Source: Motilibacter deserti
GTDB taxonomy: Bacteria; Actinomycetota; Actinomycetes; Motilibacterales; Motilibacteraceae
Direction of reading: 5' to 3'
Length of the DNA stretch: 64,000 nt
NCBI RefSeq assembly: GCF_011250635.1
Contig: NZ_JAANNP010000001.1
Coordinates: forward strand, 962,933 to 1,026,932
The first letter of the stretch is position 1. Each line of letters starts with the position of its first letter. A model generated the notes under the pieces. It saw only the letters and a list, made by a program, of their open reading frames with translations. It made no database searches and was not told the origin of the DNA. Position numbers and translations under genes: made by a program. Shown here piece after piece: positions 1 through 64,000 of this stretch.

Positions 1-491
1 CCATCGTCCGACGACCCCGGCGTGGGCGCGGCGGCGTCGACGAGCTGGAAGGTCACCTGGATCTCGGTGCGTGGGATCGGCCGGTAGCGGCCGTCGGCGT
101 CGATGCGTCCGACGACGGAGGTCGTCATCGTCTGGGTCGAGCTGGTGGGCTGCGCGGGAAAGGTCGCCCTGCCCTCGTAGACGAGGATGCCCGCCGTCGG
201 CTGCCAGCGCTGGCGCGCGTTCTGGGTGAGGAACCGCCGAGCGGTCGCGAAGTCCTCGTCGAACCCCGACGACGCGGCGAGGAAGCGGGCGACGACGTCG
301 AGCGGGGTGAGCCCGGGCTCGGGGCCGGGCGCCTGCTGGTGGACGAACGGCTGCTCCTGGCCGGCGCCGCGCTCCTCCCCGGAGCTGCGGACACGGGTGT
401 CGGTGGGGATGCCCGAGCAGGCCGTGGCGAGGACGAGCACCGCCAGGAGCGCCACGGCCCGGGCGAGCGCACGCGGCGCGCGATCAGCCAC
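1..491 (-). CDS. lpqB: Lipoprotein LpqB, N-terminal part (runs off window)
   Basis: Third gene of the mtrA-mtrB-lpqB operon. The protein is an exported lipoprotein that in mycobacteria modulates the MtrB sensor kinase. It starts with GTG at 491, overlapping the mtrB stop by 8 bp (GTGGCTGA), so translation is probably coupled. The first 22 residues are a basic n-region, a hydrophobic stretch and a lipobox ending ATAC, with lipidation expected at the Cys followed by SGIPTD. Residues around 45-100 (VVARFLAAS, FATARRFLT, ILVYEG) resemble the LpqB N-terminal domain. Only 163 codons are present. The GerMN and propeller regions lie left of position 1, so completeness cannot be judged. Confidence 0.9.
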   Translation of the reverse strand, partial: MADRAPRALARAVALLAVLVLATACSGIPTDTRVRSSGEERGAGQEQPFVHQQAPGPEPGLTPLDVVARFLAASSGFDEDFATARRFLTQNARQRWQPTAGILVYEGRATFPAQPTSSTQTMTTSVVGRIDADGRYRPIPRTEIQVTFQLVDAAAPTPGSSDD

Positions 492-2151
492 GGGCCACCT
501 CCGTCCGCTGGTAGGGCGCGCCGACGGCGAGGAAGCGCGGGCGGTCCGGCCCCAGCGGGATCGGCGAGCCGCCCAGCTCCTGCCCGGCCCGGCGCGGCAG
601 CGTGAGGCGGAACTGGGCGCCCCGGCCCGGCTCGCCGTACGCCTCGAGCTCCCCGCCGTGCAGGTGGGCGTCCTCGAGCGCGATGGACAGCCCCAGCCCG
701 GTCCCACCGGTCTGCCGTGCCCGGGACGGGTCCGCCCGCCAGAACCGGTCGAAGACGCGTCCGGCCTCCTCCGGGCTCAGCCCGACCCCCGAGTCCTGCA
801 CGGACAGGGCGACGGCCTCGTCGTCGGCGGCGACCGTGACGACGACCGGCTTGCCCTCGCCGTGCTCGATCGCGTTGACGACGAGGTTGCGCACGATGCG
901 CTCGATCCGGCGCCCGTCGACGTCCGCGGTGCACGCCTGCTCCGGGGCGACCAGCTCCAGCGTGCTGCCGCGGCGCTCGGCCAGCGGCTCGGTGGCGTCG
1001 AGGACCCGCCGGGCGATGGCGCGCAGGTCGCACGGCTCGGGGTCGAGGACGGCGGCCCCCGCGTCGAAGCGGCTGATCTCGAGCAGGTCGGCCAAGAGGT
1101 CCTCGAACCGGTCCAGCTGGGCCTGGAGCAGCTCGCTGGAGCGGGCCACGTCCGGCGGGAAGCTCGAGACGTAGCTGTGCAGGACGTCCGCGGCCATGCG
1201 GACGGTCGTCAGCGGCGTACGCAGCTCGTGGGAGACGTCGGAGACGAAGCGCCGCTGCAGCCGGGACAGGTCCTCGAGCCGGCGGATCTGGCTCTGCAGG
1301 CTGCGGGCCATGCGGTTGAACGACGCCGCCAGCCGGGCCAGGTCGTCCTCGCCGCGGATGTGCATGCGCTCCTCGAGCCGCCCCGCGGCCAGCCGCTCGG
1401 CGATGCGGGCGGCCATACGGACCGGGGTCACGACCGTCCGGGCGACGACGTAGGCGATGAGGCCGACCAGCACGACGAGCGCGAGCCCGGCGACGGCCAG
1501 GGTGCGGCGTACGAGCCCGAGGGTCTGGGCCTCCTGGTCCAGCGGGAAGACGTAGTAGAGCTCGTAGGGCTTGGCCCCCACCTCGAGCGCGGCGCCCACG
1601 ATGAGCGCCGGGACGCGGGTGCCGTCCCGGTCGTCGGCCATCGCGTACGCCCAGTAGGTCCGCCCCTGCCCCTCCTGCTGGCCCTGCACCTCCCTGCGCA
1701 GGGTCGGCGGGATCGACTGGGGCGTGTTCACGCCAGAGGCGTAGCTGGAGTAGACGTCTCCCGGCGGGTCGCTGTCCTCGTGCGGCCCGGGCAGCAGCAG
1801 CACCTCGCGGCGGCCCGCCTCCCCACCGCCGCTCGCCAGCCGGCCGACGATCGTGCTGGCCCGGCTGTTGACGAGCCCGGGAGTCCACTCCTGGGTCTGC
1901 TCCACCGTCGCCTGCGCGAACTGGTAGCCCGACCGCGTCTCGGCGAGCGCGCTGTCGACCTTCGCGCCCAGCACGCCGTCCCGCACCTGGGCGAACAGGA
2001 ACGTCCCGAGCAGGGCGACGACGAGCAGGGAGAGCACGACCGTCGTGGTCACGACCCGCATGCGCAGGCCGCGACGCCAGGCGGCGACGACGCGGCGCCA
2101 GGGCCGCGCAGGAAGGACGCGGTTCAAGAAGCGCGGGAGACGCAGGCGCAC
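484..2151 (-). CDS. mtrB: Two-component sensor histidine kinase MtrB
   Basis: Membrane histidine kinase partner of MtrA, which in actinobacteria coordinates cell-wall homeostasis, division and osmotic response. With the GTG at 2151 the product is 555 aa. It has TM1 at about 33-54, an extracytoplasmic sensor of about 160 residues, TM2 at about 216-238, HAMP to about 290, the HisKA H-box SDVSHELRTP with phospho-acceptor His308, and an ATPase domain with N-box NLVVNAIEHG, G1 DSGVGL and G2 GGTGLGLS. The start lies 11 bp after the mtrA stop. An in-frame upstream ATG at 2304 would overlap mtrA and is rejected. No strong ribosome-binding site is visible. The lpqB start overlaps its stop. Confidence 0.95.
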   Translation of the reverse strand: MRLRLPRFLNRVLPARPWRRVVAAWRRGLRMRVVTTTVVLSLLVVALLGTFLFAQVRDGVLGAKVDSALAETRSGYQFAQATVEQTQEWTPGLVNSRASTIVGRLASGGGEAGRREVLLLPGPHEDSDPPGDVYSSYASGVNTPQSIPPTLRREVQGQQEGQGRTYWAYAMADDRDGTRVPALIVGAALEVGAKPYELYYVFPLDQEAQTLGLVRRTLAVAGLALVVLVGLIAYVVARTVVTPVRMAARIAERLAAGRLEERMHIRGEDDLARLAASFNRMARSLQSQIRRLEDLSRLQRRFVSDVSHELRTPLTTVRMAADVLHSYVSSFPPDVARSSELLQAQLDRFEDLLADLLEISRFDAGAAVLDPEPCDLRAIARRVLDATEPLAERRGSTLELVAPEQACTADVDGRRIERIVRNLVVNAIEHGEGKPVVVTVAADDEAVALSVQDSGVGLSPEEAGRVFDRFWRADPSRARQTGGTGLGLSIALEDAHLHGGELEAYGEPGRGAQFRLTLPRRAGQELGGSPIPLGPDRPRFLAVGAPYQRTEVARG

Positions 2152-2162
2152 GTGGCCGCCGG

Positions 2163-2840
2163 CTACGCCGGCCCCGCCTTGTAGCCCACGCCGCGGACGG
2201 TCACGACGACCTCCGGGTGCTCGGGGTCGCGCTCGACCTTCGCGCGCAGGCGCTGCACGTGGACGTTGACCAGCCGGGTGTCGGCCGCGTGGCGGTAGCC
2301 CCACACCTGCTCGAGCAGGACCTCGCGGCTGAACACCTGCCAGGGCTTGCGGGCCAGCGCCGCGAGCAGGTCGAACTCCAACGGCGTGAGGTTGATCGTC
2401 TGCCCGTCCCGGCGCACGCTGTGCCCGGCGAGGTCGATCGTCAGGTCACCGATCTGCAGGCCCTCGGACTGCGGCTCGTCGGTCCGGCGCAGCCGGGCAC
2501 GGAGCCGCGCGACCAGCTCCTTGGGCTTGAAGGGCTTCACGACGTAGTCGTCGGCACCCGCCTCCAGTCCGACGACGACGTCCACCGTGTCGCCGCGCGC
2601 GGTGAGCATCACGACCGGCACGCCGGACTCCGCGCGGATCTGGCGGCAGACGTCGATGCCGTCGCGTCCCGGGAGCATCAGGTCGAGCAGGACGAGGTCC
2701 GGCCGCGACGCGCGGAACGTCGCGAGCGCCTCGTCCCCGTCAGCGCAGAACACCGGCTCAAGACCCTCGGCTCGCAGCACGATGCCGAGCATCTCCGCGA
2801 GCGCGGGGTCGTCGTCGACAACCAGCACACGTCCCTTCAC
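2163..2840 (-). CDS. mtrA: Two-component response regulator MtrA
   Basis: OmpR/PhoB-family DNA-binding response regulator of the MtrAB system. The 225 residues fit the family length. The receiver domain has the acidic pair D10/D11, phospho-acceptor Asp53 (LLDLMLPG), Thr80 and Lys102 (VVKPF). A winged-helix domain at about 130-225 ends VRGVGYKAG. GTG 2840 gives the usual VKGRVLVVDDD start, but its GGAGG sits almost against the codon. A GTG five codons upstream is therefore also possible. It is the first gene of the minus-strand operon with mtrB and lpqB, divergent from the gene at 3050. Confidence 0.96.
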   Translation of the reverse strand: MKGRVLVVDDDPALAEMLGIVLRAEGLEPVFCADGDEALATFRASRPDLVLLDLMLPGRDGIDVCRQIRAESGVPVVMLTARGDTVDVVVGLEAGADDYVVKPFKPKELVARLRARLRRTDEPQSEGLQIGDLTIDLAGHSVRRDGQTINLTPLEFDLLAALARKPWQVFSREVLLEQVWGYRHAADTRLVNVHVQRLRAKVERDPEHPEVVVTVRGVGYKAGPA

Positions 2841-3049
2841 CCCTCCATCGTGCACGCCCGCGCGCCGGATCGCCGCTGATCCACACCGCCGCGCGTCCGC
2901 CCAGGGGGAAATCCGCCGCCTGTGGACAGCGCAGATGGCCGTGCACAGCCTGGTCGCGGCCGGGCTGCAGCCGTGCCCCCGCATGCGAGGATCGGTCCGG
3001 TCAGCAGGCATCGGCCGGGCGCGCCCGGCCTCGACGCAGAGTCAGGACG

Positions 3050-4459
3050 GTGGCCCGGCGCATGGCCGAAGGCAGGGACACGAGCCCCGGCGGGCAGGAC
3101 GAGGCGCCCGGCGGGAGCACGCCGCCCGAGGGCTGGGCCCCGCCGGCTGACGGTGCGACCGCCCCACTGCCCGACGCGCCGCCCGGCTACGGCCCGCCGC
3201 CCGGCTACGGCCCGCCTCCCGGCTACCCCCCGCCTCCCGGCTACGGCCCCCCGCCCGGCTATGGCGCCCCGTCGGGGTACGGGGGCGCACCGCCCGGGCA
3301 GCCCGGGCAGCCCGGGCCGCCCGGGCCGCCTTCAGGAGGCGGCTGGGGAGCCTCCCCGTACGGCCCCCAGGGCTACGGGGCCTATCCGGTACGTGAGGCT
3401 CCGCGCCCGGGGGTCGTGCCACTCCGCCCGCTCGGCGTCATCGAGATGCTCGACGGCGCCATCCAGACCGTGCGCCGCCACCCGCTGCCCACCCTCGGGC
3501 TCGCCGCCGCAGTGTCGGCGGTCGTCACCCTGCTCAACGTCCTCGTCACGGTGTGGCTCCTGCCCGACGAGTCGACGCTGTCCGACGAGCCGACCACCGA
3601 TGAGGTCGTGGACTTTCTCGGCGGGGCCGCGTCCACCCTCGGCGTGACCCTGGTGTTCTCGCTGATCGCGCAGGTCGTGCTCACCGGCATGCTGACCGTC
3701 GTCGTCGGTCGTGCCGTGCTCGGCCGCAGCGTCGACATCGGCACGGCCTGGCGCGAGGCCCGCGGCCGGCTGCCCGCGCTGCTCGGGATCGCGCTCGCGG
3801 TCCCGGTGGCGTCCTTCCTGCTCTTCGTGCTGGCCGTCGGGGTGGGGCTGCTCGTCGGCTGGGCCACGGTGGGCGCGCTCGGCGTCCTGCTCGGGGTGCT
3901 GCTGGGTATCGGCGCGGTCGTCGCGGTCTTCTGGCTGCTCGCCGTGACCGCGGTGGCCGGCCCGGCCGCGGTGCTCGAGCGCGACGGCATCGTCACCGCG
4001 TTCCGCCGCTCCTACCGTCTCGTCAGCGGCACCTTCTGGCGCGTCCTCGGCATCTGGCTGCTCATCCAACTGCTCGCCTCGATCGTCGCCGGCGTCTTCG
4101 CGGTGCCCGGCGTGGTCACCGGCGAGGTCGTCTCGTCGGCGCTCGACGACGACGGGACGGGGCTCGTGCCCCAGCTGATCGTGGGCGTGTGGGACGTGCT
4201 CGGCAGCACGGTGGCCTACCCGGTCGTCGCCGCCGCCACCGCGCTGCTCTACATGGACCTGCGCATGCGCAAGGAAGGGCTCGATATCGAGCTCACCCGC
4301 GCCGCAGGTCTCGGCCCGACGGGCACATCGGCCACGCCAGGAACCCCGGGAATGCCGGGTACGCCAGGGGCCCCCGCCGGACCGGGCTCTGCAGGAGGCC
4401 CCGGCCCCGGCGGGCCTGCCGGGACGTCCGCAGGGCCTGGCGCGCCGCCGCAGTGGTGA
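3050..4459 (+). CDS. Membrane protein with Pro/Gly/Tyr-rich N-terminus (glycerophosphodiester phosphodiesterase membrane-domain type)
   Basis: Predicted multi-pass membrane protein of 469 aa. Residues about 40-75 are repeats of PPGYG type, a low-complexity cytoplasmic tail common on actinobacterial membrane proteins. The core (about 125-405) has around six hydrophobic segments and resembles the membrane domain found in GPDPase-type proteins; no catalytic domain is present. The last 50 residues are Gly/Pro-rich with collagen-like PGTPGMPGTPG spacing. The GTG start at 3050 has AGGA just upstream; an ATG at 3062 is the alternative. It is probably first in the operon with DUF4129, DUF4350, moxR and DUF58 genes. 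Its function is unknown. Confidence 0.75.
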   Translation: MARRMAEGRDTSPGGQDEAPGGSTPPEGWAPPADGATAPLPDAPPGYGPPPGYGPPPGYPPPPGYGPPPGYGAPSGYGGAPPGQPGQPGPPGPPSGGGWGASPYGPQGYGAYPVREAPRPGVVPLRPLGVIEMLDGAIQTVRRHPLPTLGLAAAVSAVVTLLNVLVTVWLLPDESTLSDEPTTDEVVDFLGGAASTLGVTLVFSLIAQVVLTGMLTVVVGRAVLGRSVDIGTAWREARGRLPALLGIALAVPVASFLLFVLAVGVGLLVGWATVGALGVLLGVLLGIGAVVAVFWLLAVTAVAGPAAVLERDGIVTAFRRSYRLVSGTFWRVLGIWLLIQLLASIVAGVFAVPGVVTGEVVSSALDDDGTGLVPQLIVGVWDVLGSTVAYPVVAAATALLYMDLRMRKEGLDIELTRAAGLGPTGTSATPGTPGMPGTPGAPAGPGSAGGPGPGGPAGTSAGPGAPPQW

Positions 4460-4484
4460 CCTTCCGCTGCGGCCTGGCCGCCTG

Positions 4485-5165
4485 ATGGCCCCGCTGGTCT
4501 CCGGGCTCGAGGTCCCGGTCGTGCCCGATCGCGACACCGCCCGCGAGCTGGCCCGCGACGAGCTCGCGCGCCGCGAGTACTCCGAGAACGAGCCGGGGCT
4601 GGTCAGCCGTGTGCTCGGATGGGTCTTCGACCGGATCGGCGAGCTGCTGGACCGGGCGTCGAGCCCGGGCGGCGGCACCGTGCTCGCGATCCTGCTGCTG
4701 GTGCTGCCGGCGTCCGCCGTGCTGGTGGCCATCCGCTGGCGGCTCGGGCCGGTGGCCCGCACGGTCCGCGCCGAGCCGCTGCTCGCGGGCCACGACCGCA
4801 GCGCGGCCGACCACCGAGCCGAGGCCGACCGGCACGCCGCCGCCGGCGAGTGGCAGCTCGCCGTCCGCGCGCGGCTGCGCGCCGTGATCCGCGGGCTCGA
4901 GGAGCGCGGCCTGCTCGACCCCCGGCCCGGGCGCACCGCGCACGAGGCCGCGTACGAGGCGGGGCTCGTGCTGCCGGGGCAGGCCGACGCCCTGCGCCGG
5001 GGCGCCGAGGTGTTCGACGGCATCGCCTACGGCGGGCGGCGGGCGGACCAGCAGGCGCACGACCTGCTGCGCCGGGTCGACGACGACGTCCGCGCCGCAC
5101 GCCCGGCTGCCGCGGCCGGCGCCCGGTCGCCCGGCAGCTGGGCGCTGCCAGGGGCGGGCCAATGA
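4485..5165 (+). CDS. DUF4129 domain membrane protein
   Basis: 226-aa protein with one clear transmembrane segment (about 63-83, VLAILLLVLPASAVLVAI) and a cytoplasmic C-terminal domain with the DUF4129 pattern: RLRAVIRGLEERGLL, then RTAHEAAYEAG, then FDGIAYGGRRADQQAHDLL. DUF4129 proteins accompany MoxR/DUF58 genes and often carry transglutaminase-like domains elsewhere; this is the short form. The stop overlaps the next start in ATGA, so it is translationally coupled to the DUF4350 gene. It lies 25 bp after the preceding gene, in the same operon. The exact role is not established. Confidence 0.82.
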   Translation: MAPLVSGLEVPVVPDRDTARELARDELARREYSENEPGLVSRVLGWVFDRIGELLDRASSPGGGTVLAILLLVLPASAVLVAIRWRLGPVARTVRAEPLLAGHDRSAADHRAEADRHAAAGEWQLAVRARLRAVIRGLEERGLLDPRPGRTAHEAAYEAGLVLPGQADALRRGAEVFDGIAYGGRRADQQAHDLLRRVDDDVRAARPAAAAGARSPGSWALPGAGQ

Positions 5166-6447
5166 CGGCCGGCACCCCCGCGACCGACAGCGCGTCCCTT
5201 GCGGCGGGCGCGCATCCCGCAGACGTACCGGCAGACGCGCCCGCAGCCGTGACCGCTGCACCGCCAGGCTCGGGGTCCGCGAACCACCTCCCCCGCCCGC
5301 CCCACGGCACGCTGCTGCAGCGGGCCCGGCGGTTCCGGGCGCCCGCCGCCCTCGCCGTGCTCGTCCTCGTCGCCGGGCTGGCGCTCGCGCTGGCGGCGAA
5401 CGGCAGGACGGGCAGCCTCGACCCGCGGGCGGCCAGCCCGGAGGGGAGCAAGGCCGTCGCGACGCTGCTCGGGCGCGAAGGGGTCGATGTCCGGCTCGTC
5501 CGCACCCTCGACGAGGCCGTCGCGTCCGCCGCGGCCGGAGACACGCTGCTGGTCGCACAACCCGACCTGCTCGTCGAGGAGCAGGCCCGCCGGATGGCCG
5601 AGGTCCCCGCGAGCCTCGTCCTCGTCGAGCCCGGCCAGGGCTTCCTCGACGTGGTGGCCCCGTCCGTCCTCGAGGCCGGGCAGTCCTTCGACTCGGCGCG
5701 CGACCCGGCCTGCCCGTTTCCGACGGCCGAGCGCGCCGGGCGCGCGGAGCTGCCCGGCCGGGTCTACTCGGTACGCCCGGACTCCGCCACGGCTGCGACG
5801 GGCTGCTACCCCGACGCGTCCGCAGCGGGGGACGCCGTCGCCCTGGTCCGGCTGGAGCCGGCGTCGGGAGCCCGGTCCACCACCGTCCTCGGCTCGAGCC
5901 GACCGCTGACCAACGCCGGCCTCGACGAGGAGGGGAACGCCGCGCTCGCGCTGGGCCTGCTCGGGGAGCACGAGCGGCTGGTCTGGTACCTCCCCTCCCC
6001 GGACGACGTACCCCCGGGCGCCCGCCGGGCCCTGCGCGACCTGCTGCCCGACGGGGTCGAGTTCGGCGCCGTCCAGATCGCGCTCGCCGTCGTGCTGGCC
6101 GCCCTGTGGCGAGGGCGTCGGCTCGGCCCGGTCGTCCCCGAACCGCTCCCGGTCGTCGTGCCCGCGGCCGAGACCGTCGAAGGCCGGGCCCGGCTCTACC
6201 GCCGCGCGCACGCGGCCGACCGCGCCGCGGACGCGCTGCGCACGGCCGCGGCCGGAAGGCTGGCGAGCGGCCTCGGTTTGCCCCGTCGGGCGGCGCCGCC
6301 CGACGTGGTCGAGGCGGTGGCCCGCGCGACGGGCCGGAGCCCGGCCGAGGTGGGCGCGCTCCTGTACGGTCCCCCTCCTGGGGACGACGCGGCGCTCGTA
6401 CGCCTGGCGAGCGACCTGGACCGGCTCGAGACGGAGGCCCGCCGCAC

Positions 6448-6451
<4 letters not shown>
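5162..6451 (+). CDS. DUF4350 domain-containing membrane protein
   Basis: 429 aa from the ATG at 5162, which overlaps the previous stop by 4 bp. After a disordered Ala/Pro-rich N-terminus there is a TM segment (about 60-80). A soluble DUF4350-type region follows (SPEGSKAVATLLGREGVDVRL, then DTLLVAQPDLL), of the kind seen in proteins with a degenerate GATase-like fold, and a second TM lies near residue 305-320 (VQIALAVVLAALW). The cytoplasmic tail is rich in Arg and Ala. It is part of the membrane module with MoxR and DUF58. The next gene starts within its stop (GTGA). Its biochemical role is unknown. Confidence 0.8.
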
Positions 6452-7497
<1,046 letters not shown>

Positions 7498-7507
7498 GCG
7501 GCCGGCG

Positions 7508-8803
7508 ATGGCCCTGACCGGTCGTACGCCGCTGCTCGCGCTGCTCGGGGCGCTGGTCGTCGGCCTGGCGGCGCCGTCGTGGGCGGGCGTGCTGCTCGTG
7601 ACGCTCGCCGTCCTCGTCCTCGCCGCGGTCGACGCCGCGCTCGCCGGCGCCGTACGCCCGCTCGAGCTGCACCGGGCCGGCGACACGTCCGTCCGGCTCG
7701 GGGAGCAGGCCCGCGTCGACGTGCTCGTCACCAACCCGGGCCGACGCCGGGTCCACGGCCTGCTTCGCGACGCCTGGCCGCCGTCGGCGGGCGCGGCCTC
7801 GCAGCGCCACCGGCTGCAGGTGGCGGCCGGCGACCGGGCCAGGGTGTCGACGCTGCTGCGGCCGACGCGGCGCGGGGACCGGCACGCGTACCGGGTGACA
7901 GTCCGCAGCGTCGGCCCGCTCGGGCTCGCGGCCCGCCAGCGCTCGCGTCAGCTGCCGTGGACACTGCGCGCGCTGCCGCCGTTCGCCTCGCGCCGCCACC
8001 TGCCGGCCAAGCTCGCCCAGCTGCGCGAGATCGAGGGCCGGGCGGCCGTCATGGTGCGCGGGCAGGGGACGGAGTTCGACTCGCTGCGGGAGTACGTCCC
8101 CGGCGACGACGTGCGCTCCATCGACTGGCGCGCGACCGCCCGGCGGTCCGAGGTCACGGTCCGCACCTGGCGGCCGGAGCGCGACCGCCGGGTGCTGCTC
8201 GTGCTCGACACCGGGCGCACCTCGGCCGGCCGGGTGGGCGACGCGCCACGGCTCGACGCGTGCATGGACGCGGCCCTCCTGCTCGCGGCGCTCGCGGCGC
8301 GCGGCGGCGACCGCGTCGACCTGCTCGCGTACGACCGCCGCGTCCGCGCCCGGGTCGAGGGCGCTCCCGCACCGGCCCTGCTCGCCTCCCTCGTCGACGC
8401 GATGGCGCCGCTCGAAGCCGAGCTGGTCGAGACCGACCTGGCCGGGATGGCGGCGACCGTGCTGGCCCGCGGCGGGCGGCGCAGCCTCGTCGTGCTCCTG
8501 ACCGGGCTCGAGGCCACGCCGGTGGAGGAGGGGCTGCTCCCGGTGCTCGGCCGGCTGCTGCACCGCCACACCGTGCTCGTCGCGGCGGTGTCGGACCCGC
8601 GCGTCGCGGAGCTCGCCGACGCCAGGGGCGACGCGGCCACGGTCTACGCGGCGGCCTCCGCCGAGCGGGCCCGGGCCGAACGCGCGCGGCTGGTCGAGCT
8701 GCTCCGCCGGCGGGGCGTCGAGGTCGTCGACGCGCTGCCCGACGAGCTCGCCCCGGCGCTGGCGGACCGGTACCTGGCGTTGAAGGCGGCCGGGCGGTTG
8801 TAG
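7508..8803 (+). CDS. DUF58 domain-containing protein
   Basis: 431-aa membrane-anchored protein. Two hydrophobic segments at the N-terminus (about 8-45) are followed by a beta-rich region and the DUF58 signature GTEFDSLREYVPGDDVRSIDWRATAR near residues 190-215. A von Willebrand A-like domain follows (VLLVLDTGRTS, then DRVDLLAYDRRV). DUF58 proteins are the typical partners of MoxR ATPases, encoded 10 bp upstream. It is the last gene of the plus-strand operon. Its stop codon sits inside an 18-bp tandem duplication. Confidence 0.9.
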   Translation: MALTGRTPLLALLGALVVGLAAPSWAGVLLVTLAVLVLAAVDAALAGAVRPLELHRAGDTSVRLGEQARVDVLVTNPGRRRVHGLLRDAWPPSAGAASQRHRLQVAAGDRARVSTLLRPTRRGDRHAYRVTVRSVGPLGLAARQRSRQLPWTLRALPPFASRRHLPAKLAQLREIEGRAAVMVRGQGTEFDSLREYVPGDDVRSIDWRATARRSEVTVRTWRPERDRRVLLVLDTGRTSAGRVGDAPRLDACMDAALLLAALAARGGDRVDLLAYDRRVRARVEGAPAPALLASLVDAMAPLEAELVETDLAGMAATVLARGGRRSLVVLLTGLEATPVEEGLLPVLGRLLHRHTVLVAAVSDPRVAELADARGDAATVYAAASAERARAERARLVELLRRRGVEVVDALPDELAPALADRYLALKAAGRL

Positions 8804-8819
8804 GCGGCCGGGCGGTCGT
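8784..8819. repeat. 18-bp tandem duplication across the DUF58 stop codon
   Basis: Two head-to-tail 18-bp units beginning AGGCGGCCGGGCGG, at 8784-8801 and 8802-8819, with one mismatch. The first contains the TAG stop of the DUF58 gene. Confidence 0.85.
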
Positions 8820-8873
8820 CAGTGGGTGATTCGGGCCTTCGCACCGCCAGGCGCAGCGCCCGGCGGGAGAGGC

Positions 8874-9770
8874 TCAAGCCCCGGGCGAGTAGGGGCAGCC
8901 GACGGCCTGCTCGCCCGCGCCGCCCCGCCCGCCTGCCGAGCCCGGCGCCTCCTGCTCAGCCCGCGCAGCCTCGGCCTCCAGCTCCGCCAGCTGCGCCTCC
9001 AGCGCCTCCTTGCGCATCCGGTAGTACGTCGTGGAGTCCTTGGTCACCGTCGGGTCGTCGCGGTAGACCGGCTGCTTGCCCTCGCCGGCGAACTTGCGCT
9101 CCTGATAGTCGACGAAGAACTTGAAGACCTTCTCCCCCTCCGGCGTCGACCGGTCGAGCGTGCGCTCCTGCAGGGACCAGCGCTCGTCGTACGCCTCGCG
9201 GCGCACCGGCAGCAGCTGCGCAAGCGGCGGCCAGCTTTCACGGCGCAGCTGGACAGGCACGTCCTTCTCGTGGAAGACGACGTTGAGCCAGATGTCGGTG
9301 TGCAGCCAGTCGGTCTCGAGGACGGCCTCCATCACGGAGTACGGCTGGCGGTCCGTGTTGACCGGGCTGCGCACCTGCAGGCCCCACCCCGGCGGCGTCG
9401 AGAAGATGCAGCCGGTCCATATCTGCACGACGCCGGCCTCGACCATGCCCCAGGAGAACTTCGAGCGCGGCAGCCAGCGCCCCGGGTGGACGTCCTGCTC
9501 GCCGAGCATGAGGAAGCGCAGCAGCTGGTTCTCGGTGTCGGGGTAGTCCCCGTGCAGCGTCCACTCGAAGTCGCTGCCGCCACGCCACGTAATGTCGAGG
9601 TCGACGGGGGACGACACCCACCAGCCGGACTTGTTGGCGTTGGTGAAGGGGCCGCAGAACTTCATGCCGCCGCGGTGGGCCGTGCCCGCGAGCGAGCGCT
9701 CGGCCGGGCGCACGGCGCTTCCCCCCGAGTGCAGGCGCCACACGGTCAGGCCCAGTTCGTCCTGCTCCAT
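8874..9770 (-). CDS. Uncharacterised protein, DUF6065-like
   Basis: 298 aa with no signal peptide or membrane segment. The N-terminal half has a well-defined motif GPFTNANKSGWWVSSPVDLDITW followed by beta-rich, aromatic sequence, which I associate with the DUF6065 family from memory only. The C-terminal third is charged and ends in a coiled-coil-like Glu/Ala helix (EALEAQLAELEAEAARAEQEA) and a Gly-rich tail. GGAGG lies 4 nt before ATG 9770. It reads toward the DUF58 gene and is followed upstream by the HxlR gene. No function can be assigned. Confidence 0.7.
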   Translation of the reverse strand: MEQDELGLTVWRLHSGGSAVRPAERSLAGTAHRGGMKFCGPFTNANKSGWWVSSPVDLDITWRGGSDFEWTLHGDYPDTENQLLRFLMLGEQDVHPGRWLPRSKFSWGMVEAGVVQIWTGCIFSTPPGWGLQVRSPVNTDRQPYSVMEAVLETDWLHTDIWLNVVFHEKDVPVQLRRESWPPLAQLLPVRREAYDERWSLQERTLDRSTPEGEKVFKFFVDYQERKFAGEGKQPVYRDDPTVTKDSTTYYRMRKEALEAQLAELEAEAARAEQEAPGSAGGRGGAGEQAVGCPYSPGA

Positions 9771-9845
9771 CTGTCCTCCCCTCCCCGCGGTCGAGGGTAG
9801 CCGCGGCGCAGGACGCCGGAAGCCGGAAGCGGCAAGCGCCCCCGC

Positions 9846-10241
9846 CTACCGGTCCGCGCCGCCGGCGCCGGACGCGACAAGCTCGTCGGCCCGCTCGCGC
9901 GCGTCCAGCACGTCGCCCGTGTGCACGGCGGCCCAGCGCCGGACGGCGTCGATCGGCTCGAGCAGCGTGCGCCCGAGGTCGGTGAGCCGGTACTCCACCC
10001 GCGGCGGGACCTCGGCGTACGCCTGCCGGGACACCAGCCCGTCGCGCACGAGCGCCTGCAGGGTCTGGCTGAGCACCTTGGGCGCCGGGCTGCCGATCTT
10101 GGTGCGCAGCTCGGAGAAGCGCAGCACCTCGTGGCGCAGCGCCAGGATCACCAGCACGGTCCACCGGTCGCCGATGCGGCTGAGGATCAACCGGCTCGGG
10201 CAGTTCGGCTGGAACGGGTCGTAGCACTCCTCGGTTTCCAC
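9846..10241 (-). CDS. HxlR-family transcriptional regulator
   Basis: 131-aa winged-helix regulator with the HxlR features: an N-terminal Cys (C7) and a second at C15, then ILSRIGDRWTVLVILAL, FSELRTKIGSPAPKVLSQTLQALVRDGLV and VEYRLTDLGRTLLEPI. HxlR proteins often sense electrophiles or thiol oxidation through Cys residues and control an adjacent, divergent redox enzyme. Here the divergent gene is an NAD-dependent epimerase/dehydratase. The GTG start at 10241 is preceded by AAGG. It probably represses its own and the neighbour's promoter through the dyad in the 98-bp intergenic region. Confidence 0.9.
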   Translation of the reverse strand: METEECYDPFQPNCPSRLILSRIGDRWTVLVILALRHEVLRFSELRTKIGSPAPKVLSQTLQALVRDGLVSRQAYAEVPPRVEYRLTDLGRTLLEPIDAVRRWAAVHTGDVLDARERADELVASGAGGADR

Positions 10242-10251
10242 GGCTCACCTT

Positions 10252-10286
10252 AGTAACGTTGAAGTACTCGGTATCCGATCGTTACT
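10252..10286. promoter_or_regulatory. Candidate HxlR operator
   Basis: Perfect 7-bp inverted repeat AGTAACG (10252-10258) and CGTTACT (10280-10286) around a central AGTACT palindrome (10263-10268), between the divergent HxlR and epimerase genes. GTA/TAC half-sites fit HxlR/DUF24-type operators. The location is 11 bp upstream of the regulator start. Confidence 0.55.
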
Positions 10287-10339
10287 GTCCTCGTCATCCG
10301 GCAATTCCGCAACCGGCATCGACCAGGAAGAGGCTCCTC

Positions 10340-11227
10340 ATGCACGTGCTCCTCACCGGTGGCACCGGCTACATCGGCTCGGCCGTCCTGCGCGCGCTCC
10401 TCGCGGGCGGGTCCGAGGTCACCGCGCTCGTCCGCAGCGACGCGTCCGCCCAGTCCGTGGCCGCCGCCGGCGCGAAGCCGCTGGTCGGCGACATCACGGA
10501 CGGCGCCTGGGTCGCGGAGGCCCTGCGCGGGGTCGACGCGGCGGTCCACGCCGCGAGCCCGGGCAACGCCGACAGTGCGGCCGTGGACCGGGCGATCGTC
10601 GCCGCCGTCACCAGCGCGTTCGCCGGCACGGACAAGCCCTACCTGCACACCGGCGGCGTCTGGGTCTACGGCTCGAACCCCGAGATCAGCGAGGACAGCC
10701 CGCTCGACCCGCCCGCCCTCACCGCCTGGCGCGTCGAGGTCGAGCGCTCGCTGCTGGCTGCCGAGGGCGTGCGCGCCGGCGTGATCGCGCCGGGCATCGT
10801 GTACGGCCACGGCGCGGGCATCGCTGCCCTGCTCGCCAACGCCCCGCGCAGCGAGTCCGGCGTGCTCACCGCGATCGGCAGCGGGGCCCAGCACTGGACG
10901 ACGGTGCACGTCGAGGACCTCGCCGACCTGTACGTCCGGGCGCTCGCCGCGCTCCGGCCCGGCGCGTACTACCTCGGCGTCAGCGGGCAGAGCCCGACCG
11001 TCAACGAGATGCTCGCCGCCGTCGCGCGGGGCGCGGGGCTCCCCGGGACGGTCGCGCCGGAGGACGTCGAGGCGACCCGTGCCCGCCTCGGTGCGGCCTT
11101 CGCCGACGCGCTGCTGCTGGACCAGCAGGCCTCCGGCGCGAAGGCCCGCGCGGAGCTGGGCTGGTCCCCGCAGCGTCCGTCGCTGCTGGAGGAGCTGGAG
11201 ACCGGGAGCTACCGCCCGCAGGCGTGA
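10340..11227 (+). CDS. NAD(P)-dependent epimerase/dehydratase (extended SDR)
   Basis: 295-aa Rossmann-fold protein. The N-terminal nucleotide motif TGGTGYIGSAVL (GxxGxxG) is at residues 6-17. A D-x-T-D cofactor-loop region (GDITDGAWV) and a WVYG-type segment at about 111 replace a typical YxxxK active site: no clear Y-x-x-x-K is visible, suggesting an atypical SDR used for binding or reduction of small carbonyls. ATG 10340 follows AGGAAGAGG at a good distance, so the longer frame from 10259 is rejected. It is divergent from, and probably regulated by, the HxlR gene. Confidence 0.85.
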   Translation: MHVLLTGGTGYIGSAVLRALLAGGSEVTALVRSDASAQSVAAAGAKPLVGDITDGAWVAEALRGVDAAVHAASPGNADSAAVDRAIVAAVTSAFAGTDKPYLHTGGVWVYGSNPEISEDSPLDPPALTAWRVEVERSLLAAEGVRAGVIAPGIVYGHGAGIAALLANAPRSESGVLTAIGSGAQHWTTVHVEDLADLYVRALAALRPGAYYLGVSGQSPTVNEMLAAVARGAGLPGTVAPEDVEATRARLGAAFADALLLDQQASGAKARAELGWSPQRPSLLEELETGSYRPQA

Positions 11228-11239
11228 CCCTGCCGGAGC

Positions 11240-12235
11240 TCAGGCCGCCGTCGGGACACGGGCGGCGGCCAGCTCCGGGGCGAGGTCGCCGACCTCCCCG
11301 GCCTGCACGCCGCGACGGCCGAGGACGGCGACGTAGCCGAGGAAGCCGACCAGTGCGAGCGCCCCGATGGCCAGCCGGACCGGGGCCGGCAGCGGCGACG
11401 GCGTGACGAAGCCCTCGATGCAGCCGGCGACGGCGAAGACGGCCACGAGGCCGAGGGCGATGGCGCCCATCGCCCGCCCCTCCTCGCCGAGCGCGCGGGC
11501 CCGGGTCCGCGGCCCGGGGTCGATCAGTGCCCAGCCGAGCCGCATCCCGGCGCCGGCGGCCACGAAGATCGCCGTGAGCTCGAGCAGGCCGTGCGGGAGG
11601 ATGTAGACGAAGAAGGTGTCGAGCTCGCCCTCGGCGCCCAGCACGCCGCCCGCGGCACCCACGTTGAGCGCGTTGGTGAAGAGCAGGTACGCCGGGAACA
11701 GCAGCGACGGCCCGGTCAGCAGGCACTGGGCGGCCACCCAGGCGTTGTTGGTCCACACCTGCAAGGCGAAGGACCCCTGCGGGTTCTCCGAGTAGTAGTC
11801 CACGAACTGCTCGCGGTAGGCCGCGACCTCGTCCGGTGGCATCACGAGCGCTCGGACCGCGGCGTCGTCGGAGACCCACCAGCCCGCGGCGAGCGCGACG
11901 AGGACCGACAGCAGGGCAGCGCCGCCGATCCACCGGCGGGCCCGGTAGACCGCCGTCGGGAACACGACCTGGAAGAAGCGCGCCACCTCGCGCCACGCGG
12001 GGGTGTGCGCGCCGGTGACGGCAGAACGGGCCTGAGCGACCAGCTGCGACAGCCGCCCGACGAGAGCGGGGTCCGGCGAGGCGGAGCGGACGACGGACAG
12101 GTGCGTGGCCGCGCGGGAGTACAGCGTGACGAGCTCGTCGACCTCGGGGCCGCGCAGCCGGCGGCGCCGCCGGGTCAGCTCCTCGAGCCGCGCCCACTCC
12201 CCGCTGTGGGCCACGACGTACGCGTCGACGTCCAT
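11240..12235 (-). CDS. Stage II sporulation protein M-like membrane protein
   Basis: 331-aa integral membrane protein of the SpoIIM family. The cytoplasmic N-terminal helix bundle is EWARLEELTRRRRR, then LYSRAATHLSVVRS. About five to six TM helices follow, with the conserved NNAWVAAQCLLTG and ILPHGLLELTAIFVAAGAGMRLG segments. In non-sporulating actinobacteria such proteins sit beside RDD, MoxR and DUF58 genes, as here, with divergent RDD at 12340. Its role is unproven; family relatives act in membrane/peptidoglycan remodelling. It is convergent with the epimerase gene, separated by 12 bp. Confidence 0.88.
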   Translation of the reverse strand: MDVDAYVVAHSGEWARLEELTRRRRRLRGPEVDELVTLYSRAATHLSVVRSASPDPALVGRLSQLVAQARSAVTGAHTPAWREVARFFQVVFPTAVYRARRWIGGAALLSVLVALAAGWWVSDDAAVRALVMPPDEVAAYREQFVDYYSENPQGSFALQVWTNNAWVAAQCLLTGPSLLFPAYLLFTNALNVGAAGGVLGAEGELDTFFVYILPHGLLELTAIFVAAGAGMRLGWALIDPGPRTRARALGEEGRAMGAIALGLVAVFAVAGCIEGFVTPSPLPAPVRLAIGALALVGFLGYVAVLGRRGVQAGEVGDLAPELAAARVPTAA

Positions 12236-12339
12236 CGCGGCAGACTAGCCGCGCACCCGGCTCCGCCCGGCCGCCATCGGGGCGGGCTGTGGACGGGAGT
12301 CGGGGTGTGGACGACCGAGGATCGAGGAGAGGAGAGCGC

Positions 12340-13266
12340 GTGCCGGACGACCTCGTCACCGGCGAGGCCGTCGTGCTCGAGCTGCGGCCGGCCACGTTCG
12401 CCTCGCGCGCGCTGGCGCTGCTGATCGACTTCGCGGTGCAGTTCGCCCTGCTGTCGGTGACCTTCTTCGCGCTGGGCCTCGCCCTCGCCGTGCTGGACCC
12501 GGCGCTCGGCGTCACCCTGGTCCTGCTGACGGTGGTCGCCCTGCTGGTGGGCTATCCGGTGGCGTTCGAGACGCTCACCCGCGGGCGCAGCCTGGGCAAG
12601 ATGGCGCTCGGCCTGCGCGTGGTCCGCGACGACGGCGGCCCGGAGCAGTTCCGGCAGGCGCTCGTGCGCGGCCTGGTCGGGTTCGGCGAGTTCTTCCTCA
12701 CCTCCGGGGCGGCCGCGCTCATCAGCTCGCTCGCCTCGGCGAACGGCAAGCGGATCGGCGACCACCTCGCCGGCACCCTGGTCATCCGGGAGCGGGTGCC
12801 GCAGTCCGGCGCTCCGGTGGCCGCGCTGCCGCCGGCCCTGGCGGGCTGGGCCGCCGGCCTGGAGCTCTCGGCCCTGCCCGACGCGCTCGCGCTGGAGGCG
12901 CGCGCCTTCCTCGGCCGGGCGCGCCAACTGCACCCGGCCGCCCGCCGCACGCTCGGCGTACGCCTCGCCGACGAGGTGCGCGCCCGCATCACGCCGGGGC
13001 CGCCGCCCGGCATCGACCCCGAGTCCTACCTCTCGGCCGTGCTCGCCGAGCGCCGGCGCCGCGAGCTCGCCCGCATGCAGCTCCCCGGGCACGCCCGCCC
13101 CGGCGCGTACGCCCACCCGACGCCGTACGCCCAGCCCGGCGCGTACGCGCAGCCGCAGCCCCAGCCCGGCCCGTACGGCCAGCCCCTCCCGTCCCCACCC
13201 GCACCCACCGCCCCGCCGGCCCGGCCGACGCCCCCACCGGACGCCCCTTTCGCCCCGCCCGGCTGA
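12340..13266 (+). CDS. RDD family membrane protein
   Basis: 308 aa. The RDD domain occupies residues about 8-155, with ATFASRALALLIDFAVQ (Arg-Asp pattern), TRGRSLGKMALGLRVV and GDHLAGTLVIRER; three hydrophobic segments are visible. A soluble helical region and a Pro/Tyr/Gln-rich tail (HPTPYAQPGAYAQPQP) follow. GTG 12340 is preceded by GAGGAGAGGAGA. The upstream ATG at 12289 is rejected. It is divergent from the spoIIM-like gene. RDD proteins have been linked to ion or solute transport, but no substrate can be inferred here. Confidence 0.88.
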   Translation: MPDDLVTGEAVVLELRPATFASRALALLIDFAVQFALLSVTFFALGLALAVLDPALGVTLVLLTVVALLVGYPVAFETLTRGRSLGKMALGLRVVRDDGGPEQFRQALVRGLVGFGEFFLTSGAAALISSLASANGKRIGDHLAGTLVIRERVPQSGAPVAALPPALAGWAAGLELSALPDALALEARAFLGRARQLHPAARRTLGVRLADEVRARITPGPPPGIDPESYLSAVLAERRRRELARMQLPGHARPGAYAHPTPYAQPGAYAQPQPQPGPYGQPLPSPPAPTAPPARPTPPPDAPFAPPG

Positions 13267-13469
13267 CGGCCCCGGAGCCACCGGCCCCACAGCTCTCAGC
13301 GGCAGCCCGTCCGGCCCGGTGTGCAGCGACTGGGTTTTGGTGGACGTTCTGCGCGACGACGCCGTAGCCGGAGTCGAGTGGCATTCCGCCTGATGCACCC
13401 GGGGCGTACGACGAGCCGCTCCGCGCGCCGTACGCTCGATCCGGCGGCACCCGAGCGGAGACAGTCATC

Positions 13470-13961
13470 GTGAGGACCATGGAGATCGAGGAGACCCGGC
13501 TTCCGGGCGTCGGGCTCAAGCACGACCTGACGACGCGGAGCGGCCAGCGGGTCGGCGTGGTGTCCCAGCGCAGCGGCGAGCGCGAGATCGTGCTGTACGA
13601 CCGCGACGACCCCGACGCCTGCCGCGCGGTGCTGCACCTGACGTCGCAGGAGAGCGAGGCGCTGGCCGAGCTGCTCGGCGCGCCGCGGGTGATCGAGCGG
13701 CTCGCCCGGCTCCGCGAGCAGGTCGAGGGCATCGCCACCGAGGGCATCGTCCTGGCGGAGGGGACGCCGTACGTCGGCCGGACGCTCGCGGACGCCCAGG
13801 TCCGCACCCGCACCGGCGCCTCGGTGGTCGCCGTCGTCCGCCAGGGCGAGGTCACGCCGCAGCCGGCCCCGACGTTCCGCTTCGCGGCGGGCGACAAGGT
13901 CATCGTGGTGGGGACTGACGAAGGAGTACGCGCCGTAGCCGCGCTGCTCATGCTGGGCTGA
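13470..13961 (+). CDS. K+/H+ antiporter regulatory subunit (KhtT-like, TrkA-C domain)
   Basis: 163-aa cytoplasmic regulator. The N-terminal KhtT-like domain (TRLPGVGLKHDLTTRSGQRVGVV) is followed by a TrkA-C/RCK-C domain at about 90-163 (EGTPYVGRTLADAQVRTRTGASVVAVVRQGE, then FAAGDKVIVVGTDEGV). In Bacillus such subunits gate the KhtU antiporter in response to pH and ligands. The partner is encoded 7 bp downstream. GTG 13470 is used, with GGAG 11 nt before. ATG 13479 with AGGA directly upstream is equally possible. Confidence 0.85.
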   Translation: MRTMEIEETRLPGVGLKHDLTTRSGQRVGVVSQRSGEREIVLYDRDDPDACRAVLHLTSQESEALAELLGAPRVIERLARLREQVEGIATEGIVLAEGTPYVGRTLADAQVRTRTGASVVAVVRQGEVTPQPAPTFRFAAGDKVIVVGTDEGVRAVAALLMLG

Positions 13962-13968
13962 CGCCCGG

Positions 13969-15144
13969 GTGCACACCGCACAACTGCTGCTGGAGCTCGG
14001 CGCCGTCATCTTCGGCCTCGGCGTGGTGGGCCGGCTCGCGGGGCGGATCGGCCTGTCCCCCATCCCGCTCTACCTGCTGGCCGGGCTCGCGTTCGGCGCG
14101 GGCGGGCTGCTGCCGCTGGACGCGCCGGAGGGCTTCTTCCAGGCCGGCTCCGAGATCGGCGTCGTGCTGCTCCTGCTGCTGCTCGGGCTGGAGTACTCCG
14201 CGTCCGAGCTCGTCGGCCAGCTGCGCCAGCAGGCGCCGGTCGGCGTCCTGGACCTGCTGCTCAACGGTGCCCCGGGTGCGTTGCTCGCGCTGCTGCTCGG
14301 GTGGGGCCCGCTCGCGGCGCTGGCGATGTTCGGCATCACGGCCGTGAGCTCGTCCGGGATCATCGCGAAGGTCCTCACCGACCTGGAGCGGCTGGCGAAC
14401 CGCGAGACGCCGAGCGTGCTGTCGATCCTCGTGCTCGAGGACCTCGCGATGGCCGTCTACCTGCCGGTCCTGACCGCGCTGCTGGCGGCGTCCGGGACGG
14501 CGAGCGCGCTGCGCTCGGTCGCCATCGCGCTGGCCGTGCTCGCGGTCGTGCTGGTCATCGCGCTGCGCTACGGGCGCCAGGTCACCCGCGTCGTCGCGGC
14601 CGACAGCAGCGAGATCCTGCTGCTGCGCGTGTTCGGCCTCGCCCTGCTCGTGGCGGGCGCCGCCGAGCAGGTCCACGTGTCGGCGGCCGTCGGGGCGTTC
14701 CTGCTGGGTATCGCGCTGTCGGGCGAGGTGGCCGAGCTGGCCCGCCCGTTGCTCGAGCCCCTGCGCGACCTGTTCGCCGCCGTGTTCTTCGTGTTCTTCG
14801 GGCTGACGACCGACCCGTCGCAGCTGCCCGCGGCCGTGGTCCCCGCGCTGGTCCTCGTCGTCGCGGGCATCGCGACCAAGGCCGTCACGGGCTGGGTCGC
14901 CGCCCGCCGGGCGGGGGTCGGCCCGGGTGGCCGGATCCGCGCCGGCGCCGCGTTGATCCCGCGCGGCGAGTTCTCGATCGTCATCGCCGGCCTCGCCGGC
15001 AGCACGGTGGACCCGCGGCTGGCGCCGACGGCCGCGGCGTACGTCCTCATCCTGGCCGTGCTCGGGCCGGTCGCGCCCCGGCTGGCGGACCCGCTTGCCC
15101 GGCGCGCGACGGCACGGGCGCGCGCCCGGACCGCCGTGGCATGA
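13969..15144 (+). CDS. Cation:proton antiporter (CPA2, KhtU/KefB type)
   Basis: 391-aa membrane transporter with about 12 hydrophobic helices, ending soon after the last helix, so it lacks a fused RCK domain. Characteristic segments are GLEYSASEL, TAVSSSGIIAKVLTDL, VLEDLAMAVYLPVL (the ED pair of CPA2 transporters), GAFLLGIALSGE and IPRGEFSIVIAGL. Together with the TrkA-C protein upstream it forms a two-component K+(Na+)/H+ antiporter likely to export K+ during alkaline or electrophile stress. The GTG start lies 7 bp after the regulator's stop. Confidence 0.9.
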   Translation: MHTAQLLLELGAVIFGLGVVGRLAGRIGLSPIPLYLLAGLAFGAGGLLPLDAPEGFFQAGSEIGVVLLLLLLGLEYSASELVGQLRQQAPVGVLDLLLNGAPGALLALLLGWGPLAALAMFGITAVSSSGIIAKVLTDLERLANRETPSVLSILVLEDLAMAVYLPVLTALLAASGTASALRSVAIALAVLAVVLVIALRYGRQVTRVVAADSSEILLLRVFGLALLVAGAAEQVHVSAAVGAFLLGIALSGEVAELARPLLEPLRDLFAAVFFVFFGLTTDPSQLPAAVVPALVLVVAGIATKAVTGWVAARRAGVGPGGRIRAGAALIPRGEFSIVIAGLAGSTVDPRLAPTAAAYVLILAVLGPVAPRLADPLARRATARARARTAVA

Positions 15145-15188
15145 ACGTCCCGGGAGGAAGATCGCGCGGAGCGGGTATTGCCACCCCC

Positions 15189-16550
15189 ATGAGCGCCCCC
15201 GGCGACAGCCTGACCCGCCCCGAGCGGCTCGACCGGCTTCCCTTCACCAGCCAGCACCGCAAGCTCCTCACCGGCTCGGGCGTCGGCTGGGCGCTGGACG
15301 CGATGGACGTCGGGCTGATCTCGTTCATCATGGCCGCGCTGGCCGTCCAGTGGGACCTGTCCTCGCACACCCTGTCGTGGGTCGCGTCGATCGGCTTCCT
15401 CGGGATGGCCGTGGGCGCGACGCTCGGCGGGCTGCTCGCGGACCGCGTGGGGCGCCGCCAGGTGTTCGCCATGACCTTGCTCGTCTACGGCATCGCGACA
15501 GGGCTCTCCGCGCTCGTCTGGTCGGTCGGCGCGCTGATCGTGCTGCGCTTCGTCATCGGGCTGGGCCTCGGGGCCGAGCTGCCCGTCGCGTCGACGCTGG
15601 TCAGCGAGTACGCCCCGGCCCGCATTCGCGGCCGCGTGGTCGTGGCGCTCGAGGCGTTCTGGGCGGTGGGGTGGCTGGCCGCCGCCGTCATCGGCTACTA
15701 CGTCGTGGGGCGCAGCGACGACGGCTGGCGCTGGGCCTTCCTGGTGGGGGTCGTGCCGGCCCTGTACTCCGTCGTCGTACGCCGCGGGCTGCCCGAGTCC
15801 GTCCGCTTCCTCGAGCGGGCGGGCCGGACGGAGGAGGCCGAGGCGGCCGTACGCCGCTACGAGGAGGCGGCGGGCGTGGCCCCGGTGCCGTCCCCGCCCG
15901 CGCCCCCGGAGCCGAGGCCCTCCCCCGCGCAGCTGTGGCACCCCCGGATGCGGCGCCGCACCGCGGTGCTGTGGGTGGTGTGGTTCGGGATCAACTTCTC
16001 CTACTACGGAGCCTTCACCTGGATCCCGACGCTGCTGGTCGCGGACGGCTTCCCGCTGGTGAAGTCGTTCGGCTACACCCTCGTCATCACCCTGGCCCAG
16101 CTGCCCGGGTACGCCGCCGCGGCGTACCTCGTCGAGCGCTGGGGGCGGCGCAGGACACTGGTCACCTTCCTCGCCGGCTCGGGCGTCGCGGCGGCGCTGT
16201 TCGGCGCGGCCGGCGGCGCGGACCAGATCGTGGCCGCGGGCATGCTGCTGTCCTTCTTCAACCTCGGCGCGTGGGGCGCCCTCTACGCCGTGACGCCGGA
16301 GGCCTACCCCACCGGCCTGCGCGCGACAGGGGCCGGGGCGGCCGCCGGGTTCGGGCGCATCGCCTCGATCCTGGCCCCGCTGTCCGTGCCACCGCTGCGC
16401 GAGGCCGGCGGCAACGGCCTGGTGTTCGCGGTGTTCGCCGTGTTCTTCGTCGTCGCGGCAGTGGCCTCGGGCCTGCTGCCTGAGCGGCGCGGCGAGCGGC
16501 TGGAGGGCTTCGACGGCTCTTTCGCGCCACTGGCCGCGGTTCGGCGCTGA
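15189..16550 (+). CDS. MFS transporter (sugar-porter/NiaP-like)
   Basis: 453-aa transporter with 12 predicted TM helices. MFS signatures are GGLLADRVGRRQVF between TM2 and TM3 and YLVERWGRRRTLV in the second half; RLDRLPFTSQHRKLLTGSGVGWALDAMDVG opens the protein as in NiaP-like carriers. Substrates of that branch include niacin and aromatic acids, but specificity cannot be read here. An in-frame ATG at 15141 overlaps the antiporter stop (ATGA) and would add 16 residues. Neither start has a strong ribosome-binding site. Confidence 0.88.
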   Translation: MSAPGDSLTRPERLDRLPFTSQHRKLLTGSGVGWALDAMDVGLISFIMAALAVQWDLSSHTLSWVASIGFLGMAVGATLGGLLADRVGRRQVFAMTLLVYGIATGLSALVWSVGALIVLRFVIGLGLGAELPVASTLVSEYAPARIRGRVVVALEAFWAVGWLAAAVIGYYVVGRSDDGWRWAFLVGVVPALYSVVVRRGLPESVRFLERAGRTEEAEAAVRRYEEAAGVAPVPSPPAPPEPRPSPAQLWHPRMRRRTAVLWVVWFGINFSYYGAFTWIPTLLVADGFPLVKSFGYTLVITLAQLPGYAAAAYLVERWGRRRTLVTFLAGSGVAAALFGAAGGADQIVAAGMLLSFFNLGAWGALYAVTPEAYPTGLRATGAGAAAGFGRIASILAPLSVPPLREAGGNGLVFAVFAVFFVVAAVASGLLPERRGERLEGFDGSFAPLAAVRR

Positions 16551-16568
16551 CCCGGCGCCCCGGGGCAG

Positions 16569-17225
16569 TTAGCCGGATGCGGCGGCAGCGGCCCCGGCCG
16601 CGGTGGCCGCTGCGGCCACGGCGACCTGGACGTCCTGGATCACGGCCTTGACCACGGGGGCGACCGGCGTCTGCGCGGTGGCCGCGTCGATGCGCGTCCG
16701 GGCGTGCTTGCGGGTCGACCGGTCCGGGGCGACGACCTCGAGCAGCCGGCACGGCCCGGACAGCGCCAGGAGCACCGCCGTCCGCGGGTCGAGCTCGCGG
16801 TCGGACGCGGCAGCGGCGCGCACGCGGTCGAGCACCTCCGCGCGGGCCGCCAGGTCGCGCACGGGGTAGCGCTCGCTGCGCAAGAGCGAGCGCGGCTCAC
16901 GCCGGACGACGCCGCCGTCGGCCAGCCGGGCGACCACGCGGTCCCAGACCCCGCCCGCGGCCTTGTCCAGCCGCCGCACCTGGTCCTTGGAGCGGCGGCC
17001 CTTGGGCTGCGCGAGCGCGGCGAGCACGTCGCGCAGCAACGGGTCGTCGGGCTGCCCCCCTATGGGCACGAACCGCCGGTCGCGCAGCTCGACCTGGCCG
17101 GCCAGCGCCAGCTCGGCGACGAGCGCGCCGGACAGGCCCACCTTGACGTACTGGCGGGCAGAGTTGACGACCGTCCCCTTGGCGGGGTCCAGCCCGAGCA
17201 GGAGCAGCTCTTCAGCCAGAAGCAT
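16569..17225 (-). CDS. GOLPH3/VPS74-family protein
   Basis: 218-aa cytoplasmic protein of the GPP34 family: LLAEELLLLGLDPAKGTVVN at the start, LSGALVAELALAGQVEL, then RDVLAALAQPKGRRSKDQVRRL and RTAVLLALSGPCRLLEVV. Eukaryotic members bind phosphatidylinositol-4-phosphate. Actinobacterial copies are common, often several per genome, and their role is unknown. The C-terminus is an almost pure Ala/Val tail (AVAAAATAAGAAAAASG). It is convergent with the MFS gene, separated by 18 bp, and divergent from the lipoprotein gene. Confidence 0.9.
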   Translation of the reverse strand: MLLAEELLLLGLDPAKGTVVNSARQYVKVGLSGALVAELALAGQVELRDRRFVPIGGQPDDPLLRDVLAALAQPKGRRSKDQVRRLDKAAGGVWDRVVARLADGGVVRREPRSLLRSERYPVRDLAARAEVLDRVRAAAASDRELDPRTAVLLALSGPCRLLEVVAPDRSTRKHARTRIDAATAQTPVAPVVKAVIQDVQVAVAAAATAAGAAAAASG

Positions 17226-17290
17226 GGTTCCAGAGTAGGAATTCTGTCGCGGGGACGGAACCGGCCCCGCGGAGGCTGCGTCAGAGGAGG

Positions 17291-18175
17291 GTGAACAATC
17301 GAGTAGCCCGCTTGTCGATGCTGACCGCCCTGCTGGTGCCGCTGCTGGCCGCCTGCGGACAGGCCGGAGAGGAGGCCGCCGTGACGGACGACGCCTCGAC
17401 GCCGGACGTCGTCGACTCCTCGCTCGTGCTCCGTGTCGACCACACCGGCGGCTTCGTCACGCCGCAGATGCTCGCGACCAGGCTGCCGCTGGTGTCCGTC
17501 TACGCCGACGGCCGGGTGATCACCACCGGGCCGCAGACGGCGATCTATCCCGGCCCCGCCCTGCCCAACCTCCAGCAGCGGGCGATCGCCCGCGAGGACG
17601 TCGACAAGCTGGTCGAGCTGGCGCTGTCCAAGGGCGTGGCGAGGACGACGGACCTGGGGCGCCCTGCGGTGTCGGACATGGCGAACACCCGCTTCATGGT
17701 GGTGTCCGGCGGCCAGCAGCACGTCCTGGAGGCGTACGCGCTGGTGCAGGACGACATGGCAAGCGAGCAGCTGACCGCGGCGCAGAAGCAGGCCCGCGGG
17801 GAGCTGCTCGAGCTGGTCGACGCGCTGACCGACCTGTCGGCGACGCTTGGCGCGGAGGCGGTGGCCCCCGAGCAGGCGTACGCGCCGGCCGCCGTGGCCG
17901 CCGTGGCGGGGCCGTGGACGGGCCCGGGTGACGGGCTGCCAGCCCAGCAGGCCAAGGAGTGGCCCGGGCCGGCCCTGCCCGGCGAGCCGCTCATGGCCGG
18001 CGACGTGCTCGGCTGCGTGACGGCCACGGGCGACCAGGCCGCCGCCGTGCTCGCCACCGCCCGGGACGCGAACGCGGCGACCCCGTGGTCGTCCGGCGAG
18101 CAGAAGTGGAGCGTGACGCTGCGCCCGCTGCTGCCGGACGAGGACGACTGCTCGGCCCTCAAGTCGAAGTCCTGA
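17291..18175 (+). CDS. Putative lipoprotein
   Basis: 294-aa exported lipoprotein. A basic n-region (NNRVAR), hydrophobic core and lipobox LLAAC place lipidation near residue 23. The mature part has beta-rich sequence with VYADGRVITTGPQTAIYPGPALPNLQQRAI, a pattern seen in several uncharacterised actinobacterial lipoproteins. Three further Cys occur near the end. GTG 17291 directly follows AGAGGAGG, unusually close. Later starts would remove the positive n-region. It is followed by a strong hairpin. No function can be assigned. Confidence 0.82.
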   Translation: MNNRVARLSMLTALLVPLLAACGQAGEEAAVTDDASTPDVVDSSLVLRVDHTGGFVTPQMLATRLPLVSVYADGRVITTGPQTAIYPGPALPNLQQRAIAREDVDKLVELALSKGVARTTDLGRPAVSDMANTRFMVVSGGQQHVLEAYALVQDDMASEQLTAAQKQARGELLELVDALTDLSATLGAEAVAPEQAYAPAAVAAVAGPWTGPGDGLPAQQAKEWPGPALPGEPLMAGDVLGCVTATGDQAAAVLATARDANAATPWSSGEQKWSVTLRPLLPDEDDCSALKSKS

Positions 18176-18195
18176 TCTGCCGTTCCCCGAAGACA

Positions 18196-18226
18196 AGTGC
18201 CGGGCTGATTCGGGCAGCCCGGCACT
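18196..18226. terminator. Bidirectional hairpin terminator
   Basis: Perfect 12-bp stem AGTGCCGGGCTG / CAGCCCGGCACT with a 7-nt loop, between the convergent lipoprotein and small secreted protein genes. There is no T-run, as is common in actinobacteria. Confidence 0.75.
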
Positions 18227-18238
18227 CGTCGTCGGTGG

Positions 18239-18556
18239 CTACGGCAGGAGGCGCGGCGGGCAGAGGATGATCTGGCGGGGCGGGTAGACGGTCGTCGTCG
18301 CCAGCGGGCAGAGGATGACCGGCGGCTTGGGGCACTTCGGCGGCAGCGGGATGAGGCCGTCGACCGGCGCAACGGCCGCGCTGACCGGGGTCGGGTCGAT
18401 CGGGGTGACGTACATCGGGCACACGATCGGCGTGATCCGGATGGGCGAGGTGGCGGCCTCGGCCGCAGACGCGTTCTGCGTCGGGAAGGCCAGGGCGGCC
18501 ACCGCGGCAGCGGCTCCGACTGCGGCGGCACTACGGCGTACACGCGAGATGTTCAT
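18239..18556 (-). CDS. Small secreted Cys-Pro-rich protein
   Basis: 105-aa predicted secreted protein. Residues 1-27 are a Sec signal (basic SRVRR, Ala/Val core, ASA cleavage site). The mature part is rich in Pro, Ile, Val and Leu and has four Cys, each followed by Pro (IVCPMY, PKCPKP, ILCPLA, ILCPPR). AAGGAG precedes ATG 18556 at good spacing, so the longer frame is rejected. I recognise no family. Even Cys number suggests two disulfides outside the cell. It has its own upstream region and ends at the shared hairpin. Confidence 0.75.
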   Translation of the reverse strand: MNISRVRRSAAAVGAAAAVAALAFPTQNASAAEAATSPIRITPIVCPMYVTPIDPTPVSAAVAPVDGLIPLPPKCPKPPVILCPLATTTVYPPRQIILCPPRLLP

Positions 18557-18725
18557 GACTTCTCCTTCTGGTTTTGAGGTGTGGTCGGAGCGGTCGGTCC
18601 GCATCCGTTCCCTGAAGCGCGCTTCGCGGGAATAGCATTTCGCCACTCCCGCACGAGGTCCAGGCTTTCGGCCTGGCAGCAAGTGACGTGGCAACGACTA
18701 GCCAGGCAGCGGCACAATCGGAGCC

Positions 18726-19160
18726 ATGTCCCGGCGTGCTCCCGTCCAGCTCCCCCACGACGCCCCCTGCCCCTGCGGGCTCGGCCTCCGCTACGCCGAG
18801 TGCTGCGGCCGCCTGCACCGCGGGGAAGCGCAGGCGGCGACCGCCGAGCTGCTGATGCGCTCGCGCTACTCCGCGTTCGCGGTGCGGGACGAGGCGTACC
18901 TCCTGGCCAGCTGGCACCCGAGCACGCGCCCGCGCAGCGTCGACCTGCCGCCGGGGCTGGAGTGGACGGGGCTGGAGGTGCTCGAGCGGGAGGCGGGCGG
19001 GCCGTTCGACACCGAGGGGGTCGTGTCCTTCGAGGCGTCGTACCGGGAGGACGGGCACCCCGGGCGGCTCGCCGAGCGGAGCCGCTTCCGCCGCGAGAAC
19101 GGGGCCTGGTTGTATCTTGCCGCGCTTCCTTCCTTGGATCGGGGCTCTTCGCGCCGATGA
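18726..19160 (+). CDS. YchJ-family (UPF0225) SEC-C motif protein
   Basis: 144-aa protein with an N-terminal SEC-C-like zinc motif (CPCG at 15-18, ECCG at 25-28). The YchJ/NTF2-like core follows: AELLMRSRYSAFAVRDEAYLLASWHPSTRP and FEASYREDGHPGRLAERSRFRRENGAWLYL. Family members are small cytoplasmic proteins of unknown function, sometimes described as metal-binding. ATG 18726 follows a GGAGCC. The next gene's longest possible frame would overlap its end; I place that start after the stop. Confidence 0.9.
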   Translation: MSRRAPVQLPHDAPCPCGLGLRYAECCGRLHRGEAQAATAELLMRSRYSAFAVRDEAYLLASWHPSTRPRSVDLPPGLEWTGLEVLEREAGGPFDTEGVVSFEASYREDGHPGRLAERSRFRRENGAWLYLAALPSLDRGSSRR

Positions 19161-19167
19161 CGAGGGG

Positions 19168-21492
19168 GTGCCGCTCCTAGCCCCGCACCGGCCCCAGGGG
19201 TCCCTCCTGGCCGGAGCACCGCTGCGACTCGCCGCCGCCATGGCCGCGAGCGGAGCGGCGTACGCGGGAAGCGCCCTGACGGCCGGCCGCACCGGCTCGG
19301 CGGGCCTGGACGTGCTCGCGGGCGCGCTCGCCCTCGTCACGGTCGTCACCGCGTGCACCGTCCTCTGGTGGCGCGCCTCCCGGGTCCGCGAGGAACGGGA
19401 CGTGTGGCACCGCCTCGCGCTCGCGTTCACCGCAGCCGGTGCCGGCGTCGTCGTCGCCCGCCTGCTCGGGGCGCTGGGGCTGGGTGACGGGACGCTGGTC
19501 GAGCCCATGACCGCTGGCTCGGTCGTCGCGTGCGTGCTGATCTACCAGGGGCTCATCCGCTGGAACCGGCACCGGACCGCGATCGCCGACCCCGGCGACT
19601 GGCTGAACGGCGTGAGCGCGGCCTTCGCCCTGATCGCCATCGGGAACCTCGTCCTCGCGCGCCTGGACGGCCCGTTCGACGGGTGGACGGGCTGGGAGAC
19701 GCAGCCCTGGCTGGTGCGCGGCGCCGTCGGCTTCGTGGCCGTCGGGACCGCCGCGTCGCTGAGCGCGCTCGGCGGCCTGCTGCGTGACCGGCGGCTCTGG
19801 CTCGTGACGGCCGGGCTGGCGGCCGCGTTCGCCGGCGACCTCTCGGCCGGCCTGCTGGCCGCGTCGGAGGCGGGGCCGCGCAGCGCCGGCTCGGAAGCTG
19901 GATGGGTGCTGGCCGCCGTGCTCGTCGCAGCCTGCGCTCTCCGCCGCCCGATCATGGTCGACGCGCGGCCGACCACGCCGGGCGAGCCGACGGTGGGCGC
20001 GCTCGTGGTGCTGCTGGCCGGCACGCTGACGCTCGGGGTCATGGCCGACCAGCCTCTGACCGACCCTGCCGTCTGGTTCGCGATGCTGGCCGTCCTCGGC
20101 GTCAGCGTGCGTGTCCTGGGCGACGTGCGCTCGCTCACCGAGCTGGCCCAGACGCGGATGGAGGCGCGTACCGATGACGTCACCGGCACGGCCAACCGGC
20201 GCGCGCTCGTGCGCCGGCTGGACGGCCTGACCGCCGCCGGCGAGAAGGTGAGCCTCGTCCTGCTCGACCTCGACCGGTTCAAGGAGGTCAACGAGGCGCT
20301 GGGGCACGACACCGGGGACGACCTGCTCAAGGCCGCCGCCTCGCGGATGGCGGACGCGCTCCCCGAGGGGTGCATCCTCGGCCGGCTGAGCAGCGACGAG
20401 TTCCTGATCGTGGTCCCCGGGGCGCACGACCGGGCCCAGCAGCTGGCCCAGCAGGTCCAGGCCGCGGCCAGCGGGACGTACGAGCTGCACGGGACGCTCG
20501 TCGACGTCCACGTCACCGGCGGGCTCGCCAGCTTCCCGCTGCACGCCAGCACCTCGTCGGGCCTGCTGCGCTGCGCGGACTCCGCGGTGCGCGAGGCGAA
20601 GCAGCGCGGATGGGGCCTCGCGGTGTTCGACGAGGACCACGACCGGGACGTCAACGAGCGCGCCCGCACGCTCGAGCAGCTGCGCGCGCTGCTTCCCGTC
20701 GACGGGTCGCGGCCGGCGCAGCCGCGCTACTGCGGAGAGCTGGTCCTGCACTACCAGCCGCAGCTCGACGTCACCGACTCCACCATCGTCGGGGTCGAGG
20801 CCCTGGCCCGGTGGCAGCACCCCGAGCGTGGCCTCGTCGCGCCTCTGGACTTCCTCGGCCTGGTGGAGAGGTACGGCCTCGTCCGACCCCTGACCCTGCG
20901 TGTGCTGGACATGGCGCTCGCCCAGGCCCGGGCCTGGCGCGAGGGCGGGCGCCCGCTGCGCGTGGCGGTCAACCTGTCCGCGACGAGCCTGCTCGACAGC
21001 GCCCTGCCGGACGAGGTCGGCCGGCTGCTGGCCGAGCACGGGGTGCCCGCGTCCGACCTGCAGCTCGAGATCACCGAGACCGCGGTCATGTCGGACTCGG
21101 TACGCGCCCGCGCCGTCGTGGCCGCCCTCGCCGGGATGGGGGTCTCGCTGAGCATCGACGACTACGGGACGGGCTACTCCTCGCTCGCGTACCTGCGCGA
21201 CCTCGATGTCGATGAGCTGAAGCTCGACCGCAGCTTCGTGTCCGACATCGTGTCCGACCCGCGCTCGCTCGCGATCGTGTCCAGCACGGTCGCGCTCGCG
21301 CACAGCCTCGGCCTCCGCCTCGTCGCCGAGGGCGTCGAGGACGCAGCGACGCTCGACATGCTCGCCGGCCTGGGCTGCGACGTCAGCCAGGGCTTCTTCC
21401 ACAGCCGGCCGATCCCCGCGTGCGAGCTCGAGTCGTGGCTCGGTCGGCACGCGCGGGAGGCCGCACGCGCCGAGGAGCCAGTGCCGAGCTGA
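19168..21492 (+). CDS. Membrane GGDEF-EAL protein, likely c-di-GMP phosphodiesterase
   Basis: 774 aa from GTG 19168. The N-terminal 310 residues hold about eight to nine TM helices, a membrane sensor region. The GGDEF domain (about 335-500) has a degenerate signature: the active-site loop reads SSDEF at 408-412 instead of GGDEF. The EAL domain (about 530-765) keeps E544-A-L, VNLSATSL, LEITETAV, IDDYGTGYSS, ELKLDRSFV, VAEGVED and QGFF. This predicts a c-di-GMP-hydrolysing enzyme with a non-synthetic, perhaps GTP-sensing, GGDEF domain. A TTG at 19117 is the alternative start. The stop lies in an 18-bp tandem duplication. Confidence 0.88.
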   Translation: MPLLAPHRPQGSLLAGAPLRLAAAMAASGAAYAGSALTAGRTGSAGLDVLAGALALVTVVTACTVLWWRASRVREERDVWHRLALAFTAAGAGVVVARLLGALGLGDGTLVEPMTAGSVVACVLIYQGLIRWNRHRTAIADPGDWLNGVSAAFALIAIGNLVLARLDGPFDGWTGWETQPWLVRGAVGFVAVGTAASLSALGGLLRDRRLWLVTAGLAAAFAGDLSAGLLAASEAGPRSAGSEAGWVLAAVLVAACALRRPIMVDARPTTPGEPTVGALVVLLAGTLTLGVMADQPLTDPAVWFAMLAVLGVSVRVLGDVRSLTELAQTRMEARTDDVTGTANRRALVRRLDGLTAAGEKVSLVLLDLDRFKEVNEALGHDTGDDLLKAAASRMADALPEGCILGRLSSDEFLIVVPGAHDRAQQLAQQVQAAASGTYELHGTLVDVHVTGGLASFPLHASTSSGLLRCADSAVREAKQRGWGLAVFDEDHDRDVNERARTLEQLRALLPVDGSRPAQPRYCGELVLHYQPQLDVTDSTIVGVEALARWQHPERGLVAPLDFLGLVERYGLVRPLTLRVLDMALAQARAWREGGRPLRVAVNLSATSLLDSALPDEVGRLLAEHGVPASDLQLEITETAVMSDSVRARAVVAALAGMGVSLSIDDYGTGYSSLAYLRDLDVDELKLDRSFVSDIVSDPRSLAIVSSTVALAHSLGLRLVAEGVEDAATLDMLAGLGCDVSQGFFHSRPIPACELESWLGRHAREAARAEEPVPS

Positions 21493-21518
21493 GGGCGGGC
21501 GCCGAGCTGAGGGCGGGT
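21483..21518. repeat. 18-bp tandem duplication across the GGDEF-EAL stop codon
   Basis: Units GCCGAGCTGAGGGCGGG(C/T) at 21483-21500 and 21501-21518. The gene's TGA stop is inside unit one and recurs in the same frame in unit two. Confidence 0.85.
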
Positions 21519-21561
21519 GCGTGCACGACTGAAGCGCGCTCGCGACGGGCAGAGTCGCCGC

Positions 21562-22512
21562 GTGCCCGAGACCTGGCCGGCGAGCCCCTTCCGCGTGGGC
21601 ATCTCTGGCTGGACCTACAAGCCCTGGCGGGGCGTGTTCTACCCGCCGAAGCTCGCCCAGCGACGGGAGCTGGAGCACGCCTCGCGGCAGCTCAACTCCA
21701 TCGAGATCAACGGCTCGTTCTACTCCTTGCAGCGGCCCGAGTCCTACGCCAAGTGGCACGCGGAGTCGCCCCCCGGCTTCGTGTTCTCCGTCAAGGGGCC
21801 GCGCTTCATCACGCACATGAAGAAGCTGGCGGGCGTCGAGACGCCGCTAGCGAACTTCTTCGCCTCCGGGGTGCTGGCCCTGCGCGAGAAGCTCGGCCCG
21901 GTGCTCTGGCAGCTGCCACCGACCCTCGGCTACGACCCCGACCGGCTCGCGGCGTTCTTCGCCCAGCTGCCGAGGTCGACGTACGCCGCGGCCGAGGTCG
22001 CCGCCCGGCACGACGAGGAGCGGATGAAGGACCGTGCCCTGACCGTCGCCGACGCCGACCGGCCGCTGCGGCACGCACTCGAGGTGCGGCACTCCTCGTT
22101 CGAGGTGCCCGGCTTCGTCGAGCTGCTACGCGAGCACGACGTCGCGCTCGTCTGCGCCGACACCGCCGGCAAGTGGCCCATGCTCGACGACGTCTCCAGC
22201 GACTTCGTCTACGTGCGGCTGCACGGTGCCGAGGAGCTCTACGTCAGCGGGTACGACGACCCCGCGCTCGAGGCGTGGGCGCGCAAGATCCGCACCTGGC
22301 AGGCGGGCGGCACGCCGACCGACGGCCGGGTCCTCTCCCCTCCCGCTGCGTCGCGCGAGCGGGACGTCTTCGTCTACTTCGACAACGACGTCAAGGTACG
22401 CGCGCCGTTCGACGCGATGGCGCTCGCCGGCAAGCTGCGCGGCGAGGACCTGCCCGCTGGGCCCGGGCCCGGTGTGGACGCGGCGGGCGAGCCGGCAGTC
22501 GCCAGCCGGTAG
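21562..22512 (+). CDS. DUF72 (YecE-like) protein
   Basis: 316-aa TIM-barrel-like protein of the DUF72 family: RVGISGWTYKPWRGVFYPP, then LNSIEINGSFYSLQRPESYAKW, FVFSVKGPRFITH, LGPVLWQLPPTL, ALEVRHSSF, FVYVRLHG and DVFVYFDNDV. DUF72 proteins are cytoplasmic and of unknown biochemical activity. GTG 21562 begins just before the conserved domain; an in-frame start at 21517 would add 15 basic residues. The last codons and stop are part of a 14-bp repeat array. Confidence 0.9.
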   Translation: MPETWPASPFRVGISGWTYKPWRGVFYPPKLAQRRELEHASRQLNSIEINGSFYSLQRPESYAKWHAESPPGFVFSVKGPRFITHMKKLAGVETPLANFFASGVLALREKLGPVLWQLPPTLGYDPDRLAAFFAQLPRSTYAAAEVAARHDEERMKDRALTVADADRPLRHALEVRHSSFEVPGFVELLREHDVALVCADTAGKWPMLDDVSSDFVYVRLHGAEELYVSGYDDPALEAWARKIRTWQAGGTPTDGRVLSPPAASRERDVFVYFDNDVKVRAPFDAMALAGKLRGEDLPAGPGPGVDAAGEPAVASR

Positions 22513-22547
22513 TCGCCAGCCGATGGTCGCGAGCCGGTAGTCGTACG
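22497..22547. repeat. 14-bp tandem repeat at the DUF72 stop codon
   Basis: Three units of AGTCGCCAGCCGGT type (22497-22510, 22511-22524, 22525-22538, up to three mismatches) and a partial fourth. The TAG stop (22510-22512) spans the first junction. Confidence 0.8.
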
Positions 22548-22554
22548 ACCTCTG

Positions 22555-22591
22555 TCCACTGTCGGCGTCGACGCCGCGCGGGGACAGTGGA
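22555..22591 (+). promoter_or_regulatory. Hairpin overlapping the ribosome-binding site of the 22595 gene
   Basis: Nine-bp inverted repeat TCCACTGTC (22555-22563) and GACAGTGGA (22583-22591) enclosing a 12-nt palindrome GGCGTCGACGCC (22564-22575). The right arm contains the GTGGAG ribosome-binding site of the downstream ATG at 22595, so the fold could hide it; it could equally be a DNA operator. Confidence 0.45.
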
Positions 22592-22594
22592 GCC

Positions 22595-23005
22595 ATGAAG
22601 CCTTCGACGACGCGACGACTCACCCTCCTGCTCGTGACGACCGCCGCCGCGGCCCTGCCGCTCGGCGCGCCCACGGCCGCGCAGGCCTCCGGCAAGGGAG
22701 ACGACGAGATCCGGAAGTCCGGTTCCTGTTCGTCCGGCGGACGGTGGGAGCTCAAGGCCAAGACCGACGACGGCGGCCTCGAGGTCGAGTTCGAGGTGGA
22801 CACCAACCGGGCCGGGCAGACATGGTCCGTGCGGGTCACCGACAACGGCGCGCAGGTCTTCCGCGGCTCGCGGACCACCCGCCCGCCGAGCGGGTCGTTC
22901 TCCGTGGAGCGGCACATCACCGACCGGTCGGGCACCGACACCATCGTGGCCACCGCGACCCGGTCGGGCACGAGCCAGCGGTGCACGGGGCGGTTGAGCA
23001 TCTGA
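22595..23005 (+). CDS. Small secreted protein
   Basis: 136 aa. A Sec signal peptide (MKPSTTRRLTLLL..., cleavage after TAAQA near 30) is followed by a beta-rich domain (SGGRWELKAKTDDGGLEVEFEVDTNRAGQTW, then FRGSRTTRPPSGSFSVERHITDR). Two Cys at the ends of the domain (SGSCSSG and SQRCTGR) could form a disulfide. It looks like a small immunoglobulin-like secreted domain of the type found as hypothetical proteins in actinobacteria; no function is known to me. GGAG lies 4 nt before ATG. It is followed by a strong terminator hairpin. Confidence 0.8.
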   Translation: MKPSTTRRLTLLLVTTAAAALPLGAPTAAQASGKGDDEIRKSGSCSSGGRWELKAKTDDGGLEVEFEVDTNRAGQTWSVRVTDNGAQVFRGSRTTRPPSGSFSVERHITDRSGTDTIVATATRSGTSQRCTGRLSI

Positions 23006-23023
23006 CGCTGGGCCGGGGTGGCG

Positions 23024-23061
23024 GGGCTGGTGCCGGGCAGGGCGGTACCCGGCGCCAGCCC
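23024..23061. terminator. Bidirectional hairpin terminator
   Basis: Fourteen-bp stem (23024-23037 with 23048-23061, one G-U pair) and 10-nt loop. It is placed between the convergent secreted-protein gene and the membrane-protein gene. Confidence 0.75.
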
Positions 23062-23075
23062 ACGCGTCAGGGCCC

Positions 23076-23501
23076 CTAGTCGAGCAGGTAGGCGATCGCC
23101 GCCCGGCTCAGCGGGGAGACGTAGAGCGCGGCACCGGCGAGAGCCACGGCCACGGCCGCGGCGTACAGCACCCGCGCCACGACGTCGCTCGCTCGGCCCA
23201 TCGAGGCGATGCCGAGCGCGGCACGCACAGCCACGACGAGGCACACCAGGGGCAGCGCGAAGACCGAGGCGAAGACGGCCATCGTGAGCAGCACGTCGAT
23301 GAAAGGGATCCCCGGGGCTTCCCAGACGGTCTCGTCGCGGTACGGCTGGACGACACCCACGACGAACACGAGGTCGGCCGCGGCGGCTGCGGCGAGCGCC
23401 CGGCCAGCGCTCCACCTGCGCGCGGCGGTCTCGTGCGGCCGGACACGTCCAGCGGCTGCTGCCGCCCCGACCGGGGGCGTCCCGTAGCCACGCGTCGTCA
23501 T
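23076..23501 (-). CDS. Small membrane protein of unknown function
   Basis: 141 aa. A short Gly/Ala-rich cytoplasmic N-terminus is followed by four hydrophobic segments (LAAAAAADLVFVVGVV, FIDVLLTMAVFASVFALPLVCLVVAV, VARVLYAAAVAVALAGAALYV and the C-terminal AAIAYLL). No motif identifies a family. ATG 23501 has a weak AGGGGG upstream; in-frame starts at 23516 and 23531 are alternatives. It is convergent with the secreted protein gene and shares its terminator. Confidence 0.6.
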   Translation of the reverse strand: MTTRGYGTPPVGAAAAAGRVRPHETAARRWSAGRALAAAAAADLVFVVGVVQPYRDETVWEAPGIPFIDVLLTMAVFASVFALPLVCLVVAVRAALGIASMGRASDVVARVLYAAAVAVALAGAALYVSPLSRAAIAYLLD

Positions 23502-23813
23502 GGAGCCCCCTGTCATCGACACGGTAGGCACGGTCGCATTCCCCGAGCCTGAGAAGCAACCGCTTCCCCCCGGTCAGCGGCATCGGTACGCACCAGTGAC
23601 CCGCACACGAGCACGACAGCGCACCGCCGGCGCGTCGCGACTCGGCCCGCGAACGGCGACGCACGCCCGCCCACTTCCCGAGCCGGCCGCACGCGCACGA
23701 CCGACCGCACGACCGGCCGCCGAGCCAGCCCCGCGCACGCTCGCCAGCTGACCGTCGCCCCGGGTCCAGGCACCGGCTGAACATCGTCCGAGCCAGGATT
23801 CACCAGCTGAACA
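23502..23813. other. Gene-poor, repeat-rich spacer
   Basis: About 310 bp between two minus-strand genes. No credible coding frame. It holds a repeated CGCACGACCG (near 23692 and 23704) and most of the 30-bp array at 23741-23830. A promoter for the gene at 23501 should lie here, but no clear -35/-10 pair is visible. Confidence 0.6.
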
Positions 23814-23830
23814 TCATCCGGGGTCCAGGC
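23741..23830. repeat. Three degenerate 30-bp tandem units at the HNH-gene stop codon
   Basis: Units at 23741-23770, 23771-23800 and 23801-23830 share the pattern C(A/G)CC(A/G)GCTGA-C-TC then CCAGG. The HNH-gene stop (complement 23814-23816) lies in the third. Confidence 0.7.
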
Positions 23831-25388
23831 TCTCCGGCGGCACCGAGTAGCGCCGTCCGAGCGGCGTCCTCCAGTGGGTCGTCCCGTCGGGAGCCCGGGT
23901 CGCTTCCCATCCGCCGTGCGTCTTGGCGTTGTGCCATCGTCGCCGGAGCGGCTGCAGGTTGTCCCGTTTGGTGTTCGCGCCGTCGTACGGCTCGATGTGG
24001 TCCAGGTCCGACTGGTCGGCGGGCTGGCCGCTGCCCGGGCCTCGACAGGTGCGGTCGCGCGCCGTCACGAACGCGGCGAGGCGTGCACTCGGCCGGTACG
24101 TCGTCGCTCCGACGTCGAGCAGCTCCCCCGTCTGCGGCTCGACCAGCCAGCGCTTCCACGCCCCGTCCGACGCCAGCTCCCGGACGACCGGCGCGGGGAT
24201 CGGGCCGTACCCCGCCAGCTCGCCGGGCCGCTCGGAGAGCCCGAGCAGGGTGTCGAGCGGAGCGGTGACCCGGACGGCGGGCACCGGGACGGCCGCGCGC
24301 GCGAGGCCAGGCAGCACCGTCGGGTCGCCCAGGAGGGCGCCGCAGAGGGCGACCAGGCCGTCGACCCGGCGTGCGGACAGGGGGACGTGCTCACCCGTCT
24401 CCGGATCGTTCTTGGGCAGCGTGGCCGCGACCGCGTCGAGCGCAGCGAAGATCGTCGCGACCCCGGCCGCGTCGGTGCGCACCTCGAGGGCGGCCATCCC
24501 GTCCGGCTCGGCATAGCGCTGCACGCCGCGCCCGGCACGCGCCCGCTCGTGGCGCTCGGCCGCGGACGCGGGGTCGACCGCGAGGACGGCGCGGCGCAGG
24601 GAGCGCCGGGTCTGCGCCACCGTCTGCTCCGGCGCCCGCGGCAGGAGCCGCTCCTGCACCTGCGCGACGGCGTCGGCGTCCTGGAGCTGGGCGACGGCGT
24701 CGACGACGGCGCTCGCCTGCCGGGGCTCGATCCGCCCGCGCTCCAGCTCCACCAGTGTGGGGGCGCACCGCCCCGTGAGGGCGGCCGCTTGCCGCAGCCG
24801 GGTCGTCACGGTCGGCAGCGACCACCGCAGCGCGGCGCCGATCTCGGCCTCGGCCGCGTCCTGGCCCGACCAGTGCTCGGCCGCCGCGCTCTCCGGCGCG
24901 GGGGCCAGCTCGGACGCGATCGCGTCGCGTGCCGCTGCGAGCGCTCGGGCCTGCTGCGCAGCCAGCCACGACGCCATCCGCTCCCAGCCGCGCACGACCT
25001 CGAGCCGGTCGTCCGCGGACAGCTCGCGGGTCGCGGCCTGCTGCAGCACCGCCCCGAGCGCCGGGCCGGGGCGCATGCTCGCGAGGAACTCGGCCACGGG
25101 CTCGCCCGGACCGGGCAGCACGGCCAGGACAGCTTCCGGGGAGACGATCCCGCGGCGTACGACATCGCCCCGGATCACTCCGCCCAGCGCGGCTTCCAGG
25201 CCGGTGCGGGCCTCGCGCTCGCTGCGGGCGAGGAGCAGTCCGGGAGGGGCAGCCGCGTGCCGGCTCCCGAGCTCGCACACCGGATGGCCAACCTCGCCAA
25301 GGGCCGAGAGCACCAGGCGGCGGCTGGTGACGCGGCTGCGCGCTACCCCGCCCTCGGAGGCGCGCTCCCACCCCGGCTTCGGATCCAT
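23814..25388 (-). CDS. DUF222 / HNH endonuclease-signature protein
   Basis: 524-aa protein. A long DUF222 helical region (about 60-420; WERMASWLAAQQARALAAARDAIASE, EIGAALRWSLPTVTTRLRQAAALTG) precedes a C-terminal HNH nuclease domain with His464, Asn477 and His486 (DLDHIEPYDG, KRDNLQP, RWHNAKT) and CRGPGSG before it. Such proteins are multicopy in actinobacteria and resemble the mycobacterial 13E12 repeat proteins. Nuclease activity is presumed, not shown. ATG 25388 is chosen; the frame extends to 25496 without a better start. There is no flanking mobile-element signature. Confidence 0.85.
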   Translation of the reverse strand: MDPKPGWERASEGGVARSRVTSRRLVLSALGEVGHPVCELGSRHAAAPPGLLLARSEREARTGLEAALGGVIRGDVVRRGIVSPEAVLAVLPGPGEPVAEFLASMRPGPALGAVLQQAATRELSADDRLEVVRGWERMASWLAAQQARALAAARDAIASELAPAPESAAAEHWSGQDAAEAEIGAALRWSLPTVTTRLRQAAALTGRCAPTLVELERGRIEPRQASAVVDAVAQLQDADAVAQVQERLLPRAPEQTVAQTRRSLRRAVLAVDPASAAERHERARAGRGVQRYAEPDGMAALEVRTDAAGVATIFAALDAVAATLPKNDPETGEHVPLSARRVDGLVALCGALLGDPTVLPGLARAAVPVPAVRVTAPLDTLLGLSERPGELAGYGPIPAPVVRELASDGAWKRWLVEPQTGELLDVGATTYRPSARLAAFVTARDRTCRGPGSGQPADQSDLDHIEPYDGANTKRDNLQPLRRRWHNAKTHGGWEATRAPDGTTHWRTPLGRRYSVPPESLDPG

Positions 25389-25671
25389 GCCGGCGAAGCT
25401 AGCTGCCACCACTGACAGAGCCCCCGAGCAGCGCGGCGCCGCGTCCCGCGGCACGTCGACGGAGGCAGCGGGACCTGGCATGCGGGCCAGAGGCACCAGG
25501 CAGCCCAGGCGGATCGCTCAGGCGACGGCTTCAGGCGGACGACCTGGGCGCACGACCAGGCAGACGGCTCAGCCGGAAGGCCGAGCGCGCGACACGCTAC
25601 GGCCCCGGACGCAGCCCGCCGTCAGGTCGGGCACCGTTGTGCTCGGAACCCTCTCCGCGCGACGCCCGCCG
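25389..25671. other. Non-coding spacer with degenerate short repeats
   Basis: 283 bp without a credible gene. Between 25500 and 25580 a CAGGCGGA/CAGGCGAC-type 8-13-nt motif recurs about five times, similar in style to the repeats at neighbouring stop codons. No terminator hairpin stands out. Confidence 0.45.
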
Positions 25672-26952
25672 CTACGACCCCGCCCGCCACGAGCGCAGGT
25701 ACGCCTCCTGCGCCGGCGTGAGCACGTCCAGCGCCAGCCCCAGGGACTCCAGGGCCAGCCCCGCGACGGTGCGGTCGATCCCGGCCGGCACCGGGTGCAC
25801 CCCGCGCGGCAGCCCGGCGTCGAGCAGCCACTCGGCGGTGAGGGCCTGGAGCGCGAACGCGACGTCCATGACGGCGGGCGGGCTGCCCTCGGCGGCGGCG
25901 AGCCCGGCGACGCGCCCCTCGGCGACGAGCAGGACGCGGCGGCCGTGGGGCAGGACGTACTCGTCGACGCCGGGCCGCACCGCCACGTTGCGCTCGACGG
26001 CGAGCGAGACCAGCCCGCGCACGTCGATCTCCACGTCGAAGTGGCCGGCGTTGGCGAGCACCGCGCCATCGGGCAGCAGGCCGAGGTGGGCGGCAGTGAC
26101 GACGTCGCGCGCGCCGGTGGCGGTCACGACGACGGAGGCGAGCGGCGCCGCGTCGGCCATGGGCAGGACGCGGTAGCCGTCAAGCGCGGCGTCCAGCGCG
26201 GCGGTGGGGTCGACCTCGGTGACGATGACCGAGGCCCCGAGCCCGCGCAGCCGCGAGGCGACGCCCCGGCCCACGTCGCCGTAGCCCGCCACGACGGCGG
26301 TGCGCCCGGCCAGCAGCATCCCGGTCGCGCGCAGCAGCGCGTCGACGGTCGACTGCCCACTGCCCCACCGGTTGTCGACGACGCGCTTGGTGGGCGTGTC
26401 GTTGACGGCGACGACGGGCAGCGCGAGCGCCTTGTCCCGCGCCATCTGCTGCAGCCGCAGCACGCCGGTCGCGGTCTGCTCGCACGCCCCGGCGACGACG
26501 CCGGACCTCAGCAGCGCCGGCCGCTCGGTGTGCAGGGCGCTGAGCAGGTCGCACCCGTCGTCGAGCAGCAGCGCGCGGCGTGCGCCGGTGAGCGTGTCGA
26601 GCGCCTGGCGCACGTCGGCGTAGTAGCCGGCCCGGTCCACCCCACGGCGCGCGGCGACGGTCATGCCGTCGGCCCGCAGGGCTGCGGCGACGTCGTCCTG
26701 CGTCGACAGCGGGTTCGACGAGCACAGCGCGACCTCGGCGCCTCCGGACGCGAGCAGCCGGGCCAGCACCGCGGTCTCCGCCGTGAGCGGCAGGCAGGCG
26801 ACGACCCGTACGTCGGAGAGCGGCCGCGCGGCCGCGAACCGCTCACGCAGCCGGGCGAGCACGGGCATCGCCCGCTCGGAGTGCGAGATGCGGCGAGCCC
26901 CCGCCGGGACGGGCACCGGGCGTACGGCGCCGTTCGACGGGGGCTCGACCAT
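25672..26952 (-). CDS. S-adenosylhomocysteine hydrolase-like paralogue with altered active site
   Basis: 426-aa homologue of adenosylhomocysteinase, of the shorter archaeal/Thermotoga type: it lacks the insert of the canonical enzyme, has the VDNRWGSGQSTVDALLRAT segment instead of [11 protein letters not shown], and ends at YLRSWRAGS without the KPDHYRY tail. The NAD site GYGDVG (223-228), K189, D193-N194 and H304 remain. The catalytic His of HMT is Pro55 (CLPLT), the EET glutamate is Gln159 (CEQTATG) and the GHP histidine is Ser357 (GSPPAVMD). Hydrolysis of SAH is therefore doubtful; it may bind another nucleoside or regulate AhcY. AGGA precedes ATG 26952. It lies 82 bp downstream of ahcY, probably in the same operon. 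Confidence 0.85.
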   Translation of the reverse strand: MVEPPSNGAVRPVPVPAGARRISHSERAMPVLARLRERFAAARPLSDVRVVACLPLTAETAVLARLLASGGAEVALCSSNPLSTQDDVAAALRADGMTVAARRGVDRAGYYADVRQALDTLTGARRALLLDDGCDLLSALHTERPALLRSGVVAGACEQTATGVLRLQQMARDKALALPVVAVNDTPTKRVVDNRWGSGQSTVDALLRATGMLLAGRTAVVAGYGDVGRGVASRLRGLGASVIVTEVDPTAALDAALDGYRVLPMADAAPLASVVVTATGARDVVTAAHLGLLPDGAVLANAGHFDVEIDVRGLVSLAVERNVAVRPGVDEYVLPHGRRVLLVAEGRVAGLAAAEGSPPAVMDVAFALQALTAEWLLDAGLPRGVHPVPAGIDRTVAGLALESLGLALDVLTPAQEAYLRSWRAGS

Positions 26953-26979
26953 TCAGACGTCCTTCAGCAGGCGACCGAG

Positions 26980-27034
26980 CTGCAGCGAAGCCCACTGCAG
27001 CGAACTGGGCTGCAGCGAAGCACGCTGCAGGGAA

Positions 27035-27039
<5 letters not shown>
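26980..27039. repeat. Four 15-bp tandem units after the ahcY stop codon
   Basis: CTGCAGCGAA-type units at 26980, 26995, 27010 and 27025, each 15 bp. The last includes the ahcY stop. Read on the minus strand beyond the stop, they would encode F-(A/P)-A-A/V-X pentads. Confidence 0.85.
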
Positions 27040-28506
<1,467 letters not shown>

Positions 28507-28510
<4 letters not shown>

Positions 28511-28917
28511 GCTGGCTCCTTGACAGTGCCGTGTGAGGGTGAGGTGGACGACGGGGACGCACCGCCCGAAGGCAGCGGCTCGACCGGGGGCAGCAGGCGC
28601 AGCTGCTTCTCCTGCTCCCAGCGCAGCGCCTCGACGGCGCTCGCGGTCGGAGCCTCGTCGAGCCAGGTGTGGACGGCCTCGCGCAGCGTCGGCTCGTTGC
28701 GGAGCCGGAGCGCGACCGCGACGTCGCCGATCTCCAGGCCCGTCTCGTCGAGCAGCGTGCGCAGACTGCGCAGCCGCTCCAGCTCGGCGCCGCCGTAGAG
28801 GCGGTAGCCGGCCGCCGACCGCTGCGGCACCACGAGGCCGCGCTGCTCGACATACCGGAGCATGCGCGGCGACCACCCGGTGGCCTCCGCCGCTTCCTGC
28901 ACCGTGAGCAGCTGCAC
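28507..28917 (-). CDS. MerR-family transcriptional regulator
   Basis: 136 aa. The N-terminal winged helix is of MerR type ([57 protein letters not shown]), followed by a helical region and a short Pro/Ser-rich end. It has no Cys, so it is not a metal- or thiol-sensing type; a nucleoside or methyl-cycle ligand is conceivable but is inference. GTG 28917 has no ribosome-binding site upstream. Its stop overlaps the ahcY start, suggesting that it autoregulates the regulator-ahcY-paralogue operon and perhaps the divergent deaminase gene. Confidence 0.88.
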
Positions 28918-28933
28918 AAGCGCTACGTTAGCA

Positions 28934-28950
28934 GGACCGTGTCAAGGTCC
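28934..28950. promoter_or_regulatory. Candidate MerR operator between divergent promoters
   Basis: GGACC-N7-GGTCC inverted repeat that overlaps a minus-strand TTGACA (complement of 28940-28945), in the 61-bp gap between the MerR and deaminase genes. An additional GCTA-N3-TAGC dyad lies near 28922-28932. No convincing -10 box could be fixed. Confidence 0.4.
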
Positions 28951-28978
28951 GCCAGCTCAGACTGCGAGGTGACCCGCC

Positions 28979-30001
28979 GTGACGTACGCCGACGACGAGT
29001 TCGTGCAGCGGCTCCCCAAGGTGGAGCTCCACGTCCACCTCGAGGGCTCGATGCAGCCCTCGACCCTGCTCCAGCTGCTCGCCAAGCACCGCGGCCTCTC
29101 CGCGCTGGAGGCGATCCCGAACTCCCCGGACGCCCTGCGCGAGTGGTACGCCTTCCGCGACTTCGCCCACTTCATCGAGGTCTACCTCGCCTCCGTCGAG
29201 GTCCTGCGCGACCCCGAGGACTTCGAGCTGCTCTCCCGCACCACGGCCCTCGGGCTGGCCGCCCAGCAGGTCCGGTACGCCGAGGTGACGTGGTCGCCAC
29301 AGCTGCACCTCGGCCGGGGCCTCCCCCTCGCCGAGGTCTTCGCCGGGCTCGAGCAGGGGCGTCGGGCCGCCGAGGCGGAGTCCGGCGTGGTCCTGCGCTG
29401 GGTCACCGACGTGAGCGGCCACCTGGGGCCGGACGAGGCCGAGCGCGCGCTCGACGCGGTCCTGGAGCTGGAGGCCCCGTCGGTCATCGGCTTCGGCCTC
29501 GGCGGTCCGGAGGTCGACCGCGCGGACTACGCGCACGTGTTCGCCCGGGCGCGTGCTGCCGGCCTGCGCAGCCTGCCCCACGCCGGCGAGGTCACCGGGC
29601 CGGAGTCGGTCTGGTCCGCGCTCGACGACCTCGGGGCCGAGCGCATCGGGCACGGGATCGCGGCCGCCCGCGACCCCCGCCTGCTCGCGCGGCTCGCCGC
29701 CGAGCAGGTGGCGCTCGAGGTCTGCCCGACGAGCAACGTCCGCACCCGGGTGGTCCCGTCGCTGGCCGAGCACCCGCTGCGCCGGCTGCTCGACGCCGGG
29801 GTGCCGGTCACGATCGCGAGCGACGACCCGCCGATGTTCGGCACGACGCTTCACCAGGAGCACCTGGCCTGCCTGCAGCAGCTCGGCCTCCGCCGGGCCG
29901 AGCTGATGGAGACGGTCGCGGTGGGCGTACGCGCCTCCTCCGCCCCCGAGCCCCTGCGCCAGCGGGTGCTGGAAGAGCTGGCGGCCGTGCCGCTGGACTA
30001 G
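28979..30001 (+). CDS. add: Adenosine deaminase family protein
   Basis: 340-aa TIM-barrel amidohydrolase of the adenosine/adenine deaminase family. Zinc ligands and catalytic residues are visible: VELHVHLEG (His18, His20), LPHAGEV (His201, Glu204), ERIGHG, and SDDPPMFGTTL (Asp282, Asp283). The SDDPPMF form also occurs in adenine or aminodeoxyfutalosine deaminases, so the substrate could be adenosine, adenine or a related nucleoside. The GTG start is preceded by GAGG. It is divergent from the MerR-ahcY operon. Together they would drive SAH hydrolysis forward by turning adenosine into inosine. Confidence 0.88.
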   Translation: MTYADDEFVQRLPKVELHVHLEGSMQPSTLLQLLAKHRGLSALEAIPNSPDALREWYAFRDFAHFIEVYLASVEVLRDPEDFELLSRTTALGLAAQQVRYAEVTWSPQLHLGRGLPLAEVFAGLEQGRRAAEAESGVVLRWVTDVSGHLGPDEAERALDAVLELEAPSVIGFGLGGPEVDRADYAHVFARARAAGLRSLPHAGEVTGPESVWSALDDLGAERIGHGIAAARDPRLLARLAAEQVALEVCPTSNVRTRVVPSLAEHPLRRLLDAGVPVTIASDDPPMFGTTLHQEHLACLQQLGLRRAELMETVAVGVRASSAPEPLRQRVLEELAAVPLD

Positions 30002-30013
30002 CGGCCAGGCGGC

Positions 30014-30556
30014 TCACACCAGCCCGGGCAGCCCGTCGAGGCTCTCGGCGTTGGCCTCCGCGCGATAGGCGACGAGCCCGGCGGGGCCGCTCTTCTCCGC
30101 GCCGAGCCGGATCAGGTCCCGCTCCCCCGCGAAGTCCATGATGGGCACGCCCCAGCCGCAGGAGTCGCTGACGCGCTCGACGTCCACGACGACGACCGCG
30201 CGCGTGCTGGGGTGCGGCGGGTGCTGCGCGACGACCTCGTCGAAGGCCGGGCTGCCCGGCAGCTCGACTCGCCCGCGGCCGTGCAGCCGCACGATGCGCG
30301 GGCGCTTGTCGAAGGAGCAGAACATCAGGCAGATGCGGCCGTTCTCGCGCAGGTGCGCGATGGTCTCGACCCCGCTGCCGGTGTAGTCGACCCAGCCGAC
30401 GCGGTGCGGCCCGAGGACGGAGAAGGTGTCGTGCCCGCGCGGGGAGACGTTGACGTGGCCGTCCCCCGACAGCGGCGCGGTCGCCACGAAGAACATGCGC
30501 TGTGCGTCGATCCAGCGCTGCAGCGACTCGTCGATCCCGTCGAACACCTTGCCCAT
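30014..30556 (-). CDS. Pyridoxamine 5'-phosphate oxidase family protein
   Basis: 180-aa flavin-binding split-barrel protein: QRMFFVATAPLSGDGHVNVSPRGHDTFSVLGPHRVGWVDYTGSGVETIAHLRENGRICLMFCSFDKRPRIVRLHGRGRVE. The SPRG and DYTGSG patterns are typical of PPOX-like FMN/F420 enzymes annotated as general-stress or pyridoxamine-phosphate-oxidase-like; true PdxH residues are not complete. ATG 30556 begins at the conserved domain; the longer frame to 30931 runs through the divergent SDR gene and is rejected. It is convergent with the deaminase gene. Confidence 0.86.
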   Translation of the reverse strand: MGKVFDGIDESLQRWIDAQRMFFVATAPLSGDGHVNVSPRGHDTFSVLGPHRVGWVDYTGSGVETIAHLRENGRICLMFCSFDKRPRIVRLHGRGRVELPGSPAFDEVVAQHPPHPSTRAVVVVDVERVSDSCGWGVPIMDFAGERDLIRLGAEKSGPAGLVAYRAEANAESLDGLPGLV

Positions 30557-30640
30557 GGCACCCGAGTCTAGGAAGCCGCGGCGGCGGGTCCCGCGGAGAT
30601 TGCCCTGGCGGCACCCGGAGGAGTCCGGGATGCTGCGGCC

Positions 30641-31399
30641 ATGGAAGACGCCCGGCGCCCCGTGACCGTCGTGACCGGCGCGAGCCGGGGCATCGGCGCG
30701 GCGATCGCGCTGCGCCTCGCGGCCGCGGGCCACGACGTCGCCGTGAACTACCGCTCGGACCGTGACGCCGCCGGGGACGTCGTCGCGGCGGTGACGGCCA
30801 CCGGGGCACGTGCCGTCGCCGTGCGCGGCGACGTCACCGACGAGGCCGCGGTCGAGGAGCTGTTCGCGACCGCGCAGGACCGCCTCGGCCCCGTCACCGG
30901 CCTGGTCAACAACGCCGGCGCCACCCTGCACGTGGGCGACCTGGCCGACACCCCGGCCTCTGTCGTGCGCGAGGTGGTCGAGCTCAACCTGGTCGCCGTC
31001 CTGCTCTGCGCGCGTCGGGCGGCCCAGCTGATGTCCGTACGCAGGGGTGGCCCGGGCGGCGTCATCGTGAGCCTCTCCTCGGCCGCCGCGACCCTCGGCT
31101 CACCGCACGAGTACGTCCACTACGCCGCGGCCAAGGCCGGGGTCGACGCCATGACGGTGGGGCTGGCCAAGGAGCTCGCCGAGGACGGCATCCGCGTCAA
31201 CGCGGTGGCCGCGGGCACGGTGCGCACGCGCATCCACGCCGACGCCGGCGACCCCGGCCGCCCGGACCGCGTCGCGCCCCGGATCCCGCTGCGAAGGCCC
31301 GGGACCGCCGACGAGATCGCGGCGGCGGTCGCATGGCTCATGGGGGCGGAGGCGACGTACGCGACCGGGGCCGTGCTGCGGGTGGCCGGCGGGCTGTGA
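30641..31399 (+). CDS. SDR-family oxidoreductase (3-oxoacyl-ACP reductase-like)
   Basis: 252-aa classical short-chain dehydrogenase. Cofactor motif TGASRGIG is at 12-19, NNAG near 90, catalytic Ser in VSLSSAAA, and Tyr-x3-Lys as YAAAK. The AVNYRSDRDAA segment favours NADPH. It closely resembles FabG-like reductases, but the substrate is not identifiable. The stop overlaps the GTG of the TOPRIM-protein gene (GTGA), so the two are translationally coupled. Confidence 0.9.
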   Translation: MEDARRPVTVVTGASRGIGAAIALRLAAAGHDVAVNYRSDRDAAGDVVAAVTATGARAVAVRGDVTDEAAVEELFATAQDRLGPVTGLVNNAGATLHVGDLADTPASVVREVVELNLVAVLLCARRAAQLMSVRRGGPGGVIVSLSSAAATLGSPHEYVHYAAAKAGVDAMTVGLAKELAEDGIRVNAVAAGTVRTRIHADAGDPGRPDRVAPRIPLRRPGTADEIAAAVAWLMGAEATYATGAVLRVAGGL

Positions 31400-31989
31400 C
31401 GCCGCCGGGCACCGCGCGCACCGTCGTCCTCGTCGAGGGGGTCAGTGACGCGCAGGCCGTGGAGGCGGCCGCCGAGGGCCGCGGGCTCGACCTGTCCGCG
31501 TGCCGGACCGCGGTCGTCCCGGTCGGCGGGGCCACGAACCTGCCGCGCGCCGTGGAGGCGTACGGGCCGCACGGGCGCAAGCTGCGGCTCGCGGGGCTGT
31601 GCGACGAGCGGGAGGAGCCGTGGGCCGTGCAGGCGCTGGAGCGCGGCGGGCTCGGGCGGGAGCTGGACCGAGCGGGCCTGGAGCGGCTCGGCTTCTTCGT
31701 CTGCGTCGACGACCTCGAGGACGAGCTCGTGCGTGCTCTCGGGCCGGACGCCGTCCAGCGCGTGATCGCGGCGCAGGGTGAGCTGGGCTCCTTCCGCACG
31801 CTGCAGAAGCAGGCAGCGCAGCGGGACCGGCCGGTCGAGCGGCAGCTGTGCCGCTTCTTCGGCAGCGGCTCGGGCCGCAAGACTCGCTACGCCCGCCTGC
31901 TCGTGGAGGCCCTGCCCCCCGACGCGCTGCCCCGGCCGCTCGCCCGGCTGGTCGACGTCCTCGACGGCACGGCAGAGCGCCCCGCCTGA
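31396..31989 (+). CDS. Stand-alone TOPRIM-domain protein (OLD-type)
   Basis: 197 aa. A TOPRIM fold is indicated by VVLVEGVSDAQAVE (Glu14), VPVGGATNLPRAVEAYG, LAGLCDERE (Asp70) and VCVDDLEDELVRALG (Asp105, Asp106, acidic cluster), as in the TOPRIM half of OLD-family nucleases. No ATPase domain is attached. A helical C-terminus (ERQLCRFFGSGSGRKTRYARLLVEAL) follows. Such proteins are usually annotated as ATP-dependent endonuclease-like. GTG 31396 overlaps the SDR stop by 4 bp. Activity and partner are unknown. Confidence 0.75.
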   Translation: MTPPGTARTVVLVEGVSDAQAVEAAAEGRGLDLSACRTAVVPVGGATNLPRAVEAYGPHGRKLRLAGLCDEREEPWAVQALERGGLGRELDRAGLERLGFFVCVDDLEDELVRALGPDAVQRVIAAQGELGSFRTLQKQAAQRDRPVERQLCRFFGSGSGRKTRYARLLVEALPPDALPRPLARLVDVLDGTAERPA

Positions 31990-32053
31990 CGGCCGCAGCC
32001 CTCAACAACGCGCCCGCCCATCTCGTCTAATGAGCGAGGACGGGAGACCCGAC

Positions 32054-32557
32054 GTGGACTTCGACGAGTACGTGGCGGCGCGCGGGCAGGCGCTGGAGCG
32101 GTTCGCGTACGTCCTCACCGGCGACGCGCACCGCGCGCAGGACCTGACGCAGACGGCGCTGCTCAAGGCGTACCGGCACTGGCGGCGCGTCACCGCCGCC
32201 GAGCACCCCGACGCGTACGTGCGACGGATCGTGACGAGGTCCTACGTCGACTGGCGGCGCCGCGGCAGCAGCCGGGAGGAGCCGGTCGACGTGGTGCCGG
32301 ACCTGCCGGAGGAGGGCGCGTCGGCCGACCCGGCGGAGCGCGTCGCGGCGCGTGACGAGCTGCGGCGGGCGCTGGTCACGCTGAGCCCGAAGCAGCGCGC
32401 GGTGCTCGTGCTGCGCGACTACGAGGGCTACGACGACGCGGCCATCGCCGCCACGCTGGACTGCGCGGAGGCGTCGGTGCGCTCGCATGCCAGCCGCGGC
32501 CTCGCCCGGCTGCGCGCCGTCCTGTCCGAGCCGACCGTCCCCGAGGAGCTGCGGTGA
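32054..32557 (+). CDS. SigE-family RNA polymerase sigma factor
   Basis: 167-aa ECF-like sigma factor of the actinobacterial SigE (sigma-24) family: VDFDEYVAARGQALERFAYVLTGDAHRAQDLTQTALLKAYRHW (region 2) and LVTLSPKQRAVLVLRDYEGYDDAAIAATLDCAEASVRSHASRGLARL (region 4 with helix-turn-helix). GTG 32054 gives the usual family start and has GGGAG 7 nt before; ATG 32030 would add eight residues. The stop overlaps the following membrane-protein start (GTGA), the normal arrangement with a cognate regulator. Confidence 0.9.
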   Translation: MDFDEYVAARGQALERFAYVLTGDAHRAQDLTQTALLKAYRHWRRVTAAEHPDAYVRRIVTRSYVDWRRRGSSREEPVDVVPDLPEEGASADPAERVAARDELRRALVTLSPKQRAVLVLRDYEGYDDAAIAATLDCAEASVRSHASRGLARLRAVLSEPTVPEELR

Positions 32558-33150
32558 ACGACGTCGAGGACCTCCTGCCCGAGACGCTGACGGCGGTCGG
32601 CCACGACGCGCCGCACATCCCAGGGCTGGCCGAGGTGGTGCGGCGACGGGCCCGCCGGCAGCGCGCAACCGGCGTGGCCGGGCTCGCCGCAGCGGTCGCC
32701 ACGGCTGCGGTGACCGCGAGCTGGGCCCGCGCCGGGACGGGGGACGACGACCTGCCGGCTGCCGCCCGCGGCTGCACGTCGGCGGTGGAGAACGCCGTCC
32801 TGCCCGCGTGGGCCCGCTTCGGCTTCTCCGAGCCGGAGCCACGCGCAAGCTTCGTGCGCGGCTCGCTGGGCCGCATCCTCGCGATCCTCGGCACTGCGCT
32901 GAACAGCCCGCCCGCCCCGGACCAGCACAACAAGGTGGTCTGGGTGGCCAGCCCCGACGCGCCCTCAGACCGCAGCCCGCTGCGCATCACCGCGACGCTC
33001 GCCGGCACCGGACAGGTCGTGCGGCGCGAGGTGCCGAACGGCCCCGGCCCGTCGATCGTGGACCTGCCCGCGCCCGGGTGCTGGCACCTCGACCTCGCCT
33101 GGGGACCGCACACCGACTCCCTCGACCTCGTCTACGTCCCGCCGAGGTGA
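32554..33150 (+). CDS. Sigma-factor-linked single-pass membrane protein
   Basis: 198 aa. The cytoplasmic N-terminus (LLPETLTAVGHDAPHIPGLAEVVRRRARRQR) is followed by one TM segment (about 40-58) and an extracytoplasmic domain ending APGCWHLDLAWGPHTDSLDLVYVPPR, with two Cys. The layout matches the membrane partners (possible anti-sigma factors or sensors) encoded after SigE-family sigma genes, but no zinc anti-sigma motif is present. GTG 32554 overlaps the sigma gene's stop by 4 bp. Function is inferred from position. Confidence 0.7.
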   Translation: MNDVEDLLPETLTAVGHDAPHIPGLAEVVRRRARRQRATGVAGLAAAVATAAVTASWARAGTGDDDLPAAARGCTSAVENAVLPAWARFGFSEPEPRASFVRGSLGRILAILGTALNSPPAPDQHNKVVWVASPDAPSDRSPLRITATLAGTGQVVRREVPNGPGPSIVDLPAPGCWHLDLAWGPHTDSLDLVYVPPR

Positions 33151-33207
33151 CGCGGCCGACCGGACCTGGTCCGGGAGCCGCAGCGGACACCGGGCACGCT
33201 GAGCGCC

Positions 33208-33822
33208 ATGAGCCGATGGGACGACATGACCGGGCGCCGCACGGGCGCCGACTACGCCGCCCGCTTCGACGCCCTGGCCGCGTCCGGCGCCGACGTGCAC
33301 GGCGAGGCGTCGTTCTGCACGGCCCTCGCGCCGCCGCCGGCGCGCATCCTCGACGCGGGCTGCGGCACCGGCCGGGTCGCGATCCGGCTCGCCGAGCTCG
33401 GCCACGACGTCGTCGGCGTCGACCTGGACCCGTCGATGCTGGCGGTCGCGCGCGAGCGCGCGCCGCAGGTCCCATGGCTGGAGGCGGACCTGGCCCGACT
33501 GGACCTCGCGGCCGCCGGGCTTTCCGCGGCGTTCGACCTCGTCGTCGCGGCCGGCAACGTGGTCCCGCTCGTCGCCCCCGGGACCGAGCCGCAGGTCGTC
33601 TCCGCGCTCGCCCGCCACCTGCGCCCCGACGGCCTGCTGGTCACCGGCTTCGGGCTCGACGCCGCGCACCTCCCGCTCGACGAGCCGACGGTCACCCTGG
33701 CTGACTTCGACGCCTGGTGCGGTGACGCGGGCCTGCAACTGCACGCCCGCTTCGCCACCTGGGACGGCACGCCGTACGCGGGGGGCGGCTACGCCGTCAG
33801 CGTCCACCGCCGAACCCGCTGA
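33208..33822 (+). CDS. Class I SAM-dependent methyltransferase
   Basis: 204 aa. Motif I ILDAGCGTGRVAIRLAELGHDVVGVDLD (residues about 46-73) with the acidic D at its end, then LEADLARLDL (motif II) and FDLVVAAGNVVPLV. This is a Rossmann-type small-molecule methyltransferase with no distinguishing substrate domain. ATG 33208 lies 57 bp after the previous gene. Its product SAH would be a substrate of AhcY, but no specific link is shown. Confidence 0.9.
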   Translation: MSRWDDMTGRRTGADYAARFDALAASGADVHGEASFCTALAPPPARILDAGCGTGRVAIRLAELGHDVVGVDLDPSMLAVARERAPQVPWLEADLARLDLAAAGLSAAFDLVVAAGNVVPLVAPGTEPQVVSALARHLRPDGLLVTGFGLDAAHLPLDEPTVTLADFDAWCGDAGLQLHARFATWDGTPYAGGGYAVSVHRRTR

Positions 33823-33841
33823 AAAAAACTCTGGAGCGGGT

Positions 33842-33865
33842 GGAACCTCCCGCGCAGCCAGTGTC
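33842..33865 (+). promoter_or_regulatory. Candidate ECF-sigma promoter
   Basis: GGAAC (33842-33846), 16-nt spacer, GTC (33863-33865), upstream of the secreted-protein gene at 33924. It resembles extracytoplasmic-function sigma promoters of actinobacteria and could serve the sigma gene encoded just downstream. Confidence 0.4.
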
Positions 33866-33923
33866 TTCGAGCAGGTGGGGACGGCCGACCGGCCGCCCCG
33901 ACCGACGACTCCCGGAGACATCG

Positions 33924-34703
33924 ATGCAGAACTCCACCCTCCCCCGCCGCTCCCTGCGCACCACGCGCGGTCTCACCACGACCGTGCTCGCCGTGGCCGC
34001 GCTCCTCCCCGCGACCGCTGCGCAGGCGGCCGAGCCCGCGCTCCCCACGGCGAAGCAGATCGTCACGCACTTCGCCAAGGACGACAGACTCCGGCCCTAC
34101 GTCCAGCACGCCCGCGACGAGGGGCCGCGGACGGTCGTGCGCGGCGGCGTCTGCTCGCAGCGGTTCGCGAGCCTCGGCTGCCGCCAGATGGTCTCGAGCA
34201 AGGACGCCTCGGTGATGGTGTTCGGCACCGCCCAGCAGGCGAAGGACTGGACGGGGCACGCCGACGACGTCGCGACCGCCGTCGGCCGTGTCGTCCTGTC
34301 CTACGGCAGCCCGGCCCGGGTCGCGCCGGCGCGGCGCCCCGCCTACGAGAAGGCGTTGCGGGCGTACCTGCGCGAGCACCCCGCGGCCGCCCCGGAGGCG
34401 GTTCGCATCGCCATGCACCTCGCGTCGCAGGGGCTGCTGATGCGCGACGCACGGGACGAGGGCCGCGGCGCCGAGCGGCTCGGCCTCGCCGCCGAGATCG
34501 AGGGCGCGACGCAGATGGTCGCGACCGACGGCGCTGCGGTGCTCGAGTTCGCGGACGCGGCCGCAGCCACGGCGTACGCGTCCAACGCTGACGACACGAC
34601 CTCGCGCGTCGACAACGTGGTCGTGTCCTACGGCAGCCCGGCCCGCGTCCCCGCCGCGGTCCGCCCGGCCTTCGAGAAGGCGTTGCGCAGCTACCTGCGC
34701 TGA
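33924..34703 (+). CDS. Secreted protein with internal duplication
   Basis: 259 aa. Sec signal: LRTTRGLTTTVLAVAALLPATAAQAA. The mature part holds two related halves of about 90 residues, each starting near ARDEG and ending SYGSPARV-x5-RPA(Y/F)EKALR(A/S)YLR (about 115-150 and 225-259). Only the first half has two Cys (VCSQRFASLGC). I recognise no family. GGAG precedes ATG 33924, so the longer frame from 33840 is rejected. It sits directly upstream of a sigma-factor gene, separated by a hairpin, so it may be a target or part of the signalling unit. Confidence 0.78.
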   Translation: MQNSTLPRRSLRTTRGLTTTVLAVAALLPATAAQAAEPALPTAKQIVTHFAKDDRLRPYVQHARDEGPRTVVRGGVCSQRFASLGCRQMVSSKDASVMVFGTAQQAKDWTGHADDVATAVGRVVLSYGSPARVAPARRPAYEKALRAYLREHPAAAPEAVRIAMHLASQGLLMRDARDEGRGAERLGLAAEIEGATQMVATDGAAVLEFADAAAATAYASNADDTTSRVDNVVVSYGSPARVPAAVRPAFEKALRSYLR

Positions 34704-34712
34704 CGCGATGCT

Positions 34713-34738
34713 GGCGGCGCCGCCTCCGCGGCGCCGCC
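34713..34738 (+). terminator. Hairpin between secreted-protein and sigma genes
   Basis: Perfect 11-bp stem GGCGGCGCCGC / GCGGCGCCGCC with a CTCC tetraloop, 10 bp after the stop at 34703. No T-run; it could terminate or attenuate transcription into the sigma gene. Confidence 0.6.
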
Positions 34739-34785
34739 GGCCCAGCCGTCTCGAGCACGAAGCGTGCTACAGGAAGAGTGAATCC

Positions 34786-35304
34786 ATGAAGGAGCCGGAG
34801 GGCTTCCGCGGCTTCGTCGAGTCGCGCTACGCCGCGCTGGTCCGCTTCGGCACCCTGCTCTGCGGCGACCCGGGGCGCGGCGAGGACGCCGTCCAGGACG
34901 CGCTGCTGAAGACGCTGCGCGCGTGGGACCGGCTGGACGTGCACGGCGAGGGCGAGACGGGCGCCGAGGCGTACACCCGGACCGTGATGACGCACGCGGC
35001 GTGGCGGTCTGCGCGGCGCCGCTGGTGGGGCGAGCGGCCGACGGCAGAGCTGCCCGAGCACGCCGGCGCGGACGAGTACGCGGCCGCCGACACCGCCGAC
35101 GCGGTCCGCCGTGCGCTCGCCGCCCTTCCGGCGCAGCAGCGCGTCGTGCTCGTGCTGCGCTACTGGGGCGGGTTGAGCGAAGCAGAGATCGCTGAACAGC
35201 TGAGCTGCTCGCTCGGCACCGTCAAGAGCCGGGCGAGCCGCGCCATCGCGGCCCTGCGGGCCGGCGGCCTGCTGGACGAGACCTTCGAGGGAGGCGCGCG
35301 ATGA
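34786..35304 (+). CDS. SigE-family RNA polymerase sigma factor
   Basis: 172 aa. Region 2: FRGFVESRYAALVRFGTLLCGDPGRGEDAVQDALLKTLRAWDRL. Region 4: LAALPAQQRVVLVLRYWGGLSEAEIAEQLSCSLGTVKSRASRAIAAL, with a helix-turn-helix. It is the second member of this sigma family within 3 kb, clearly diverged from the first. ATG 34786 with an AGGAAGAG upstream is preferred over 34708. Its stop overlaps the next ATG (ATGA), coupling it to a large membrane protein. Confidence 0.9.
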   Translation: MKEPEGFRGFVESRYAALVRFGTLLCGDPGRGEDAVQDALLKTLRAWDRLDVHGEGETGAEAYTRTVMTHAAWRSARRRWWGERPTAELPEHAGADEYAAADTADAVRRALAALPAQQRVVLVLRYWGGLSEAEIAEQLSCSLGTVKSRASRAIAALRAGGLLDETFEGGAR

Positions 35305-36788
35305 GCCGTACCGACGACGACGCGCGGATGCTAGAGCTGCTCGAGCGGGCGGTCTCCGACGTCACCCCGCGGTCCGTCCACCCCACCGACGACGTGCTCG
35401 CGCGGGCCGCACGCTCGCCACTGGCCCGGCTGAGCGGAAGGCTGCGCGCGCTGCTCGGCGCCGTCGTCGCCTTCGCGGCGATCGGAGGGGGCGCGTACGC
35501 GTTCAGCACGGCCGGCGACCCCGACGAGCCCGCACCGTCCCCGCCCGTGACGCTCGATGCGACGCTCCCGGCGGGCTGGACGTACGACGACAGCGGCATC
35601 ACGGTGCGGTGCGGCACCGTGCTCGCGCCGCGCACGGTCTACCGCGGCGCGACCGTCGAGGACGTCACGCAGTGCGGGCAGGACGAGCTCCCCGGCGTCA
35701 CCGGCCCGGTGCTGGTGGTCGGGACGGTGTCCGCCGACGCCCGCGAGGCGCTCGCCGTCCTCGGCACGCCGGCGCTCGTCAACGGCCGGGCGGCGCGCGT
35801 GCTCACCATCGGCGACAGCCCGGTCGACGTGGCGGTGTACGCCCTGGCCGGCGACGCCTCCGCGGGCTACCTCGTGGCCGCGCCCGCCGGGGCGGACGTC
35901 GAGCCGGTCGGCCCGTCGCTGCAGGACGGCGCCGACCTCACGGTCGCGGCCGAGGCCCTCGCGCTGACCGGGCAGGTCCGCGCGTCCGGCGGCGCCGAGC
36001 CCGAGCTCGTCCTGCCCGCGCAGGTGTCGAGCGTCTACCTCGCCCCGGGCGTGACCGGCGAGGGCGACGACGCGCCGGCGTACGTCCGCGACCCGGCGGC
36101 GGTCGAGCGCGTGCTCGCGGCGCTGCGGCCGCCGGACGCGTTCCGCGAGGGCTGCCCCACCCCGGAGACCGGGCGCAGCCTGTGGCTGCAGGACGCCTCG
36201 AGCGGGCGCTGGTCGCGGGTCGTCGTGACGACGGCGCAGGGGCTCTGTCGCACGGCCTGGTCCGAGCTCGGCGGCCGCGGGCCGGTCGGCGACCCGTTGC
36301 GGGTGGTGCGCGAGCTCGACGAGGGCGTTGCCGTGCCCGCGGTGGGGCCGGCAGCCGAGACCGTCGCAGCGGCCGGCCTCTCGGCCGTGGTCCCCGCCGG
36401 CTGGGACGTCGCGCGCGGCCCCGAGTTCGATCCCTGCACGGCGCTCCGGCCGACCGTCGTGCTCGGCGCCCGCGTCCTGCCCAGCTGCGACGTGCGGCAC
36501 GGCGCCCGGCCGCACCAGCCGTACCTCTGGCTGGCGCCGGAGCCGCTGGAGCGCGGCCGGATGCGCACCGACAGCGGCATGGTCCTCGCCGGCGACCCGA
36601 CGGCCCGGCCGGCGCGCGAGGGCGGGACGGTCTCGTGGAGCGACGAGGAGCTGCTCGACGTCGGCGGCGTGACGCTGGACGGCCGGCTCGGCGTCCCGGA
36701 GCGGGGTGACGGGCGGTTCCTGCTCGTCGGGCTGCCGGACGAGCGGGCCGTCGCGGCGGTGGAGCGGCTGGTAGGCGTCAGCCCTTGA
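35301..36788 (+). CDS. Sigma-linked single-pass membrane protein with large exterior domain
   Basis: 495 aa. The cytoplasmic N-terminus (MLELLERAVSDVTPRSVHPTDDVLARAARSPL) is followed by one TM segment (about 50-72) and about 420 extracytoplasmic residues, beta-rich with several Cys (about nine). The exterior part appears duplicated: each half includes an AGWDVARG or AGWTYDDSG-type start and a Cys-x-T/A-L pattern, but I could not align it fully. The position after a SigE-family sigma suggests a sensor or anti-sigma-like partner. The gene's end overlaps the convergent DUF3140 gene by 11 bp. Confidence 0.7.
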   Translation: MSRTDDDARMLELLERAVSDVTPRSVHPTDDVLARAARSPLARLSGRLRALLGAVVAFAAIGGGAYAFSTAGDPDEPAPSPPVTLDATLPAGWTYDDSGITVRCGTVLAPRTVYRGATVEDVTQCGQDELPGVTGPVLVVGTVSADAREALAVLGTPALVNGRAARVLTIGDSPVDVAVYALAGDASAGYLVAAPAGADVEPVGPSLQDGADLTVAAEALALTGQVRASGGAEPELVLPAQVSSVYLAPGVTGEGDDAPAYVRDPAAVERVLAALRPPDAFREGCPTPETGRSLWLQDASSGRWSRVVVTTAQGLCRTAWSELGGRGPVGDPLRVVRELDEGVAVPAVGPAAETVAAAGLSAVVPAGWDVARGPEFDPCTALRPTVVLGARVLPSCDVRHGARPHQPYLWLAPEPLERGRMRTDSGMVLAGDPTARPAREGGTVSWSDEELLDVGGVTLDGRLGVPERGDGRFLLVGLPDERAVAAVERLVGVSP

Positions 36789-37134
36789 GCGGGTCGTGCC
36801 CCCAGTTGCGCAGGCTGGCCCGCCAGCGCGAGTGCTCGACGTCCTCCTTCGTCGGGCGCTGCGCGAGATGGCGGTGCACGTAGCCCGTCACCTTGCGCAT
36901 GTGGGCGAGGTCGTCGTCGGTGAGGTCGGCCTTCGACGTCCGCAGCAGCTCGACGATGCGCCGGCCCGACTCGTGCCCGACGGACTCGCCGCCGTCCGGG
37001 GAGTCCTTGCGCTCGCCCCCGGACCACCCCACCGACTGCGACTCCTCGGTCTCGAGCCACTCCTCGAGCTGCTTCGGCGTCATGTTCACGGCGTCCTCGA
37101 ACGCCTTCACGGTCTCTGCCTTGTCGTCGGCCAC
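36778..37134 (-). CDS. DUF3140 family protein
   Basis: 118-aa acidic, soluble protein: AFEDAVNMTPKQLEEWLETEESQSVGW, GESVGHESGRRIVELLRTSKADLTDDDLAHMRKVTGYVHRHLAQRP, then WRASLRNWGHDP. These segments match DUF3140, found in many actinobacteria and sometimes described as DNA-binding-like; activity is unknown. GTG 37134 is the only reasonable start. Its 3' end overlaps the convergent gene by 11 bp. Confidence 0.88.
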   Translation of the reverse strand: MADDKAETVKAFEDAVNMTPKQLEEWLETEESQSVGWSGGERKDSPDGGESVGHESGRRIVELLRTSKADLTDDDLAHMRKVTGYVHRHLAQRPTKEDVEHSRWRASLRNWGHDPLKG

Positions 37135-37249
37135 CCCGGGGGACTACCCCGCCGGGGATCGGCCCACCCGCGACGCGGAGCGCTCGCACGGGCGTACGAG
37201 CATGTGCCAGCGTGTGCCCGGCGAAGGCAGGGCCGGTGGAAGGAGAGCG

Positions 37250-38822
37250 GTGCTCGGACTCGAAGTGGTGGTCGCACTCGGGCTGACGGTGCTCGTCGGG
37301 TCCGTCGTCGGCGGCCGGCTGCGCGTCGCCCCTCCCCTGGTGCTCCTCGCGCTGGGCGGGCTGCTGGGCCTGGTGCCCCGCTTCGACGGGGTCCTCGTGC
37401 CTCCCGACGTCGTGCTGCTGGTCTTCCTGCCGGCGCTGCTCTACTGGGAGAGCCTCAGCACCTCGCTGCGCGAGATCCGCGCGAACCTGCGCGTCATCGT
37501 CCTGGCCAGCGTGGTCCTCGTGCTCGCGACGGCCGCCGCCGTCGCCACCGCCCTGCACGCGCTCGGTATGGCGTGGGGCCCGGCGTGGGTGCTCGGCGCG
37601 GTGCTCGCCCCGACCGACGCGACCGCGGTCGCGGCGGTCGCGCGCGGCATGCCGCGGCGCACGCTGACGACGCTGCGCGCCGAGAGCCTGATCAACGACG
37701 GTACGGCGCTGGTGCTCTACGCCGTCGCCGTGCACGCCGTCGTGCAGGCGGAGAGCGTCACCGCGGCCGAGGTCGGCGAGCGCTTCGCCGTCTCGTACGC
37801 CGGCGGCGCCCTCGCGGGCATCGTGACCTGGCGGCTGGCGGTTTGGGCGCGGACGCACCTGCACGACCCGCTGCAGGAGAACGTCGTCAGCCTGCTCACG
37901 CCGTTCGCCGCCTTCCTCGCGGCCGAGCAGCTCGAGGCGTCCGGCGTGCTCGCCGTCGTCGTGGCCGGCCTGCTGATGAGCCAGAGCGGGCCGCGCATCA
38001 TCGCGGCCCGAACCCGACTTCAGGCGAACGCGTTCTGGTCGCTGTCGACCTTCCTGCTGAACGGCGCGCTCTTCGTGCTCGTGGGCATGCAGCTGCACTC
38101 GGCGGTCGAGGGACTGGACTCGACGTCCGTCGGCGAGGCGCTGCAGTTCACGGCGCTGGGCTTCGTCGCCGTCGTCGGTACCCGCTTGCTCTGGTCCAAC
38201 ACGATGCCCTACGTCATCCGCGCGATCGATCGGCGGCCGCAGCAGCGGCTCCGCCGCGTGAGTGCCCGCCACCGCCTGCCCAACGCGTGGGCCGGCTTCC
38301 GCGGGGGGGGTGTCGCTCGCCGCCGTGCTCGCCATCCCCACCACCGTCGAGGACGGGTCGCCGTTCCCCGACCGCGACCTGCTCGTCTTCGTCACCTGCG
38401 GAGTCATCGTCGGCACCCTGCTGCTGCAGGGGCTCACGCTCCCCGCGGTGGTCCGGTGGGCACGGCTGCCGGCGGACGAGGCGCGCGCGGTCGAGCGGCG
38501 CAAGGCCGAGAAGGCCGCGACGCATGCGGGCCTCGCTGCGATGGACGAGGAGGCCCGGCGGCTGGGGACCGACCCCGAGCTGGTGCGCCGGCTGCGCGCG
38601 GAGTACGAGGAGCACGCCGCCGCGCTCGCGTCGCTGGACGGCACCGCGGCGTCGAGCGAGGCGGCCTACGACGCGCTGCGGCTCGCCCTGCTGGCGCACA
38701 AGCGGGCCGCCGTCGTGCAGCTGCGCGACGAGCGCCACATCGACGACATCGTGCTGCGCGAGGTCCAGGCCCAGCTCGACGCCGAGGAGGTACGCCTCCT
38801 GCGGCCCGCCGCTGAGGAATGA
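37250..38822 (+). pseudogene. Na+/H+ antiporter (CPA1/NhaP type) with frameshift
   Basis: Multi-pass antiporter. GTG 37250 follows GGAAGGAG. Frame one gives about 350 residues with CPA1 features (VLAPTDATAVAAVARG with the TD pair, LRAESLINDGTALVLYAV with the ND pair) and ends its homology at WAGFRG. The continuation GVSLAAVLAIPTT and the C-terminal cytoplasmic part (to 38822) are in the next frame. The switch is exactly at a run of eight G (38303-38310); seven would restore the expected GFRGGVSLAA. The gene is therefore broken by one base, unless this is an assembly error or slippage site. If restored it would be about 523 aa. Confidence 0.85.
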
Positions 38823-38834
38823 CCGAAGCGCGGG

Positions 38835-39866
38835 TCAGGCGTGGAACTCCGCCAGCCGCTCGGCCTCGGCCTGCACCTCGGCGCGGTCCCGCTCGGGCAG
38901 CGGCTCGAGCTCGTGCAGCTCGATCCGGCCGCCCACCGGCTTCCACGTCCCGGCGACCGCGCCGTCGACGAGGAAGGTGCCGACCGACTGCGGCGTCCTG
39001 GTCGAGAACACGAGCGGCCGGTACGCCTCCGGCAGCACCTGCGTCCGGCGCGCGTGGGCGAGCAGCACGGCGTCCCACGTCGGCAGGAAGCGGACCGGCG
39101 CGGGCACGTCGGGGTCGGGCAGGGGCAGCCCGGGCAGGTCGACCAGCTCGACGCCGTCCTCGGCCACGAACCGCCGCAGCCGCAGGCGTTCGAGCACCTC
39201 GTCCAGCGCACGCACCGGGAGGCCCGCCCAGTCCGCGACCGCCGCCCGCGGCGCCGGGCCGAAGCCGGTCAGGTAGCGGCGGACGAGCAGCTCCACCCCG
39301 CGGGCGGCCGCGTCGGCAGGCGGAGGGCCGAGCCAGGACTCGGCGGTGGCGAACGTGTCGGCGCGGCGGCGCTCCCAGGTGCCGGAAGGCGGCACCCGGA
39401 CCATGTCGAGCCAGAGCCCGGCACCCGTCGCCTTTACCGGCCGGGTGGCCTCCTCGAGCTGCGCGCGTTTGAGGGGGCCGGCGACGAGGGCCGCGCTCGC
39501 GCGCTCGGCCGCCGCGGCGTACTCCTCCTCGGGGGTCTCGCGGACGGCGCGCAGCTGCCAGCGTCTGCGCTCGTCCCGGACGGCCAGGGCCATCGGCCAG
39601 TAGTCCGCAGCGGAGACGAGGTGGATGGTGGCGCGAAGCAGTGTTCCCTGAACTACTTCGCGTGCTTCGAGCGCCCGGGTGAGGTCGGCCCGTGCGAAGC
39701 CGCGCATCCGCGACCAGAGCCCGACGTACATCGACGGGGCGTACTGCGCCTGGATGCCGCCGACCCGCTCCAGCACCTGCGGCAGCGGACCCGCGTGCCG
39801 GTCGAGCAGGCCCTGCCGGGCGAGCAGCGCACGGTTCAGCTGACGTGCCGTGAGGGCGCGCCCCAC
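38835..39866 (-). CDS. Winged-helix DNA-binding domain protein (HTH_42/YcaQ-like)
   Basis: 343 aa. Family pattern: LTARQLNRALLARQGLL, VLERVGGIQAQYAPSMYVGLWSRMRGF, LEAREVVQGTLLRATIHLVSAADYWPM, YLTGFGPAPRAAVADWAGLP, FLPTWDAVLLAH and TFLVDGAVAGTWKP. Related proteins include AlkX/YcaQ-type crosslink-repair glycosylases; the catalytic QxQ-like motif appears here as GIQAQY. Glycosylase activity is inferred only from that resemblance. GTG 39866 with GAGG upstream lies 8 bp after the lipoprotein gene, likely one operon. Confidence 0.88.
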   Translation of the reverse strand: MGRALTARQLNRALLARQGLLDRHAGPLPQVLERVGGIQAQYAPSMYVGLWSRMRGFARADLTRALEAREVVQGTLLRATIHLVSAADYWPMALAVRDERRRWQLRAVRETPEEEYAAAAERASAALVAGPLKRAQLEEATRPVKATGAGLWLDMVRVPPSGTWERRRADTFATAESWLGPPPADAAARGVELLVRRYLTGFGPAPRAAVADWAGLPVRALDEVLERLRLRRFVAEDGVELVDLPGLPLPDPDVPAPVRFLPTWDAVLLAHARRTQVLPEAYRPLVFSTRTPQSVGTFLVDGAVAGTWKPVGGRIELHELEPLPERDRAEVQAEAERLAEFHA

Positions 39867-39874
39867 GTCGCGCC

Positions 39875-40282
39875 TCAGCCGGTGAAGCGGTCGACCGGGA
39901 TCCCGCACTCGCCCGCCGCCCGGCGCGCGGCGGCCACCGCCTGCTCGCGCGCCTTCTGCAGCGCGGACGTGTCGCCCTGCGCGGCGGCGTCGGCGGCCCG
40001 CTGCAGCGACGCGCGCAGGGACTCCGCCGCCGACTTCAGGTCGGTGTCCTGGATCTGGTCGATGCGGTCGGCCAGCCGCTGCGCGGCCTGCTCGACCTCC
40101 TGCTGGTCGACCTGCTGCGCGTCGGCGATCCGGCTCTGCAGCGTGTCGCTGGCCAGCTGGGCGCAGTCGCGCGCCTTCACCGCCCCGGTCGTGGCGTCGT
40201 TGACGGCGTCCTGGGCGTCGCTGCAGCCGGCGAGCACGAAGAGCAGGGCGAGGGCGGCGGCGGGGCCGAGACGTACGCGCAT
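39875..40282 (-). CDS. Small helical lipoprotein
   Basis: 135 aa. The signal sequence RVRLGPAAALALLFVLAGC carries a lipobox LAGC, lipidation near residue 19. The mature part is mainly Ala/Gln/Asp-rich helix, probably coiled coil (QQVDQQEVEQAAQRLADRIDQIQDTDLKSAAESLRASLQRAADAAAQ), with two Cys (DCAQL and GECGIP). No family recognised. It is upstream of, and probably cotranscribed with, the winged-helix gene; divergent from the cyclase gene at 40385. Confidence 0.78.
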   Translation of the reverse strand: MRVRLGPAAALALLFVLAGCSDAQDAVNDATTGAVKARDCAQLASDTLQSRIADAQQVDQQEVEQAAQRLADRIDQIQDTDLKSAAESLRASLQRAADAAAQGDTSALQKAREQAVAAARRAAGECGIPVDRFTG

Positions 40283-40384
40283 GTGCCCATTGTCCCGCAT
40301 CCTGCGGCCTGCCCCTGGGCTCGGCGCGGCGCGCACCCGGATTCGTCTGCGCGGCAAGCCCCCGCCGGTGCAGGATGCGGAGGC

Positions 40385-41158
40385 ATGACGCTCCTGGGGG
40401 ACCTGGTCACGGCTCTGCGCTCGGGCGCCGTCGAGGTGCTCGACCTCACCGCGCCACTGGTCGACACCACGCCGATCCTGCTGCTGCCCGAGCCCTTCGG
40501 CAACACGCTGCCGTTCCGCCTGCAGGAGATCAGCCGCTACGACGACCGCGGCCCCGGGTGGTACTGGAACAACATCTCCACCGGCGAGCACACCGGCACC
40601 CACTTCGACGCCCCGATCCACTGGGTCACCGGGCGCGACAAGGCCGACGTCTCCCAGGTCCCCGCCCGCGAGCTGCTCGCCCCCGCGGCGGTGCTCGACT
40701 TCACCGCCCAGTCCGCGGCCGATCCCGACTTCCTGCTCGAGGTCGACCACGTGAAGACGTGGGAGGCCGAGCACGGCCCGCTGCCGGAGCAGGGCTGGCT
40801 GCTCTACCGGACCGGGTGGGACGCCCGCTCCCACGACCAGGAGGCCTTCCTCAACGCCGACGAGAAGGGCCCGCACACGCCCGGCATCTCCGTCGAGTGC
40901 GCGCGCTGGCTCGCCGAGGAGGCGCCGGTCATCGGGGTCGGCGTCGAGACGGCCGGCACCGACGCCGGCGGCGCGCACTCGTTCGACCCGCCGTTCCCGT
41001 GCCACTCGTTCCTGCTCGGCGCGGGCAAGTACGGCCTCACCCAGCTGCAGAACCTCGCGCTGCTGCCCCCGACCGGCGCGGTCGTGCTCGCCGCCCCGCT
41101 GCCGATCACCGGCGGCTCGGGCAGCCCGGCCCGCGTCCTGGCCCTCGTCGAGCGCTGA
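40385..41158 (+). CDS. Cyclase family protein (kynurenine formamidase-like fold)
   Basis: 257-aa metal-dependent hydrolase of the cyclase superfamily. The signature HTGTHFDAPIHW (His/Asp metal ligands) lies at about 74-85 and a further His/Glu set near GVGVETAGTDAG and CHSFLL. N-terminal VEVLDLTAPLVDTTPIL is also typical. Members hydrolyse arylformamides or act in isatin and other degradations. The substrate here is unknown. It is followed 11 bp later by a thiamine-diphosphate enzyme gene, indicating a common pathway. Confidence 0.88.
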   Translation: MTLLGDLVTALRSGAVEVLDLTAPLVDTTPILLLPEPFGNTLPFRLQEISRYDDRGPGWYWNNISTGEHTGTHFDAPIHWVTGRDKADVSQVPARELLAPAAVLDFTAQSAADPDFLLEVDHVKTWEAEHGPLPEQGWLLYRTGWDARSHDQEAFLNADEKGPHTPGISVECARWLAEEAPVIGVGVETAGTDAGGAHSFDPPFPCHSFLLGAGKYGLTQLQNLALLPPTGAVVLAAPLPITGGSGSPARVLALVER

Positions 41159-41169
41159 CGGGCGCTCCG

Positions 41170-42822
41170 GTGCTCGTCGCGGAGGCGGTCGGACGGACCC
41201 TGGCCCTGCTCGGCTGCGACACGGTCTTCGGCGTCGTCGGCAGCGGCAACTTCCACGCCACCAACGCGATGGTGGCCGAGGGGGCGCGCTTCGTCGCCGC
41301 CCGGCACGAGGGCGGGGCCGCGACGATGGCCGACGCGTACGCCCGCACCAGCGGCAAGGTCGGCGTCCTCAGCGTGCACCAGGGGTGCGGCCTCACCAAC
41401 GCGATGACGGGCATCACGGAGGCCGCCAAGAGCCGCACGCCGCTCGTCGTGCTCGCCGCCGAGTCGACGGCGGCCCGGTCGAACTTCGCGGTGGACCAGG
41501 AGGCGCTCGCGCGCGCCGTCGGGGCGGTGGCCGAGCGGGTGACGTCGGGCGCGACGGCCGTGCAGGACGCGACGCGGGCCGTGCGCCGGGCCCGCGACGA
41601 GCGGCGGACCGTGGTGCTGAACCTCCCGCTCGACGTCCAGGCCCAGCTGTCCGGGCGGCTGCCCGAGGCGGCCCTCGCGGACCTGCCGCCTCCCCCGCCG
41701 CCGGTGCAGCCGCGCCCCCAGGACGTCGCCCGCCTCACCGACGCGCTCGTCGCCTCCCGGCGGCCGGTGCTCGTGGCCGGCCGCGGTGCCCGCTCGCCGC
41801 AGGCGCGGGACCGGCTGCTCGAGCTGGCCGAGGCGACGGGCGCCCTGCTCGCCACGTCGGCCGTCGCCAAGGGGCTCTTCGGCGCCAGCCCCTGGTCGCT
41901 CGACGTCTCCGGCGGCTTCGCGTCGCCGCTCGCGGCCGAGCTGATCACAGCTTCCGACCTGGTCGTCGGCTGGGGGTGCGCGCTCAACATGTGGACGATG
42001 CGCCACGGCCGGCTGATAGGCCCCGGCGCGACCGTCGCGCAGGTCGACGTCGACCCGGCGGCGCTCGGCGCGGCCCTCCCCGTGCGGGTCGGCGTGGTCG
42101 GCGACGTCGCGGCGACGGCGGCCGCCGTCACCGCCGCGTTGCGCGGGCGGTTCCGGCCCGAGCCGGGCTGGCGCAGCCCACAGCTGAAGGACCGCATCGC
42201 CCGCGAGGCCCGCTGGCGGGACGTGGCGTACGACGACGCCGGCGGGGACGGGCGCATCGACCCGCGCACCTTCTCCATCGCGCTCGACGACCTGCTGCCG
42301 ACCGAGCGCGTCGTCGGCGTCGACTCGGGCAACTTCATGGGCTACCCGAGCATGTTCCTGTCGGTGCCGGACGAGCAGGGCTTCTGCTTCACGCAAGCTT
42401 TCCAGTCGGTCGGCCTCGGCCTCGCCACCGCCATCGGCGCCGCCCTCGCCCGGCCCGACCGGCTCCCGGTCGCCGCGCTGGGCGACGGCGGCGCGCTCAT
42501 GGGCGTCTCGGAGCTGGAGACCGCCGTCCGCCTCGCGCTGCCCCTCGTCGTGGTCGTCTACAACGACGACGCCTACGGCGCGGAGGTGCACCACTTCGGC
42601 CCGGACGGCCACCCGCTCGACACCGTGCTCTTCCCGGAGACCGACATCGCCGCCATCGGGCGCGGGTTCGGCTGCGACGCGGTGACCGTGCGCACCCAGG
42701 ACGACCTCGACGGCGTACGCACATGGCTGGCCGGGCCGCGCGACCGCCCGCTGCTCGTCGACGCGAAGGTGACCCGCGGCATGCCGTCGTGGTGGCTGGA
42801 AGAGGCGTTCCGGGGGCACTGA
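41170..42822 (+). CDS. Thiamine pyrophosphate-dependent enzyme (acetolactate synthase-like)
   Basis: 550-aa protein with the three-domain architecture of 2-oxoacid decarboxylase/carboligase enzymes. N-terminal Pyr domain with catalytic Glu in ARHEGGAATMADAYARTSG, central NAD/FAD-like domain (VLVAGRGARS), and C-terminal PP domain with the ThDP motif GDGGALMGVSELETAVRLALPLVVVVYNDDAYGAE (GDG-x24-ND). It is not a clear IlvB, benzoylformate or oxalyl-CoA enzyme. GTG 41170 is 11 bp after the cyclase stop. The pair suggests a degradation route for an acid released by the cyclase. Confidence 0.88.
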   Translation: MLVAEAVGRTLALLGCDTVFGVVGSGNFHATNAMVAEGARFVAARHEGGAATMADAYARTSGKVGVLSVHQGCGLTNAMTGITEAAKSRTPLVVLAAESTAARSNFAVDQEALARAVGAVAERVTSGATAVQDATRAVRRARDERRTVVLNLPLDVQAQLSGRLPEAALADLPPPPPPVQPRPQDVARLTDALVASRRPVLVAGRGARSPQARDRLLELAEATGALLATSAVAKGLFGASPWSLDVSGGFASPLAAELITASDLVVGWGCALNMWTMRHGRLIGPGATVAQVDVDPAALGAALPVRVGVVGDVAATAAAVTAALRGRFRPEPGWRSPQLKDRIAREARWRDVAYDDAGGDGRIDPRTFSIALDDLLPTERVVGVDSGNFMGYPSMFLSVPDEQGFCFTQAFQSVGLGLATAIGAALARPDRLPVAALGDGGALMGVSELETAVRLALPLVVVVYNDDAYGAEVHHFGPDGHPLDTVLFPETDIAAIGRGFGCDAVTVRTQDDLDGVRTWLAGPRDRPLLVDAKVTRGMPSWWLEEAFRGH

Positions 42823-42920
42823 CCTCTTGACCGGCTGCACCCGCCCGACCGGCCTGTACCGTCGAAGGACAGGCCCAGTCACGGGCAGCGCGACACACGA
42901 GGACGACAGGAGCCGCGGGG

Positions 42921-44876
42921 ATGAGGACGGGCATCGACACCGACCACCTGGTGCCATCGGTCCGGCCGCAGGACGACCTCTTCCGCCACGTCAACGGCAA
43001 GTGGCTGGACGAGGCGGAGATCCCTGCCGACCGCGCCTTCGACGGCGTGTTCTACCACCTGCGCGACGCCGCCGAGGAGAGCCTGCGGGCCATCCTCGAG
43101 GCCGCCGCCGCGTCCGACGCGCCTGCGGGCAGCGAAGAGCGCAAGATCGGCGACCTCTACGCCAGCTTCCTCGACGAGGCGCGCGCCGAGTCCCTGGGCG
43201 CGGAGCCGATCGCGGCCGACCTCGGCCGGGTGCTCGCGCTGCCCGACAGAGCTGCCTTCGTCCGCACCCTCGGCGAGCTCGCACGCGGCGGCGTGATGGG
43301 CCCGTTCGTCATGTGGGTCAACACCGACGCCCGCCAGTCCGACCGCTACGTGCTCTACGTCGGCCAGGCCGGGCTGGGCCTGCCGGACGAGTCGTACTAC
43401 CGCGAGGACAAGTTCGCCGAGATCCGCGAGGCCTACGTCCTGCACGTGACCCGCATGCTGGAGCTCGCCGGGGTGCCGGACCCGAAGGCCGCGGCCCAGC
43501 GCGTCGTCGAGCTGGAGACACGGCTGGCCGGGGCGCACTGGGACCGGGTCAGCAACCGCGACGCCGAGAAGACCTACAACAAGGTCGACCGCGCCGCACT
43601 GGCCGCGCTGACGCCGGGCTTCGACTGGGAGGCCTGGGCCGACGCGCTCGGCGCCCCCGCGTCGCTGCTCGACGAGGTCATCGTCCGCCAGCCGGACTAC
43701 CTCACCGCGCTCGCTGCCGCCCTCGACGAGGTGCCGCTCGACGTCTGGCGCGAGTGGCTCGCCTGGCGCGTCGTCCGGGCTGCCGCGCCCTACCTCAGCA
43801 GTGCGTTCAGCGAAGAGAGCTTCGCGTTCTACGGCACCACGCTCACCGGCGCCCCCGAGGAGCGCGCGCGATGGAAGCGCGCAGTCTCCTTCGTCGAGGG
43901 CGCGATGGGCGAGGCGGTCGGCAAGCTCTACGTCGCCGAGCACTTCCCGCCCGCGGCCAAGACCGTGATGCAGGGGCTCGTCGCGAACCTCGTCGAGGCG
44001 TACCGCCAGGACATCGTCACCCTCGACTGGATGAGCCCCGAGACCAAGGCGCGGGCGCTGGAGAAGCTCGAGCGCTTCACGCCCAAGATCGGCTACCCCG
44101 ACAAGTGGCGCGACTACTCCACCCTCGAGGTGGACCGCGGCGACCTCGTCGGCAACCTGCGCCGGGCCGAAGCCTACGAGCTCGAGCGCGACCTGGCGAA
44201 GGTCGGGTCGCCCATCGACCGCACCGAGTGGTTCATGACGCCGCAGACGGTCAACGCCTACTACAACCCGGGGATGAACGAGATCGTCTTCCCCGCGGCG
44301 ATCCTGCAGCCGCCGTTCTTCGACCTCGAGGCCGACGACGCCGTCAACTACGGAGCCATCGGCGCCGTCATCGGCCACGAGATCGGCCACGGCTTCGACG
44401 ACCAGGGCTCGAAGTACGACGGGGACGGCAACCTCAACGACTGGTGGACCGACGCCGACCGCGCGGCTTTCGAGGAGCGCACGGCCAAGCTCGTCGCGCA
44501 GTACGACGAGTTCGAGCCGGCCCAGACCCCCGGCCACAAGGTCAACGGCAGCCTCACCGTCGGCGAGAACATCGGCGACCTCGGCGGCGTCACCATCGCC
44601 TACAAGGCCTACCTGCTCTCCCTCGGCGGCCAGGAGCCTCCCGTGCTCGAGGGTATGACGGGGCACCAGCGCTTCTTCTGCAGCTGGGCGCAGGCCTGGC
44701 GGAGCAAGGGGCGCGACGCCGAGGTGCTGCGCCGGCTCGCGATCGACCCGCACTCGCCCGGAGAGTTCCGGTGCAACGGCGTCGTCCGCAACCTCGAGGA
44801 GTTCCACACCGCCTTCGACGTCGCCCCCGGCGACGGGCTCTGGCTCGAGCCGGAGGACCGCGTACGCATCTGGTGA
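42921..44876 (+). CDS. M13 family zinc metallopeptidase
   Basis: 651-aa neprilysin/PepO-like endopeptidase. Zinc motif HEIGHGFDDQG (H486, E487, H490) with the third ligand Glu549 in GENIGD, NAYYNPGMNEIVFPAAILQPPFFD substrate region, and C-terminal RVRIW. The N-terminal domain (DLFRHVNGKWLDEAEIPADRAFDGVF) is typical. There is no signal peptide or membrane anchor, so it is probably cytoplasmic, as in most actinobacterial M13 enzymes. AGGAG lies 8 nt before ATG. A hairpin follows at 44914. Confidence 0.94.
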   Translation: MRTGIDTDHLVPSVRPQDDLFRHVNGKWLDEAEIPADRAFDGVFYHLRDAAEESLRAILEAAAASDAPAGSEERKIGDLYASFLDEARAESLGAEPIAADLGRVLALPDRAAFVRTLGELARGGVMGPFVMWVNTDARQSDRYVLYVGQAGLGLPDESYYREDKFAEIREAYVLHVTRMLELAGVPDPKAAAQRVVELETRLAGAHWDRVSNRDAEKTYNKVDRAALAALTPGFDWEAWADALGAPASLLDEVIVRQPDYLTALAAALDEVPLDVWREWLAWRVVRAAAPYLSSAFSEESFAFYGTTLTGAPEERARWKRAVSFVEGAMGEAVGKLYVAEHFPPAAKTVMQGLVANLVEAYRQDIVTLDWMSPETKARALEKLERFTPKIGYPDKWRDYSTLEVDRGDLVGNLRRAEAYELERDLAKVGSPIDRTEWFMTPQTVNAYYNPGMNEIVFPAAILQPPFFDLEADDAVNYGAIGAVIGHEIGHGFDDQGSKYDGDGNLNDWWTDADRAAFEERTAKLVAQYDEFEPAQTPGHKVNGSLTVGENIGDLGGVTIAYKAYLLSLGGQEPPVLEGMTGHQRFFCSWAQAWRSKGRDAEVLRRLAIDPHSPGEFRCNGVVRNLEEFHTAFDVAPGDGLWLEPEDRVRIW

Positions 44877-44913
44877 CCGTCGCGTCGCCGCTGTCGCGTG
44901 CCGCAGGGCCGCT

Positions 44914-44936
44914 CGCCGTCGCAGTTCGTGACGGCG
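44914..44936 (+). terminator. Hairpin after the M13 peptidase gene
   Basis: Nine-bp stem CGCCGTCGC / GTGACGGCG (one G-U) with loop AGTTC, 37 bp after the stop. Confidence 0.5.
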
Positions 44937-45636
44937 GGCGGCCCTTCGCCATTCGTGGGTGAGGCGTCCCGCTCCACGCTCGTCGGGCGCGCGGCCCAGT
45001 CACTGCGGGCACTTGCGTACCCCGTATGGGCGCCACCGACTCGCCATGCGCCCCGCCTCGCGCCCATACGACCTCCTGAGTCGGGCGACGTCGGGTGCCG
45101 CGCGCTCCCGCGACGTACCCGCACCGAGCGTTCACCCCCCGGAACCCTCGCGCCTGCGCCCCGCGACCACGGCCGACCTGGAACTCCTCCGGCCGCGCTG
45201 CAGCCCCGCCTCCGTGCGCACGACGCCGCCCAAGTGCCCGGGGCGGGCCTCAAGCCCCCGCACCGAGGCAACACGACACCGTCGCCAGGTTTAGGACCAC
45301 CGCCGCCCGAATGGTCGCCCCCCGAAGAGCACTTCCTGAGATTTCTGCGATCCGGACCCAACCGCGCCCCGAGGCCGCTCCGAAGGAAGGGTGAGCGGCG
45401 GGAACGATCACCGCCCCGGACGACCGGAAGGAGGAGCAGACAGCACGCCCCACGGCACCCCAGACCGGCGGTTCATCCGATCCGGCATGGCGACCGGGCC
45501 GTGGCTTCACGCAGCAACTTCCGGGGAGAACTCCCCACGCTTCTCCACAGCACTGCACTTCGCCGAAGTGCACTACCGCTGTTGATGACCTGCAGAAGCG
45601 TCGCACCATCACTCCCAGTGCAGAATGGGGTTTCGC
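44937..45636. other. 700-bp gene-free region with inverted repeats
   Basis: No frame here shows coding character; the ORFs are Arg/Pro-rich shadows. It holds nested inverted repeats: CGTATGGGCGC (45023-45033) with GCGCCCATACG (45060-45070), and CCGACTC (45037-45043) with GAGTCGG (45078-45084). The 3' end must contain the promoter of the ferritin-like gene. Base composition is slightly less GC than neighbours near 45530-45640. Confidence 0.55.
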
Positions 45637-46572
45637 ATGTTCGGAAAGTCCCTCGTCGTCGACATGGTCAACAGGAGCGCCGAGAACGCGACCGACCGTC
45701 GCGCCTTCCTGCGCAGCGCCGGGTTCGCCGGCCTCGGGGTGGCCGGCGCCGGCGCGCTCGCCGCGATGGGCGCGACCGAGGCGCACGCGGACGAGGCCAG
45801 TGACGGGGCCGTCCTCAACTTCGCGCTGAACCTGGAGTACCTCGAGGCGGAGTTCTACTCGCACGCCGCCTACGGGAAGGGCCTGGACGAGGCGCTCACC
45901 ACGGGCACGGGCACCCGGGGCGGGGTCGTCGGCGGCCGCCGCGTGCCGTTCAAGACCAAGTCGATCGCCCAGTTCGCGACCGAGATCGCGGCGGACGAGA
46001 TCCACCACGTGAAGTTCCTGCGCAAGGCGCTCGGCTCGGCGGCCGTGTCCCGTCCCGCGATCGACCTGAAGACCAGCTTCACCGCCGCGGCCCGTGCGGC
46101 CAAGCTGATCGGCCCGAAGCAGACGTTCGACCCGTTCGCGAACGAGAACAACTTCATGCTCGCCGCGTTCATCTTCGAGGACGTCGGCGTCACGGCCTAC
46201 AAGGGCGCCGCCCCGCTCATCACCAACAAGGCCTACCTCGAGGCCGCCGCCGGGATCCTGGCCGTGGAGGCCTACCACGCCGCGACGATCCGCACGTCGC
46301 TGTGGAACCGCGGCCTCGTCAAGGAGACCGTCGCGATCTCCGACGCACGTGACTCGCTGCACGGCGGCGCCGACTCCGACCAGGGCATCGGCTACCCGCG
46401 CGGCGACAAGGACTGGTTCGCCAACATCGTGCCGGCCGACAACAACGGCATCGCGTTCAGCCGTACGCCGGGCGAGGTGCTCAACGTCGTCTACCTCTCC
46501 CCCGGCAAGGTCACCAAGGGCGGGTTCTTCCCGGCCGGTGTCAACGGCGCGGTCAACGCCAGCGGCAGCTGA
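45637..46572 (+). CDS. Tat-exported ferritin-like domain protein
   Basis: 311 aa. A twin-arginine signal (DRRAFLRSAGFAGLGVAGAGALAA) exports a folded protein. The four-helix ferritin-like core has metal-ligand patterns LEYLEAEFYSHA, DEIHHVKFLR, FEDVGVTAY and AVEAYHAATIR (E, ExxH, E, ExxH), as in desiccation-related/PCC13-62-type proteins. It may bind iron or manganese outside the membrane. ATG 45637 is preferred because a GGGG lies 6 nt upstream; ATG 45625 and 45664 are alternatives. A strong terminator separates it from the metal-transporter genes. Confidence 0.9.
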   Translation: MFGKSLVVDMVNRSAENATDRRAFLRSAGFAGLGVAGAGALAAMGATEAHADEASDGAVLNFALNLEYLEAEFYSHAAYGKGLDEALTTGTGTRGGVVGGRRVPFKTKSIAQFATEIAADEIHHVKFLRKALGSAAVSRPAIDLKTSFTAAARAAKLIGPKQTFDPFANENNFMLAAFIFEDVGVTAYKGAAPLITNKAYLEAAAGILAVEAYHAATIRTSLWNRGLVKETVAISDARDSLHGGADSDQGIGYPRGDKDWFANIVPADNNGIAFSRTPGEVLNVVYLSPGKVTKGGFFPAGVNGAVNASGS

Positions 46573-46617
46573 CGTAGCAATCAGCAAAGCCAGCTTCACC
46601 CCTTTGTAGTTCAGGTG

Positions 46618-46647
46618 AGGGAGGCCGGGCGGCAGCCCGGCCTCCCT
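46618..46647. terminator. Strong hairpin terminator
   Basis: Thirteen-bp perfect stem (46618-46630 with 46635-46647) with GGCA tetraloop, 45 bp after the ferritin-like gene. Confidence 0.85.
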
Positions 46648-46668
46648 GGGCATCGAAGGAGCCGCCCC

Positions 46669-46851
46669 GTGTTCGAGCCGACAGCGTTCGTACGACCCAC
46701 CGTCGCCCTGTACGCCGTGGCGGCCGCCACCGCCACCGCCACCGCGCAGTGGGCTCCCGCCGTGGTGATCGTGGCCGGCGCCGGCGCCCAGGCCGTGCAC
46801 CGCCGCACCACGCGGGACGGCAGCGCCCGGCCGGCAGCCACCGCCGGCTGA
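46669..46851 (+). CDS. Small membrane protein coupled to NRAMP transporter
   Basis: 60-aa protein from GTG 46669, which has AAGGAG 8 nt upstream. One or two hydrophobic stretches (VALYAVAAATATATA and WAPAVVIVAGAGAQAV) are followed by a basic, disordered end (HRRTTRDGSARPAATAG). Its TGA stop overlaps the NRAMP ATG by one base (TGATG), so translation is coupled. I know no family. It could be an accessory or regulatory small protein, or only a leader peptide that helps translation of the transporter. Confidence 0.6.
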   Translation: MFEPTAFVRPTVALYAVAAATATATAQWAPAVVIVAGAGAQAVHRRTTRDGSARPAATAG

Positions 46852-48131
46852 TGTTCGACCCCGCGCTCTACGACCGCCAGGTCCTCCTGCGCGGCCGCCG
46901 CCGGATCCCCCTCGTGGACCGGCGGCTGCGGCTGCGCACGCTGATGGGCACGGCCGGCCCCTGCCTCGTGGTCGCCGTCGCGTACGTCGACCCCGGCAAC
47001 TTCGCGACCAACGTGCAGGCCGGGGCCCTCCTCGGCAACCGGCTGCTCTGGGTGGTCCTGGCCGCGAGCGCGGCGGCGATGCTCGTGCAGTACCTCGCAG
47101 CGAAGGCGGGCGCGGTGACCGGCCGCAGCCTGCCCGAGCTCTGCCGCGACACCTACTCGCGGCCCGTCACGCTCGGGCTGTGGGGAAGCGCGGAGGTCGT
47201 CGCCATGGCGACCGACTTCGTCGAGATCGTGGGCGGGGCGATCGCGCTGCACCTGCTCCTCGGCGTGCCGCTGCCCGTCGGGGGCGCCGTCGTGGGCCTC
47301 GCCGGGACGCTGCTGCTCCTGCTGCGCAGCCGGCGCGCCCGCTTCCAGGGCGCGGTCGCCGCCCTGCTGGCCGTCGTGGTCGGCTGCTTCCTCTTCGCCG
47401 TCTGGCGCCTCGGCGTCGGCGGCCCCGCCGAGCTGTCGCGCGGGCTCGTGCCGAGCTTCGGTGGCAGCGAGGGCCTGCTGCTCGCCACCGGGATCGTGGG
47501 CGCGACGATCATGCCGCACGCGGTCTACGTCCACTCCGCCCTGACCGCGGAGCAGCGCTCGGCGCGGCTGCGCCGCTGCAGCACCAACACCCTGCGGGCG
47601 CACCGCATCGACATCATGGCCGCCCTCGGGGTCGCCACCGTCACCAACGCGGCGATCCTGCTCGTGGCCGCCTCCGCCCTCCACGTCCCGGGCGCGACGG
47701 CCGTCGTCGACACGCTCGAGGGCGCGTATGCCGGGCTGAAGGCCGCGAGCCCCGCGGTCGGCCTCGCCTTCGTCGTGGCGCTGCTCGTCTCCGGCCTCGC
47801 CGCATCCTGCGTGGGCACCTACGCCGGCGACGTCGTGATGCAGGGCTTCCTGCGCCGGCGCATCCCGGTGCTCGTCCGCCGGACCGTCACGCTGGCCCCC
47901 GCGCTCGCCCTGCTCTGCACCGGCGTGGAGCCGACCACGCTGCTCCTGCTCAGCCAGGTCGTGCTCTCGCTCGGGCTGCCCGCGGCCCTGCTGCCGCTGC
48001 TGCACCTGACGGCGAAGCGCTCGGTGATGGGCGAGCACGTCAACAAGCGCGCCACGACCGTCGCCGCGGGGCTCGCTTGCGGGGCCGTGGTCACGCTCAA
48101 CGGCGTCGTGCTTGCCACCGCGCTGGGCTGA
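46851..48131 (+). CDS. NRAMP-family divalent metal transporter
   Basis: 426-aa transporter with about 11 TM helices. Metal-binding motifs are TM1 DPGN (D47-N50, in YVDPGNFATNVQAGA) and TM6 MPH (221-223, in GATIMPHAVYVHSAL). The usual MPHN asparagine is Ala here. It is probably a proton-coupled Mn2+ or Fe2+ importer. Its neighbour upstream encodes a ferritin-like metal-binding protein, although a terminator separates the units. The start overlaps the stop of the small membrane-protein gene. Confidence 0.92.
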   Translation: MFDPALYDRQVLLRGRRRIPLVDRRLRLRTLMGTAGPCLVVAVAYVDPGNFATNVQAGALLGNRLLWVVLAASAAAMLVQYLAAKAGAVTGRSLPELCRDTYSRPVTLGLWGSAEVVAMATDFVEIVGGAIALHLLLGVPLPVGGAVVGLAGTLLLLLRSRRARFQGAVAALLAVVVGCFLFAVWRLGVGGPAELSRGLVPSFGGSEGLLLATGIVGATIMPHAVYVHSALTAEQRSARLRRCSTNTLRAHRIDIMAALGVATVTNAAILLVAASALHVPGATAVVDTLEGAYAGLKAASPAVGLAFVVALLVSGLAASCVGTYAGDVVMQGFLRRRIPVLVRRTVTLAPALALLCTGVEPTTLLLLSQVVLSLGLPAALLPLLHLTAKRSVMGEHVNKRATTVAAGLACGAVVTLNGVVLATALG

Positions 48132-48177
48132 CCAGGGCCGCGAGAGCTGTGCACGCTGCCGGGTAGGGTCGGCCCAC

Positions 48178-49506
48178 ATGTCCACGACCGGAGCCGCGCC
48201 CGGACGGCACCGCAGCCCGGACCAGCCGCGCCCGCGCGGTGGCGGGAACGGCGACGGCAGCGCGGGTGACGCCGTACGCCTGCGCGACCTGCTGCGGATG
48301 AAGCGCCGGGCGACGGGCCTGCTCGCGGCGACCGCCGGGGTCTTCCTGCTGACGTTCGCGCTGCCCGACACGACGGCGGTGGGCTTCCTGCGCTCGGCCG
48401 CCGAGGCCGGGATGGTCGGCGGGCTCGCGGACTGGTTCGCGGTCACGGCGCTCTTCCGAAGGCCGCTCGGGCTGCCGATCCCCCACACGGCGCTCGTCCC
48501 GACCCGCAAGGACGCGCTGGCCGAGAACCTCGGCCAGTTCGTGACGGGGCACTTCCTCACGCGCGAGACACTGCACGCGCGGCTCACCGAGGCCCGGCTC
48601 CCCGCCCGGCTGGGCACGGCCTTGGCGACCCCCGCGGTGGCCGAGCGGCTGGGCAGGGAGGCGATGACGGCCGCGGTCGCCGCGCTGTCGTCCGTACGCC
48701 CGGAGGACCTCACCGACGCCGCGCTGGAGCTGGCGCGCCGCGACGTGGCCGCCCGGTCGTACTCCTCGCTGCTCGGCCGGTTCCTCGCCGACCGGGTCGA
48801 GGGCGGCGCCCACCGGCCCGTCGTCGACCTCGTGCTGCCCTACCTGCGCACGTCCCTGACCGAGAACCGAGCGACGCTGCGCGTGCACCTGAAGGACCTC
48901 GGCGAGGGCATGGGCGTGCTCGCGTCGATGTTCGTCACCGCCAAGCGCGTCGACCGCCTGCTCGACGGCGTCGTCGACCTGCTGCGGGCGATGGAGCGCG
49001 ACCCGGAGCACCAGCTGCGCGGCGTGCTGGAGCGCTTCCTGCGCAGCCTGGCGACGGACCTGCAGCAGGACGCCGACCTCGCCGAGCGGGTCGACGGGAT
49101 GCTGCGCGACGTCCTCGACGACCCGCAGACCAGGAACTGGGTTTCCGGAATCCTCAACGGTGCGTTGGAGACCGCGCGGTCGGCGCTGGCCGACCCCGAC
49201 GGCGCGATGCGCCAGCGGCTGACCCGCGCGCTGATCGACCTGGGCAACCGGGCCGTCGAGGACGCGGAGTTCCAGGCGCGGCTGCAGCGCTGGTCCGAGC
49301 AGGCGGTGATGTACCTCGTGGACAACTACGCCGAGGAGTTCACGCGGCTGATCCGCGACACGGTCGCGAGCTGGGACGGCCCCGCGACCGCACACCGCAT
49401 CGAGCTCGCCGCCGGCCGCGACCTGCAGTTCATCCGCGTCAACGGCACGGTCGTCGGCGCGCTCGCCGGCCTCGTCATCCACGCCGTCGCGGTCCTGCTG
49501 GGCTGA
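48178..49506 (+). CDS. DUF445 domain-containing protein
   Basis: 442 aa. A TM segment near 45-65 and a second at the C-terminus (VVGALAGLVIHAVAVLLG) flank a large helical region with DUF445 features (AAEAGMVGGLADWFAVTALFRRPLGLPIPHTALVPTRKDALAENLGQFVTGHFL). DUF445 proteins are membrane-associated and uncharacterised. ATG 48178 is 46 bp after the NRAMP stop. Convergent with the DUF427 gene. Confidence 0.9.
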   Translation: MSTTGAAPGRHRSPDQPRPRGGGNGDGSAGDAVRLRDLLRMKRRATGLLAATAGVFLLTFALPDTTAVGFLRSAAEAGMVGGLADWFAVTALFRRPLGLPIPHTALVPTRKDALAENLGQFVTGHFLTRETLHARLTEARLPARLGTALATPAVAERLGREAMTAAVAALSSVRPEDLTDAALELARRDVAARSYSSLLGRFLADRVEGGAHRPVVDLVLPYLRTSLTENRATLRVHLKDLGEGMGVLASMFVTAKRVDRLLDGVVDLLRAMERDPEHQLRGVLERFLRSLATDLQQDADLAERVDGMLRDVLDDPQTRNWVSGILNGALETARSALADPDGAMRQRLTRALIDLGNRAVEDAEFQARLQRWSEQAVMYLVDNYAEEFTRLIRDTVASWDGPATAHRIELAAGRDLQFIRVNGTVVGALAGLVIHAVAVLLG

Positions 49507-49540
49507 GAGTCCTCCAGGAAGCCCGCCCGACGGGCCGGGG

Positions 49541-50374
49541 TCAGGAGAACGGCGTGACCGGACGCTCCTGCAGCTCGCCGTCGAGGAAGACGTCGACCTT
49601 CTCGTCGTAGAACGCGATGAGCCCCGCGATCTTCTGGCTCTCCGGCAGTGGGGACCGGTAGCACCAGGCAAGGTCCTCGTGCTCGCGCGGCACCCCGCCG
49701 TCCGCAGCGGGGAGGACGACCGACCACCAGTCCGCGACGCCTTTGTAGGGGCAGCGCGAGACGCTGTCCGTGCGGCGCAGCAGCTCGAGGCGTACGTCGC
49801 CCATCGGCAGGTAGTAGCGCGGCGGCAGCCCGGTCTCGAACAGGACCCGCGGCTGCGTCGACTCGGCCAGCACCACGCCGTCGAGCTCGATCCGGACGTG
49901 CCGGGAGCTGGCCAGGACGTCGACCCGGCTGTAGGGGTCGCGCGGGTGGACGTAGACCGGCTCGTCCTCCTCGAGCCACTCGTCCATCGACTCCCAGTCC
50001 AGCCGCACCAGCTCGCGCAGCTCGGGCATCGGCGAGTCGGGGTAGGCGAGGGCGGCGTCCGGGACCGTGCGGCCGGCGACGGTGACGTCGAGGACGTGCC
50101 CGTCCCCCCGGCTCGGCGAGCGCTCGACCCGGCCCGTGTCGGCCAGCTCGGCGCGCACGTCCGCGCGCGGCACGTAGTAGGTCGGGTAGTAGGGCTTCTC
50201 CCACACCAGGAGCGCGGACCGGGTGTCGGCCACGGCGACGCCGTCGACCAGCGCGCGCACCCGCTTCGGCGAGGGCTCGACCCTCACGCGCCCGCGGGCC
50301 CGGCCGCCGGCCCGGCGGGCGGGCGGTGCCGCGGCTGGCTGCCGATTCTCGGTACCGATCGTCGCCTCGTCCAT
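49541..50374 (-). CDS. DUF427 domain protein (two domains)
   Basis: 277 aa with two DUF427 units: first RVEPSPKRVRALVDGVAVADTRSALLVWEKPYYPTYYVP (about 30-125), second HVRIELDGVVLAESTQPRVLFETGLPPRYYLPMGDV with CPYKGVADWWS and LAWCYRSPLPESQKIAGLIAFYDEKVDVFLDGE (about 165-270). Single DUF427 domains form small beta barrels of unknown function. ATG 50374 has AAGGGA upstream. Divergent from the EamA transporter gene. Confidence 0.9.
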   Translation of the reverse strand: MDEATIGTENRQPAAAPPARRAGGRARGRVRVEPSPKRVRALVDGVAVADTRSALLVWEKPYYPTYYVPRADVRAELADTGRVERSPSRGDGHVLDVTVAGRTVPDAALAYPDSPMPELRELVRLDWESMDEWLEEDEPVYVHPRDPYSRVDVLASSRHVRIELDGVVLAESTQPRVLFETGLPPRYYLPMGDVRLELLRRTDSVSRCPYKGVADWWSVVLPAADGGVPREHEDLAWCYRSPLPESQKIAGLIAFYDEKVDVFLDGELQERPVTPFS

Positions 50375-50510
50375 GATGGGATTCCCTTCCGCCTGCCGGC
50401 CCCGGCCGCCGGCCCCCGTGCCGTCCTCGTGCGATTCTCGCCGAGCCGCGGCCCGGTGGCGGCACGGGTTTCGACAGTTCGCCGGGGCGTGCACGGACGG
50501 AGACGGAGCG

Positions 50511-51413
50511 TTGCGAGGCACGGGGTTGGCCGGGGCCGGGCTGGTCCTGCTCTCGGCGGCGGGGTTCGGCGCCATGGCGGTGTTCGCGAAGCTGGCGTAC
50601 GACGCCGGCGCCGACGTGCACGGCGTGCTGCTGAGCCGCTTCGTGCTCGCTGCGGTGCTGCTGCGCGCGCTCATGGCGGTCACCGGGGCGACGTGGCCGC
50701 GGGGGCGCGACCTGCGCCTGCTGCTGGCGATGGGCGGGGTCGGCTACGTGATCCAGTCGATGACGTATTTCGCGGCCCTCACCCGGCTGCCCGCCGGGAC
50801 GGTCGCGGTCGTCTTCTACAGCTACCCGGTGCTGGTGACGGCCGCGGTCGCCGTGACCGCCCGGCGCGCGCCCCGCCTCGCCGCGGCCCTGGGCTGCGTC
50901 CTGGCCACGGTCGGGGTGGGGGTCGTCGCCGGCCCGTCGCTGTCCGGGGACGCGCTCGGTTTGCTGCTCGCCGCGACGGCCGCCGTGACCTACACCGGCT
51001 ACATCCTGGCCGGCAGCCGCATCTCCTCCGACGTCAGCCCGATCTCCTCCACGGCGGTCGTCTGCGCCGCGGCCGCGGTCGTGTACGCCGTGGGCTGGCT
51101 CGTGGAGACCCCCTCGTTCCCCACCACCGCCGGCGGGTGGGGCGCGACCGCGGCGACGGCCGCCGTCTCGACGGTGCTGGCGATCCCGACCTTCTTCGCC
51201 GGCATCAAGCTGCTCGGCCCGGCCGCCGCGGCCGCCATCAGCAGCGCCGAGCCGATCTTCACGGCGCTGTCGGCGTTCCTCGTCTTCGACGAGCGGCTCT
51301 CGCCCTGGCAGGCCGCGGGCGCCGGGCTGGTGTGCGTCTCGGTGGCTCTCGTCAGCCTCACGAGCGCGCCGACGGAGCGGGCCGAGACCTCGCCGGTGGC
51401 GGTGGAGCGGTGA
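50511..51413 (+). CDS. EamA-family (DMT) transporter
   Basis: 300-aa permease with ten TM helices in two EamA repeats (LVLLSAAGFGAMAVFAKLAYDAG and ALGLLLAATAAVTYTGYILAG). EamA proteins export metabolites such as amino acids. Substrate unknown. The only sensible start is TTG 50511, with GGAG two to three nt upstream. The stop overlaps the next GTG (GTGA), coupling it to the acetyltransferase. Confidence 0.88.
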   Translation: MRGTGLAGAGLVLLSAAGFGAMAVFAKLAYDAGADVHGVLLSRFVLAAVLLRALMAVTGATWPRGRDLRLLLAMGGVGYVIQSMTYFAALTRLPAGTVAVVFYSYPVLVTAAVAVTARRAPRLAAALGCVLATVGVGVVAGPSLSGDALGLLLAATAAVTYTGYILAGSRISSDVSPISSTAVVCAAAAVVYAVGWLVETPSFPTTAGGWGATAATAAVSTVLAIPTFFAGIKLLGPAAAAAISSAEPIFTALSAFLVFDERLSPWQAAGAGLVCVSVALVSLTSAPTERAETSPVAVER

Positions 51414-51904
51414 GCGCCGGCCTCGACATCGAGGTGCGCCGCGCCGTCCCGGACGAGTGGCAGGCGGTCAGAGCGGCCAGGCTGCGCGCGCTGGCGGACG
51501 CGCCGGAGGCGTTCGGCGCGTCCCTGGCCGACGAGGAGCGCCTCGACGAGCCCGGCTGGCGGCGCCGGGTCACCGAAACCCCGTGGGTCCTCGCGCGGGC
51601 CGCGGGCGTACCGGTCGGTGTCGTCGCCGCCGTGCCCGAGGACCTGCACCCGGGGCAGCAACGGCTCATCGCGATGTGGGTCGACCCCGGCCACCGCGGC
51701 GGCCCGGTCGCGGGGCTGCTCGTGGAGGTGCTGTGCGACTGGGCGCGCACGGCATCGGCCACCGGAGTCAGCCTCTGGGTCACGCAGGACAACGCGCGGG
51801 CGCGTGGGCTCTACGAGCGGCTGGGCTTCGTCGCCACGGGCGAGCGCGAGCCGATGGTCGGGGCGCCCGACGTCACCGTAGAGCGGATGCAGCGGCCGCT
51901 CTGA
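51410..51904 (+). CDS. GNAT-family N-acetyltransferase
   Basis: 164 aa. Acetyl-CoA-binding region WVDPGHRGGPVAGLLVEVLCDWA (about 98-120; RGGPVAG replaces the usual Q/RxxGxG/A), then NARARGLYERLGFVATGEREPM, the classical C-terminal beta-alpha. N-terminal residues IEVRRAVPDEWQAVRAARLRAL match family starts. GTG 51410 overlaps the EamA stop by 4 bp. Coupling with an exporter may mean acetylation and export of the same small molecule; this is inference. Confidence 0.9.
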   Translation: MSAGLDIEVRRAVPDEWQAVRAARLRALADAPEAFGASLADEERLDEPGWRRRVTETPWVLARAAGVPVGVVAAVPEDLHPGQQRLIAMWVDPGHRGGPVAGLLVEVLCDWARTASATGVSLWVTQDNARARGLYERLGFVATGEREPMVGAPDVTVERMQRPL

Positions 51905-51905
51905 G

Positions 51906-51941
51906 GCGACGTCGGGCGCCCCCCGGGCGCGACGTCAGGCG
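51906..51941. repeat. Direct repeat between convergent GNAT and M28 genes
   Basis: GCGACGTC(G/A)GGCG at 51906-51918 and 51929-51941. The second copy contains the M28 peptidase stop (complement 51935-51937). Confidence 0.6.
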
Positions 51942-53356
51942 ATGGGGCCCGCCGTCGCGTACATCGCCGAGCTGATGAACTCCAGCGACAGCTTCAGCCG
52001 GTCACGGCTCACGTTGAGCGCGACCGTGTCCTCGGGCGTGTGGTACGGCGGCTCGAGCAGCGCGGGGCTGCCCTGGGCGCGCCAGGTGAAGTTGCCGCTC
52101 GCGATGCCGACGTCCTGGAACGACTGGTGGTCGCTGGACCCGCGCAGCGTCACCGGCGAGAGCATCGAGGAGTAGCCGAGCCGGTTCGCGGCGGCGATCA
52201 CCGCAGCCGTCGCCGCGTTGGGCTGGCCGTTGGCCGACAGCACCCAGTACATCGTCGCCTGGTCCCAGCTGGTCGCGACCATGTCGTTGTTGAAGACGGC
52301 GAGATAGCGCGCCCGCTCGGCCGGCGAGAGCGACGCGACGTAGTAGCGCGACCCGATGAGCCCCTGCTCCTCCGAGCCCCACAGGCCGAACTGGATCGTC
52401 GCCTCGGTCGGCAGCTTGCGCAGCGTCTGCGCGAGCTCCAGCGTGAGGGCGGTGCCGGACCCGTCGTCGTTGGCGCCCTTGGCGCCGATCACGGAGTCGT
52501 AGTGGGCGCAGACCATGACGACGGGGGCTGCCGGGTCGCCCGCGCGCTCGGCGAGCACGTTGCGCGACGTCAGCCCCCGGTGGGCCGCGGTCCGGACCCG
52601 CAGGTCCAGCGGCCCGGCCGCGACGAGCGCGCGCAGCCGCTCCTTCTGCACCTGGGCGGCGCCGAGCACTGGGATGGCGACCGGGCCGCTGATGGCGGGG
52701 GTGAAGGCGCCGGCCCGGCGGGGGAACACCTGGTCGGCCGCGAGGAAGACGATCGCGGCGGCGCCGCGCGCGACCGCGGTCGCGACGGCCGCGTTCCGGG
52801 CCGCGGCCGTGCCCGGGTAGTCGACGAGGACGACCTTGCCCGTCACGTCCGCGGGGTAGCCCGCGGCGCCGCCCGCCCCGACGTCGACCGCTTCACCGCG
52901 CACCACTGTGTCGAGCGCCCCCTGGGACGAGGCGCCGACCTGCCAGCAGATGTCCTGCGGCAGCGGCGTGCCGCCCCGGCGCTCGAGCTCGCCCAGGAAC
53001 TTGTCGGCCACGGGGAACGGCTGCAGCCGCGTCGCGAACCCCCACCGGTCGAGCCGCTCGGCGAGGTACTCCGCGGCCTCCGCCTCGGACTCGGTGCCGC
53101 CGATGCGCGGGCCGATGCTCTCGCTGAGCTTCTCGATGTGCTGGAGCGCGCGGTCGGCGTTCAGCAGCTTGAACAGGCGCTGCTCGTCGGCGGGCAGCGC
53201 CGCGGCCGCCTGCAGGGCCCGGGCCGGCGCGGCCCACGCGGTGCCGGGCAGCAGGGTGGCCGCCGCAGCACCGGCGAGCAGCCCGATGGCCCGCCGTCGG
53301 TCCAGCCCACGCCCGCTGGGCGCCTCGCAGTCGCAGCTGGAGGGGTCGCTCGACAT
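51935..53356 (-). CDS. Tat-exported M28 family metallopeptidase
   Basis: 473 aa. Twin-arginine signal (DRRRAIGLLAGAAAATLLPGTAWA, about 18-42). A PA-like insert precedes the M28 zinc aminopeptidase domain: AHYDSVIGAKGANDDGSGTA (His, Asp), GSEEQGLIGS (catalytic Glu), FNNDMVATSW and SSDHQSFQDVG (His). Secreted aminopeptidase, likely feeding on peptides. ATG 53356 with GGGGAG upstream. The frame to 53434 has no better start. An AT-richer stretch near 53426-53445 may be its promoter. Confidence 0.92.
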   Translation of the reverse strand: MSSDPSSCDCEAPSGRGLDRRRAIGLLAGAAAATLLPGTAWAAPARALQAAAALPADEQRLFKLLNADRALQHIEKLSESIGPRIGGTESEAEAAEYLAERLDRWGFATRLQPFPVADKFLGELERRGGTPLPQDICWQVGASSQGALDTVVRGEAVDVGAGGAAGYPADVTGKVVLVDYPGTAAARNAAVATAVARGAAAIVFLAADQVFPRRAGAFTPAISGPVAIPVLGAAQVQKERLRALVAAGPLDLRVRTAAHRGLTSRNVLAERAGDPAAPVVMVCAHYDSVIGAKGANDDGSGTALTLELAQTLRKLPTEATIQFGLWGSEEQGLIGSRYYVASLSPAERARYLAVFNNDMVATSWDQATMYWVLSANGQPNAATAAVIAAANRLGYSSMLSPVTLRGSSDHQSFQDVGIASGNFTWRAQGSPALLEPPYHTPEDTVALNVSRDRLKLSLEFISSAMYATAGPIA

Positions 53357-53586
53357 TCTGATCACTCCCCGAGAGCGGTGAGCGCACGGACATGGCGCCG
53401 GCGCGAACCGGACGCTAGAGCCAACAAAGCCCATTAATCAAGACTCCCGGCGCAACTATCACGACGGTCGATCAACCGGCTCATGTCGGTTGCAGCGGTC
53501 GGCACGCGGACGAAACCTGCCCGCAACGGAAGCCGAACTGGAATTCAGGAACGCAGCGGGCGGGAAGCGAGCCCGGCCCGCCCCGG

Positions 53587-54558
53587 TCAGGACGCGAACG
53601 TCTTGCGGTACGCCGCCGGCGACGTCTGCAGCACGCGTCGGAAGTGCTGCCGGAAGGTCACCACGCTCTCGAAGCCCGTCGCGCCCGCGACCGCCTCCAC
53701 GCTCATCGTGCCGGCCTCGAGCAGCGGCAGGCTCGCCTGCACCCGCTGCGCGACGAGCCACCGCATCGGCGAGGTGCCCAGCTGCCGGAGGAAATGGCGG
53801 GAGTAGCTCCGGGGGGACATCGCGGCGCGGGCGGCGAGGTCGGCAAGCGAGATCGGCGAAGCGAGGTTCTGCAGTGCCCATTCGACGCTGCGCGCGACGG
53901 CGCCGTCCTCGGGGCTCGCGGTCACGGGGGCCTCGATGAACTGCGCCTGCCCGCCCTCCCGGTGGGCCGGGACGACGAGCCGGCGGGCCACGGCGTTCGC
54001 GACCGTCGCGCCGTGGTCGAGGCGGATGAGGTGCAGGCAGAGATCGATGCCGGCCGCACTCCCAGCGCTGGTGAAGACGTTCGCGTCCTCGGTGTAGAGC
54101 ACGTCGGCGTCCACCAGCACGCGCGGGAAGCGCTCGCGCAGCAGGCCGGCGTAGCGCCAGTGCGTCGTCGCCCGCCGGCCGTCGAGCAGGCCGGCCTGCG
54201 CCAAGGCGAAGGCGCCCGAGCAGATCGACACCACCCGTGCGCCGCGCGCATGGGCCGCCCGCAGGACGGCCGACAGCTCGTCCGGTACGTCGTCATGCAC
54301 GTCCGCCACGCCCGGGACGATCACGGTGCCGGCCCGCGCGACGGCCTCGAGGCCGTACGGCGCCTCGACCCGGAGCCCACCTACGGTCCGGACGGCTTCG
54401 CCCCGAGGCACACAGACGCTCAGCGAGTACCAGGGGACGTCGAGCTCGGGCCGCGGCAGCCCGAACGCCTCGATCACGATGGCGCTCTCGAAGGGCGACA
54501 TGCCGTCGAAGAGGACCAGCGCGACCTCGTGCGGCGGTGGCAGGACCCGGAGGGGCAT
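53587..54558 (-). CDS. AraC-family regulator with GATase1-like domain
   Basis: 323 aa. The N-terminal DJ-1/PfpI-like domain (VALVLFDGMSPFESAIVIEAFG; SICSGAFALAQAGLLDGRRATTHW with the nucleophile-position Cys) is followed by AraC HTH (ISLADLAARAAMSPRSYSRHFLRQLGTSPMRWLVAQRVQ and VEAVAGATGFESVVTFRQHFRRVLQTSPAAYRKTF). FtrA/GlxA-type regulator. Divergent from a rhodanese gene, which it may control. The 111-bp gap holds both promoters. Confidence 0.93.
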   Translation of the reverse strand: MPLRVLPPPHEVALVLFDGMSPFESAIVIEAFGLPRPELDVPWYSLSVCVPRGEAVRTVGGLRVEAPYGLEAVARAGTVIVPGVADVHDDVPDELSAVLRAAHARGARVVSICSGAFALAQAGLLDGRRATTHWRYAGLLRERFPRVLVDADVLYTEDANVFTSAGSAAGIDLCLHLIRLDHGATVANAVARRLVVPAHREGGQAQFIEAPVTASPEDGAVARSVEWALQNLASPISLADLAARAAMSPRSYSRHFLRQLGTSPMRWLVAQRVQASLPLLEAGTMSVEAVAGATGFESVVTFRQHFRRVLQTSPAAYRKTFAS

Positions 54559-54669
54559 GGCTCGAGCGTAGTGGCGAGAACCCATCGGTACGTGGCGTTC
54601 GCGCCACTCGCCGGCGTGGCCGCCGTGCCGCAGCCTGAAGTGGACACAGAACCGAGCATCGGAGGGCCG

Positions 54670-55104
54670 ATGAACGCGACCGAGCAGGCGATCGAGCACT
54701 TCACCCGGCGGCTGCAGCACGAGACCGACGTCTCCGACGTCGCGGAGCGCCTGGCTTCCGGTGATCCAGGCCTGGTCCTCGTCGACGTCCGTGACGACGC
54801 CTCGTGGGCGCAGGGCCGGATCGCCGGCGCGCTCCACCTGCCGCGGCGCGAGATCGCGGCCCGCGCCCGGGCGCTCGTCCCCGGGGGCGCGGAGGTCGTG
54901 ACGTACTGCTGGGGGCCCGGCTGCAACGGTGCAACGAAAGGCGCACTGGCGTTCGCCGAACTCGGCTACCGGGTCAAGGAGATGCTCGGCGGCTACGAGT
55001 ACTGGGTGCGCGAAGGGCTCGAGACCGAGTCGGCCGCAGGGCCTCGCCGGCTCGAGCCCGACGCGCTGACGGTCGCTATCGGGTCGCCGGCGTGCGCCTG
55101 CTGA
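54670..55104 (+). CDS. Rhodanese-like protein
   Basis: 144-aa single rhodanese domain: VLVDVRDDASWAQGRIAGALHLPRREIAARA and the active loop TYCWGPGCNGATKGALAFAELGY with Cys80 as likely persulfide-carrying residue and a second Cys85. An LGGYEYWVREG segment follows. Two more Cys end the protein (ACAC). GGAGG lies 5 nt before ATG. Its end overlaps the convergent MFS-Usp gene by 29 bp. Often found opposite an AraC/GlxA regulator as here. Confidence 0.92.
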   Translation: MNATEQAIEHFTRRLQHETDVSDVAERLASGDPGLVLVDVRDDASWAQGRIAGALHLPRREIAARARALVPGGAEVVTYCWGPGCNGATKGALAFAELGYRVKEMLGGYEYWVREGLETESAAGPRRLEPDALTVAIGSPACAC

Positions 55105-56818
55105 CCCCGGGCGCGCCAGCGGTGAGCGCCGGCTCGGGCCGCACGAGCACGACGGTGCACTCCGCCTCCCGGCTCAGCGTCGCCGTCGCACTGCCCTCCG
55201 CGAGCACGCCGAGGCCAGAGTGCGACGGGGCGCCGACCGCCACCGCACGGGCCGCCCGCCGGTTGGCGTGCTCGGCGATGGTGTGCCCGACGGCGGCGTG
55301 GCCGCCGACGCTACGCAGCACGAACCCCCGGGCCGGGACGCGCTCCTCGCCCAGCCGGGCGAGCAGGGCGCTCACCGTCGTGCGGGCCTGCTCCAGCGTC
55401 TCGCGCTCGGTCGCCACGTCCTCGACCACGGCGGTCTCGTGCACGTGCAGCACCTCGAGCGGGCGGTCCACGGCCTTGGCGATGCGCACCGCCGCGTCGA
55501 GGACGGCGCCCGCGTCGGGACGGTCGTCGAGCGCGACCACCACCGGCCCGGCGGCGTCGGCCCACCCGGCGCCCTGACCCACCCCCTGGCCGACCTGGAC
55601 CAGGCTGGGCGCGACGTCCGGCCGCGGCTGCGCCACCGGCGCCTCTGCGCCGCGCTCGGCCTCCTCGAGCAGCCGGTGCCCGGTGGCCAGCGCTCCGATC
55701 GCGACGAGGAAGGCGCCGGCCCCGACGTAGAACGGCACGTGCAGCGACCAGTGGTCCGCGAGCTTGCCCGCGGCGTACGGGGCGAGGCCGCCGCCGATGA
55801 AGCGCAGGAAGCCGTACGACGAGGAGGCGATCGGGCGCTCGACGGGCGAGACCTCCATGACCGCCTGGGTCATGAGGGTGTTGTTGATGCCGATGAACGC
55901 GCCGGACACGACGGTCGCGATGATGACCGTGCGCGGGGACTCGACGTCGGCGGCGATGACGGCCAGCACGACCGCGAGGGCGGTGAAGACGGCGTACATG
56001 CTGCGGGCGGTGCCGAAACGGGCCTGCATCCGCGGCGCGACGACGACGCTGAAGAGCGCGACGAGCAGGCCCCAGCCGAAGAACACCAGGCCGAGCTTGT
56101 GGGCGTCGAGCTCCATCGGGTAGGGCGCATAGCCCAGCAGCGTGAAGAAGCCCCAGTTGTAGCAGAGCGCGGCGAGTCCCATCGTGAGCAGGCCGCGGTG
56201 GCGCAGCGCCTTGACCGGCGCGAGGACCGACGTCGGCCGGGCCGGGCGCGGTGTGGTCGGGACCAGCACGGCGGTCGCGACCAGCGCGAGCAGCATCAGC
56301 ACCGAGACGCCGAAGAACGGGCCGCGCCAGGAGACGTCGCCGAGCAGGCCGCCGAGGAGCGGTCCGACCGCGATGCCCAGCCCGAGCGCGGCCTCGTACA
56401 GGATGATCGCGCCGGCGAAGCCGCCGCTCGCGGACGCCACGATCACCGCGAGGGACGTCGCGATGAAGAGCGCGTTGCCGAGGCCCCAACCGGCCCGGAA
56501 GCCCACGATCCCGTCGACGCTGCCGGACGCGCCGGCGAGGGCCGCGAAGACGACGATGACGGCCAGCCCGGCGATCAGCGTCTTCTTGGCGCCGATGCGG
56601 CTGGACACCGCGCCGACGAACAGCATCGCGACGGCGGTCACCACGAGGTAGCTCGTGAAGAGCAGCGACACCTGGCTCGGCGTCGCGTCCAGCTCCTCGC
56701 TGATGGCCGGCAGGATCGGGTCGACCAGGCCGATGCCCATGAACGAGATGACGCAGGCGAAGGCCACGGCCCACACGGCGCGCGGCTGCCTGAAGGTGTT
56801 CGCAGAGACTGCGCTCAC
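55076..56818 (-). CDS. MFS transporter fused to universal stress protein domain
   Basis: 580 aa. Residues 1-395 are a 12-TM MFS drug-efflux-type transporter (FMGIGLVDPILPAISEELDATPSQVSLLFTSYLV, VGAVSSRIGAKKTLI). A linker leads to a C-terminal UspA domain (about 430-565): GPVVVALDDRPDAGAVLDAAVRIAKAVDRPLEVLHVHE and the nucleotide-loop-like GAPSHSGLGVLAEGSATATL. The fusion suggests ATP/stress-linked control of efflux. GTG start with GGAG 6 nt before. It lies 32 bp after the MarR gene, probably one operon. Confidence 0.9.
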   Translation of the reverse strand: MSAVSANTFRQPRAVWAVAFACVISFMGIGLVDPILPAISEELDATPSQVSLLFTSYLVVTAVAMLFVGAVSSRIGAKKTLIAGLAVIVVFAALAGASGSVDGIVGFRAGWGLGNALFIATSLAVIVASASGGFAGAIILYEAALGLGIAVGPLLGGLLGDVSWRGPFFGVSVLMLLALVATAVLVPTTPRPARPTSVLAPVKALRHRGLLTMGLAALCYNWGFFTLLGYAPYPMELDAHKLGLVFFGWGLLVALFSVVVAPRMQARFGTARSMYAVFTALAVVLAVIAADVESPRTVIIATVVSGAFIGINNTLMTQAVMEVSPVERPIASSSYGFLRFIGGGLAPYAAGKLADHWSLHVPFYVGAGAFLVAIGALATGHRLLEEAERGAEAPVAQPRPDVAPSLVQVGQGVGQGAGWADAAGPVVVALDDRPDAGAVLDAAVRIAKAVDRPLEVLHVHETAVVEDVATERETLEQARTTVSALLARLGEERVPARGFVLRSVGGHAAVGHTIAEHANRRAARAVAVGAPSHSGLGVLAEGSATATLSREAECTVVLVRPEPALTAGAPGVSRRTPATR

Positions 56819-56850
56819 GAGAACTCCACTACTCCTGATTCAATCTTCAC

Positions 56851-57255
56851 CTATTGGGAGACGGCCAGCAGCCGGCGCAGCGCAGGCAGCGCGGCGGCGA
56901 CGGCGCGGCGGTCGTCGTCGTCGAGCCGGTCCAAGAGCGCGGACAGGGCGCGTACGCGCTCCTCGCGCCGGGCGGCGAGCACCTCGGCGCCGGCCGGGGT
57001 CAGCGCGGTCAGGACGGACCGCCCGTCCTCCGGGCTCGGGTGGCGGTCGACGAAGCCGTCGCGCTCGAGCCGGCCGACCAGCTGGCTCATGGCCGGCTGG
57101 GTCACGCCTTCGGCGGCGGCCAGGTCGGACACCCGGCTCGGGCCCTCGCGGGACAGCCGGGCGAGGGTCGCCGCGGCGGTCAGGCTCAGCCCGGACTGCG
57201 GGACGAGCCGGCGGGCCACCGCGAGCAGCCGCTCCAGCACGTCCCCCGCTTGCAT
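56851..57255 (-). CDS. MarR-family transcriptional regulator
   Basis: 134 aa. Winged helix: LSLTAAATLARLSREGPSRVSDLAAAEGVTQPAMSQLVGRLERDGFVDRHPSPEDGRSVLTALTPAG, with the wing D-x-R-S. It likely represses itself and the following efflux gene. ATG 57255 with GAGG upstream fits the promoter at 57278-57306. GTG 57276 would lie almost on the -10 box and is unlikely. Confidence 0.9.
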   Translation of the reverse strand: MQAGDVLERLLAVARRLVPQSGLSLTAAATLARLSREGPSRVSDLAAAEGVTQPAMSQLVGRLERDGFVDRHPSPEDGRSVLTALTPAGAEVLAARREERVRALSALLDRLDDDDRRAVAAALPALRRLLAVSQ

Positions 57256-57277
57256 ATCAACCGTTGCCTCAAGCACC

Positions 57278-57306
57278 TGTCTAGGTTACATCATGTCCTT
57301 ATGCAA
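57278..57306 (-). promoter_or_regulatory. Promoter of the MarR-MFS operon
   Basis: On the minus strand, -35 TTGCAT (57306-57301), 17-nt spacer, -10 TAGACA (57283-57278), in an AT-richer region. TTGCATA (57250-57256) and TATGCAA (57300-57306) also form a 7-bp inverted repeat that could be the MarR operator. Confidence 0.5.
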
Positions 57307-57333
57307 CTCAGGAGCGTCTCGGGATGCGAAAAA

Positions 57334-57366
57334 GGCGCCGCACCTCCCATCAGGAGGTGCGGCGCC
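57334..57366 (-). terminator. Rho-independent terminator of the manB-SIS operon
   Basis: Perfect 14-bp stem GGCGCCGCACCTCC / GGAGGTGCGGCGCC with CATCA loop. On the minus strand it is followed by TTTTT, 31 bp after the SIS gene stop. Confidence 0.93.
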
Positions 57367-57397
57367 CGGTCGTGCGGTCAGGCGGGCGCGGCCGTGC

Positions 57398-58558
57398 TCA
57401 ACGCGCCGCGTCGCCGATGCGGGCCTTCAGCTCGACGATCGCCGGGATGGGCGAGGGGTCGACGCCAGTCGCCAGGGCGAGGTAGGTGCTCGCGAAGTCA
57501 CCCAGGCCCACCAGGGAGGCGAGCCGCTCGACGACCGTGGCCCCTTCGGCCCGCAGGACCGTCGTCGCGACGCCCCGCCCCTGCGCGATCGCCTCGACGG
57601 CGTCGGCGCGGGCGGCGGTGCGCGGGTGCTCCTCGGAGTCGCGCAGGAGGACCGCCCGCAGCCGCAGCGACGGCGGCTCCTCGAACGGGTCGCGGAACAG
57701 GTCGTCGGCGCCGTCGGCCGAGGAGGAGGCGAGCGGCCCGTCGAGGGCGACCACCTGGTTGTGGCCGGCCTCGGGCAGCGCGCCGGAGACCGCCGGGAGC
57801 TTGGCGTTCTCGGCGAGCTGGGAGGCCATGCGGTACGCCGCGGCCCCTGCGACCCCGCTGCTGCCCCAGATCATGGGCAGGGTCCCGGCGAGCGACAGCG
57901 CGAGGTCCTTGGCCGGGTTCTCCCCCACCGGCTGCCGCGGGCCGCAGCGCTCGGCGAGGCTGTCCAGCAGAGCCGCGGTGGCCTCCAGCGACTCCTCGGG
58001 GACCGCGGCCAGCCCGAGCACGTCGGCGAGGACGAGCAGCGGGACAGACAGCGACCAGAAGCTCGCCCGCGGCAGGCGCCCGCCCGCGTCGACGGGCAGG
58101 TGCACCCCGCGGGCGCGCTCGCCGGCCGCCGCGAGCCGGCTGCCCGCCGCCCCGACGGTGACGACGCGCGACCCGCGCCGCGCCGCCTCCTCGACCACGA
58201 GGAGCGTCTCCTCCGTCGACCCGCTGCACGACACGCCGACCACGAGGTCGAGCGGCCCCACCCAGCCGGGCAGCACCAGGTCGTGGACCGGCAGCACCTG
58301 CACCGGGCAGCTCGGGCCGCTGACGGCCGCGAGGACGTCGGCGGCGATGCCGGAGCCGCCGACCCCCACGGCGACCACCGAGCGCGGGCGGCCGTCCTCG
58401 GCAACGGCCGCGACCCCGGCCTCGCGGGCGGCGCGGGCCGCGGCGCGTACCTGGGCGCCGGAGCTGGCGCAGGCCTGCAGCATCCCGCCCGAGTCCGCGC
58501 CGGCCAGCCCTTCGGGGTCGCTCAGCAGGGCGTCGTCGGCGACCAGCGCTCCCGTCAC
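57398..58558 (-). CDS. SIS domain protein (phosphoglucose/phosphomannose isomerase-like)
   Basis: 386 aa with two SIS-like halves: VAVGVGGSGIAADVLAAVSGPS, VGVSCSGSTEETLLVVEEAARRGSRVVTV and LPMIWGSSGVAGAAAYRMASQLAENAKLPAVSGALPEAGHNQVV (Glu and His of the isomerase active site). Probably interconverts mannose/fructose/glucose-6-phosphates, delivering mannose-6-phosphate to ManB for GDP-mannose and cell-envelope glycans. Encoded 13 bp after the Trm112 gene; ends the operon. Confidence 0.88.
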   Translation of the reverse strand: MTGALVADDALLSDPEGLAGADSGGMLQACASSGAQVRAAARAAREAGVAAVAEDGRPRSVVAVGVGGSGIAADVLAAVSGPSCPVQVLPVHDLVLPGWVGPLDLVVGVSCSGSTEETLLVVEEAARRGSRVVTVGAAGSRLAAAGERARGVHLPVDAGGRLPRASFWSLSVPLLVLADVLGLAAVPEESLEATAALLDSLAERCGPRQPVGENPAKDLALSLAGTLPMIWGSSGVAGAAAYRMASQLAENAKLPAVSGALPEAGHNQVVALDGPLASSSADGADDLFRDPFEEPPSLRLRAVLLRDSEEHPRTAARADAVEAIAQGRGVATTVLRAEGATVVERLASLVGLGDFASTYLALATGVDPSPIPAIVELKARIGDAAR

Positions 58559-58571
58559 TTGGGGGCTCCCC

Positions 58572-58847
58572 TCAGGCAGGGTCCGGGCCCGGGGCCGGGC
58601 CGTCCGTCCCGATTGTGTCGGTCGCGCCGCCCGGGCCGCCCGCGGGCCGCGCTTCGTCGAGCAGCAGCACCGGGATGCCGTCGCGCACCGGGAACGCGAG
58701 GCCGCAGGAGGCCCCGGTGCAGACCAGCTCCGACCGCTCGGCGTCCACGCGCAGCGGCGAGCGGTCCTGCGGGCAGGCGAGGACCTCGAGGAGCCAGCCG
58801 TCGAGCCCGAGCGCCTCGGCGCCGGCCGCGTCCGGGCCGGCGGTCAC
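58572..58847 (-). CDS. Trm112 family protein
   Basis: 91-aa zinc-ribbon-like protein: [49 protein letters not shown] with Cys ligands CPxD and CxxxxC. Family members stabilise methyltransferases or stay uncharacterised in actinobacteria. GTG 58847 overlaps the manB stop (GTGA). The end (about 70-91) is disordered. Confidence 0.9.
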
Positions 58848-60214
58848 GACTGCGCCCGCACGATGGCGAGGACCTCGTCGCGCAGCGCCTCCATGGCCGG
58901 CCGGTCCGCCGCCTCGACATTGAGCCGGAGCAGCGGCTCGGTGTTGGACTTGCGCAGGTTGAACCACCAGTCCGCGTGCGTGAACGTCAGCCCGTCGAGC
59001 CGGTCGACCTCGACGCCCTCGCGCGAGCCGAACTCCTTCTCGACGGCCGCGCTGCGCTCGTCGGCGTCGGCGACCGTGCTGTTGACCTCGCCGGAGGCGC
59101 TGTAGCGGGTGTAGGCCGCCAGCAGCTGCGACAGCGTCGAGCCGGCGGGTGTCTCGCCGAGCGCGGCAAGCGTGTGCAGGGCCGCGAGCATGCCGGAGTC
59201 GGCGCGCCAGAACTCGCGGAAGTAGAAGTGGCCCGAGTGCTCCCCGCCGAAGACGGCGCCGGTCTCGGCCATGTCCGCCTTGATGAACGAGTGGCCGACG
59301 CGCGACCGGAACGGCGTGCCGCCGTTCTCGCGGACGATCTCCGGGACCGAGCGCGAGGTGATCAGGTTGTGGATGACCGTCGCGCCCGGCTCCTTGGCCA
59401 GCTCGCGGACCGCCACCAGCGAGGTGATCGTCGACGGCGAGACGAGCTCGCCGCGCTCGTCGACGACGAAGCAGCGGTCGGCGTCGCCGTCGAACGCGAG
59501 GCCGATGTCCGCCCCGTGCTCGCGGACCGCGGCCTGCAGGTCGACGAGGTTCTCCGGCTCGATCGGGTTGGCCTCGTGGTTCGGGAAGTTGCCGTCGAGC
59601 TCGAAGTACATCGGCACGACCTCGAACGGCAGCCCCTCGAACACCACCGGCGCGGTGTGGCCGGCCATGCCGTTGCCGGCGTCGACCACGACCTTGAGCG
59701 GGCGGGCGCCCGACAGGTCGACGAGCTTCTTGAGGTGGTCGGCGTAGTCCTGCAGCACGTCGCGCTTCTCGACGGTGCCGCGCGTCGCGACGGGCTCCGG
59801 CAGCCCGTTGTCGAGGTAGTCGCTCACGAGCTCGGCGATGTCGCGCAGGCCCGACTCCTGGCCCACCGGCGTCGCGCCCGCACGGCACATCTTGATGCCG
59901 TTGTACTTGGCCGGGTTGTGCGAGGCGGTGAACATCGCTCCCGCCCGGTCCAACGAGCCCGAGGCGAAGTAGAGCTGGTCGGTCGACGCGAGGCCGATGT
60001 CGATGACCGACGCGCCCTGGCTCGTCATTCCGTCGGCGAACGCTGCCGCCAGCCCCGGCGACGACGGCCGCATGTCCCGCCCGATCACGGCCCGGTCCAC
60101 GCCGAGCACCTTGACGAACGCCACCCCCACCGCGCGGGCCAGCTCCTCGGTGACGTCGGTGCCCACCAGCCCGCGGACGTCGTATGCCTTGATGATCTTC
60201 GACAGGTCTGCCAC
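58844..60214 (-). CDS. manB: Phosphomannomutase/phosphoglucomutase
   Basis: 456-aa alpha-D-phosphohexomutase converting mannose-6-P to mannose-1-P (and possibly glucose phosphates). Phosphoserine loop [11 protein letters not shown], Mg loop DGDADRC, sugar loop [10 protein letters not shown] and phosphate loop [13 protein letters not shown] 60214 ([18 protein letters not shown]) is the usual family start; the frame to 60271 is longer but unlikely. First of manB-Trm112-SIS. Supplies GDP-mannose for lipoglycans and glycoproteins. Confidence 0.96.
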
Positions 60215-60280
60215 AGGCGGGAGCCTATCTGCGCGCGGGACGGCGCCGACCGAGCGCGGGCGCTCCTGCACGCGGCAGGG

Positions 60281-60652
60281 TCAGCTGTCCGGGCTGCGCA
60301 GCACGCGCAGGTGGCCGCGGCGCCCCTGCGTCGGCGGGGCGGCGAACGTCCCCGTGCGCTGGTCCTGGTCGTGGGGCAGCGGGCGGGCGGCCTCGCGCAC
60401 GGCGTCCGCGAGCGCCTCGATGTCGTCGCTCGTTGGCTCCGGGTCGGCCGCGCCGACGGCGAGCCGGACGACCTCCCAGCCGCGCGGAGCGGTCAGCCGC
60501 TCGGCGTGCTCGGCGCAGAGGTCGTAGCAGTGCGGCTCGGCGTAGGTCGCCAAGGGGCCGAGGACCGCGGTGGAGTCGGCGTAGACGTAGGTCAACGTCG
60601 CCACGGCAGGACGCCCGCAGGCAGTGCGGGTGCAACGGCGGGCGGGTCTCAC
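60281..60652 (-). CDS. DUF3499 family protein
   Basis: 123-aa actinobacterial protein: RRCTRTACGRPAVATLTYVYADSTAVLGPLATYAEPHCYDLCAEHAERLTAPRGWEVVRL. CTRTAC and HCYDLCAEH are a likely zinc site. It regularly sits between manB and the zincin-like gene. GTG 60652. A disordered C-terminus follows. Function unknown. Confidence 0.93.
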   Translation of the reverse strand: MRPARRCTRTACGRPAVATLTYVYADSTAVLGPLATYAEPHCYDLCAEHAERLTAPRGWEVVRLAVGAADPEPTSDDIEALADAVREAARPLPHDQDQRTGTFAAPPTQGRRGHLRVLRSPDS

Positions 60653-60817
60653 AGCCGCTCACCTTAAAGCCCGGCACCGACGAACCCGCCGATCCGCGCC
60701 GCCTGCGACGTCGTGTCGCGCCCGGACGGCGCAACGCTGCAGGAACCCGGCGCCCCGCTCGCGCGTTCTGGCCCGTCCTGCGCGCCCTGCCCACGCCGGT
60801 CGGGGATACTGCCGGGC

Positions 60818-61246
60818 ATGCTGAGCTCGCGCCGCCGTGACCGCCACGGGCGCGGGATCCGCGGCCCGCTCGGGCCGCCCTCCGTACCTCTCAGCCGGTC
60901 CCGCGCCGAGGTCTTTGACGGCCTCGTCCTCGACGCCGTCGAGCACCTCGAGCGGCGCTGGGAGGACCGGATGCGCGACATCGAGATCGGGGTGGAGAAC
61001 GTCCCGCCGGTCGAGGCCCCGCCGGACAGCCCCGACCCCGTCCCGCTCGGGCGCGCGTTCCCGCGCGTGGGCGACCTGCCGCCGCGGATCGTGGTCTACC
61101 GCCGCCCGCTCGAGACGCGGGCGCTGGACCGGCGCGACCTGGCCGACCTCGTGCAGGACGTCGTCACCGAGCAGGTGGCCGAGCTGCTCGGCGTCGACCC
61201 CGCGACCCTCGACCCGGGCTACGGCGGCCCGGCCGAGGACGACTGA
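60818..61246 (+). CDS. Metallopeptidase-family (zincin-like) protein, catalytic motif degenerate
   Basis: 142 aa. Family pattern: FDGLVLDAVEHLERRWEDRMRDIEIGVENVPPV, LPPRIVVYRRPLETRALDRRDLADLVQDVVTEQVAELLGVDP. The HExxH motif expected at VVHEIAHHFG reads VVTEQVAELLG, so only Glu remains and zinc-protease activity is unlikely. Divergent from DUF3499, as in other actinobacteria. ATG 60818; no strong ribosome-binding site. Confidence 0.88.
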   Translation: MLSSRRRDRHGRGIRGPLGPPSVPLSRSRAEVFDGLVLDAVEHLERRWEDRMRDIEIGVENVPPVEAPPDSPDPVPLGRAFPRVGDLPPRIVVYRRPLETRALDRRDLADLVQDVVTEQVAELLGVDPATLDPGYGGPAEDD

Positions 61247-61266
61247 CCCACCCCCACCCCCTCGCG

Positions 61267-61339
61267 CTGATCATGCGAAGTTGGCGAGTTGTCCCCAGGC
61301 ACGCCGGCTGTGGACAACTCGCCACATGTGCATGATCAG
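61267..61339. repeat. Long palindrome with two DnaA-box-like 9-mers
   Basis: 28-nt arms (61267-61294 and 61312-61339) with 23 paired positions: CTGATCATGC plus TGGCGAGTTGTCC, each mirrored, around a 5-nt mismatch; 17-nt loop. TTGTCCCCA (61289-61297) and TGTGGACAA (61309-61317) resemble the high-GC actinobacterial DnaA box TTGTCCACA in opposite orientation. It sits between convergent genes. Confidence 0.8.
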
Positions 61340-61379
61340 CAAGTTGTGGGGTGGTGGGCCGCAGGCGGGTCGGCGCGGG

Positions 61380-62885
61380 CTAGTCGCGGCCGAGCGTCGG
61401 GTCGGCGTGCACCGCCGGGACCGGCACGGCGACCGGGGCCGGGCGCAGCGGCAGGGCGGTGAGCATCGGCCCGCGCTCCTCCGCCTCGCGCAAGGTGGCC
61501 CCGGCGGAGACCGCCCCCGAGCCGCCCTCCACCACGAGCAGCACGGAGTACGCCGCGGCGACGTCGGTGTCCAGCGGCACCAGGACCGAGCTGCCCGCCC
61601 CGACGAGGACCGTCCGCGCGGGCGGGGCCTCCTGGCCGGGCTGCGCGAGCGGCACGACGCGCACGGTCGCCCCGCCCTCCGCGGCGGTGAGCAGCAGCTC
61701 CGCGAGCCGGCCCTCCCCCACCGCGACGTAGGGCAGGGTCGCCGACTCGCCGCTGCGCAGGGGCTCGACGGCCGCGGTGTAGGCGAGCTCGCCGGGGGTC
61801 GTGCCCTCGCCCTGCGCGGTGCCCTGGCGCATGAGGACGCCGGCGGTGACCGGGACGTCGGACGACAGCTCCAGCGCGACCGCCTGCCGCCCCAGCAGGT
61901 CGCCCAGGTCGACCTCGGCCACCGAGCCGGCCGGCACGCTCACGGCGGCCAGCGAGTCCGGCTCGACCTCGCCGTCCACGCCGAGCGCGCGCACCGAGAC
62001 GACGGCCCCGGCCGTGCCGGGCGCCAGGATCTGGAGCAGCCGGCTGCCGCTGCCCTGCAGGACGGCCGGGACCACGACGCGAGATGCCGGCGCGGCGGCA
62101 GCAGGCACCCAGTCGGTGCCGAGCGGCTGCAGGCCGTCGTACTGGTCGTCGCGCAGCGCGGCCGACACCCGCCCCTCGCGCGCCACCACGTGCACGCCGT
62201 AGCGGTCGGCGGGCGCCGCGGCGTCGAGCCGGAGGACCTGCTGGGAGCGCGGGCCGACCCCTACCGAGCGCAGCGTCGGCGCGTCGAGCGGGCCGTCCGG
62301 CCCCCACAGCTCCACGTCGACGACCGCCGCGGCCTCGTCGGGGTTGGTCAGGAACAGCGTCGCGCTGCGCCCCACCTCGGCCCCGCCGCCGACGAGCCAG
62401 GTCTCGGTGCCGGCTCGGTCGCACCCGCCGAGGGCGATACCGCGCCCGAGCCCGGTTCCCGTGCGCGAGAACTGCGCCGCGGCGAGGCCGGGGGCGACCG
62501 CTCCCGTGCCGCGGGTGAGGACCGGCCCGGTCTGCGGGACCACGGGGGCGACGACGGCCCGCCCCCGCGTACGCGACAGCTCGGCGCCGCCCGCCTGCTC
62601 CAGCCGCCCGCGGCCGGCGAGCCGGTCGACGGTGAGCTGGCCGCGGACGTCCTCGGCCCGCTCGGCCGGGGCGGCCGCCGCGATGACCGACGAGGTCACG
62701 CCGGTCGCCGAAGGGGCAGGGCAGGCGAGCGCGGCGGCGGCGACGGGCACCGAGCGCGCGCCCGCCGGTGACGAGGAGACGGGCTCGGGCTTGATCGCGC
62801 GGGCCGTGCCGACGCCCGCGGCGAGCACGAGCAGGACGGCGGCGAGCGCGAGCCCCGGCCCGGGCCGGCGTGAGGTGCGGGTCAT
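61380..62885 (-). CDS. DUF5719 family exported protein
   Basis: 501 aa. An N-terminal TM/signal segment (GLALAAVLLVLAAGVGTARA) is followed by a long beta-rich extracytoplasmic region without recognisable catalytic residues (DLFLTNPDEAAAVVDVELWGPDGPLD-like repeats; GVGPRSQQVLRLDAAAP). DUF5719 genes follow large glycosyltransferase genes in actinobacteria. ATG 62885 overlaps the upstream gene's stop (ATGA), indicating a shared envelope function. Confidence 0.88.
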   Translation of the reverse strand: MTRTSRRPGPGLALAAVLLVLAAGVGTARAIKPEPVSSSPAGARSVPVAAAALACPAPSATGVTSSVIAAAAPAERAEDVRGQLTVDRLAGRGRLEQAGGAELSRTRGRAVVAPVVPQTGPVLTRGTGAVAPGLAAAQFSRTGTGLGRGIALGGCDRAGTETWLVGGGAEVGRSATLFLTNPDEAAAVVDVELWGPDGPLDAPTLRSVGVGPRSQQVLRLDAAAPADRYGVHVVAREGRVSAALRDDQYDGLQPLGTDWVPAAAAPASRVVVPAVLQGSGSRLLQILAPGTAGAVVSVRALGVDGEVEPDSLAAVSVPAGSVAEVDLGDLLGRQAVALELSSDVPVTAGVLMRQGTAQGEGTTPGELAYTAAVEPLRSGESATLPYVAVGEGRLAELLLTAAEGGATVRVVPLAQPGQEAPPARTVLVGAGSSVLVPLDTDVAAAYSVLLVVEGGSGAVSAGATLREAEERGPMLTALPLRPAPVAVPVPAVHADPTLGRD

Positions 62886-64000
62886 GCGCGGACAGCCTCC
62901 GGGACGGCTTCCGCGGCGCCGGTCCGGCGGCGGGCGGACGGCAGCGTGAGCAGCAGCGCGACGGCGGCCAGCCCGATCCGGCCGGCGTCGCCGCGGCTGC
63001 GGGCGTCGTCCTCGTGGGTCACCGACAGCGCGCCGCCACCCGCGGGCAGCGCGAAGGCCTGCGCCCACGTGGCGCCGGCCGGGCCGGGAGCGGCCTGCAG
63101 CGCCTGCCCGTCGAGCGTGGCCCGCCAGCCGGCGTCCCGCGGCTCGGTCAGCACGAGCACCCGGCCCGGCTCGCCGGCGGGCAGCGTGGCCGTCGCACCG
63201 GCCCCGCGCGGGGTCGAAGGCAGCGGCTCGGCGCCGCGGCGGCCGACGAGGCGCAGCGGCGTGGCGGGCGCGGTGGCGACCTCGACCTCCCACAGGGCGT
63301 TGGGCTGCTGCTCGCCGGTCCGCCGCAGCCCCGGCACCGTGTCCAGCGCCCGCGCCAGCGCGGGGTCGACCGGCGCCTGCAGCAGGACGTAGCGGGCCCC
63401 GAAGGCGGGAAGCGCGGCGGCGGCCGTCCCGCCGCGGCCGGACGCGACGTCGGCGACCGCGGCCGACAGGGCGGCCTGCGCCTGCGCCGAGGCCGGTGTC
63501 TCGGCGTCCCCGAGCCGGGCGCCCGTGCCCCGGTCGAGCAGGTAGCTCACGGACGACAGGCCCCCGGAGAGCACCAGGGTGCGCGCCCGCTCCGGCCCGG
63601 CGGCCTCGGCTGCGACGAAGGCGGGCACCACGGAGGCCGTGCGCTCCACCGGCTTCGGCACGCCCACGGAGACCCAGCGCGCGGCGACGACGAGCGGGGC
63701 GAGCGCGGCGACGGCGGCGAGCACGACGGCCGTCGGCTGCCGCCAGCCGAAGCTGCGCTCGCGCAGCCGGATCGACGCCCCCTCCGCCCCCGCGGCCGCG
63801 GCCAGCACGAGCCCGGCGCCGGCGACGAGCGTGGCCGGGCCCGGCCAGCCCGCCACCGTCCCCGCCGGGCCGGAGCCCGTCGGCAGGGGCGTACGCGCGA
63901 CCAGGACGCCGGCGGCCATGCCGGCCAGGGCGACGGCCCAGCCCGCGGCGACCAGGCCGGGGCGCGGGCTCCAGCGGGCCACGAGGACGGCTCCGAGGGC
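62882..64000 (-). CDS. Large membrane protein, C-terminal part (probable glycosyltransferase)
   Basis: Only the last 373 codons are in the window; the frame is open to 64000. Four to five hydrophobic helices (VAAGWAVALAGMAAGVLVA, ATLVAGAGLVLAAAAGAEG, PTAVVLAAVAALAPLVVAARWVSVG) and an exterior domain (TLVLSGGLSSVSYLLDRGTGARLG, WRATLDGQALQAAPGPAG) precede a last TM helix and a short tail. Gene order (before DUF5719) fits the C-terminus of the long GT2-type membrane glycosyltransferase. The catalytic part would lie to the right of the window. Confidence 0.75.
   Translation of the reverse strand, partial: ALGAVLVARWSPRPGLVAAGWAVALAGMAAGVLVARTPLPTGSGPAGTVAGWPGPATLVAGAGLVLAAAAGAEGASIRLRERSFGWRQPTAVVLAAVAALAPLVVAARWVSVGVPKPVERTASVVPAFVAAEAAGPERARTLVLSGGLSSVSYLLDRGTGARLGDAETPASAQAQAALSAAVADVASGRGGTAAAALPAFGARYVLLQAPVDPALARALDTVPGLRRTGEQQPNALWEVEVATAPATPLRLVGRRGAEPLPSTPRGAGATATLPAGEPGRVLVLTEPRDAGWRATLDGQALQAAPGPAGATWAQAFALPAGGGALSVTHEDDARSRGDAGRIGLAAVALLLTLPSARRRTGAAEAVPEAVRA

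Follow-up and report, generated by a model that had tools for sequence, protein, structure and literature searches.

The MFS-Usp gene and its putative MarR-controlled unit

The window analysed in this study is a stretch of 64,000 nucleotides from the genome of Motilibacter deserti. It contains a gene that combines a carrier of the MFS with a universal stress protein (Usp) domain in a single polypeptide and that follows a regulator gene of the MarR family. The features of the locus are:

55076..56818, (-): MFS-Usp fusion gene of 580 aa with a GTG start and a GGAG just 5' of it (from reading of the sequence)
55646..56818, (-): MFS domain, about residues 1-391, with about 12 TM and motif C GLGIAVGPLLGG (MFS_1 match and motif C; helices of low confidence)
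55550..55645, (-): linker, about residues 392-423, under weak constraint in relatives (median dN/dS 0.45)
55139..55546, (-): Usp domain, residues 425-560 (Pfam Usp and fold model)
55190..55234, (-): degenerate nucleotide loop GAPSHSGLGVLAEGS, residues 529-543, of the form G-2X-S-9X-G-S (motif survey and sequence reading)
56851..57276, (-): MarR-family regulator gene (Pfam MarR 3e-14), 32 nucleotides upstream of the MFS-Usp gene
57287..57305, (-): inverted repeat resembling an operator, TGCATAA-GGACA-TGATGTA, ahead of the MarR gene, with 0 occurrences in 100 shuffles
57334..57365, (-): hairpin rich in GC with a T run behind it, a likely terminator (sequence reading)

A rhodanese-domain gene at 54670-55104 (+; Pfam 2.3e-14) is convergent with the MFS-Usp gene, with a 29 bp overlap of their ends, and 53587-54837 (-) encodes an AraC-type regulator carrying a DJ-1/PfpI domain.

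The 580-residue reading frame matches MFS_1 of Pfam with an E-value of 5.5e-44 (150.9 bits compared to a cut-off of 33.4) in two stretches, the best of which covers residues 19-232, and Usp at residues 425-560 with an E-value of 6.4e-13 (49.9 bits compared to a cut-off of 24). Together with motif C, these matches bear out the assignment of an MFS exporter type and of a Usp domain on the same polypeptide by the earlier note, the latter at the C-terminus. Since the same two-domain reading frame recurs in many genera and its Usp part is under purifying selection, chance is excluded and the MFS-type transporter with a C-terminal Usp is confirmed as a genuine architecture.

In a single-sequence model of the full protein, which is of low confidence (mean pLDDT 46), the carrier contains 12 helices, and its hydropathy shows 14 overlapping hydrophobic windows. 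Motif C, which we take to be the antiporter motif of TM5 in MFS drug:H+ antiporters, is present in all 113 family members checked; motif A, in the pattern used in the analysis, is absent from 24 of them. Among the best 25 of 45 NCBIfam matches, none of the efflux families (Bcr/CflA, TcmA, Tet and others) reaches its curated cut-off, with efflux_Bcr_CflA scoring 50.3 bits compared to 200.9. By its sequence, the carrier would be of the MFS_1 drug:H+ antiporter type (12-TM, DHA1-like), with proton-coupled drug export as its predicted activity. The nearest named relative of the MFS part that we have seen appears to be MdrL, an MFS multidrug pump of Listeria monocytogenes, where 140 of 378 aligned residues are identical (37%; 36% by tblastn). 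MdrL shares with the carrier of the window the presence of one adjoining regulator gene, but it is a protein of 397 residues without Usp and the adjoining gene is of the PadR family instead of MarR.

The MarR gene was correctly placed beside the transporter by the earlier note, as it immediately precedes the transporter gene and has the same orientation. The hairpin and T run are located between this MarR-MFS pair and an upstream phosphoglucose-isomerase-type gene, and the likely terminator thus suggests that the pair is probably a transcription unit of its own. Across 115 loci (L068 and L121 being set aside), a MarR gene on the same strand and within 400 nucleotides upstream accompanies 67 of 76 fused and 30 of 39 unfused carriers; it is divergent in one locus, and 17 loci, some with little upstream DNA, show no MarR match. 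Among 3409 ORFs surveyed from loci L026-L105, the MarR gene alone recurs beside the carrier from genus to genus (67 loci in 20 genera). A conserved neighbourhood in Actinomycetota that would name a substrate was rejected, the other recurrent clusters being lineage-local or, apparently, antisense shadow ORFs.

The regions upstream of MarR share a palindrome. CATAA-N5-TTATG occurs exactly in 46 of 97 such regions and with at most one mismatch in 65, compared to 0.1 expected from shuffles of two-letter blocks, in a set where Streptomyces is over-represented; if the spacer is changed from 5 to 4 or 6, these numbers drop to 0 and 1 at one mismatch. The 65 regions span 19 genera or unnamed groups, and the consensus TRCATAA-N5-TTATGYA is conserved across genera at fused and unfused loci alike. 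In the genome of M. deserti, 57287-57305 is the single site of the searched variant. The conserved palindrome before MarR and its single genomic occurrence make the unit look self-regulated and local. Palindromes of the TTGC...GCAA type were considered and found to be weak, with the best variant present in 9 of 97 regions at two mismatches compared to 0.65 expected and most others at or below chance. From its sequence features, the MarR-MFS pair would constitute a two-gene self-regulated unit, for which binding by MarR and release by a ligand are predicted. A similar arrangement is found for YvmA of Bacillus subtilis, which we take to be an MFS carrier and compare by description only, and whose gene is in an operon with the MarR-type gene yvmB. 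In this yvmBA operon, YvmB represses at a palindrome, as described in parts of a published account (PMC4992311). The YvmB box GTTYMMYMGTAAAC is unlike the TRCATAA-N5-TTATGYA consensus of the family investigated here, and a link to YvmB and pulcherriminic acid was rejected due to this difference in the operator.

Distribution and origin of the fusion

When the fusion protein was used to scan species genomes, the best 80 of 557 loci comprised 65 fused and 15 unfused copies, all with actinobacterial titles. The unfused copies include L081 from Streptomyces sp. CB01373, where the Usp is located in another frame; the frame shift in this locus follows an apparent repeated stretch and could be an assembly error. 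Since the best 80 of 557 loci favour proteins that resemble the one in the window, an even sample of the class was also searched. The MFS part was detected at E <= 1e-60 in 111 of 393 genomes of this sample, 12 of them with a Usp, where eleven matches extend past residue 520 and the twelfth (G206, locus L121) carries its Usp further along; the sequence was opened for the 30 best loci. A search of 197 class genomes with a Usp profile recovered ten fused copies, plus one located where a contig ends, and the scores drop from 142 bits to 75 for the next Usps. In a wider sample of the phylum, the profile matched 3 of 296 genomes at 1e-25. L140, a candidate stand-alone relative of the fused Usp, was rejected, as it lies close to one end of its contig of 5.6 kb and may be a cut fusion. 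In the family of M. deserti, two of five genomes (G000 and G003) contain the intact fusion, G002 and G004 contain none, and the same-genus genome G001 holds an eroded, syntenic remnant (L016) that has lost portions of both MFS and Usp and shows no MarR match. This remnant retains the DJ-1/AraC-type neighbour.

The MFS-Usp proteins are thus a minority, yet an old and widespread actinobacterial family. Their presumed rarity is correct for the fraction of genomes (12 of 393 in the class) but has to be qualified in view of the breadth of the family, which also has a counterpart in Vibrio. In the open-licence PMC literature, we found no description of an MFS carrier fused to a Usp.

A tree of the MFS part, with 112 rows after omission of duplicates and of rows under 380 aa, shows a strong clustering of fused and unfused copies, with 6 label changes compared to 31 in shuffles. 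One of the six is L081 with its broken frame, and well-supported branches force at least two. The tree fits one gain with losses as well as several gains. Unfused copies are found at its base and within Streptomyces (L080, L115), and the position of the latter makes a loss of the Usp likely in this genus.

The counterparts in Vibrio are encoded on plasmids (WP_065742995.1, WP_043011616.1). Both domains are detected by Pfam in the same order as in the protein of the window, with 36% identity over the full length, 160 of 375 residues being identical in the MFS part (43%) and 36 of 128 in the Usp (28%). Unlike in the window, no MarR gene is found within the stretches read around the Vibrio genes. 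The Vibrio Usps score 12-19 bits with the actinobacterial Usp profile, as does a generic Usp, whereas fused actinobacterial copies score 100-215 bits. With such a generic score, the Vibrio protein has probably arisen by a separate event, in which a carrier of this family acquired a Usp for a second time. One copy in V. tubiashii is without Usp and the frame of one copy in V. coralliilyticus is broken; L164 was rejected as a natural split gene since its frame break falls inside the MFS part. In five Vibrio plasmid loci (L132, L134, L163, L164 and L165), the MFS or MFS-Usp gene is accompanied by an adjoining ParB gene. A tryptophanase is found beside it in four of the five (the short stretch of L134 does not reach it), and a permease for aromatic amino acids in all except L163. 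These neighbours hint, though no more than that, at a substrate of the aromatic or indole type in Vibrio.

Fold, selection and nucleotide loop of the Usp tail

The model of the Usp domain displays the alpha/beta fold of Usps with a pLDDT of 87. It is uncertain mainly at the chain end and at the nucleotide loop, the least confident inner part, with values below 50 at residues 119-123. Its best structural match is the Archaeoglobus fulgidus Usp 6hcd (Z 16.9, rmsd 2.7 over 128 residues), and further close matches are 3qtb (A. fulgidus Usp with dAMP, Z 16.7), 5ahw (the mycobacterial Usp MSMEG_3811 with cAMP, Z 16.1) and 7ji4 (KdpD Usp with c-di-AMP, Z 13.9). The chain of 3qtb is also the top PDB match of a profile of the fused Usps (2.2e-9); a phmmer search of the PDB with the single Usp sequence retrieved no Usp, whereas the profile did. 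A consensus of the fused Usps contains an ETAVVEE stretch after beta2. Elsewhere in the 5.0-Mb genome, the only Usp matches are three ORFs, normal or short in length, and a kinase that we label KdpD-like from reading its sequence.

In the ATP motif of Usps, the first Gly contacts the ribose, and the second Gly and the Ser/Thr contact the phosphate, as described in parts of PMC8214093. The loops of 74 fused Usps, counted without two duplicates (L068 and L121), the truncated L053 and the remnant L016, were compared with ATP-binding references and with the canonical Usp of the same genome. None of the 74 contains the strict loop G-2X-G-9X-G-[S/T]. The first Gly is retained in 71, the second in none, with Pro at its position in 51, and 52 combine the first Gly, the third Gly and the Ser. 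The Asp of beta1 is present in the Usp of the window but in only 10 of the 74 overall. The nucleotide-loop-like motif described previously thus stands with respect to the first Gly, the third Gly and the Ser of GAPSHSGLGVLAEGS but not with respect to the second Gly, which is replaced by Ser. An absence of nucleotide-binding residues in all homologues, named by the earlier note as what would refute its interpretation, applies to the strict ATP loop and does not extend to the first Gly or to the Gly, Gly and Ser combination. The second Gly is also missing in the chain of 3qtb (IGIRKRSPTGKLIFGS).

Among the alternatives to the interpretation that we favour below, gating of the carrier by a Usp that binds AMP/dAMP, cAMP or c-di-AMP as its signal, instead of ATP, is one that we regard as rather unlikely. 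The wide retention of the first Gly, the Gly, Gly and Ser combination and the beta1 Asp in the window make AMP-type binding conceivable, and the closest folds include Usps bound to dAMP, cAMP and c-di-AMP (3qtb, 5ahw, 7ji4), although likeness in fold does not show a ligand. The Usps of KdpD are also part of a membrane protein and, according to parts of PMC8214093, have lost the ATP motif yet retained the first Gly. In addition, secretion of c-di-AMP by MFS multidrug pumps is reported in parts of PMC10243994, where work on Listeria and Bacillus is cited. However, KdpD is a histidine kinase and not a carrier, and its c-di-AMP motif [AGC]xSxSxxN[YF] is found in 0 of the 74 fused Usps; with both published motifs absent, c-di-AMP binding of the KdpD type was rejected. 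A more specific version, where a re-tooled Usp would read AMP or cAMP to open or shut the MFS carrier, as a second-messenger switch built at least twice, in Actinomycetota and in Vibrio, is a speculation of low probability.

A true ATP sensor that would gate efflux by energy state, as assumed when efflux was linked to ATP in the earlier note, appears improbable. In its favour, the Usp of the window contains the beta1 Asp, the first and third Gly and the Ser, and TTHA0350 binds ATP although alignment failed to reveal the motif in it, as stated in parts of PMC12159084. In contrast, the second Gly, assigned to phosphate contact in PMC8214093, is lost in 74 of 74 fused Usps, few of which hold the beta1 Asp, whereas the stand-alone Usp L001 of the same genome keeps the full ATP motif. 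The loop survey does not bear out a link of efflux to ATP and has led us to reject ATP sensing as the leading explanation. Such sensing by the fused Usp is unlikely in light of the altered loop.

The chance is similarly small that the tail is a passive leftover of the fusion event without a role. It is consistent with this possibility that most members of the family are devoid of the Usp, which has likely been lost in L080 and L115 within Streptomyces, and that the linker is under loose constraint. However, in 16 hand-chosen pairs of close relatives, the median dN/dS amounts to 0.09 for the MFS part, 0.20 for the Usp (range 0.05-0.59) and 0.45 for the linker, illustrating that the Usp is constrained, less than the carrier but more than the linker. 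Also, a motif specific to the family, GDHAA[AT]G, precedes beta4 in 43 of 74 fused Usps. Finally, a spurious long frame or a frame fusion in GC-rich DNA, which does yield shadow ORFs such as the 1815-codon open frame 55220-60667(+) antisense to several real genes, is already refuted by the homologous two-domain ORFs in many genera and by Pfam matches above cut-off for both domains.

A proposed regulatory tail on a putative drug/metabolite antiporter

Building on the observed anatomy, conservation and distribution of the family, we propose with moderate confidence, and as a prediction of its transport, ligand and regulation, that the protein exports drugs or metabolites in exchange for H+ under the control of MarR, and that its C-terminal Usp has a regulatory role other than canonical ATP sensing. 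MarR would repress both genes at the palindrome until it is displaced by a small molecule, and the MFS part would then expel this molecule, or a relative of it, in exchange for H+. The Usp would follow the last TM helix on a flexible linker and reside in the cytosol, from where it might adjust the carrier by gating, dimerisation or the docking of a partner, either via protein contacts or via a ligand other than ATP, for instance AMP or cAMP. Such a role would parallel the action of stand-alone Usps on other transporters. The Usp Rv2623 acts on the transporter Rv1747, according to parts of PMC5549992, and the Usp TeaD is paired with the transporter TeaABC, as indicated by the titles of a paper and a structure. 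In both cases, the Usp and the transporter are separate proteins instead of a fusion, and Rv2623 contains the canonical ATP loop, unlike the fused Usps. Secondary transporters with an attached Usp are known from archaea, where Na+/H+ exchangers and amino acid permeases bear such domains; these likewise combine a carrier with a Usp but belong to other superfamilies, and this account (parts of PMC12159084) contains no occurrence of MFS. Several observations count against this interpretation, namely that the Usp is dispensable for the carrier, since most members of this MFS family are without it, that the same-genus genome G001 holds nothing but an eroded remnant, that the nucleotide loop is modelled with low confidence, and that the motif A pattern is absent from 24 of 113 members.

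The same carrier, with and without a cytosolic Usp, is found in close relatives and behind the same operator-like site, which constitutes a natural pairing. Control of MFS multidrug pumps is usually ascribed to transcription only. The pairing of fused and unfused carriers offers a way to examine if an MFS pump, once synthesised, can be regulated by a soluble sensor domain. If the Usp were to bind a nucleotide other than ATP, this would establish a new tie between efflux and the metabolic state.
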